From NCBI GenBank assembly GCA_018066005.1, contig JAGHSG010000080.1, positions 1 to 38,094 on the forward strand: a DNA stretch of 38,094 nucleotides. The letters run 5' to 3'. Positions 1-38,094 of the stretch are shown here, one piece after another; position 1 is the stretch's first letter, and the number at the start of each line of letters is the position of its first letter. A model generated the notes under the pieces. That model was not told where the DNA came from. It saw only the letters and a list, made by a program, of their open reading frames with translations, and made no database searches. Source of the stretch: Bacteroidales bacterium. Its GTDB lineage: Bacteria > Bacteroidota > Bacteroidia > Bacteroidales > Paludibacteraceae. Position numbers and translations under genes: made by a program.

Positions 1-35
1 TTTTTCGTTTTTTATTTTCTGTGTTTAAGATTTTA

Positions 36-192
36 ACAAAAACCGACATCTACCCCTTGTGTTTGATGTTATGTCTTTTGCAAGCCATTGCTGCTGTCGC
101 TGTCAGCCAATCTTAGTGAGCAAGCTCCCTGATCTTTTCAGCCACCTACATTATCACCCTATCGGGTTAACATCAACCCCAAGGCGATAAAC
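36..192 (+). repeat. Cloverleaf-like dispersed element, copy 1 (type B)
   Basis: ACAAAAACC at 36-44; helix CCTTGTGTTTGATGTTA (55-71) / TAACATCAACCCCAAGG (168-184); hairpin ACCC(TATC)GGGT just before the right arm; CGATAAAC at 185-192. Confidence 0.75.
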
Positions 193-303
193 AACGCGCT
201 TTGCGCTAAAAACAATTCATCAGTAGCCACGCCAGTGGCGCATCAATTCAGCAATTCATCATTTAGCCCTTTGGGGTCCCCGACACGCTTGCGCTTTATT
301 TCT

Positions 304-457
304 GTTTATCGTCTTGAAGAGGATGATGCCTTCTGGAGGAAGGTGATGGTATGAGGACAGGATTGTATAGGAAAACGTGTTTTCATGGAAAATCATGAAC
401 TCATAGCAGCAGGTACAATAGTACTCATCCTATTCAAGAGGTTTTTATGGTTTTTGT
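304..457 (-). repeat. Cloverleaf-like dispersed element, copy 2 (type A, inverted)
   Basis: GTTTATCG at 304-311 and GGTTTTTGT at 449-457 (reverse complements of the family ends); helix CTTGAAGAGGATG (313-325) / CATCCTATTCAAG (426-438); hairpin CCTTC/GAAGG at 329-343. Confidence 0.75.
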
Positions 458-462
458 CTATT

Positions 463-1634
463 TTATTCCCTCAGCGCAGCGTTCTTATTCTTATCAATCA
501 GTGCATTAATAGTCTTTACGGACTCTCCTGTGGTAAGCCCGTCCTTAGGTGTATTCATGCAATAATCCACGAGTTGCTCCACGGTTGTAGTAGCCACGTG
601 CATACGTGTGTCGGAAGACGCGTAGTAAATCAGAATACGTCCGTCAGGGTCCTTTATCCAACCGTTGGTAAACAGCACGTTCATCACGTCGCCGATATAT
701 TCTTCTCCCTGCGGTGCCATGAAATAGCCGCCGGGGGTGGCGATAGGGCGCCATGGTTCATCCAAGGCAGTCATGTATAGATATAATACATAGCGTAATC
801 CGCTGGCGCATCCGCGCACGCCGTGTGCGAGGTGCAGCCAACCGCGGTCGGTCTTGATAGGATGAGGACCTTCACCGTTCTTAACTTCTTTGATAGTGTG
901 GTATAGCGTGCGTCGATGATGGTTTCTTCTTTCACCTCGGCATGCGTCATATCATCTACGAGTGCCCAACCTATGCCGCCACCGTTTCCGGCGTCGATAA
1001 AGCCGTCTTGCGGTCGGGTGTAGAGGGCATACTTACCTTGCACAAACTCGGGGTGCAGCACCACGTTACGCTGTTGGGACTTCGTTTTCAGGTCTGGCAG
1101 CCGTTGCCATGTGACGAGGTCTTTGGTTCGCGCTATTCCGCAAGTGGCTGTAGCAGCACTCAAGTCACCCGGGCATGAGTCGTCGTGCCGTTCTACGCAG
1201 AACAGACCATATATCCATCCGTCCTCGTGTTGGGTGAGACGCATGTCGTATATGTTGGTTGCGGGGATGGTGTCTTCGGGCATAGTGATAGGACGTTCCC
1301 AGAAGCGGAAATTATCAATACCGTTAGGGGATTCGGCTACGGCGAAGAAAGACTTGCGGTCGTTTCCCTCTACGCGGCATACGAGCAGGTATTTGCCATT
1401 GAGGTAGATAGCACCGCTATTAAGGACAGCATTTACTCCGATGCGTTCCATCAGATAGGGGTTGGTCTCGGGGTTGAAATCGAATCGCCACGTGAGGGGA
1501 GCATGAGCGGCTGTCAGAATAGGGTACTGATAGCGTGTGTAAATACCGTTGATACTTGGCAGGGGTACATTTTCCCTTGATAGTAAGTTTTCTTGTTGTT
1601 GTAATAAAAAGTTTTTACGTTCTATAAAATTCAT
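463..1634 (-). CDS. GH130 beta-mannoside phosphorylase (4-O-beta-D-mannosyl-D-glucose phosphorylase-like), interrupted by a frameshift near 903-915
   Basis: ORF 771-1634 carries the N-terminal GH130 fold ([39 protein letters not shown]); the other frame continues [31 protein letters not shown]...[17 protein letters not shown]...[13 protein letters not shown] into ORF 463-819. Confidence 0.85.
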
Positions 1635-1647
1635 AGTGTATGTTTTT

Positions 1648-4110
1648 TTATAATTCGACTGTTATTTGATGTTTACCGGGTAGGTATGGTATTAGATTAC
1701 CCTGTATGCTTTGTCCGTCCATATAAAGTTGTTTAACGCCGCATTGGTGTTTATTGGTATTTCGGACGGTGATGGTGTATTCTCCTCCGCGTATAATCCG
1801 GTGTACGGTGTATTCGCTCAAGTGAGACGGAATACAGGGGTCTATGCGCAAGCCATTGAGTTGGGGTTGGATACCGAGTATATACTGTGTGATAGTGAGC
1901 CAGTTCCACGCTGCTGTACCTGTCAGCCACGAGTTCTTGCCTTCACCGGGTTTAGCGGCATCTTTACCTGCCACCATCTGACAATACACATATGGTTCCA
2001 CTTTATGCAGGTCCTGATCTTCTATCCATGCGGGACATATCTTGGTATAGTGCTGCCAAGCGTCGTCGCCGCGTCCGGCGAGAGTCTCGCCTATGATGAC
2101 CCACGGGTTGTTGTGGCAGAAGATACCGGCGTTCTCTTTGTATCCGGCGGGGTATGAACTTATCTCACCCATCTCGACATGATAGGTAGTGAAGGCGGGA
2201 TGATTGAGCACCATGCCGTGCTGCGTGTCAAGGTAGCGTTTGCAACTATCCAGTGCGCGGTCGCATAGTCCTTCATCGGCACCGATGCGGGCCATGGTGC
2301 AGAAACCCTGTGACTCGATAAATATCTTACCTTCTTCGTTCTCGTTAGAACCTATTTTGTGTCCGTAGTAATCGTAGGCGCGTAAGAACCACTCTCCGTC
2401 CCAGCCATATTGCTTAACGGCTTGCTCCATGTGTTCGATGGCTTGTGTTATCTCGCTATCGGGCATCAGTTCGGCGAGTTGCCGTCCGCAATAGACAAAT
2501 AGTCCGGCTATCATGAGGGACTCGGCTTGACTGCCTTCGGTCTTGTTCTCTGTTGTCTGGAACGACTCGTTGGAGTCCATACTGAAGCAGTTGAGGTTGA
2601 GACAGTCGTTCCAGTCGGCTCGTCCGATGAGGGGCAGTCCGTGAGGACCGAGGTTATGGGTTACGTGGCGGAAGGATATGAGCAGGTGTTCGCGAAGTGA
2701 TACTTCGCTGCCGGCTTGGTTGTCAAAAGGCACGGGTTCGTCCAATATGCTATAATCACCGGTTTCTTTGAGGTATGCCATCGTACCAAAGATGAGCCAC
2801 ATGGGGTCGTCGTTAAATCCGCCGCCTATGTCGTTGTTGCCGCGTTTGGATAGGGGTTGGTATTGGTGGTAACACCCACCGTCTGGGAATTGTGTGGCGG
2901 CAATGTCCAATATACGTTGTCGTGCCCGTTCCGGTACTTGGTGAACAAAACCGACAAGGTCTTGGTTGGAGTCGCGGAATCCCATACCGCGACCTATGCC
3001 GCTCTCAAAGAACGAGGCGGAGCGGGAGAAACAGAATGTGATGAAGCATTGATATTGATTCCATATATTAACCATACGGTCCAAGCGTGGGTCGGTAGAG
3101 TGGATGGTGAAGTAGGACAATAATTTATCCCACCAAATCTTTAACTCCTGAAAAGCCGCCTCTACCTGCTCCGTGGTGCTAAACCGGTTGATTAACCTAT
3201 GAGCCTCCGTCTTGTTGATAAGTGTATGGTCGCTATCTTGGGAACAAATCAGTTCACCGCGTTCTTTGCGAATCATCTCATCATTGTCAAATTTGCGGTC
3301 CTGCGGGTTTTCTGCGTAGCCGAGTAGGAAGATGAGGTCGGTGGATTCGCCGGGTGCAAGTGTTACTTGTACGAAGTGTGAGGCGATGGGGCTCCATCCG
3401 TGAGCGAGTGAGTTGCCGGCGGTGCCGGTCAGGACCTGTTGCGGGTTGGAGAAGTCGTTGTATAGTCCGATAAAACTCTCGCGGTCGGTATCAAATCCGT
3501 CAGCGGGTCGGTTGGTGAGTGCGTAGAAAGCGTAATGGTCGCGTCGTTCTTTGTATTCGGTCTTGTGGTAGATGACGTTGCGTTGGTCTATCTCCACTTC
3601 TCCGGTGGACCAGTTACGTTGAAAGTTCTCCATGTCGGTGACGGCATTCCAAAGACACCATTCTTGCAAACTATACACTTGCAGTTGTTTGACGGTGTCG
3701 GAGCGGTTGGTGAGAGTGAGGCGATGTACTTCGGCGTTGGTTTGTAGCGGGACGAAGAGCAGAAGGGATGCTTCGATGCCGTTTTTCTGTCCGGTGATGC
3801 GTGTGTAGTTGAGTCCGTGTCGGCACTCGTAGCTATCTAAGGGTGTCTTGCAGGGTTTCCAACCGGGGTTCCAGATGGTGTCTCCGTCTTTGATGTAGAA
3901 GTACCGTCCTCCGGCATCCATAGGTACGCCGTTGTAGCGGTAGCGTGTTATTCGGCGAAACTTGGCATCTTTGTAAAAACTGTATCCGCCACCGGTGTTG
4001 CTGACCAAACCGAAGAATTCCTCCTGCCCGAGGTAGTTAATCCATGGGAAGGGGGTAGCGGGCTTTGTAATCACAAACTCGCGATGTATGTCGTCAAAAT
4101 GTCCGTACAT
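1648..4110 (-). CDS. GH94 cellobiose-phosphorylase-like enzyme
   Basis: [28 protein letters not shown]..., [47 protein letters not shown]; the ORF is open to 4173 but the conserved N-terminus starts at 4110. Confidence 0.88.
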
Positions 4111-4237
4111 GATTGTGTGTAGTTTTGTTGCACATATTCTTCGTCCGTTACCATCGTGTTCAAGTCCTAACAATGTCCTAACATAGTCCTAACATGAACG
4201 GGCGATGAGTTTTTTATTTCCTGTGTTTGAGTGTTTA

Positions 4238-4392
4238 ACAAAAACCGAGATTTACCCCTTGTGGTTGATGTTATGTCTTTGCAAGCCATTGATGCTATAG
4301 TTGTCTGCAAATCTTAGTGAGCAAGTTCCCTAATCTTTTCAGTCATCTACATCATCCCCTATCGGGTTAGCATCAATCACAAGGCGATAAAC
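4238..4392 (+). repeat. Cloverleaf-like dispersed element, copy 3 (type B)
   Basis: ACAAAAACC 4238-4246; helix CCTTGTGGTTGATGTTA (4257-4273) / TAGCATCAATCACAAGG (4368-4384); CCC(CTATC)GGG hairpin; CGATAAAC 4385-4392. Confidence 0.75.
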
Positions 4393-4443
4393 AACGCTTC
4401 GCTTCAAAAACAATTTCCATCATTCCATCAATTCATCAGTCCA

Positions 4444-4824
4444 TCAGTCCATCAATAGCCGCTTGCGGCGTAAGTATGTCACCACCCCAGCCAACGCAGC
4501 CATCAGCAGCAACGGCAGCACAGCATCGCCGATAGGATCAACAAATGGTTTGTTATAATCTGTACCCCCAGTTGTCTCTGCCCCACCGGGACCACCACTT
4601 TCACCTTCTTTTCTTGCTCCTGCTCTCCGCCCGGACGTAGGAGACGATGCTCCTACGTCGTAGATGGTAGAGGAATAAGAAGATGTACCCGTACCGGAAG
4701 AGCCGCTCATGACAGTCGTGTTATTGACGGACTGAAATTCGTATGTCGGCATGTCGGTATAACCTTGTGCAACAACAGCGGTTGTTACAAGAACGAATGC
4801 AATAATACTAATGTTCTTTTTCAT
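4444..4824 (-). CDS. Small secreted Ser/Gly-rich protein with C-terminal PIGD-TM-RRKR anchor
   Basis: Signal peptide MKKNISIIAFVLVTTAVVAQ; low-complexity middle; VDPIGDAVLPLLLMAALAGVVTYLRRKRLLMD C-terminus; directly downstream of the giant ORF. Confidence 0.7.
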   Translation of the reverse strand: MKKNISIIAFVLVTTAVVAQGYTDMPTYEFQSVNNTTVMSGSSGTGTSSYSSTIYDVGASSPTSGRRAGARKEGESGGPGGAETTGGTDYNKPFVDPIGDAVLPLLLMAALAGVVTYLRRKRLLMD

Positions 4825-4841
4825 AATCGTACCTTATATGT

Positions 4842-7800
4842 TTATTTTACATGTTGTCCAACAGCGTTGTATAGTACACCATTTCTCAGGATATATACTT
4901 TGTCATCCATAATGAACTTAAATACACCTTCGGCATCGACATTAAGTGCCTCCACTACAGGAATGAGTGTAGGAGTGGAACCGCCACCCACTAATCTGAG
5001 TCGTGGAGCATTGGCTTTCGTTTCTGCACTGGCTTGTATATAGCAGTGGAACGGCAGAATTTCCGGGTGGTCGGTCAGCACAAACTCGGTGTGGTCATCA
5101 TTCAGCACGTACGCGTCGTATGGGTAAACGGGAACAACCGAGTTATTAGCCACATAGTGATAAGTGGGTTTCGTGCCATCTGTTGGCCAACTGCCATGAT
5201 CAACCGTAGCATCTTCAAAACCAAGTACTTCAGTAGAACCGGTCATACCGTATGTGATGTAAGTGTTTTTGAAATACCCGTCACTTTGTGTGCTGGTAAA
5301 TTCAAGGATATACGGAGTATTGGCTTGTGGTTTTTCATTAATCGTCATCTCCCAGCGTTGTCTAAATTCAGTTCCGATAACTGTAGCCTTTTCTTCATGC
5401 TTTAGTTCTTCCAGAACGAAGTAACCGGCTCTGACTGTCCATTTGTCGCCATCATGTTGCCGTATAGCAGGATAGATGTCATACATGTTATGGTTTTTAG
5501 GATCTTCCACTTGGATAGACGTTGCGGTGAAAGGTAGAGCAAAGTCTTCCCAAACATCCAATTGTTTTACTTGACGGATATGTTTAACAGAGGTCTTTAC
5601 TTCTACATTCTCTTCGTTATTGGCTTGACCGCCATCGTAGATAATGAGGTTGTTCACACCGCAAACAGGTATCTCCTTGGTCTCACCTGAATTGATGGTG
5701 AATGTTTCTGTCGATAATTCGTGACAGAAGACGTTTTGATTAGCAGTAATCTTGATTTGGTCAAATGCAGCAGATTCGCCTCCTGTAGCATGCAAGCAGA
5801 TAATAATGTCTTGTGGTTGAGAAATTGTATATCCCGTCAAGGCTTTAGATTCCTTAAACGGCCATGTATCAGGACCATGATTTCCATCAGAAACGCTTTG
5901 ACTATATTTTGCGTAATGTACACCATGATAAATCAAATCATTACTTGCTCCTGTTTCATCTTTATAGTAGATAGACAAAGTTTGAGTTAAATCTGAATTA
6001 GAAGCAATCCACATTGAGAATGAATAAGTTGCAGCGGCTGGAAGTTTGGTCATATAATACATAGCATGATTAGTACATTTCTTATAGTCGTAGTATCCAG
6101 CCTCATGATATCCTGTGTAATAATCATGATATGCTCCACAACTACCGCCGTGCGGTATTTCATAAGGAAGTTGATCTTCGGAAGTTACCGTGTTATATTC
6201 TATATAACCATCCTCGCATTGGATAATATACGTATCTACGCACTCAACAGGAGCATAAATGGCTTTCAATTTGAGGTCCTGAGCCGGCATCGTGAAGGTC
6301 AGTGGGTTGTCGTGCTCGTGTCCTGTAATAGGTGCAGTACCGGATACTTGCTTCCAATGACTGAAGTTATAATCTAACTTATAGTCTTTATCCGAAACAA
6401 ATGCTTCCAAAGTAACTTGACCACCAATAGGATAAGTACCACCACCAGTGACTTCGCTACCAGGCTTACCAAACTCTGTAGTTACTGTATAAATTTGATC
6501 AAATGTAGCTGTCCAAGTGATAGCTTGGGTTTGAGCATTGGCGTAGATAGTGCGCGTGATCTCACGATTACCGTCAATCCATTGAACGAAGCCATAACCC
6601 TCATCAGGCGTAGCCGTCAAGACAACGGGAGTATTAGCTGTCAAATCGCCTCCTGTGTAAGGTTCATCATTAACGGTAGCAGCAATCGTACCATTGGGGC
6701 AAGTGCCTAAGGTGATGTGATAAGTAACAATATCTTCCTCCGAGTTAGCATAGACGGTGTAGTTGTCTGTAGCCGGCATATCGAAGGTATAAGAAGAGGT
6801 TGTTGCCAACTCTTCACCTCCGGCATCTTCCGTCCAATTAGTGAACTTATAGCCCTGATCAGCAGTAGCGGTAACAGTTACGCTCTCGCCTTCGGCATAT
6901 TGACCTGCACCGGTAACAGAAGCGATGTGCTCATCATGATTTACTACGAGCGTATATACACGTACGAAGTTGGCAGTGATGGTCTCGGTGGCATTTACGA
7001 TGCGAGCGTAAGTTGCTTCCGTAGAAACCTCTACGTCATTGACCGTCCAATTAACGAAGCGATAATTGTCTTCCGGAGTAGCAGTAAGAGTTACTTCTGT
7101 GCCCTTTTCTAAGCCGGTAGTTGTTGCAGGGTAGGTTTTTACCGTACCGCTCTCGTCAGGAGATACCACAACTGTCAAATCTACAGGAGGAACAATCGGT
7201 TCTTGAGATGTTACATTCGTTGCTTGGATTTCGGAGAAGAGAACAGTGCCAGTCAAACTGCTCATTCCCCACCCATCTTTGGAATAGTTCATCCAAATTT
7301 CAAAGCCGGATGTTGCAGTGGCAGCGGTAGCGTCTTCTACATAGAAATATTCCCAAGCGCCATTGGTTGAAGGCAGTTTACATACGATTCCATGTTCACC
7401 ACCGACATTGAATTCCATATAGATATTATCATCCGCCATGTACCAGAACGCATAACCGGTAGCTTTGGCATTAGCCGAGTAATTAGCATCGGTTGGAACG
7501 GTATATGCGCTATAATCACTTGTGGACTGGAAGTTAATAGCGTATTGTAGAACATTATGTTGGAATGAGCCTGTATTATCAGCAATAGAAGTAATCGTTA
7601 TGCGGTCTAGGTTACTATGTCTGTCAATATGCGAACCAACGTTGGTACTTGTACCGGTAGCAATCAGATTGTGTACCTCGTCAAAGACGAAGTGTGCAAC
7701 AACGGCAACGTCCTTTGTTGGCATGGGGAATTTCAGCGGATTTGCTTTGGCTTGTTGATCGGTCAATTCCACATCTGTTGAAGACCAATGATCAAAGCGA

Positions 7801-10800
7801 TACTGATTGTTATCTACGATAGCAGTTACTTGAGCTTCACGACCTTCGCCCACTTGTTGAGTAGTTGGATCTACATGACCCCAAGACGATTGTTCATCAG
7901 CTACAGAAGCGGTCAGGGTGTGTTTAGTAACCTCTGTATCAAAGTAAGCGGTAAGAGTTACATTTTTAGCAGGCATCGGATAGTTAAACGATGCATCAGT
8001 AGATACAACAGTTTCACCTTCCTTCCAAGCAACAAATTCATAGCCTGATTTAGCCGTAACGTTGATAGGAGCCAAAGCACCTTTTGTATATGCACCTGCA
8101 CCGGTTGCATTTTCTCCCTTTTCGGGGTCATTAATTTCCAGTTTTAGTTCATAGCGAGGAGTTGTAGTACATAAGACATCGTTTGTAGTTGAAATATCAA
8201 TATAGTCAAAACGAGCATCATTCTGAGCCCATAAACCGATAATATAATTACCGGGGTCTAAAGTTTTATTATATGTAGCCGTTGTAAATGGTTTTTGCCA
8301 ACCACTAGAAGCAAATTTGTCACTAGATATACGTAAATAATTTTTACCTGTGTTGGTCACTTGAATATCTCCACTTTCTTGTGTTTCTTTATAAATCCTA
8401 ATCTTGGAATAAGTATCTTGCGAGTTGGCATAACGAATCTGCATAGTTAGAGCAGCTTGTTCATCACCGGAAATAGATAACGGTATATATATTTCACTGC
8501 CAGCATCTTCATGTACAGTCAACATATATCCACTACCGGAATATTCTCCACGCTCATTATTATTTCCAAATGTAGCCGTTTTTGGACCTGCAACGCCTGA
8601 ATTAACGATAGTAAGTTTGTCGTAAGGAATCATAGCGTCTTCACATTCCAATTCCTTATGTTTAGTACACTCGACTATCGGTGCCACTGCAAATTGTGCG
8701 TAGTAAGTTACATTGCCTGTAGGAATGGTCGATTCAGTAATTTGATTACCACCAGTTGCAGCATCAAACCAACCTGTCATGTTATAGTTATCACGTGTTG
8801 CCTCGGGTAATGTACCTATAGCATCACCGGCATAAATGTCTTTACTTGCTGTAGCACAAGTACCGCCGTTGGTAGTAGCATCAAAAGTGATGGTATATTG
8901 TGGAATGGCTGCAAAGTTAGCAACAATAGTGGTTGCTTTATTTGGCATTGTGTACGTATAATTGGCTTCAGTAGAAACTGCTTCTCCTGCAACCGTCCAA
9001 TTGACAAAGCGGCAATGCTCATTAGGTGTAGCGGTTAATGAAACCTCTTCATCTTTGGCATATTTACCGGTACCTGTAGCAGTACCCATGTTGTCGTCAT
9101 TCACACTAACGGTTAAGTCGTATTTAGGAACTTCCACCTTTACATTTGTGGTAATATTGAGGTTGCTATTTACCGGCAGTGTGCAAGGATTTTGGGTATA
9201 GGTGTTCTTACCGTCAGAGAAGTTGTCAAAGTCGTAACCGGTGGCTTTTTCCCAAGTAAAGATAACTTGTGTTCCTTCGGGCACTTCGTCACCGCTATTG
9301 ATAGTAGCACCATCCTTAATCTGTGCCGAAGTAGAACCTTGACTTGGTGGGGTGAATGTTACGGTGTGGTTAATGAATTTCTCTGTAATCTCTGTGGCAC
9401 GGATTTCAGTAATATAGAATGTGCCACTATTTACGGATGTTACCGTTTGACCACTTTGACCAGGCCAGTTTTTTGCTTCATCTGTACCATTGACATAGAT
9501 ACGGATGTGGTCACGATTCCAACCATTAGCAGCATTATTCGCTACATACATATATTTCCATGTGTTGTTGGTGCTTGGCAGGTACGTTTCAATTGATCAC
9601 CGTTATTATCATTGTAATCAAAGCAGAATGCCAGAGTAAAGTCTCCTTCTGTCTTATACCAGAAACCAAAACCGGTAGCGCCAGCAGAAGACGAAGAATT
9701 ATATGCTGCATCTTTGCCAATTTCGTAACCATTCCAGTTATTATTCATATTACTAAATGTGAACTTCAGCACCTTATGACCAGTGAAGTATGAATCATCC
9801 TCTTTTGAGCAACTCATAGTAGCACTACCACCTTGCTTGCTCATATAAGATTCATTGTCAGGAGTTACAATCAAAGCATCTACTTTGGGTTTTTCTGCCC
9901 ACTTGGTGTAGAGGGTGCAGGCTTCATCTTTTACCCAGTTGCCGTAAGCATCGGTATAATTCTCCACACTTGTGCAGAGAGTACCATCGGCATTCATGAC
10001 CTTGGTAGTGCAATCTTGTTCAGCATAGAAACCTTCTACTATATAATTATCGCGCGTGGGCGCAGAGAAGTTACTAGTTGAATTGGAGTTATAGGTAACT
10101 TGGACACTACCAGCAACAGAACCACCATTCTTGTCCAGCTTGAGGTTGTAGGTCTTTGCTGTCCATTGAGCCGTATAAGTAGTGGCAGCAGCGGGCATAG
10201 TAGCAGCAACTGCCGGATTCCAACCAGCAAAGGTATAACCGGTCTTCTCGTAAACAGGAGCTTTCAAACTTGTGCCGAAATCAACATCACCGGCAGCCGT
10301 TCCTGCCGTTTTGAGAGTAGCACCATCAATACCTGCCCAAGTGAGGGTGTAGTGGTTTATACTCCACTGAGCCGTGTAAGTTACATCGTTGTCAGGCATA
10401 GTGGCTGCAACAGTAGGACTCCAACCTGTAAACTCATAACCTGTCTTGGAAACTGTAGGAGCAACAAGAGTAGTTCCATAATTAACAAGCCCTGCTTTCG
10501 TATAGTCACCTGTCAAGGTAGCGCCTTCAATATCCGCCCATGTGAGGTTGTGTTGGTTGATAGCGCAAGTTGCAGAGATAGTAATATCTTCTGTCAAAAT
10601 CAATGGTGAACCCGATGTAAAGTCTTTACCATTAACTTGGAATGAAGTTGCAGAATATCCTTGCGCGGGCGTGAAAGTTATTGTAAGGATACATGTGTGC
10701 GCGAGGTCAGCACTAACGGAAGTCATATTTTGTGCAGAACCGGCAACGTCTGTGTATGCAACATTGATTGTTCCGTTAGCAACTTCACCAAGCGTTACCT

Positions 10801-13800
10801 CGTGGGTCAGCATGCCATTCGATTTGTTATAGCCGTAATAACTTGGCGAACTACTCTCGGTAGTAGTTGGAACTAAGGTGATATCGGTAGTTATATTCTC
10901 CTTAATGAACGACAAGCAGTTGTTGATGTCATGACTGCCAGGACGAACAGCATAGATACTATTTTTGTCAGTCCACGCCGTATTATCAGCCACATGGAAA
11001 GCGTTGTAGTCGGTAAACTCGGCAGTTGTGCAACTATACAGGTTTTGTGTGCCGGGAACTTTGGTCATGTCAATCTTGTTAGTCCAGCACTTATGACCTA
11101 TACGGAAATAAACGTTGCTCCATTGTGTAGTTGAGTTATCAAAGTACACCTTATTTCCTGCTGCTGTTGAATAACTGCTTTCGGGCAAGAAGGTAGAAGC
11201 ACAGATAATGGGATTATTTGTTTTGTTTACGCCTGTATTGGGCACATATACAATGATGTAGTAACGGTCATTGCCATTATAAAATACAGCACTGTTTTCG
11301 CCAACACCCCACGTGTCGTCCGTATTCATATCCGTGATATCGGTGCAATGGAAACCGGGGGAATTATATGTATAACCATACCATGTTCCATTTTTCTGAA
11401 TCTTAAATTGACGTTTTTGATCACTCTTGTAGGTGTACCAATACCAATAGGTGCCATCATCGCTTGGCGTCATTTCATTGGCAGCCCAATCGCTTGTCCA
11501 TGCTTCGTGATAGTAGTACGCTTGACTCCACTTGGCATAAATGGTTGTGTTGGCAGCAATCGGTGCTGCAAAGTCAAACGGAGTAGTGCAGGCATCATTA
11601 GCAAACCAGCCCACGAAAGTGAATCCATCAGCAGAAGGGTCTGCTGGTTGTGAGATAGTGCCGTTAGGAGAGGTGTAAAGTTCGTAATTATTGCCATGAC
11701 CCATGAGGTTGACGGTAATAGTTACGAATTCAGGATAATGCACAGTTAAGGTGGGATCGTTTCCCGCAAAATTAACGGTAAAAGTATAATCACCGGCAGC
11801 CGTAGTATGAACGCCGACATTCTTACTTCCGTCCAAATACCAACCTGTATTATCATGATACATTATCATGTTGTCATCCTTAGCGCCATGATTCGTATTG
11901 TTATCCCATATTTGGAACCAATAATTAGTATTAGCGGCTAAGTTCTGTACGGTCACACTAGCGACCTGTTCTGTGCTATGACCTGTTGCCTTAACAAAAT
12001 CATATTGAGTTTCCCAATTGTCTTTGAAGGTGCCTTTCATGTACCACACGGTAGAAAGGTCCTCTGTCCACTTAGCGTATAAGTCAATATTGTCTTCTAA
12101 CTCTGTGCCTGCTGTAACAGGATGCTCAAATTGCTCATCTGAGAACCAACCATCAAAGTTAAATCCTGCTTTCGATAATGTTGGAAGAGGATCGGGAAGA
12201 TTTGTTTGATCTTCTTCGTTTTCGGGACAAGTTGTACCGCCATCACAGTGATAAGTGATAGAATACCCCGTTGCCGGTGCTTCGGTGCAGAAGACATCGT
12301 CAGATGCGGTGATAGTAAAGTAGTCGTAATCGGTTGATTGATACTCTTTACCAATGGCTAAAATATACTTACCAGCAACTAAAGTTTCTAATGACTTTGT
12401 GTCTTCTTTCCAAGACGGATATACCGTGAAAGATTGAGCTTTAAGTGCCTTATTATAAGTATCACCATTGTATTCAAAATGATCATCGCCAGACATGTTA
12501 GTTGCCCATAAATCGAATTTTGAAGTTAAATTCCACGTCTGACTTGTTTTTGAACGAACTGTAAGAGAGCATGTCGTTGCTTCGCTTATTTCGAATGCAT
12601 AGCATAAACGTTGACTATCACTATTTCCTGCACCTATTGCAATGTAATTGGGACTTGCCGTGGCAGGAGTTGCCCCAGCATCCGTTTCGGTTTCGTAGGC
12701 AGTTAATGGTTCAACTTTTCCACTTATTTTTAAATTCAATTCTTTTCCATCCTCTGCTTCCCATGTTAGGGTGTTGGTACAAACTTTGGTGGATTTCTTG
12801 AAAGTAGCAGTATAGTTCTTCGCAGCATTCATTGTAAAGGTGAAGGGGTTAGATGTTTCCGTGCTGGAACCGGTCCATTTGTCGAATGCGTAACCTGTAT
12901 TTGGAGTTGCGGTAATAGTTACCTTTGTGCCTTCAGGAATAGCGGAGTCATCCGTTTGGTTACTTTCGGCAGAACCATGTCCGTCATTGCTCAACGTCAA
13001 AGCATACGTTTCAAAACAGAAGACATCGTCAGAGGCCTCAATGGTGAATTTGTCGAAATATACTGTCCACCAATGTTCTGAAGAATGAACTGCGACTACG
13101 TAATCATCTGCCGGTTGATTCGTAAATGTGCATTCTACATCGTTCCAAGTTTGATCAGATGCTCCGACGGTTTTTACTTGTTCACTTACCTTTTTGTAAG
13201 ATTTACCTTCATATGTAAAAGTTTGAGAACCTGATTGTTTTGTAGAATATAAAATGATTGTTGCGGATTTATTGTTATAAAATCCTCCTGCTCTAATCGT
13301 GAATGCAAGATCTGCTGCTTTTGAAGTAGAAAAATGATAATAGATACATTTTGAATCGGCACTAGCGTTTTGCTTCATACTGATAAAATGACCATCTGAT
13401 GCACTACTAACCATAGAACTAGCGTCTTTACCATCGCAATGCTTATCTTTTATATACTCACATGTTTCTACTCCTGTCGGACTAATCATTTTTGATTCAT
13501 CCTCTGCTTCCCAAGTTAGGGTTTTGGTACATGTAGGAGTGGGGTCGTCACCACCACCTTTGTAAGTGAAAGTAATTTGACCCGCACCACATTTTTCGTC
13601 ACCAGTAGATTTGAACTGAGCACGAACATAATAGTCACCCGCAGCAGGCACTACAATTTCTAGCGTTTCCGTCCATGTCTTTTCTGGATTGGAAGTTGTA
13701 TAGGTCAATGGATGAGTTGCGTAACTCTTATTCCATGTGTTTTGATCAACTACCACGATAGGAGTATATAATTTTTTATCCTCTTTTACCATACAAGCAA

Positions 13801-14119
13801 TTTCTACTTGATAGGTACCTTTTTGGAAAGTGTATTTTTGACGAGATTGAGCAACTTCAATGGCGTCATCGCCTTTAAAAAGACAATAACCACTGCTATG
13901 CTTCAAATTGCTTTCTCCCACACCACTCCATTCAAAGTCACCATCCAAAATAACATTGTTTGAGGATGTACCTGATAATGACGTTCCGCTGCCGTAGCTA
14001 TTCCAATCAAAAGACAAAGAGGAAGGGATGTTTTCTCCCCACAGGTTAGTTACGCCGCCGAAGAGAAGCACTAAAAAGAGTGCGCGGCGGAAAAAAGTTG
14101 TTGTAAATGTTTTTTTCAT
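4842..14119 (-). CDS. ~3.1-kaa secreted multi-domain adhesin-like protein (InlB/Flg_new repeats and CBM-like modules), split into two ORFs by a frameshift at ~9587
   Basis: ORFs 9542-14119 and 4842-9551 overlap; other frame reads LKTYLPSTNNTWKYMYVANN across the junction, parallel to CKLPSTNGAWEYFYVED within the second ORF; signal peptide at 14119; many (F/Y)xFxxWT...A.YTM/PMPA repeats; C-terminus KVYILRNGVLYNAVGQHVK. Confidence 0.8.
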
Positions 14120-14189
14120 GATGTTAAAATTTTATGTGTTAAACTTAAGTTGATTGTTTCTTATCTTAGTCGCTATCCAAAATAGCGTG

Positions 14190-14197
14190 CAAAAGTA
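14190..14197 (-). promoter_or_regulatory. Candidate Bacteroidota -7 element (TACTTTTG) for the giant-protein gene
   Basis: CAAAAGTA on plus strand = TACTTTTG on minus, ~70 bp upstream of the start; followed by CGCTAT(ccaaa)ATAGCG hairpin 14171-14187. Confidence 0.45.
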
Positions 14198-14331
14198 ATA
14201 AAAAAGTTTTATTTATAAAAATAAATACAAGACAAAATGCAGTCGGTGAAATTTACTGCAAAAAGATAGATAAAAAAGTATCAGCAGAAGCGAGGGTACA
14301 ATGCCTTGCGACCTTCGCCATATCGACTTTG

Positions 14332-14485
14332 ACAAAAACCATAAAAACCTCTTGAACAGGATGGGTACTATTGTACCTGCTGCTATGAGCGTGTGAAAAT
14401 CCTTGTATGCAAGCATCCAGATATTTTTACCCACTCATACCATCACCCTCCTTTAGAGGCTATCATCCTCTTCAAGACGATAAAC
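14332..14485 (+). repeat. Cloverleaf-like dispersed element, copy 4 (type A)
   Basis: ACAAAAACC 14332-14340; helix CTTGAACAGGATG (14351-14363) / CATCCTCTTCAAG (14464-14476); GGTAC(TATT)GTACC; TATGAG/CTCATA; CCTC(CTTTA)GAGG; CGATAAAC 14478-14485. Confidence 0.8.
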
Positions 14486-14646
14486 CTCGCGTTCGGCAAC
14501 AAATCGCAAATGGCTGATACCACTCCGTTTAATCAGCAAGCGACTTGTGCCTCCGCTCTCCCCACCACGCAAGCGTGTCGGGGACCCCGAAGGGCAGAAC
14601 GCAATTGGTTAATCGGTGAGTCGGTGAACCGGTGAGTTGGGGAAAT

Positions 14647-14735
14647 GGTGTTTGCGCAAGCGCAATTGATGTAGCGCTGACGCGCTTGTTGTTTGCCTAA
14701 CGGCAATTGTTGTTCCGCCGATGGTGGATTGATGT
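14647..14735. repeat. 89-bp array of small hairpins, copy 1
   Basis: 87/89 identical to 16116-16204 by eye; TTGCGC-AA-GCGCAA, TAGCGC..GCGC, GCC..GGC, TCCGCC-GAT-GGTGGA separated by TTGATG/TTGTTG. Confidence 0.85.
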
Positions 14736-15024
14736 GTCGCCGGACTAAAAAAAGCGGTAAAAACCGCTTGAATGGATTTTTACCGCTAAAGGGAGATTTT
14801 GAAATTGCTTCGCGAGGGATTCTCCCGCAGATTTCGCAGACTTTTTTTATCACAAGGTTGTGTCATGTTGTTGCCGCCAAAAGCCAACTCGTTGGCGGGG
14901 CGGACACAACATCCATACACAACCCACGAAGAAACAAAGAAAACAAAATCGGTTGACGATTGACAATGCACAATGCACGAGGGTTGATGGGCGATTAACC
15001 GATTAACCGAAGGTAGAGGGAGAA

Positions 15025-15721
15025 TTAGAATTGTGTTAAAAGGAAAGACATATACATCGGAAGGGTGAGTAACTTGCCCTCGCGACCAACATTATAATCG
15101 CCTAACTTAATGGCATGCGAGACATGATATTTCACCTCGTTGTTCATCACCGTTTTCAACGATTTGGCATTACCCGTCCGCGCTTTGCATTCAATAGGTA
15201 CACATTCACCCTGATAGCGGAACAAAAAGTCCAATTCCACCCCACCATCTTTATGGTAATAATAAAGCTTGCGTCCCATTTTACCTAAAACATCCGCCAT
15301 CACATTCTCGTAAATAGCCCCTTTATAGGTCCCTAACTGACCTTGCACAATACTACTCGCCGTTCCCGACTCAAGCATGCTGACAAATAGTCCGGTATCC
15401 GCCATATAGACCTTGAATTCCGAATAAATGGCATTGCCGTCTAATGGTAATTCGGTTGTCTCAGTATTATAGGCACGGCGAATCATTCCCGCGCCTTCAA
15501 TCCACTGCAAACATCCCGCATAGTCACGACCACGTGCATTAGTACGCACAGCTGAATACATGAACTTCTTATTCTCACGCGCTAATTGTTTAGGAATAGA
15601 ATTGAAACATTCTACAATACGTGACTTATCCGCATTGACGGCAACCCTTTATCACCAACGGCTTGCGATGGGGAGTATTCTTCCATGTTTCAAATATGTG
15701 CTCTATCTTTCGTCTAAACAT
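15025..15721 (-). pseudogene. AAA ATPase / DUF4143-family gene remnant with large internal deletion
   Basis: N-terminal piece MFRRKIEHIFETWKNTPHRKPLVIKGCRQCG (15721-15626, ends in stop) then, in another frame, DKSRIVECFNSIPKQLARENKKFMYSAVRTNARG... DUF4143-like tail to 15025; the ATPase core between is missing. Confidence 0.8.
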
Positions 15722-15913
15722 ATATTGTTGTATTACAGCGAATTATTATATATTGTACACATTTTCATACTGACTTTTTGCCTAGTTTGTCACGTTTTAC
15801 CCTATGACTTTTGTGTAATATCTCACAAAATCTGCTGCAAAATTACAAAAATTATTCCATATACGCAAGTTTTTTGCAAAAAAACATACAAAAGTACTGT
15901 TGCGATAAAATAA

Positions 15914-16062
15914 ACAAAAACCATAAAAACCTCAGAAAACCAATACGCAGCGTTGCTGCTAACGTGCTAAACACATTCATAAAGTCCTATTATGCAAGCA
16001 TATAGTCCTTTCTGTATTTCTTTATCATAGTCCTACAGACTATTGGTTTTCTGACGATAAAC
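15914..16062 (+). repeat. Cloverleaf-like dispersed element, copy 5 (divergent type A)
   Basis: ACAAAAACCATAAAAACCTC start; perfect 13-bp helix CAGAAAACCAATA (15933-15945) / TATTGGTTTTCTG (16041-16053); GCAGC(GTT)GCTGC; ATAAAG/CTTTAT; AGTC(CTACA)GACT; CGATAAAC 16055-16062. Confidence 0.78.
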
Positions 16063-16115
16063 AGATATAAACTATTAGTTTATGGGGAATCGGTGAATTG
16101 GTGAGGCGGTGAGGC

Positions 16116-16204
16116 GGTGTTTGCGCAAGCGCAATTGATGTAGCGCTGACGCGCTTGTTGTTTGCCTGACGGCAATTGTTGTTCCGCCGATGGCGGATTG
16201 ATGT
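16116..16204. repeat. 89-bp array of small hairpins, copy 2
   Basis: Near-identical to 14647-14735; the two differences keep the hairpins. Confidence 0.85.
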
Positions 16205-16636
16205 TTCACGGACGCAAAAAAGATGTTCGTGGAGCGTCCGTGAAAACGTCCGTGAGATGGCGAAAAGTCAGTAAATACGGCACTATGCAAATCTTCGTGA
16301 AGTCGTGAATTCTCGTGAAGTTCACGAGATTTCACGGATGTTCATTTTTACAAAAAAGTGGAGTTAGGATATTGAGGATTTAGAGGATTTGCGTTGGTTG
16401 AAATCCTCAAAATCCTCAAAATCCTCAAACTATAACACGTCCCTCGCGCTACGCCACGATATATCGTGCTCGGGACGGAGTTATAGAACGCTGCGCTAAT
16501 TGAACGGCACGGAGCCCTAGTAGAACGCTGGCGCTAATAGAACGCAAGCGGGGCGTTAGGACGGTGCATCGCTCCGTTAAGGGCTACGCCATCGTTATAA
16601 CGCTTCTTAACGTCGCTCGCGCAATTAATGTTATAC

Positions 16637-16737
16637 ACAAATACAACACAAATACAACACAGATGGTATAGAAAGAACCCGTAAAGAACCCGTAAAGAAC
16701 CCGTTATGAACCGCTTACGAACCGCTTACGAACCCGT
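16637..16737. repeat. 11-bp period tandem repeat block
   Basis: ACAAATACAAC x2, one degenerate unit, then AAAGAACCCGT x3, TATGAACCGCT, TACGAACCGCT, TACGAACCCGT, each 11 bp. Confidence 0.85.
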
Positions 16738-16793
16738 TTGTAGCAGCGGTGAGGCGGTGAATCGGTGAGGCGGTGAATCGGGGAGTTGGTTAA

Positions 16794-18057
16794 TTACCAG
16801 ATGAGGCGGTAGGCGACGACGTCGTGGGAGGGAATGGTGACTTTACGCGGGTGGGTGGTGTCCGCTTCGTCCTGATGCGACCAGAGGTTACGTACCTGAT
16901 ACGTGTGCCACGAAGTTTCTAAAGAACGGCGGGACAGGTTGTCGTACATCTGGAAAGAACGGAAGTCAAGGTTGATGGTACGTTCCTCCAACGAACGGTT
17001 GAGGACACAGAAAGCCCAGTCACCGTTGGCTAAGGGTTTGAGCCAATACTCCAATCCTGCTTCTACGCGGTGACGCAAGCCTTGTATGCCCAACGAATCC
17101 TGGTCAACAGCGATAAGTTCCTTATTAAGCAGAATGGCAGCCGTCTCTTTAGACATAGAGCGTACGTCATTACCCACGATAAGCGGGGCCGCCATCATGC
17201 ACCATAGCGTGAATTGTGCGCGGTCCTCACTCAGACTCATACCATTACCTACTTCAAGCATGTCGGGGTCGTTCCAGTGGTTAGGTCCGGCATACTTACG
17301 GAGTTTCTCGTTGGAGTCCACAATAGTCATGATACCGAGTGACTGCCATCCGCCGTGGTCGAGGGTGCAGTCGAAGCAACACGTTATGTCGCCCGTCGTG
17401 CGCCAGCAATGCCCAATAGGTGCCGCCCATTCGTAGGCTTTGTTGTTCCCATTCGCAAAGGGAGAAGAGGATGTCACGACCGGACTGACGCAAAGCCTTA
17501 GCCATAAGTGAATAGGCCTCTTTGGCATTGCGTGAATCGGTGTTGCACCAGTCGTACTTGAGGTAATCAATACCCCATGAGGCATAGGTAATGGCATCTT
17601 GGTATTCGTGTCCCTGGCTGCCCGGACGTCCTCCACAAGTTTCAGAACCGGCATCCGAATAGATTCCTATCTTGAGTCCTTTGGAGTGAACATAGTCGGC
17701 AAGGGCTTTTATGCCGGACGGGAAACGTGTGGGGTCTTCGTGGATGAAGCCGAGGTTATCGCGTTCGCCGTGCCAGCAGTCATCAAGGTTAAGGTATATA
17801 TATCCGGCATCACGCAAACCCGAACTGACCATCGCATCGGCGACGGTGCGGATAAGTTCTTCGTTGATGTCGCAACCGAATTTATTCCACGAGTTCCAAC
17901 CCATCGGCGGGGTGGCGGCTAAAGCGGGTTTGTCCGGAGACACATGATCGACTTGTACCGGTTGAGGCAGTTGAGCAAAAGCACAAGGTGCGAGGGCAAA
18001 GAGAACGTTTAGCGTGTAGCGTTTAACGTTTAGCGTGTAGCGTTTAGAGATTAGCAT
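16794..18057 (-). CDS. GH27 alpha-galactosidase, interrupted by a frameshift near 17448-17453
   Basis: [48 protein letters not shown]...[11 protein letters not shown]...LFSLCEW then, in another frame, [21 protein letters not shown]...[16 protein letters not shown]...[12 protein letters not shown]. Confidence 0.88.
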
Positions 18058-18180
18058 GGTGTGAGATAACAGATAACAGGTAACAAGTAACAGGTAATAG
18101 AATGCCGCAAGCGCTTAGTAGAACGGGCAAAGTCCTAATAGAACGCCTGCGGCTAATAGAAGGTGTGTAAAGCTTAATGC

Positions 18181-19881
18181 TTAACGTACCATGAGTTTGG
18201 TCGTATTGCCGTTGTAGCGGATGATATAGACACCGGGGGAGAAGGGGAATTGGTTAATCGGTGAATCGGTGAATCGGTGAACCGGTTGGCCGGTGAGGGT
18301 GAAGACCTCAATGATGGACCGGTTAATCGGAGAATCGGTGAATTGGTGAATCGTTTCTAAGCCAGTGGGGTCGGTGGAGTTAGTACGCAGTTGGAGGCAG
18401 ACAAGTGTGACAGAGGTGGCCACCTCGGATTTAATCATCATACTGCTGACGTTGGTGATTCCCGTGAGGTCAGCCACTAATGAATCGACACCTGCTTCCG
18501 CTTTACCTACTTCGGCTGCATCGGAGTCGCCGTTGACATAGAGCGTGACAGAGCCTGTGGTGGCAGCAGCGAAACGCAGATAGAGGTTATTGTATGCGGT
18601 CCAGTCATCCGCCAGTTCCCAACCGCAGGCAGCCCATTCGCCATTGAAAGTGACGGTGTTGGTAGCTTTGTCAAAAGATGAGCTCCAGAGTGTAGTAGCG
18701 TCACCTAATTGGAGAGCTGTTCCTTCGGGACAGTCACCTGCGGGCGTGGGAGGCGTGGGGGGCGTGGGAGGTGTAGGCGTGATGGTGTCGCCACAGAAGA
18801 CCTTAGCGGCAGCGGTGATGACAATTTGGTCAAAAGCTACCCATCCTTCGCCGAAGAGCCCTAAGATATAGTCGCCTTCTTCCAAGGTCTGGTTAGCGAT
18901 GTTCCTGCTACTGAAAGGTTCATCATTGCCACTGCCTAAATCGTGGAAAGAGAGTTTGCCATAGGAGTTATTATCATAGGTGATGGTACCGTCTTGTGAC
19001 GCAGCCCCTTTTTTGTATATATTCATCCATCTGTTTCCTCCGTTGGTACACCACACATCGAAGGCGTAAGTGGATGCGGGCAGGTTGACTGCATAATAAG
19101 TTTCTCCCCGCGAGTCTTTATGGTCGATATATCCGGTACCATGTGAGCCGGCATAGTAATGGTCAGACGTGATGTACTGCATATAGCCGGGAGTTCCTTC
19201 TCCTCCGGTAACGGTTACATAGTCTGTTTCACATTGTAATGTTTTGGTGTTGGTACATGTGGAGTCTTCGGGCGTTGGAGGCGTTGGAGGCGTTGGAGGA
19301 GTAGGGGCGTCGCCACCTTGTAGCGTAAATTCAGCAGTTTTGAAACCTACTTTTTCGTTATTGCCAAACCGTCCTTGGAAATAATAATCTCCTGCTGCGG
19401 CTACGACAACGGTATAGGTAACAGGCACTTCGGTGCCTTTGTTAGCATCGTTGAAAGAAACCTGATTTAGGTCTTTGGTTGCCTGATAAGTGCCGATGAA
19501 GAAATCGGGTGTATTGACAGAAGGACCATTCTCATTGGCGATGAAGTTCATCACGATGGTGTAGGTACCGGCTTGGAAAGCGTGTGTTTCTTTAGCGCGG
19601 AAATAGGGATTTTCCTTCACGGACGTATAACCGGAAACGATGTCGTTCTTGACATTGTATCTGTTTTCGCTCCAATAGAAATTTCCATTAGGAGCGTCCC
19701 ACCATCCTTCGGTGATGACGGTGTATTTACCATCATTACTCAAGTGTGGTACGCCATTGTCGGCAGTTGTACCTGAATAGGTAAAATCATACGTAAAATC
19801 TGCTGCTTGAGCAGTGTTTACAGCGCCTAAGAACACTACTGCGAGTGCTAAGCGGAAGAGAGAAGAAAGTGTTTTTTTCAT
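18181..19881 (-). CDS. Secreted multi-domain carbohydrate-binding-like protein with type A T9SS C-terminal domain
   Basis: Signal peptide; Pro/Thr linkers (PTPPTPPTPPTP); CBM-like modules; C-terminus EVFTLTGQPV...FSPGVYIIRYNGNTTKLMVR. Confidence 0.78.
   Translation of the reverse strand: MKKTLSSLFRLALAVVFLGAVNTAQAADFTYDFTYSGTTADNGVPHLSNDGKYTVITEGWWDAPNGNFYWSENRYNVKNDIVSGYTSVKENPYFRAKETHAFQAGTYTIVMNFIANENGPSVNTPDFFIGTYQATKDLNQVSFNDANKGTEVPVTYTVVVAAAGDYYFQGRFGNNEKVGFKTAEFTLQGGDAPTPPTPPTPPTPEDSTCTNTKTLQCETDYVTVTGGEGTPGYMQYITSDHYYAGSHGTGYIDHKDSRGETYYAVNLPASTYAFDVWCTNGGNRWMNIYKKGAASQDGTITYDNNSYGKLSFHDLGSGNDEPFSSRNIANQTLEEGDYILGLFGEGWVAFDQIVITAAAKVFCGDTITPTPPTPPTPPTPAGDCPEGTALQLGDATTLWSSSFDKATNTVTFNGEWAACGWELADDWTAYNNLYLRFAAATTGSVTLYVNGDSDAAEVGKAEAGVDSLVADLTGITNVSSMMIKSEVATSVTLVCLQLRTNSTDPTGLETIHQFTDSPINRSIIEVFTLTGQPVHRFTDSPINQFPFSPGVYIIRYNGNTTKLMVR
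18247..18353. repeat. 9-bp repeat family (GGTGAATCG-type) inside the coding sequence
   Basis: 18247-18294 and 18318-18353; encodes HQFTDSPIN / HRFTDSPINQF in the T9SS domain. Confidence 0.9.
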
Positions 19882-20020
19882 AAGTTTGTTAATTGTTAAT
19901 TGGTGAATCGGATTTTTATGCTCTAAAAAATCTTTATGTTTTCGGTGCTTCGCAACGTTAAGGGGGGCTTCGCCACCGTTATAACGCTTCTTAACGTCGC
20001 TTCGCTTTTTTATTGGTGAA

Positions 20021-21175
20021 TTATTTTAGGGAGGGCATTTGGTCGCGGCTGATTACATAAGGTTGTTCCCAAGCGTTGTTCCACCATTCGATGGGAGCGT
20101 GCTCGTGGGGAGTGGTGGTGTCGGTGAACCAATACGAATTAGGTGATGCCGATTTGGTTCGTTTGCTATCATACCACGGCATGAAGTACGCCCACTTGGC
20201 ACCTGCATTCCATTGGTCTTCTATAGTGCCACCATTGCCGAACTCGGACAGGGTGAGCATTTTATTGGGATAAATCATTTGGTCGTAACCGAAATAGTTG
20301 TAGAAACTGGGTGCTTCTTTGTTATAGATGTCACGTCCGATTATATCGACATACTTGTCGCCCGGATACCAAGCAAAGTCAGACCCTTGTGTGGTCCAAA
20401 CCCAGATGAGGTTATTGAGCCCCTTGGTGTTGACGAAGTAGTCCCACATGAATTGCCACAGTTGCACTTCGGTGGCGGCGTCTCCGCCTTTTCCCCACCA
20501 GAACCACTGTCCGGCAGCCTCATGATAGGGACGCCAGAGGATAGGTATGTGTCGATCTCTGAACCCTTGCAAGAACTCGGCTACGCGGTCAAGATCCTGC
20601 ATGAAAATCTTGTTTTCCCACGTACCGGATATGAGGGCATTGGAAGCCTTAAAAGAGGTCTCGTTAGGTTTATACGTACTGTTGGATGAAGTGGTAGTAG
20701 TGGCTTGTGATTTAGGAACAATATGGTGCCACATGCCCATAATGATACCGTTGTTTGCCCACCAATCCTCATAGATGGCGTAGGAAACATACACTTTCTT
20801 TGCCCAATCATCGGTCAAGGTAGATTGAATCATATCGAAGCAGGTCATAGCGGGGTACTTGCCGGTATGGTATTTGACCCATTCGGCTTCGTTGATGTTC
20901 CAGTTAACATTAGCCATCGCTCCGGACAGAACTTTGCGTCCGTACGTTTTACGGAGGTAGGTATATAGTTTCAGCGCTTCCGGACTAGGGTTGGGCGTAC
21001 ACAACTCATCACACACATAGAGGGATGTGTCCTCGGTAGGTGTGGGAGGATCGGGAGGAGTAGGTCCCGGCGGCGGTGTCGGTTCAGTGCCACTTTCTTT
21101 CTTATCGCATCCGCTGAATAGCATTGCCGTACATATCATACAGCATGCCAGCACGTAACAGATAGATTTTGCCAT
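20021..21175 (-). CDS. GH26 beta-mannanase, lipoprotein
   Basis: Lipoprotein signal MAKSICYVLACCMICTAMLFSGC; Pro-rich linker; WRPYHEAAGQWFWWG and TLSEFG catalytic-region motifs. Confidence 0.88.
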   Translation of the reverse strand: MAKSICYVLACCMICTAMLFSGCDKKESGTEPTPPPGPTPPDPPTPTEDTSLYVCDELCTPNPSPEALKLYTYLRKTYGRKVLSGAMANVNWNINEAEWVKYHTGKYPAMTCFDMIQSTLTDDWAKKVYVSYAIYEDWWANNGIIMGMWHHIVPKSQATTTTSSNSTYKPNETSFKASNALISGTWENKIFMQDLDRVAEFLQGFRDRHIPILWRPYHEAAGQWFWWGKGGDAATEVQLWQFMWDYFVNTKGLNNLIWVWTTQGSDFAWYPGDKYVDIIGRDIYNKEAPSFYNYFGYDQMIYPNKMLTLSEFGNGGTIEDQWNAGAKWAYFMPWYDSKRTKSASPNSYWFTDTTTPHEHAPIEWWNNAWEQPYVISRDQMPSLK

Positions 21176-22610
21176 TGATTAGATATTTATTAAATGGTGA
21201 ATCGGTGAGTTGGTTAATCGGTGAATCGGTTATTTCGTCTAATGCGGAGGGTGTGGGAGGTACGTCGGTATAGACGGAGCATAGTTGGCTGTCTGCAGCC
21301 CAAGCGTTGTATATTTTCTGCCCCCAGTTGCAAGTTTGCCCTTTGGTAGATTGTGTGGCAGGGGTTCCGTTGTATTGGTCAGTCACCATGTCCAAATAGC
21401 CAACTCCGCCTCCGTTTCCCCACCATGACCATGAGAACCAACCGACATTGTTGGTCTTGCAAGTAGAGATGATAGCATCTTCATCCACATCGCCGTCGGA
21501 GTGATACCACCCAAATTCACCGATGCACAGGCACAGGTTTTGGTTCAAGACGTTCGTTATATTACTCTCTACCGTGCCGGGTTTGCCAGCCGAGCCGTAC
21601 ATGTGAATAGAGAAGATGATATTCTTGTCAGGGTCGGCATTGAATATATCCCAGCCGCTATTAGGTATAGAACCGGCATGTTGTCCCCATCCGTCTGCAT
21701 CGACCATGAGACAATGTTTAAGTCCTGCTTTTCGTATGGTAGAGACAGCGTTTTTGTAAGCATTTACCCATGCCGTGGTATTCCATTTGCCTCCCCATTC
21801 GTTGGCTATATTGATGATTGTTGTGTGCTCATGTCCTTTGAGTGTAGAAGCCATCTCCGTCCAGTAGGACACACATTTATTCAACGCATTAACATCGTCT
21901 GAGCCGGTAGCATCGTGCGCCTCAATGACCAAGACCATCTTGTTAGATTCGCAACATTGAATGATGGATGCCAATAATTGTGCAGGAATTTTGGAGTATT
22001 GCCCTCCTGTTCCAATGGCTATCCGCACGGCGTTGGCACCGCGTGAGCGCATCTGTGCTATTTGTTGTTCGTATCCCTTGCCGATATACCACGCGTATGC
22101 AAGATTAGTACCCCGCATGACAAAGGGGTGGTTTTTGGCATCTAATAGTTGTTTGCCACTAACTACAAATCCATGATCTCCAACAATAGGCGTGTCGCCT
22201 CCACCTCCACCGCCGGTGAGATAAGCCGAAGTGACGGTGAGTGAGCCGCTCTCGCAAGACAGAACTATTTTCTCGACCGAGTATTTACGCGAGGCATTGA
22301 GGTTGGCACTGACTTGTGTGGCTCCACTGCCGAATTCTATTTTGGTGTCGGGGTCGGTATCACCGGTATAATAGATCTGCATGTTACCCGGTTGGGCAGC
22401 GGATTGGAAGTGTACAACAACGGAGTTATAATCACTACAGTTCTTGCCGTCCAGCCACCATCCGGCTCCTCCCCAAGAGGAGAAGGTGATGGTTGAACCA
22501 CTGACGGACGTGGACCACATGTTGATTATTGACGATGTGGATAGTGAGTAGTCGGCACGTACTATGGTGACGGAGAGTAGGGATAGTAATATGATGAAGA
22601 AGCGAGGCAT
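21102..22610 (-). CDS. GH5 endo-beta-mannanase-like enzyme with N-terminal beta-sandwich domain
   Basis: MRGTNLAYAWY, GANAVRIAIG, IINIANEWGG, CIGEFGWYHSD, GWFSWSWWGN; N-terminal SSWGGAGWWLDGKNCSDYNSVVVHF domain; C-terminal NGKIYLLRAGMLYDMYGNAIQ motif. Confidence 0.85.
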   Translation of the reverse strand: MPRFFIILLSLLSVTIVRADYSLSTSSIINMWSTSVSGSTITFSSWGGAGWWLDGKNCSDYNSVVVHFQSAAQPGNMQIYYTGDTDPDTKIEFGSGATQVSANLNASRKYSVEKIVLSCESGSLTVTSAYLTGGGGGGDTPIVGDHGFVVSGKQLLDAKNHPFVMRGTNLAYAWYIGKGYEQQIAQMRSRGANAVRIAIGTGGQYSKIPAQLLASIIQCCESNKMVLVIEAHDATGSDDVNALNKCVSYWTEMASTLKGHEHTTIINIANEWGGKWNTTAWVNAYKNAVSTIRKAGLKHCLMVDADGWGQHAGSIPNSGWDIFNADPDKNIIFSIHMYGSAGKPGTVESNITNVLNQNLCLCIGEFGWYHSDGDVDEDAIISTCKTNNVGWFSWSWWGNGGGVGYLDMVTDQYNGTPATQSTKGQTCNWGQKIYNAWAADSQLCSVYTDVPPTPSALDEITDSPINQLTDSPFNKYLINGKIYLLRAGMLYDMYGNAIQRMR

Positions 22611-22612
22611 TT

Positions 22613-22653
22613 TGGTGAATTGGTGAATTGGTGAATTGGTGAGTTGGTGAATT
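22613..22653. repeat. 9-bp GGTGAATTG tandem repeat forming the GH5 / SGBP intercistronic spacer
   Basis: GGTGAATTGGTGAATTGGTGAATTGGTGAGTTGGTGAATT. Confidence 0.9.
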
Positions 22654-23926
22654 ATTTTGTGGGGTTGAGAAGGACGATACGGGGGTTATCTAAACAGATA
22701 TGGACATCATGTTTATTAGGCGCATCGCAGTTCTTACCGAACAGGATAACGTTGAATTTCTTGTATTTAGACATGTCGTCTAAGATTAAGTCGGCACGTC
22801 CATCGGTGGAGAAGGGACCTAATTTGTCATATTTGAAGTCGGTTAAAGGAATGGTGAATGTCTCCCATCCATCGGTTTTAAACTCTTTGACGGTCCATTC
22901 ATCGGTAGTGGCGTTACCGTCTACCAACCACGGAGCCCATTGTGCTTGTGGAGTTGTATTCGCTCCGTCATCTCCCAATGAGAATTGACCGGACAGGGGT
23001 TCGAACCAGAAGTGCAAAGGTTGGTCTGTCCACGTGAGTATATTGGCCTCGAAACGCAGGCCGTATTTGGTAATATCTTTATCTGCCTCCAAGAAGGGGG
23101 TACGAATCTCTTGGTATTGATCCCAATAGCATCCTGCCAAGTCCTCCTGGCTCCAGAACCACTCACCCACTTGTTCGCGTTTAATCAACAGATAAGCGCC
23201 ATCGCATCCGTTCTCATCGGTATAACGACCAATCTTCCACGGATTGCCGTAATAACCTTGGTTGAACGGTTCCTCTCCGTGATTAAAGTCAATGATGAGG
23301 TTGGTCTTATCGCGGAAGCGGAAAAGGGACTGACGGATACCGTATTTACTCTGTACGGTGATGGGACCCTCTTGGCTGCCTTGCGGAGCTACGCAGATGA
23401 GTTTATTGCCGTCAAAGGATACAATGTCTGCTTCGATAGAATCGTTCTCGGTTGCCCCTCTAAACCATACAGTGAGGGGTTCGTAGAAGAATGAGCCATT
23501 GATAACAACTTCTTGTCCGTCGGGTACATATTCACACTTGAGTGAGTTGAGACGCGGAGCAGGTATATACGTTTCGAAATCATAGGAAGCCGAATACCCG
23601 TCTGCGGTGGTTGCAATCAGTTTATAGGTGTGATTTTCGGAGAAAGGCACACTCAATATGATAGCGTGTGACGTTATGTAGGTTGGGTTCAGCGTAGCAG
23701 CGTCATCGTCAAATCGAACAGAATTGACGGCTTGCAGATTGCTACCAATTATTACTATTGTTTGCAATTTCTCTGCCGCATAGATGGCAGAGTCGGCTTG
23801 TTCGGGGTAGGGAGTGCGTATGTAGTCAATTACAGGCGGTTTACCATTTCCACCCGTTTCGTCTTTTTTACAAGCACTAAAGCATGCCACAAGGGCTACC
23901 AATACAATTAAAAACCTATATTTCAT
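22652..23926 (-). CDS. Surface glycan-binding lipoprotein with IPT/TIG domains (SGBP)
   Basis: Lipobox LVACFSAC; IPT/TIG-like repeats (IVIIGSNLQAVNSVRFDD, EVVINGSFFYEPLTVWF); directly downstream of SusD. Confidence 0.8.
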   Translation of the reverse strand: MKYRFLIVLVALVACFSACKKDETGGNGKPPVIDYIRTPYPEQADSAIYAAEKLQTIVIIGSNLQAVNSVRFDDDAATLNPTYITSHAIILSVPFSENHTYKLIATTADGYSASYDFETYIPAPRLNSLKCEYVPDGQEVVINGSFFYEPLTVWFRGATENDSIEADIVSFDGNKLICVAPQGSQEGPITVQSKYGIRQSLFRFRDKTNLIIDFNHGEEPFNQGYYGNPWKIGRYTDENGCDGAYLLIKREQVGEWFWSQEDLAGCYWDQYQEIRTPFLEADKDITKYGLRFEANILTWTDQPLHFWFEPLSGQFSLGDDGANTTPQAQWAPWLVDGNATTDEWTVKEFKTDGWETFTIPLTDFKYDKLGPFSTDGRADLILDDMSKYKKFNVILFGKNCDAPNKHDVHICLDNPRIVLLNPTK

Positions 23927-23944
23927 ATTCGTATTATTTAAGCA

Positions 23945-25585
23945 TTATTTTTTATAATAAGGCACCGGTTCGTCAGCCAAAGTAGGAGAGGCTGTTATTT
24001 CAGAGCCCGGAACGGGCAGTATCAGTTGAGCAGCCGTAATCATGATGGGCTCGTATGACGGGTTCGATGTTATATACGGTTCGCGTGTATTTTCGTTTTC
24101 AATAGTTCGTACGGTCTCATCGGGATAATAGGTGCGATGACGTTCCATACGGTTCAAATAAGCCACAGCGCTATTGGCATTGCGGTAATACATGCGCTTG
24201 ATGTCAAAGAAGTTGATTCCTTCGAAGGCGAACTCGCAGCGACGTTCTTTGATAAGGTCGGTATAGGTTACCGTGGAAACTTCCGGCAGTCCGGCGCGTT
24301 TGTGGTGAACGCGATTGAAGACATCTATAGCCAAGGCGTCGGTTGTTGACTCACCGGCACCTATGCAGGCTTCTACGTAGCACAGATAGACGTCCGCCAA
24401 ACGGAGTAGGTAACTATTGTTACCGGCATCTTGTTGATCGCCTACACCGCCACCGCAGTCAGCAGATTTGCCGAGTACGTATTTCTTGATGTTGGCGAGG
24501 ACTTCGTTGTTATCTTCCATCTTATTGCCGGAGGCGTCACGCACAACAAAGTTGTAGGTGTATCCACCATTGGCTTTATTGATGTTAGGATAATAATCAC
24601 CGAGAGTCATAAAAACCCACGGGCGACGCAAATCGTCTTCGTCATAACTCTCCTGCAGGCTCAATGTAGGTCCTTTACCTTGTCCCCAAGCCACGTCGCT
24701 AACGAATGTGCTGCGGCTCCAGTGGGAAGTACGCGAGTTGCCGGTGGCATAACCGCCGACCATGTTTTGAATAGCAAACAACGACTCTCCGCAGTTATTA
24801 GCCTCTATATCAAAGAGGGTAGCATAGTCGGGGTAGAGTTCCAGACCGGAGTTCTTGATGACATCCGTTGCATATTCTTTGGCTTTTTGGAAGTACTCGT
24901 CGGATTTGGCGTAGTCTAAGTGGCTTGCCATGGTTAGATAAACCTTAGCCAATAATCCCTTGGCTGTCCAACAGGTTGCCATACCGGGCGTGTTAGCAAC
25001 CTCGGGGAGGTTGGTAGCAGCAAACTGCAGGTCTTCAGTGATGAAACGGTACACGTCCTCTTGCGTGTTGCGATAAAGGGCAGTATTCATCATGGCACGG
25101 TTGTTTTCCACAATTGTTACGGCGCCCCAATACTCTGTTAAAAAGTAATACGCGAAAGCGCGTGCACAGCGTGCGTGAGCCAGACCTTGTGTGATGGCTG
25201 TTTCCGGAACACTATTCTTTCGTGCAGCATCGGGCATGTCGTTGATGATATTATTGGCAAACGAGACGATACGATAGAGCCCTTGCCAACCCTGTGTCAA
25301 ATAGGTGTTGTTGGAACCAAAGGACATATAGTAGAACTGTCCTTCCTGATCATAAGTGTAAAATAGGTCGCCTGCTAATTCGTCACCTGCCATCCACATA
25401 AAGGACATTTGAAAATTACTCCATGCCTTGGCGGCATACAGTGAGTAGCAGTTCTGCTCAATAGCCTTGGCAGAGGTGTAATAATTATCAGAGGTGAGGG
25501 TGTCTTGCGGCTCATTGCTAAGAAAATCTTTGCAACTACTGAGTACTGCCGCAAGCATTGCTAATAAAATAATCTGTTTTTTCAT
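23945..25585 (-). CDS. SusD/RagB-family nutrient-binding lipoprotein
   Basis: MKKQIILLAMLAAVLSSCKDFLSNEPQDTLTSDNYYTS; LLRLADVYLCYVEA; IKERRCEFAFEGINFFDIKR; paired with SusC. Confidence 0.95.
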   Translation of the reverse strand: MKKQIILLAMLAAVLSSCKDFLSNEPQDTLTSDNYYTSAKAIEQNCYSLYAAKAWSNFQMSFMWMAGDELAGDLFYTYDQEGQFYYMSFGSNNTYLTQGWQGLYRIVSFANNIINDMPDAARKNSVPETAITQGLAHARCARAFAYYFLTEYWGAVTIVENNRAMMNTALYRNTQEDVYRFITEDLQFAATNLPEVANTPGMATCWTAKGLLAKVYLTMASHLDYAKSDEYFQKAKEYATDVIKNSGLELYPDYATLFDIEANNCGESLFAIQNMVGGYATGNSRTSHWSRSTFVSDVAWGQGKGPTLSLQESYDEDDLRRPWVFMTLGDYYPNINKANGGYTYNFVVRDASGNKMEDNNEVLANIKKYVLGKSADCGGGVGDQQDAGNNSYLLRLADVYLCYVEACIGAGESTTDALAIDVFNRVHHKRAGLPEVSTVTYTDLIKERRCEFAFEGINFFDIKRMYYRNANSAVAYLNRMERHRTYYPDETVRTIENENTREPYITSNPSYEPIMITAAQLILPVPGSEITASPTLADEPVPYYKK

Positions 25586-25613
25586 ATCACAAGATAGATT
25601 GTAGGTTGACAAA

Positions 25614-28600
25614 TTAGAAGACTAAATTAACACCAAAGGTGAATACGCGCGGTGAAGGATAACGTCCCATATCGATGTTAGTCATACCGGCTTGCTGGTT
25701 GTAGGCACCAATCTCCGGGTCAAAGCCTGAATACTTGGTGAACGTCCACACGTTTTGTGCATTGAAATACAAGCGCAAGCTGGTCATGTGTGCTTTTTTC
25801 ATCAAAGCAGACGGGAAATTATACGCCAAACTCAAATTGGAAATTCGCAAGTACGAGCCGTCTTCAATCCAGCGGTCGGACATACGATTGTTTCGGTTGA
25901 CATCGGTTGTGGACCAACGTGGCATAGAAGGATTATTGCTTACGTACATATTGGATGCAGTTTTGTTGGTGGGATCTCCATCTACGTAACCATACTGTAC
26001 GCGGCCGGAGATAGAAGTGGCCTGGTTATCCCATAATGAGTTCATACCTTCGGTTTTGACGCGTGTGTAGTTCAAAATTTTACCGCCTACAGATCCGGTG
26101 AAATTGATTCCCAAATCAAAGTCCCAGATACGGAAGGTGTTGCTCCAACCTAATGTAAATAGAGGCGTCGGGTCACCAATGATTTTTTGGTCTGCATCGG
26201 TAATCTTACCATCCCCGTTCAAATCTTTGTATCGTATGTCTCCGATCCATACACCGGATGAGCGATCGATACGGTTTTCGCCTTTTCCATTATCCACTTG
26301 GACAGGGCCTTTTTTGATTTCCTCTTCGTTCATAAAATATCCGTCGGTTTCAAAACCATAGAAACACCCCATCGGGTTACCTTCTGTGATAATGGTAGCA
26401 GTTTGGAACTCGGAATACCAATCCAGTTTGCCGTAGATAGGTGTGTTTTGCTTATCCAGTGCCATGACTTTGTTGCGGTTGACGGAAATGACGATATTAC
26501 TGGTCCAAGAGAAGAGTTTAATATCCACCGGTACGACATTCAACGAGATGTCTATACCGCGGTTACGCACCTTACCGATGTTCTGCATCGGAGTGGCGAT
26601 ACCATCCCACGATGCTTCGCCACCCAAGATGGCAGGAACGGAAGGTGTAAGAAGTAAGTCTTTTGTATTTTTCTCATAGAGATCAATGCTCAAATCAATG
26701 CGATTCTTGATGAGTGCAATATCTACGCCGACATTCCACTGTTCACTGGCTTCCCATTTCAAATCGGGATTAGCAAAGTTGGACATACGATAGGCGGTAC
26801 CCATGGGGGTGATAAGAGCCATCATCTTGGAGCTGAATAAGTAGTTGTCAATATTGGAATTACCTACCTGACCGTAACCTACACGTATTTTCAAGTTGGT
26901 TATTTCCTCTATGTCTTTCAACCAAGGTTCTTCCGACATACGCCAAGCCAAAGCTACAGACGGGAAGCAACCCCAGCGGTTGTTAGGACCGAACTTGGAA
27001 CTGGCATCGCCACGGATGGTAAATGTGGCTAAGTAACGGTTGTCGTAGTTGTAATTGAAACGACCAAAAACAGACATCGTGGTGGCAAAGTCTTTCCAAC
27101 CATTGTTGGTGACGTAGTCACCGTCGGTTGTCATAACCTGTATGTCATTGCTGCTTAGATTCTTTTTCTGCAAGGATGATCCTTCCCATGCTGATTTAGA
27201 CATTTCAAAACCAACCATGGCACCAACGGTATGTTTGCCTTTGAAGGTTTGGTCGTAGGTGGCATACGTTTTCCACAACCAATAGGTGGAGCGGTCGTTT
27301 TGTTCAAAAATCTTGTTAATATTATTCTCTATACTACCAAATTTATACGTAGGAACAAAGCCTGTGTTTTTGGCTAAGTTGATGTCAAAACTGAACTCGG
27401 TACGTACGTTTAATACGGGTAGAATATTGCCTTGTGCATAGATGCCACCCATGATACGGTCGCGTACAAGGGTGTTGTTTTTCATTTGCGCCATAGCAAC
27501 AGGGTTATAGGCTGTAGAGGAGTTGACGGTGCTTGGGCCGGCATAGTTACCATCAAAGTTCTTTACCGGCACATCCGGTTGCATTGTTAATGCTTGCATC
27601 AGAATACCATCGACACCATCGTTTTGGATGATTTTCTCTTTGGTACGTGCATAGGATACAGAGCCTCCCACTTTGACGTATTTGCCAAATTCGTGGTCTA
27701 TGTTGGTACGCAATGAGTAACGCTCAAAGTCAGAACCTTTGATTGTACCGTCTTGATTGGCGTAGTTACCGGAAACGGCAAATTGTGTGGACTTGACACC
27801 ACCGGTCAATGACAATGTATGACTGTGCATCAATGCGTTGTGGATGATGGCATCTTGCCAATCTGTTCCTTTACCTAATATGCTTATGTCGCGGTAGGCA
27901 TCATTCAGCGAAGCGGCATATCCCTCGTTGTATAAATCTTGCTGATAGGCGGCATATTCCTGCAGATTCATCATGTTCAGTTTCTTGGCAAAGGTTTGTA
28001 TGCCTATATAGCCATCGTAGGATATATTGACTTTGCCCTCTTTACCATGCTTGGTTGTGATAATGACCACACCATTAGCACCTGCAGCACCGTAGATGGC
28101 GCACGCCGAAGCGTCTTTTAATACGTCCATTGAGACAATATCGCCCGGCGCGATAGCTGCCAACGGACTGACACGGTTCTGACCATTAGAGCCGCCTGCC
28201 CAATCAAAACCGGCAATGGATGTTCCCGAGCCGTTCATGGGAATACCGTCAATGATGTACAGCGGCTCATTGTCTCCATTGATAGATGAAGCACCACGTA
28301 CACGAATACTGGCAGCAGCGCCCGGAGCACCGGAGTTGGCAGATACTTGCACACCGGCTACGCGTCCCTGCAACATCTGATCGGCATTAACAATGACTGA
28401 TTCGCGCAGTTTGTCTCCAGACACAGAGCCCACCGAACCGGTCAAATCCACTTTACGCATGGTACCATAACCGACCACGACTATGTCTTCCAACACTTCT
28501 GTGTCTTCTAACATACTGATTTTTAGAGAGGTTTGATTGGTGATTTTAATCTCTTGGTTTTTGTAACCAATGGATGAAATGACCAATACAGCCCCTTTGG

Positions 28601-28790
28601 GCACATTTAATTCAAAAGCACCATCCAAATCGGTAATTGTACCATTTGTAGTGCCTTTAACCAACACATTGGCACCAATCATCGGTTCATCACCGTTTGT
28701 GCCATCCAATATCACACCCTTTATATTTATTTGCGCGCTTACGCATGTGTACGCGAGTGTGAGAAAAAAGATAGAAAGTAGTTTTCTCAT
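25614..28790 (-). CDS. SusC/RagA-family TonB-dependent outer-membrane transporter
   Basis: Carboxypeptidase-like domain, EDIVVVGYGTMRKVDLTGSVGSV, SINGDNEPLYIIDGIPMNG, DVLKDASACAIYGAAGANGVVIITTK; start taken at MRKLLSIFF. Confidence 0.96.
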   Translation of the reverse strand: MRKLLSIFFLTLAYTCVSAQINIKGVILDGTNGDEPMIGANVLVKGTTNGTITDLDGAFELNVPKGAVLVISSIGYKNQEIKITNQTSLKISMLEDTEVLEDIVVVGYGTMRKVDLTGSVGSVSGDKLRESVIVNADQMLQGRVAGVQVSANSGAPGAAASIRVRGASSINGDNEPLYIIDGIPMNGSGTSIAGFDWAGGSNGQNRVSPLAAIAPGDIVSMDVLKDASACAIYGAAGANGVVIITTKHGKEGKVNISYDGYIGIQTFAKKLNMMNLQEYAAYQQDLYNEGYAASLNDAYRDISILGKGTDWQDAIIHNALMHSHTLSLTGGVKSTQFAVSGNYANQDGTIKGSDFERYSLRTNIDHEFGKYVKVGGSVSYARTKEKIIQNDGVDGILMQALTMQPDVPVKNFDGNYAGPSTVNSSTAYNPVAMAQMKNNTLVRDRIMGGIYAQGNILPVLNVRTEFSFDINLAKNTGFVPTYKFGSIENNINKIFEQNDRSTYWLWKTYATYDQTFKGKHTVGAMVGFEMSKSAWEGSSLQKKNLSSNDIQVMTTDGDYVTNNGWKDFATTMSVFGRFNYNYDNRYLATFTIRGDASSKFGPNNRWGCFPSVALAWRMSEEPWLKDIEEITNLKIRVGYGQVGNSNIDNYLFSSKMMALITPMGTAYRMSNFANPDLKWEASEQWNVGVDIALIKNRIDLSIDLYEKNTKDLLLTPSVPAILGGEASWDGIATPMQNIGKVRNRGIDISLNVVPVDIKLFSWTSNIVISVNRNKVMALDKQNTPIYGKLDWYSEFQTATIITEGNPMGCFYGFETDGYFMNEEEIKKGPVQVDNGKGENRIDRSSGVWIGDIRYKDLNGDGKITDADQKIIGDPTPLFTLGWSNTFRIWDFDLGINFTGSVGGKILNYTRVKTEGMNSLWDNQATSISGRVQYGYVDGDPTNKTASNMYVSNNPSMPRWSTTDVNRNNRMSDRWIEDGSYLRISNLSLAYNFPSALMKKAHMTSLRLYFNAQNVWTFTKYSGFDPEIGAYNQQAGMTNIDMGRYPSPRVFTFGVNLVF

Positions 28791-28818
28791 GATTGAACGA
28801 TTAAAGAAAAAATAGAAA

Positions 28819-28844
28819 TTGCAGGTCAAACCAATGACCTGCAA
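28819..28844 (-). terminator. Intercistronic stem-loop upstream of susC (possible attenuator or terminator)
   Basis: Perfect 10-bp inverted repeat TTGCAGGTCA-AACCAA-TGACCTGCAA followed on minus by TTTCTATTTTTTC. Confidence 0.6.
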
Positions 28845-28860
28845 CTAAAAATAATCCTGC

Positions 28861-29829
28861 TTATTTCATCATAGTACCCAGAACGGAGTATTTAACGCCA
28901 CTCTTCATGATATACATAGCACCCTTGTCCATAACCTTGATTGCTTTAGCTTTGGCAGCCACTACATCATTCAGACCGGTAGCACTCTTGGTGTAGAACT
29001 TCGTGCTAATCAACTCAGATTCGCCATCGTAGGTATTCAAGATTACACCGGCAGCTTGGCTGTCTTCGCCAATTACCCATGTGTTACCGCCTTTCTTGGC
29101 GTAGTTGATAAGTTCTTTAACAAGGTATTTGTAATCGGAAGCACCGGTACCGTCTAACAAGTTACCAATTTCCTCTTGCGGATTGTACCAATCGTCCATG
29201 GCAACCAATTTAGCGATACCATAACCTAATTTCTTTTCAGCGCTTAAAACATTGATGCGGAATACGACAACGTCATTCTCGTTCAGAGCTTCGAGTTGGC
29301 TTTGGAAAATCTTAATTCCGTAGTCACCATTCTCAACACCGCCAACAATGGGTTGTACCTCAGTAGCGCCCGTGATATCATACGGATCAGCACCGCCTTC
29401 TACATAGCATTTTTTAACAGTGACGGTTCCCATCATTTCGGATTGGATGTACACTTTTTGAACGGCACTCTTCTTCTCCTTGTTCAGTTCAATACGGATT
29501 GTTCCGTTACCGGGTGTACCGATTTTTTGCTCATAGCCGGCACTTTGATCAGCAGTACCATACTCTACACTTACGGCAACTTTCCAATCAACGGGCTCAA
29601 TTTCAAGAACGACGGCATTGTAGTTGGTCCAAGGCTCTCCGCCAATCCACCAACCGGCGCCACCTTCCCACGCTGCGGGGAATGTAATGTTGTTACCACT
29701 GACTGTTACTCCTCCCCAATCGGTACCGCCGTTGGCTGAACCACATTTGCTCATGGGAAGATCCAAATTTTGAGCAAACATCATGGCACTCATCATAAGT
29801 GCGCAAACAAAAAAGAAACTTTTTTTCAT
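28861..29829 (-). CDS. Secreted protein with N-terminal CBM-like beta-sandwich, first gene of the PUL transcript
   Basis: Signal peptide; WEGGAGWWIGGEPWTNYNAVVLEI shared with the GH5 N-terminal domain; C-terminal GAMYIMKSGVKYSVLGTMMK motif. Confidence 0.7.
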   Translation of the reverse strand: MKKSFFFVCALMMSAMMFAQNLDLPMSKCGSANGGTDWGGVTVSGNNITFPAAWEGGAGWWIGGEPWTNYNAVVLEIEPVDWKVAVSVEYGTADQSAGYEQKIGTPGNGTIRIELNKEKKSAVQKVYIQSEMMGTVTVKKCYVEGGADPYDITGATEVQPIVGGVENGDYGIKIFQSQLEALNENDVVVFRINVLSAEKKLGYGIAKLVAMDDWYNPQEEIGNLLDGTGASDYKYLVKELINYAKKGGNTWVIGEDSQAAGVILNTYDGESELISTKFYTKSATGLNDVVAAKAKAIKVMDKGAMYIMKSGVKYSVLGTMMK

Positions 29830-29990
29830 TGTTTTAGTTGTTTAAATTGTTAATAATAGGGTTAATTATTATGGTTTTGAAACCTACTAATAGAAAACCA
29901 CTGCAAAGTTACTGCTTTGCAATGATTTATTCATGCACAAAAAAATCCAATGCTGATACTTTTTTGTCAAAAGTCGTTTTTTGTGATTTT

Positions 29991-30869
29991 TTAGAGGATG
30001 ATTTTGTTCTTTTGATAGGTGTTTTTGAAGGCAGTCGGTGTGATTTGCTTATATTTGAGGAATAAGCGATTGAAGTTGCTCAGGTTGTTAAATCCACATT
30101 GATAGGCGATCTCGGCAATGCTATGGGTTGTGTCTACTAACATGCGTGACGCATGGCCCAAACGAATGTTGGTTAAGTAATCACTGAGGGTTTTGCCGGT
30201 GCGTAATTTGAAGAACCTGGAAAAGCCAACAGGGGACATGCCTACCATATCCGCAATTTCTGCCAAACGGATTTCTTCGAAATAGTGCTGCTCAATATAT
30301 TCTTTTACTTTGCGCACTCTCCGCGAATCCGATATGGGTGTCTTTTGGGCAAAAGCTCCACTGGACAATACACGGGCATGAGTGTCTGAAGACAGTAGAT
30401 GAAGTAAGGAGATAAACTGCAGAAACTTCTCAAAGTGGTCTTCGTTGTTAGAAATATTGACCAGTAATCCGTATACGCGCAGAATTGTCTCTTCGGAAAA
30501 GGACAGGCCATTTTCTGCGCGTTGGAGCATGGTTGCGATGGAGGAAAATTGATTGCGCTCAAGCAGCCGTTTGGGCAAAATGTCAGATGAGAACTGAATG
30601 GTAATTTCGCGCACGTCTTTATTGGTGCATGTGCCTTGTTCCCATGCGTGTTCAAGCGGACTTGTAAGAAGTACTAATTCAAGATTGCCGATGTACTCAA
30701 TACTATCGCCGACAATGCGCCTGACACCCTGCCCATTGTGGATGAAGTTCAGTTCACAAACCTCATGTGTGTGAATGGGATAGGTGAATTCTTGTTTATG
30801 ACGATCTGCAATATATAAACAATCTTTTTCCGATAATGGACTAATCTCAGCAATTACATTTTGGGCCAT
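29991..30869 (-). CDS. AraC-family transcriptional regulator (cupin sensor + HTH)
   Basis: C-terminal EIRLAEIADMVGMSPVGFSRFFKLRTGKTLSDYLTNIRLGHASRMLVDTTHSIAEIAYQCGFNNLSNFNRLFLKYKQITPTAFK. Confidence 0.93.
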   Translation of the reverse strand: MAQNVIAEISPLSEKDCLYIADRHKQEFTYPIHTHEVCELNFIHNGQGVRRIVGDSIEYIGNLELVLLTSPLEHAWEQGTCTNKDVREITIQFSSDILPKRLLERNQFSSIATMLQRAENGLSFSEETILRVYGLLVNISNNEDHFEKFLQFISLLHLLSSDTHARVLSSGAFAQKTPISDSRRVRKVKEYIEQHYFEEIRLAEIADMVGMSPVGFSRFFKLRTGKTLSDYLTNIRLGHASRMLVDTTHSIAEIAYQCGFNNLSNFNRLFLKYKQITPTAFKNTYQKNKIIL

Positions 30870-30909
30870 AGTGAATGTTAAAATAATACTACAAAATAAA
30901 AATGTGTTG

Positions 30910-30941
30910 CAAAATTACATCTAAATTTTGAAATATGCAAA
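30910..30941 (-). promoter_or_regulatory. Bacteroidota-type promoter for the AraC gene
   Basis: On minus strand TTTG-N20-TAATTTTG. Confidence 0.6.
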
Positions 30942-30958
30942 TTTTTTTTGTAATTTTG
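30927..30958 (+). promoter_or_regulatory. Second, divergent Bacteroidota-type promoter
   Basis: TTTG (30927-30930)-N20-TAATTTTG (30951-30958). Confidence 0.5.
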
Positions 30959-31063
30959 CATAAAAATTAGACGTTTTTTGCTCAAAAAGCCTTCGTATAT
31001 CCTCTATGGGATATGTCGTCGGCCACAATAATGGGTGATGAACGAATGATTTTTGCAGAAAAA

Positions 31064-31095
31064 TTTGCATGTATGCAAAAAAAAGTGTACCTTTG
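31064..31095 (+). promoter_or_regulatory. Bacteroidota-type promoter for the lipid-kinase operon
   Basis: TTTG (31064-31067)-N20-TACCTTTG (31088-31095), 21 bp before the ATG. Confidence 0.65.
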
Positions 31096-31115
31096 CACGC
31101 TAAAACGTATGCACA

Positions 31116-31997
31116 ATGAAGAATATAGCATTTATCATCAATCCAATTTCCGGGGCAATCAATAAACGTAAGTTGCCCAAACAGATCGAAAAAGAGTTAG
31201 ATCATACCCATTGGCTGGAGAATATCGTTTTTACGGAATATGCCGGCCATGCTACCGAGTTGGCTCGTCAATATGCCAAAATGGGCTTTGATGCTGTGGT
31301 TGCTGTGGGCGGTGACGGTACGGTTAACGAAGTCGCACGCGGGTTACGCGACACGCAGACGGCATTGGGTATCATACCCACCGGCTCGGGCAATGGTTTC
31401 GCCCGTCATATAGGTATGTCCATGCGCGTGAACAAAGCCATAGAACAGATTAACCATAGCGAAGCGATTTATGTGGATTACGGAATGGTGAATGACTATC
31501 CTTTCTTCTGTACTTGCGGAATAGGCTTTGATGCACTCATTGCCGACCAGTTCGCCAATGCGGGGACTCGTGGTATGAAAACGTATTTGCAGAAAATACT
31601 CAAAGACCTGTTCTCCTATCAGCCGGAACATTATACCATTCACGGTGATGGAATAGACCTTACTCCGCAGGCCTTCCTGATAACGTTTGCTAACGCCAAT
31701 CAATGGGGGAATGACGCTTTTATCGCACCTAAAGCCAGTATTCAGGACGGCAGGATGGATATCGCCATTTTGAGCAAATTCCCGCTTATTGCCGCTCCTG
31801 CCATGGCATTCAATCTGTTTACCAAGAATATAGATAAAGATATGTTCATGCACACCATACAGGCAAGCGAAATAACGGTGGTGCGCGAGCAGGAAGGTCC
31901 TATGCATGTGGATGGCGAACCCCTCCAAATGCCCAAGGAACTGCATATACGCATCGTGGAAGACGGGCTGCGCGTATTGGCGGAAAAGCGGTTTTAA
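31116..31997 (+). CDS. Diacylglycerol kinase / YegS-BmrU family lipid kinase
   Basis: IAFIINPISG, VAVGGDGTVNEVARGL, LGIIPTGSGNGFARHIG. Confidence 0.93.
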   Translation: MKNIAFIINPISGAINKRKLPKQIEKELDHTHWLENIVFTEYAGHATELARQYAKMGFDAVVAVGGDGTVNEVARGLRDTQTALGIIPTGSGNGFARHIGMSMRVNKAIEQINHSEAIYVDYGMVNDYPFFCTCGIGFDALIADQFANAGTRGMKTYLQKILKDLFSYQPEHYTIHGDGIDLTPQAFLITFANANQWGNDAFIAPKASIQDGRMDIAILSKFPLIAAPAMAFNLFTKNIDKDMFMHTIQASEITVVREQEGPMHVDGEPLQMPKELHIRIVEDGLRVLAEKRF

Positions 31998-32005
31998 ATT
32001 GTAGG

Positions 32006-32046
32006 GTTCACCGATTCACCGATTCACCAGTTCACCGATTCACCAG
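32006..32046. repeat. 9-bp repeat (CCGATTCACC on plus) in the lipid kinase / dut spacer
   Basis: TTCACCGATTCACCGATTCACCAGTTCACCGATTCACCAG. Confidence 0.9.
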
Positions 32047-32051
32047 TAGAT

Positions 32052-32486
32052 ATGAAGATACAAATAATCAATAAGAGCAAGAACGCGTTACCCAAGTACG
32101 AGTCTGAACAGGCTGCCGGCATGGATATACGCTGCAATATAGATGCCCCCGTTACGTTGCAACCGTTGGAGCGTCATCTGTTCCCTACGGGGTTGTATAT
32201 GGAACTGCCGCAAGGTTACGAAGCACAGATACGTCCGCGTAGCGGCTTGGCTTTCAAACGCGGTTTGACCGTACTGAACAGCCCCGGTACTATTGATTCG
32301 GATTACAGGGGTGAGATAGGGGTGCTGCTTATTAACCTGAGTAATGAACCGCAGACCGTTGAACCGGGTGAACGCATCTGCCAGATGGTCATCGCGCGTC
32401 ATGAGCAGCCGGAGTTGGTACAGGTGGAAGAAATCAATGACACCGACCGCGGAGCAGGCGGGTTCGGACATAGCGGAACAAAGTAG
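32052..32486 (+). CDS. dut: dUTP diphosphatase
   Basis: [68 protein letters not shown]. Confidence 0.97.
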
Positions 32487-32488
32487 CG

Positions 32489-33472
32489 TTGAAAAGTAAG
32501 TTTTTAGTCATAGTGTTGGGCATGTGGGTATCGTGTAAGGCGATAGCCATGACGACCGTGGCACCGGATACGATGACGGTCGAGCAACAGCAGCAGTTCC
32601 TCTATTACTTTTACGAGGCGGAGCGGTTGTGGCAGAACGGACAGTATGCCGACGCTTTTGCTATGTTCGATTTCTGTCACGAACTCAATCCCGCAGACGC
32701 TATTACGAACCGCTATTTGGGACATGTGTATAACGGCTGTAACCTAACCAATCAGGCATTAACGTATTACCGTCATGCTTGGGAGCAGGACCCGCATGAG
32801 TGTTGGAACGAATACGCCGTCACGCTTTACAACACCGGCGAAACAGCCCATAGACAGGAAGCCATTCGGGTGATGGAGCAGACCGCGTTGACATTGCATC
32901 AGGATCCGGACTTATGGGACCGGTTGCGGGATGCTTATACGGGGGTTAAGGAATACAAGAAAGCCATCGCAGCGCAGGACTCGTTGGATAAAATAGAAGG
33001 GTATGGCCCGTATAGTGCCATCAACCGTTATCGTATCTATATGCTGATGCAGGCACCTAAAAAAGCCATCGCAGCGATTGAAGATTACCTGAAAGAAGCG
33101 CCGACGGACATCCAATTCCAGATGTATCGTATGCAGTTATACGAAGTAACCAATCAGCCTGTCAAGAAAAGGATAGCCGTCTATCAGGATATATTGGCAT
33201 TAGACCCGTACAATGCGTTGGCGCTGAATAATTACGCGTATATGTTGGCAACGCACAAAGGCGATTTGCACCTTGCGGAGCAGATGAGTACAAAAGCCAT
33301 TCGGGTGGAGAGTCAGAACCCGACCTATTTGGACACTTACGCGTGGATTATGCATCTTTCCGGACAGAACGAATTGGCTAAACTGTATATACGGCAAGCA
33401 ATCAACTTATTGGGAAATAACCCTATTCCTCAAGAAGTACAACAACACTATAACGCTATATTTGCTCAATGA
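32489..33472 (+). CDS. TPR-repeat protein
   Basis: Tetratricopeptide-like helical repeats (AFAMFDFCHELNPADAITNRYLGHVYNGC; YQDILALDPYNALALNNYAYMLA); TTG start. Confidence 0.85.
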   Translation: MKSKFLVIVLGMWVSCKAIAMTTVAPDTMTVEQQQQFLYYFYEAERLWQNGQYADAFAMFDFCHELNPADAITNRYLGHVYNGCNLTNQALTYYRHAWEQDPHECWNEYAVTLYNTGETAHRQEAIRVMEQTALTLHQDPDLWDRLRDAYTGVKEYKKAIAAQDSLDKIEGYGPYSAINRYRIYMLMQAPKKAIAAIEDYLKEAPTDIQFQMYRMQLYEVTNQPVKKRIAVYQDILALDPYNALALNNYAYMLATHKGDLHLAEQMSTKAIRVESQNPTYLDTYAWIMHLSGQNELAKLYIRQAINLLGNNPIPQEVQQHYNAIFAQ

Positions 33473-34626
33473 AACGTTTTTTAATAGGTATATGTATCCT
33501 GCTTCCTTTGCTCATGTCGGCGCAGTCGGTTAAAGAACTGCAAGCCGAACAGCAGAAACTGCAACAGCAGATGAAAGAGACAGACCAGATGCTTTCTCAA
33601 ACCAAGAAGAACGAGAAAGCTACACAAAATAAACTTAATCTGCTCAATCAGGATATCAAGACCCGTAAGAAACTTATCTCGTCCATCAATACCGAGATGG
33701 ATGTGCTTAATCGTGATATATCCGCGTTGACCGACCGTCGCCGGAGTTTGCAGACCGAATTGGAGCAGCATAAAGCCGAGTACGCCCGTATGGTACGCGA
33801 GTCCCATTATGCCGAGATGCAGTCTTCACCCCTGCTATTCCTGTTCTCTTCCAAGAGCTTTCAGCAACTCGTTCGGCGTATCCGCTATATGTATGAGTTT
33901 CGCCAGTATCGCAAAGCCGAAGTGAGTCGTATCACGGGGATTCAGATGGATATAGATATCCAAAACAACCTGTTGTCCGACCGCAAGGCCGACCGTAATG
34001 CTGCCCTGCAACAGCAACAAAAAGAGAAAGCCAAACTGGATGCTAATCAGAAGAAGCAGAAAAATATGCTTAATGATTTGAAGAAGAAGGAAAAGAATCT
34101 GGCAAGCCAACTCAAAAAACAGCAGCAGCGTGCGGATGAATTGACGCGTAAAATAGAGAATATGATTCGTCAGCAGACTAAATCGTCACTCACGAAAGAA
34201 CAACAACTGATTGCAGGGGGCTTTGAAGACAACAAAGGACGGTTGCCTTGGCCGGTGGAGAAAGGCTTTATTTCGGGGTATTTCGGTACACACCAGCATC
34301 CGGTTTATGAACACGTTACGGTTAATAACAAGGGCATCTATATCCAAACGGTAGCCAATGCCACGGCGCGTGCCGTGTATGAAGGTGAAGTGAGTGGCGT
34401 GCTCGTTCTCGGCAATACATACGCCGTCATCGTGCAACACGGTAATTACCGCACCGTTTATAGCAATCTGAAAGATATATCCGTCAAGCAGGGGGATAAA
34501 ATATCCACCAAACAGACACTCGGTCATATCTATACGGATGCAGCGGATGATAACAAAACGGAACTGTTCTTCCAGATATATAAGGATAGAGAATTGCAGA
34601 ACCCGTCTAATTGGATAACGCATTAA
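33469..34626 (+). CDS. EnvC-like murein hydrolase activator (coiled-coil + M23 domain)
   Basis: Long coiled coil; C-terminal GYFGTHQHPVYEHVTVNNKGIYIQT...YRTVYSNLKDISVKQGDKISTKQTLGHI. Confidence 0.92.
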   Translation: MKRFLIGICILLPLLMSAQSVKELQAEQQKLQQQMKETDQMLSQTKKNEKATQNKLNLLNQDIKTRKKLISSINTEMDVLNRDISALTDRRRSLQTELEQHKAEYARMVRESHYAEMQSSPLLFLFSSKSFQQLVRRIRYMYEFRQYRKAEVSRITGIQMDIDIQNNLLSDRKADRNAALQQQQKEKAKLDANQKKQKNMLNDLKKKEKNLASQLKKQQQRADELTRKIENMIRQQTKSSLTKEQQLIAGGFEDNKGRLPWPVEKGFISGYFGTHQHPVYEHVTVNNKGIYIQTVANATARAVYEGEVSGVLVLGNTYAVIVQHGNYRTVYSNLKDISVKQGDKISTKQTLGHIYTDAADDNKTELFFQIYKDRELQNPSNWITH

Positions 34627-34631
34627 TAAGT

Positions 34632-35099
34632 ATGAAAAAACAGGTATTGATATTGGCACTCGTGCTATTGGTTTTGCCTTCGTGTAAGAAGGAGAGTTGG
34701 CTGGATTGGAAAACGGAGAATCAACTGTGGTTGGTGGATAATGCCAAGCAGGAAGGTGTTATCGTCACCCCCTCCGGATTGCAGTATAAAGTGCTGCGCG
34801 AAGGTATTCCTTCCCAACCCAAACCCGATGCGCTCAAATCGGTGGTTGTTACCTACAAGGGCTCGCTTATCACGGGCAATGTGTTTGATAAGGGTGAAGA
34901 TAAAAGTATGGCAGTCAGCTCGCTTATCCAAGGGTTTGCAGAAGGGTTATGCAAAATGTCTCCGCCTGCTCATTATATTCTGTATATACCTTCCAACCTC
35001 GCTTATGATAAGGACGGAGCGGGAACAGAAGGCATTAAAGGTTTTATCCCGCCTTATTCGACACTTATCTTTGATGTTGAACTCAAACAAGTTTATTGA
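34632..35099 (+). CDS. FKBP-type peptidyl-prolyl cis-trans isomerase lipoprotein
   Basis: Lipobox LVLPSC; TPSGLQYKVLREG; VVVTYKGSLITGNVFD; IPSNLAYDKDGAG; LIFDVELKQV. Confidence 0.9.
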   Translation: MKKQVLILALVLLVLPSCKKESWLDWKTENQLWLVDNAKQEGVIVTPSGLQYKVLREGIPSQPKPDALKSVVVTYKGSLITGNVFDKGEDKSMAVSSLIQGFAEGLCKMSPPAHYILYIPSNLAYDKDGAGTEGIKGFIPPYSTLIFDVELKQVY

Positions 35100-35557
35100 T
35101 GCGGTTTGTTGGTAAATATGGCTTTTGGCTGCTAATCGGTATGCTGTCGCTTGTGTCCTGTCGGCAAGATTATCAAAGCAACGTACCCGATTATCCCGTT
35201 AATTTGGATATAGATATTGAACGCGAATACCCCCATTTCGTGCCCTCTGCTCCGTGTCAGTCGTTGGTTTTCACTCATAAACGCTACGAAAAGGACTATA
35301 TAGGTTATGCCGGTGTCGTCGTGTGGATCAATATCAACGGCGAGTACCGTGCAGCCGATTTATGCTGCCCCAAGTGCTTAAACCGCACCAAACCTATTCA
35401 GATGCAGGGCAAAGATGATATGTTTCCGGAGTGCCCAATATGTGGGGAAGTGTTTGATTTGACGTTGGAAGGTTTCCCAACCAAGGGCATAGCCGACCAA
35501 CCGCTTAAACATTATGATGTCTCGTACTCCAGCAGGGTGCTGCATATTCGTCATTAA
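35096..35557 (+). CDS. Cys-rich lipoprotein (Rieske-like or zinc-ribbon-like)
   Basis: Lipobox LSLVSC; CCPKC...CPIC motifs; VFDLTLEGFPTKGIADQPLKHYDV. Confidence 0.65.
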   Translation: MMRFVGKYGFWLLIGMLSLVSCRQDYQSNVPDYPVNLDIDIEREYPHFVPSAPCQSLVFTHKRYEKDYIGYAGVVVWININGEYRAADLCCPKCLNRTKPIQMQGKDDMFPECPICGEVFDLTLEGFPTKGIADQPLKHYDVSYSSRVLHIRH

Positions 35558-36039
35558 TGATTACATCCAAGGATATATTACTTATCGGCACCATTGCTCG
35601 CACGCATGGCAAGCAGGGGGAGTTGCAGGTTCGTACCGTCAATGAGTATTGGGACGATAGCGATGCCGACTTTCTTATCTTGATGTTGGACGCTATTCCG
35701 GTGCCGTTTCGCGTTCTCGAGTGGCGCGTCAAAGGGGCGGATTTGTTGTTTACCCTGCAAGATATAGCCACCGAGCAGGACGCGCTGCGGCTCGTGGGTA
35801 GCGAAGTGTATATGTTGCGTCGGGATATTGCCACAACGGACGACAACACCATTCTTTGTTGGCAAGACATAATCGGATACTCCGTGCAGGGGTGCGCCAT
35901 CGTCGCCATCGACGATACAACTTCTAATGTCCTCGCTACGCTCTCCGACGGCCGCCTGATTCCCTTGCACGAAGACCTGATAACCGCCATCAATCACGAT
36001 ACAAAAACAATTACTATGAATTTGCCGGAAGGATTATGA
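35557..36039 (+). CDS. rimM: 16S rRNA processing protein RimM
   Basis: IGTIARTHGKQGELQVRTV; ALRLVGSEVYMLR; IIGYSVQ; HEDLITAINHDTKTITMNLPEGL; overlaps the next gene by ATGA. Confidence 0.92.
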   Translation: MITSKDILLIGTIARTHGKQGELQVRTVNEYWDDSDADFLILMLDAIPVPFRVLEWRVKGADLLFTLQDIATEQDALRLVGSEVYMLRRDIATTDDNTILCWQDIIGYSVQGCAIVAIDDTTSNVLATLSDGRLIPLHEDLITAINHDTKTITMNLPEGL

Positions 36040-36566
36040 ATAATACCAAACTGACCATACCCGAGATGCACAGGCTCACTGTAGATGAGTTTCATGCAGC
36101 CGATAAAGTGCCGCTTATCGTGGTATTAGATAACGTGCGCAGTCAGCATAACGTAGGGGCTGTCTTTCGTACTGCCGATGCGTTCCGCCTGCAGGCGGTC
36201 TATTTATGCGGTATATGCTGCTGTCCGCCTAATGCGGAGATTCATAAGACGGCGCTCGGAGCGGAAGAGACGGTGCCGTTTCGCTATTTTGCCGACACGT
36301 TGGAAGCCGTCAAGGCGCTTAAAGAAGCCGGTTATCGGGTGTTGGCGATTGAGCAGGCGCATAACTCCATCGACTTGGACACCTTTCAAACAACCGTTCC
36401 TACGGCAGTTATTTTGGGGCATGAAGTCTTTGGCGTGCAGCAGGCTGTCATAGACGCTTGCGACGGCTGTATCGAGATTGCCCAATACGGTACCAAACAT
36501 TCCCTGAACGTCTCCGTAACGGCAGGAATCGTGTTATATAAACTTTCCCAACAACTGCGGTCGTAA
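36036..36566 (+). CDS. SpoU/TrmH-family RNA 2'-O-methyltransferase
   Basis: VVLDNVRSQHNVGAVFRTADAF; KTALGAEETVP; VILGHEVFGV; HSLNVSVTAGIVLY. Confidence 0.95.
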   Translation: MNNTKLTIPEMHRLTVDEFHAADKVPLIVVLDNVRSQHNVGAVFRTADAFRLQAVYLCGICCCPPNAEIHKTALGAEETVPFRYFADTLEAVKALKEAGYRVLAIEQAHNSIDLDTFQTTVPTAVILGHEVFGVQQAVIDACDGCIEIAQYGTKHSLNVSVTAGIVLYKLSQQLRS

Positions 36567-36571
36567 GCGAG

Positions 36572-37987
36572 ATGAAACTAACCTTGTTATCACCGGCAAA
36601 GAATCTGGACGTGGCACGTGCGGCTATTCAGGCGGGTGCGGATGCTGTTTATATCGGCGCTCCGCAGTTTGGGGCGCGGCAGGCTGCATCCAACTCGTTG
36701 GAAGATATAGCAACGCTGGTCGGCGAAGCCCATGCGTACGGGGTGCAGGTGTTAGTGACGCTGAATACACTCCTCACGGACGAAGAGAAGCCGCAGGCGG
36801 TAGCCCTCGCGCACGCGTTATATAAGATAGGTGTGGATGCCCTGATTATTCAGGACCTCTCCTTGCTGCAAGAAGACCTTCCGCCGATTCGTCTGCATGC
36901 TTCTACGCAATGCGACAACCGCACGCCCGAACAGGTGTTGCGTTTGCGCGACTTAGGCTTCAAGCGGGTCGTCTTGGCACGTGAATTGGGAATAGACGAG
37001 ATACGTGCTATCCATGATGCCGTGGGGGATAGTGTCGAGTTGGAAGCCTTTGTGCATGGCGCGTTATGTGTCTCGTATTCAGGGTGTTGCTATATGTCCG
37101 AAGTGCTGATGAACCGCTCCGCCAATAGGGGCTGTTGTGCGCAGATGTGCCGGCAGCAATACGATTTGTTGGACGCGTCTATGAACGAAGTGCCGGACGA
37201 TAACGGCAAGCCTATCCATCAGCGTTATTTGCTCTCGCTGCAAGATATGGACCGCTCCCTGTACCTGCAAGAAATGATAGATGCCGGTGTCACGACCTTC
37301 AAGATAGAAGGTCGCCTCAAAGATGCCGACTACGTCACCAATATCACCGCTTACTACCGCCAAAAACTCGATGCCATCAATCCATCAAGAGCCACGCAAG
37401 TGGCGCATCAATCCATCATTTGGAGTTTTACTCCTAATCCCGAAAAAACGTTTCATCGGGGGGCTACGGATTATTTCTTGCACGGTCGCACCCCTCACAT
37501 GGCTAATTTTGAGACACCCAAATCAACCGGTGAACGGATTACCGAGCGTACTGTTTTGCACCCGGGTGACGGTATCTGCTTTGGTGACCAAGGTTTCTCC
37601 GTCAATGCCATCCGCGAGGGTAGGATAGTGCCCAATAAACCCGTTCATATCCCTGCCGGCACACCCCTCTATCGCAATCTGGATATCGAATTTCAACGTT
37701 CCTTACGTGCCGAGAGACGTGTGCTTATTGACATCGTTTTTGAAGAGATACCGACCGGTTTTCGCCTTACTATGGGGGAGCAGTCGGCGGAATTTACTTA
37801 CCCGCATACGCCGGCCCATAACCCCGAGCGGGCATTAAGAACCATACGCGAACAGTTGAGCAAGTTGGGTGACACCATCTATGCCGTTCGCGACATAACC
37901 ATTCATACACAACCCTATTTTATACCAATCAGTCAACTCAATCAATGGAGACGTTCAGTACTCGACAAAATAAAGACACGCCGTTGA
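36572..37987 (+). CDS. Peptidase U32 family protein (main body)
   Basis: LLSPAKNLDVARAAIQAGADAVYIG; LEAFVHGALCVSYSGCCYMS; RGCCAQMCRQQYDL; TFKIEGRLKDADYV. Confidence 0.95.
   Translation: MKLTLLSPAKNLDVARAAIQAGADAVYIGAPQFGARQAASNSLEDIATLVGEAHAYGVQVLVTLNTLLTDEEKPQAVALAHALYKIGVDALIIQDLSLLQEDLPPIRLHASTQCDNRTPEQVLRLRDLGFKRVVLARELGIDEIRAIHDAVGDSVELEAFVHGALCVSYSGCCYMSEVLMNRSANRGCCAQMCRQQYDLLDASMNEVPDDNGKPIHQRYLLSLQDMDRSLYLQEMIDAGVTTFKIEGRLKDADYVTNITAYYRQKLDAINPSRATQVAHQSIIWSFTPNPEKTFHRGATDYFLHGRTPHMANFETPKSTGERITERTVLHPGDGICFGDQGFSVNAIREGRIVPNKPVHIPAGTPLYRNLDIEFQRSLRAERRVLIDIVFEEIPTGFRLTMGEQSAEFTYPHTPAHNPERALRTIREQLSKLGDTIYAVRDITIHTQPYFIPISQLNQWRRSVLDKIKTRR
37371..37423. repeat. Hairpin-plus-CATCAATCC module within the U32 gene
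   Basis: ATGCCATCAATCCATCAAGAGCCACGCAAGTGGCGCATCAATCCATCATTTGG; 27/30 match to the intergenic module near 219-248. Confidence 0.8.
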
Positions 37988-38094
37988 TGACCTGCCGTTA
38001 TTGCCTGCTCTATGAGTTAGGGCATTGCCGCAAGTCTAATCCTTATCCTAAGGATAAGGAACCGCGTTACTTACGCCTGAAGAATGGCACGATT
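37987..38094 (+). CDS. U32 C-terminal Cys-rich segment in a separate overlapping frame (runs off window)
   Basis: MTCRYCLLYELGHCRKSNPYPKDKEPRYLRLKNGTI, overlapping the U32 stop as TGATG. Confidence 0.65.
   Translation, partial: MTCRYCLLYELGHCRKSNPYPKDKEPRYLRLKNGTI

Follow-up and report, generated by a model that had tools for sequence, protein, structure and literature searches.

A cloverleaf-folding interspersed repeat of uncultured Bacteroidales, with a GxxExxY-type predicted nuclease as its candidate partner

The bcr1 repeats of Bacillus cereus and the intergenic palindromes of the ERIC/YPAL type are folded, mobile-looking and similar in size to the repeat described here. They are set apart from it by description and occur in other hosts, and we know of no cloverleaf or partner nuclease among them. 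The closest described systems are the REP and REPIN sequences with their TnpA-REP (RAYT) enzymes, i.e. the REPtrons, which are described as dispersed, structured intergenic repeats with over-represented inverted doublets and a dedicated enzyme gene beside or among the copies at a few sites (PMC3116915, PMC8266576). Our repeat is likewise intergenic and multi-copy with dozens of matches per genome, has an excess of inverted doublets and has one enzyme gene among its copies. However, a REP unit is a palindrome of 20-50 nt with a GTAG-type foot and the REPtron enzyme is an HUH tyrosine enzyme, whereas our unit is a four-way junction of ~160 nt with GTTTAT/GGTTTTT tails and the protein encoded next to it has a predicted PD-(D/E)XK fold. 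Given this different unit and other enzyme class, the cloverleaf family is not a member of the REPINs. A subset of the cloverleafs is bounded by matching inverted ends and has a 9-bp duplication, as in IS4-type MITEs (DDE_Tnp_1 + DUF4372), but most copies have no such ends and there is a covarying fold inside. The neighbour protein belongs to the GxxExxY family (TIGR04256 / PF13366 PDDEXK_3), of which only two clades adjoin cloverleafs. In the open-licence PMC literature GxxExxY is used to label a gene adjacent to a reverse transcriptase; our searches of that literature found no mention of PDDEXK_3 and no description of this cloverleaf repeat.

The window, i.e. the whole 38,094-nt stretch of a Paludibacteraceae contig that was analysed, contains five full elements, of which copy 5 is the one under study. 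The assembly of the same genome (1.45 Mb in 180 contigs, with 79% completeness) provided 11 copies, which form three subtypes (A, B and C) with rewritten stems; the copies outside the window include two that are 95-96% identical to copy 5, and the other two subtypes are represented as well. We built the model R1 from these 11 copies and the covariance model R2 from an alignment, A5, of 58 elements, none of them from the window's genome. Models were used for the searches because a strict sequence pattern gave only two copies, both in the own genome. The elements of the window and the parts of copy 5 are as follows.

30-198, minus strand: copy 1, cloverleaf element of subtype B, left member of a divergent pair (R2 67.1 bits, E=2.3e-11)
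298-463, plus strand: copy 2, cloverleaf element of subtype A, right member of the divergent pair (R2 79.2 bits, E=1.1e-13)
4232-4398, minus strand: copy 3, cloverleaf element of subtype B (R2 72.3 bits, E=2.4e-12)
14326-14491, minus strand: copy 4, cloverleaf element of subtype A (R2 82.3 bits, E=2.9e-14)
15908-16068, minus strand: copy 5, full cloverleaf element of subtype C, core 15914-16062 (R1 136 bits; R2 74.2 bits, E=1e-12)
15893-15907, minus strand: right-end motif TATCGCAACAGTACT, which also adjoins several other copies
15908-15931, minus strand: 3' T-rich tail of copy 5, GAGGTTTTTATGGTTTTTGTTTATTT, conserved across alignment A5
15932-15945, minus strand: one strand of the P1 closing stem, TCAGAAAACCAATA on the plus strand, in a 14-bp perfect inverted repeat with 16041-16054
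15947-15959, minus strand: P4 hairpin GCAGC-GTT-GCTGC, placed by motif position, R2 alignment and fold
15963-16027 (ends approximate), minus strand: P3 long arm, placed by R2 alignment
15987-16005, minus strand: P3 tip hairpin, CTATTATGCAAGCATATAG, which is TATGCTTGCATA on the minus strand
16030-16040, minus strand: P2 hairpin (GTC-CTACA-GAC on the plus strand), placed by R2 alignment and cluster fold
16041-16054, minus strand: other strand of the P1 closing stem, TATTGGTTTTCTGA on the plus strand, in the same 14-bp inverted repeat

Copies 1 and 2 are 99 nt apart, and the right-end motif of copy 5 is common to near-identical copies at G000:C24 and C46. A sequence-only reading of copy 5 had pointed out that it begins like copy 4 (ACAAAAACCATAAAAACCTC at 14332 and 15914), that GCAGCGTTGCTGC at 15947 stands where copy 4 has GGTACTATTGTACC (14364), and that it contains an internal hairpin, CTATTATGCAAGCATATAG at 15987, sharing TATGCAAGCAT with copy 4 (14406 and 15991); each of these observations is correct. 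The 13-bp inverted repeat that it reported, CAGAAAACCAATA at 15933-15945 and TATTGGTTTTCTG at 16041-16053 with 95 nt between, is present too, and its true length is 14 bp. This is the longest perfect inverted repeat of copy 5; none of 2000 dinucleotide shuffles reaches 13 bp, the maximum being 11. The limits given, 15914-16062, mark the core; 15908-16068 are better limits for the whole element, whose sense is on the minus strand. The core folds with z scores of -3.9 (minus strand) and -5.5 (plus strand), and 0 of 200 shuffles were as stable on either strand. In the minimum fold of copy 5 as a single sequence the P2 bases are paired differently.

Several other features were seen around copies 4 and 5. 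Both are followed, at unequal distances, by a 138-nt stretch (14615-14752 and 16084-16221, 86% identical) with many short palindromes (GCGCAAGCGC, CTGACGCGCTTG). Between 14599 and 22667 the intergenic sequence has numerous degenerate tandem words of 8 nt (GGTGAATC, GGTGAGGC), including family D1 with 22 register copies. Copy 5 is adjoined by a 178-aa ORF on the minus strand (15025-15561) whose sole match is DUF4143; two longer ORFs adjoining copies at G000:C46 (L002) resemble it, and DUF4143 is matched by 3 of the 148 ORFs neighbouring cloverleaf elements.

Copy 5 is a full member of a family of ~160 nt that folds into a four-way junction, or cloverleaf, made of the closing stem P1, the hairpin P2, the long arm P3 with a GCTTGC-type tip and the hairpin P4. 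The R1 search gave matches in 29 of 101 relatives, nearly all full length, and 94 distinct elements taken from these R1-positive relatives and from further loci formed 16 clusters at the chosen cut. Ten clusters were folded and showed P1 to P4, least cleanly in the two-member cluster 11. In all ten the minus sense had the lower energy of the two strands, and it is this best-folding sense that bears the conserved tails. In A5, 85.9% of the cells are paired, versus 69.9% after shuffling and 42-55% when the partners are slid; two-sided changes occur in 41 of the 46 pairs and in 439 cells, compared with 141 in shuffles. There are 161 G-U cells versus 76 A-C cells (328 versus 251 in shuffles), an excess that is a modest sign that the minus strand may be the folded one. 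The covariation between the 5' and 3' tails, striking by eye, did not hold up, with 10.08 for own tails versus 9.72 ± 0.16 for swapped ones and 10.09 for the best swap.

The cleanest test of the finding is that R2, although trained on foreign sequences only, recovers all five window copies with E values from 2.9e-14 to 2.3e-11. The proposal that structure rather than sequence is conserved is thereby borne out for copies 4 and 5, which fall in different sequence clusters and share the same P1-P2-P3-P4 plan. Copy 5 had been put forward as the most informative single case, and it does support the fold, but much stronger evidence comes from outside the window. Rfam 15 had no match in the whole window at the gathering cut-off, and in E-value mode 20 element loci gave only a tRNA and two further matches, both weak and unrelated; ARAGORN found no tRNA or tmRNA gene in the window. 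Some variants are longer, at about 240-260 nt, and have additional hairpins that separate the conserved ends from P1 (L084:1523-1775, L111:2793-3054, L296:1738-1987).

The hosts are uncultured Paludibacteraceae and other Bacteroidales, mostly from the gut. Of the 120 relatives searched with R2, 42 gave matches; every one of these is in the window's genus, to which about 73 of the 120 belong. Across the order, 4 of 295 genomes matched, two of them being of the window's genus and two giving weak matches. A pattern scan of public genomes placed the hosts in Paludibacteraceae and elsewhere in Bacteroidales, with rumen and the gut of horses and pigs as frequent sources. The copies per genome reach a few dozen, enough to saturate the fast search; three genomes had 53, 33 and 24 matches, opposite-strand echoes included. 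The weak R2 loci in G301, a genome of another Bacteroidales family, have the same cloverleaf (z scores of -5.6 and -8.2 for the two folded), and three of its loci (L249, L253, L256) each have a divergent pair whose tails differ from those of the genus. Three pattern matches came from viral contigs, of which the two that scored had at most 19.6 bits with R2, and among four pattern-matched contigs from outside Bacteroidales the two that gave a score had at most 14.8 bits.

The cloverleaf copies behave as mobile repeats, judging from their turnover between orthologous sites, their decay, their nesting and an occasional carriage in IS4-type MITEs. Only 14 of the 146 elements with both neighbours known overlap an ORF of at least 100 aa by more than 20 nt, and the other 132 do not. 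At the dusB site, elements are present in 2 of 30 loci, those of G002 and of G003, its nearest relative, where they flank the gene on both sides and differ in sequence, and 25 of the other 28 loci have the same gene pair without a match. Decayed copies with deleted arms or reduced to 5' or 3' halves exist, and in L060 one copy is nested inside another. Among 135 elements in 98 stretches, 21 neighbours are closer than 400 nt; 15 of these are divergent, 6 are tandem and none is convergent, and 95 of the 135 are single by this measure. No target duplication was found at the ends of the pairs. Many copies are close to the end of a contig, at about 250 nt or less (L036, L038, L043 and others), as would be expected if near-identical repeats break assemblies.

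The cloverleaf could be passive cargo of DDE transposons, i.e. the elements would be IS4-type MITEs with inverted ends CAYTASTGTCCACT and the core-only copies would be worn MITEs. G008 and three relatives do have a near-identical unit of about 280 nt with inverted ends, alike from -100 to +19 around the core, and one copy of this group has a 9-bp duplication ATAAGTAAT (L076). L118:1317-2639 is an intact IS with matching inverted ends CATTAGTGTCCACTAAAAA, a 9-bp duplication ATCTTTTTT and a transposase of DUF4372 and DDE_Tnp_1, an architecture that we take to be IS4-type. But this IS contains no cloverleaf, most copies have only the core in common, and a partial motif scan, whose patterns missed the G008 group, found the right end in only 13 of 94 elements and both ends in 1 of 94. 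Moreover, pairing in 86% of the cells with double changes is not expected of passive cargo, and we regard this explanation as unlikely.

We consider it similarly improbable that the elements are genes for small RNAs, or cis-acting RNA elements, which the cell retains for some function and which duplication has spread. The strong covariation with G-U pairs and the single best-folding strand in all ten clusters would agree with it, as would the terminator-like T-rich tail after P1 and a TATGTTTAT motif at the element's 5' end, a candidate -7 box by what we take to be its resemblance to that of Bacteroidales. Against it, the orientations relative to the upstream and downstream genes are mixed (-- 67, ++ 42, -+ 20 and +- 17), so the cloverleaf has no fixed place as a leader or as a 3' element; within a single genus some species have no copies and others dozens; copies are absent at orthologous sites; truncated relics exist; and neither the window nor the 20 loci has a relevant Rfam match.

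Some widely spaced divergent pairs enclose genes. In L176, L203, L153 and L067 this is a GxxExxY gene; in L152 the pair encloses no more than a gene related to the TPR gene that is found in L176. Four of the neighbour proteins score 110, 95, 108 and 104 bits against TIGR04256 (cut-off 35). To avoid circular selection we searched for the TIGR04256 family by protein in 91 genomes, independently of the repeats (tblastn and the family model), and the 46 loci read were classed by their proteins and scanned with R2. A cloverleaf is present at each of the 9 FLNEYMY-clade loci, with E values from 7e-22 to 6e-6. At the 6 GLPEYIY-clade loci the matches are all weak (E from 1e-5 to 0.014), the one in L341 lying about 780 nt off, and the 31 other GxxExxY loci have none in the R2 scan. 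The nine FLNEYMY loci are not nine independent events, because they represent only five gene neighbourhoods: mutA, L336, L333, rimO-recQ and an ABC-transporter locus. The names mutA, rimO, recQ and dusB are our own assignments from the proteins, and a Pfam match backs only that of the mutase. In two genomes the rimO-recQ site has GxxExxY genes of two different clades (L332 and L334).

The clade protein has invariant D83, E93 and K95. Its structure model (pLDDT 90.5) resembles PD-(D/E)XK nucleases and has as best PDB match 4ic1, SSO0001 (Foldseek E 4.3e-5, Z 8.9), presumably a Cas4 protein. The model and the D..ExK residues thus point to a PD-(D/E)XK fold and a predicted nuclease. The Holliday-junction resolvase Hjc also matched (Z 6.1), in a range that is common for the tool, and no claim here rests on it. 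PADLOC gave no match for four proteins, and the 25 most matched families of the 148 neighbour ORFs include no transposase, no recombinase and no HUH TnpA-REP.

On the side of the negatives, an order-wide search with an FLNEYMY profile gave 29 further GxxExxY loci, none with a cloverleaf, and the short G301 loci with cloverleaf pairs have no FLNEYMY-type gene among the matches listed. The assembly of the window's genome, at 79% completeness, has one GxxExxY gene, of another clade; in the assemblies searched, the repeat-rich G002 has none above the cut-off and G006 has none.

An attC-like site at which DNA in hairpin or cruciform form would attach or recombine, with cassettes exchanged by a site-specific recombinase, would fit the different repeat sequences at the same orthologous sites (dusB; rimO-recQ with its two gene clades) and the genes tightly enclosed by divergent copies, but it is very unlikely given the lack of a recombinase among the 25 families shown for the neighbour ORFs, an end similarity barely different between own (10.08) and swapped (9.72 ± 0.16) ends, and no sign of ordered cassette arrays in those loci that were read.

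The fold, its covariation, the dispersal, the inverted pairing, the sequence turnover, the decay and the gene association are all shown by the data. As to what copy 5 is, we see about an even chance that it is a non-autonomous, interspersed mobile repeat of a REPIN/REPtron-like kind with a PD-(D/E)XK nuclease of the GxxExxY clade as its candidate partner. In the best reading its functional part is the folded four-way junction on the minus strand. The best candidate for the enzyme, on gene position, is the GxxExxY clade encoded next to, and often between, divergent cloverleafs. It is a more tentative proposal, to which we give rather less than an even chance, that this small Cas4-like nuclease recognises the cloverleaf as single-stranded DNA or RNA and spreads it as inverted pairs and singles in a REPtron-like manner; we know of no REPtron that uses an enzyme of the PD-(D/E)XK class. 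We infer both the role of the nuclease as the mover and the RNA or single-stranded DNA as the working form. In such a mechanism one strand of the repeat would fold into the cloverleaf, as single-stranded DNA or RNA, the nuclease would recognise the junction together with the conserved tails, and it would then cut or copy the unit into new intergenic sites; the copies would drift, keeping their pairing while active, and then decay.

The main points against the nuclease as the mover are that the own genome, the repeat-rich G002 and G006 have no gene of the clade in their assemblies and that DDE transposition carries some of the copies. Also against the reading as a whole are the predominance of single repeats, the five neighbourhoods behind the nine FLNEYMY loci, the order-wide GxxExxY loci without a cloverleaf, the pair ends without target duplication and the modest G-U excess. 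The system may be older than the window's genus, since the cloverleaf also occurs, with different tails, in another family (G301).

A large and strongly covarying fold that is absent from Rfam 15 gives this group of uncultured gut bacteria a ready marker, and with several copies at contig ends it helps explain where the assemblies break. If the link to the nuclease holds, it would offer a testable function for part of the GxxExxY protein family, which is common and unstudied, and the Cas4-like reading, if true, would make it the first function for that part. It would also represent a second, unrelated way for small folded repeats to spread in bacterial genomes.

Follow-up and report, generated by a model that had tools for sequence, protein, structure and literature searches.

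A 74-bp same-strand overlap between GH5 and GH26 β-mannanase-like genes of an uncultured Bacteroidales bacterium, with a probable signal peptide overprinted on a C-terminal tail

The uncultured mannan-digesting Bacteroidales bacterium studied here possesses two adjacent β-mannanase-like genes on the minus strand of a 38,094-nucleotide stretch of DNA (contig JAGHSG010000080.1 of assembly GCA_018066005.1), the whole of which is designated as the window. The upstream gene (21102..22610) codes for a 502-residue protein with a GH5 domain (PF00150, E 1.9e-35), and the downstream gene (20021..21175) for a 384-residue protein with a GH26 domain (PF02156, E 3.6e-53), which is a probable lipoprotein. 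The catalytic domains align over their length with their best PDB matches, the β-mannanases 2whj and 1wky for GH5 (E about 1e-79) and the GH26 β-mannanase 6hf2 for GH26 (E 2e-93). Compared with known β-mannanases, the enzymes themselves are ordinary, and what is odd is confined to the junction between them. A surface glycan-binding protein (PF18329) is encoded in the same locus, and we take the neighbors to include a SusC/SusD pair and an AraC-type regulator, judging from their sequences. Elsewhere on the minus strand of the window, two genes that we presume from sequence to be GH27-like (16794-18057) and GH130-like (463-1634) each consist of two overlapping ORFs in different frames, and seem to reflect a frameshift, a pseudogene or an assembly error. 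In addition, a 10-bp overlap (9542-9551) joins two ORFs on the minus strand that are very long and rich in repeats, at 9542-14119 and 4842-9551; the latter, with no evident signal peptide, may continue the former after a frameshift.

GH5 and GH26 share 74 bp (21102..21175, minus strand), which are read on the same strand in two frames (phase 1) with no frameshift, the GH26 frame being shifted ahead by one base relative to that of GH5. The ATG of GH26 is formed inside the Asn-Gly codons of GH5 (AAT GGN), and after the lipobox cysteine GH26 runs on alone. The +2 frame of the overlap is not open and contains stops both in the window and in G053, a genome of the same genus that is the nearest relative with the GH5-GH26 pair. 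A first-pass annotation of this DNA had given the overlap length of 74 bp together with the coordinates and translations of both genes, all of which were exact.

The GH26 reading frame is limited upstream by a TAA (21179..21181, minus strand) two codons 5′ of the ATG, and in G053 by a stop about 14 codons before the ATG. From the other two ATGs within the overlap, at GH26 codons 13 and 18, only 10 and 5 residues would precede the lipobox cysteine, which is too short a distance, and any later start would deprive GH26 of a usable signal peptide. Given the in-frame stop upstream and the lack of a usable later start, the sequence shows that a secreted GH26 must begin inside GH5. The predicted signal peptide extends from Met1 to the lipobox Cys23 (21107..21175, minus strand), with the lipobox LFSGC at 21107..21121. 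We scored signal peptides by a simple rule of our own, and by this rule the lipoprotein signal peptide that had been proposed for GH26 held up: in both species, the protein displays a positive N-terminus (K3), an uncharged hydrophobic stretch (9-mer means 2.4-2.6) and a lipobox cysteine near residue 20, at residue 23. The N-termini read MAKS...LFSGC in the window and MDKF...LLNSC in G053, the asparagine before S-C in the latter being less typical. Four cysteines precede the lipobox in the GH26 signal peptide, while 13 of the 19 lipoprotein-like N-termini have none; these extra cysteines are as expected if the signal peptide was overprinted on a tail.

The locus of G053 is syntenic with that of the window, with the same gene order and 64-83% protein identity for most genes (67% for GH26 and 53% for AraC). 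Its overlap measures 65 bp (L002/L062), is also phase 1, and starts at the same Asn-Gly codon pair, and the lengths of the proteins in the window and G053 are 502 and 501 residues for GH5 and 384 and 386 residues for GH26. Within the overlap, the nucleotide difference is 32%. The lipobox cysteine codon of G053 starts one base after the GH5 stop, and at the position of this stop the window has CGG, with GH5 extending three residues further. The overlap is thus retained in an orthologous locus, where the first-pass annotation had proposed to look for it; that annotation had also named a GH26 start elsewhere in orthologues and a frame or assembly error as ways in which the overlap could be spurious, and comparison with G053 revealed neither. 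Among 178 genus genomes searched, a GH26 this close was present in no genome beyond the window's own and G053, and because only two species carry the overlap, its conservation rests on one comparison.

The two overlap sequences show 20 differences in 63 aligned bases, which fall on GH5 codon positions 1/2/3 as 10/2/8, compared with 777/476/1963 in the rest of the locus. The wobble base of GH26 corresponds to GH5 codon position 1, and the shift toward this position gave p = 0.014, from one comparison of 63 bases; an equal position-1 excess was reached in 0.2% of all comparison windows and in 1.1% of those with like divergence. In the overlap, the GH5 frame had a synonymous difference of 0.45, below every other GH5 window, and equally low values were also reached by windows in other genes. 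When synonymous codons were randomized with the residues fixed, a signal-peptide-like +1 frame arose in 8% of cases for the G053 tail and in 22% for the window tail, so that survival of the +1 signal peptide alone is weak evidence, and we rejected codon randomization as sole proof of selection. Taken together, the pattern of substitutions is compatible with coding in both frames, on statistically weak grounds (20 changes between two sequences).

The GH5 side of the overlap is a short C-terminal tail motif, KYLINGKIYLLRAGMLYDMYGNAIQ followed by RMR and the stop (21114..21188, minus strand), which was recognized with E 9.6e-12 by a profile (A1) that contains the GH5 tail sequence itself. The tail consensus is about 25 residues long and reads KxxxNGQxYIxRxGxxYNxxGxxVK-stop. 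Copies in the window are located at 4845-4919, 21114-21188 and 28864-28938 (minus strand), and the likeness of the GH5 tail to the C-termini of two other secreted proteins, which had been pointed out before, was borne out and extends to many more proteins genus-wide (loci L064-L093 and L096-L175 in other genomes). A profile of six tails gave 11-77 matches per genome at E <= 10 in 13 genus genomes. All 112 tail copies examined end 0-7 residues from the stop, and a signal-peptide-like start was found in 7 of the 8 tail proteins whose 5′ end lay in the DNA examined. At E <= 1e-5, the tail was not found in any of 118 further genomes from the order, with or without PorU, the type IX sortase; one genome of the same family has weak relatives of it at the ends of two proteins (KKIIDRNGIIYIEKDGMRYFLNGGKAE).

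Like the type A C-terminal sorting domain of the type IX system, the tail is C-terminal and belongs to proteins that bear signal peptides, in genomes that encode PorU; 40 of 41 genus genomes possess this sortase. However, the tail comprises about 25 residues and type A domains, which occur separately in the same genome, are longer. GH5 showed no match to type IX sorting-domain models (NCBIfam E <= 1, TIGR04183; Pfam E <= 0.01, PF18962), and an assignment of its tail as a type A domain was rejected on this ground. Moreover, the co-occurrence of tail and PorU across the order is uninformative, because the tail is absent from all 118 genomes regardless of PorU. Since GH5 is unmatched by these models, a type IX sorting role of the tail is something that we infer, and its recurrence at C-termini genus-wide together with the presence of PorU makes this role plausible. 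The motif can be regarded as a candidate export signal that has not been described previously. As for the earlier view that one DNA segment encodes two localization signals, two different terminal signals do share the segment, and the localization role of the GH5 tail is putative.

The +1 frame of these tails is of interest with regard to the origin of the overlap. In 14 genus genomes, a +1-frame ATG was present in 51 of the 112 tails, as opposed to 1 of 112 in the +2 frame, because an Asn-Gly pair written AAT GGN contains ATG in +1. The +1 frame was open past the stop in 17 tails and signal-peptide-like by the simple rule in 3, and it continued into a long ORF only in the two GH5 genes. One may speculate, with more doubt than confidence, that the genus has an undescribed sorting tail of ~25 residues whose +1 frame is a ready source of starts and hydrophobic stretches, the GH5-GH26 pair being one fixed case; if this reading of the tail is true, overprinting can supply a downstream gene with an export signal. 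A more distantly related GH5-GH26 pair occurs in four congeners, its genes overlapping by 4 bp in G009 and G141 and lying 12 bp apart in G022 and G030; in all four, GH26 carries a signal peptide of its own and GH5 has a different C-terminus. The long overlap is most simply regarded as derived given this short junction and separate signal peptide, and the 74/65-bp overlap looks like the derived state. In two congeners, the classic 4-bp overlap (ATGA) of the related GH5-GH26 pairs was observed at L006 and L055, around 1042-1084, where the GH5 C-terminus is longer and different.

On these sequence comparisons, we consider it very likely that the overlap is a genuine phase 1 overlap in which the GH5 tail was co-opted as the GH26 signal peptide and GH26 is initiated independently. 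Most likely, the tail, already fixed by its own function in GH5, was taken over in the +1 frame, and both the original signal peptide of GH26 and the spacer between the genes were lost. Translation of GH26 would then probably begin by independent initiation at its ATG, GH5 would be exported, probably by a type IX system recognizing the tail, and GH26 would be anchored as a lipoprotein.

Scepticism about so long an overlap is due, because a survey of 338 genomes found 0 genuine cases among 715 same-strand overlaps >60 bp (PMC2478687) and because the assembly seems to hold two frameshifted genes elsewhere, those for GH27 and GH130; the survey, published in 2008, proposed flagging same-strand overlaps over 60 bp (PMC2478687). 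The overlap would then be an artefact of assembly, frameshift or start calling, and GH26 would start downstream or be disrupted. The same overlap in G053, a separate genome, largely refutes such an error, the alignments of GH5 and GH26 with their orthologues extend to the protein termini, and no downstream start keeps the signal peptide, which makes an artefact highly improbable. Indeed, the marks by which the survey would recognize a genuine overlap, namely orthologue lengths, the lack of a usable later start and occurrence in a second species (PMC2478687), are all three found here. A genuine overlap could also have formed in the opposite order, with the GH26 signal peptide being older and the GH5 tail arising as GH5 extended into it. 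The commonest origin of long overlaps is described as the loss of an upstream stop codon (PMC10666635; PMC3887535), and GH5 of the window does extend three residues past the G053 stop position. However, the tail fits a genus-wide consensus that could hardly be obtained by reading through a signal peptide, and it is the GH26 signal peptide that is compositionally odd; we therefore regard this order of events as improbable.

The first-pass annotation had further proposed that the overlap couples the two mannanases translationally, in which case GH26 would be made mainly when ribosomes translate the GH5 end, by termination-reinitiation or by RNA opening. Coupling may have been ancestral, given the classic 4-bp overlap of the related pairs in G009 and G141, and upstream termination affects the downstream start at -50 nt in the coat-lysis overlap of phage MS2, as cited in PMC12548453. 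On the other hand, the efficiency of coupling peaks at -4 to +3 nt, with none at -25 nt in one reporter series (PMC12548453), and the stop-start spacings of -74 and -65 nt lie far outside this range for termination-reinitiation. Long overlaps are also said to lack coupling as a rule (PMC10666635). Around the GH26 start, the RNA folds no more strongly than shuffles and showed no unusual structure in either species (z +0.66 and +1.34), which does not support coupling via RNA unfolding, and this route was rejected. The proposed coupling was thus not borne out, and we consider it unlikely. Independent initiation of GH26 in A+T-rich sequence would be the default reading, the 20 bases before its ATG being 90% A+T in the window and 65% in G053.

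Phase 1 is favored among long overlaps of prokaryotes, and the GH5-GH26 overlap resembles the known long phase-1 unidirectional overlaps in lying on the same strand, in its +1 frame and in a start inside the upstream gene (PMC3887535, PMC10666635, PMC2542354). It differs from them in that it exceeds 60 bp, a class in which one survey found only errors (PMC2478687), yet is common to two species, and in that a probable targeting element is encoded in each of the two frames. Like the lysis gene of phage MS2 (-50 nt), GH26 has its start deep within the preceding gene and in a different frame; regulation through RNA structure was shown for the lysis gene, as far as it is cited in PMC12548453, and there is no sign of it for GH5-GH26. 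Among the papers covered, a literature search on bacterial signal peptides born by overprinting returned nothing relevant. The GH5-GH26 junction is a real case of a rare gene arrangement, and the overprinting part of our interpretation is well supported. As a conserved overlap of >60 bp, it provides a useful counter-example to the survey (PMC2478687) and illustrates one way in which a signal peptide could arise by overprinting, while the tail motif, which is common in the genus and escapes the sorting-domain models that were tried, offers a directly testable candidate export signal.

Just before the tail, the GH5 linker is encoded by an array of an 8-bp repeat (21179..21247, minus strand) as TDSPINQ-type repeats, and GH5 of G053 is without such an array. 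The repeat is CGGTGAAT and variants, and its arrays occur between genes and inside coding ends, where they encode TDSPINQ-like repeats; those in the window are at 14598-14650, 16075-16125, 16739-16799, 18227-18356, 21179-21247, 22597-22665 and 32011-32044. A 26-base, three-unit repeat probe had 129 matches in this genome and 0-6 in 40 relatives, which points to a species-level expansion of the repeat. At 18181-18369 (minus strand), an 8-bp array is inserted in frame within the type A sorting domain of a 566-residue protein.
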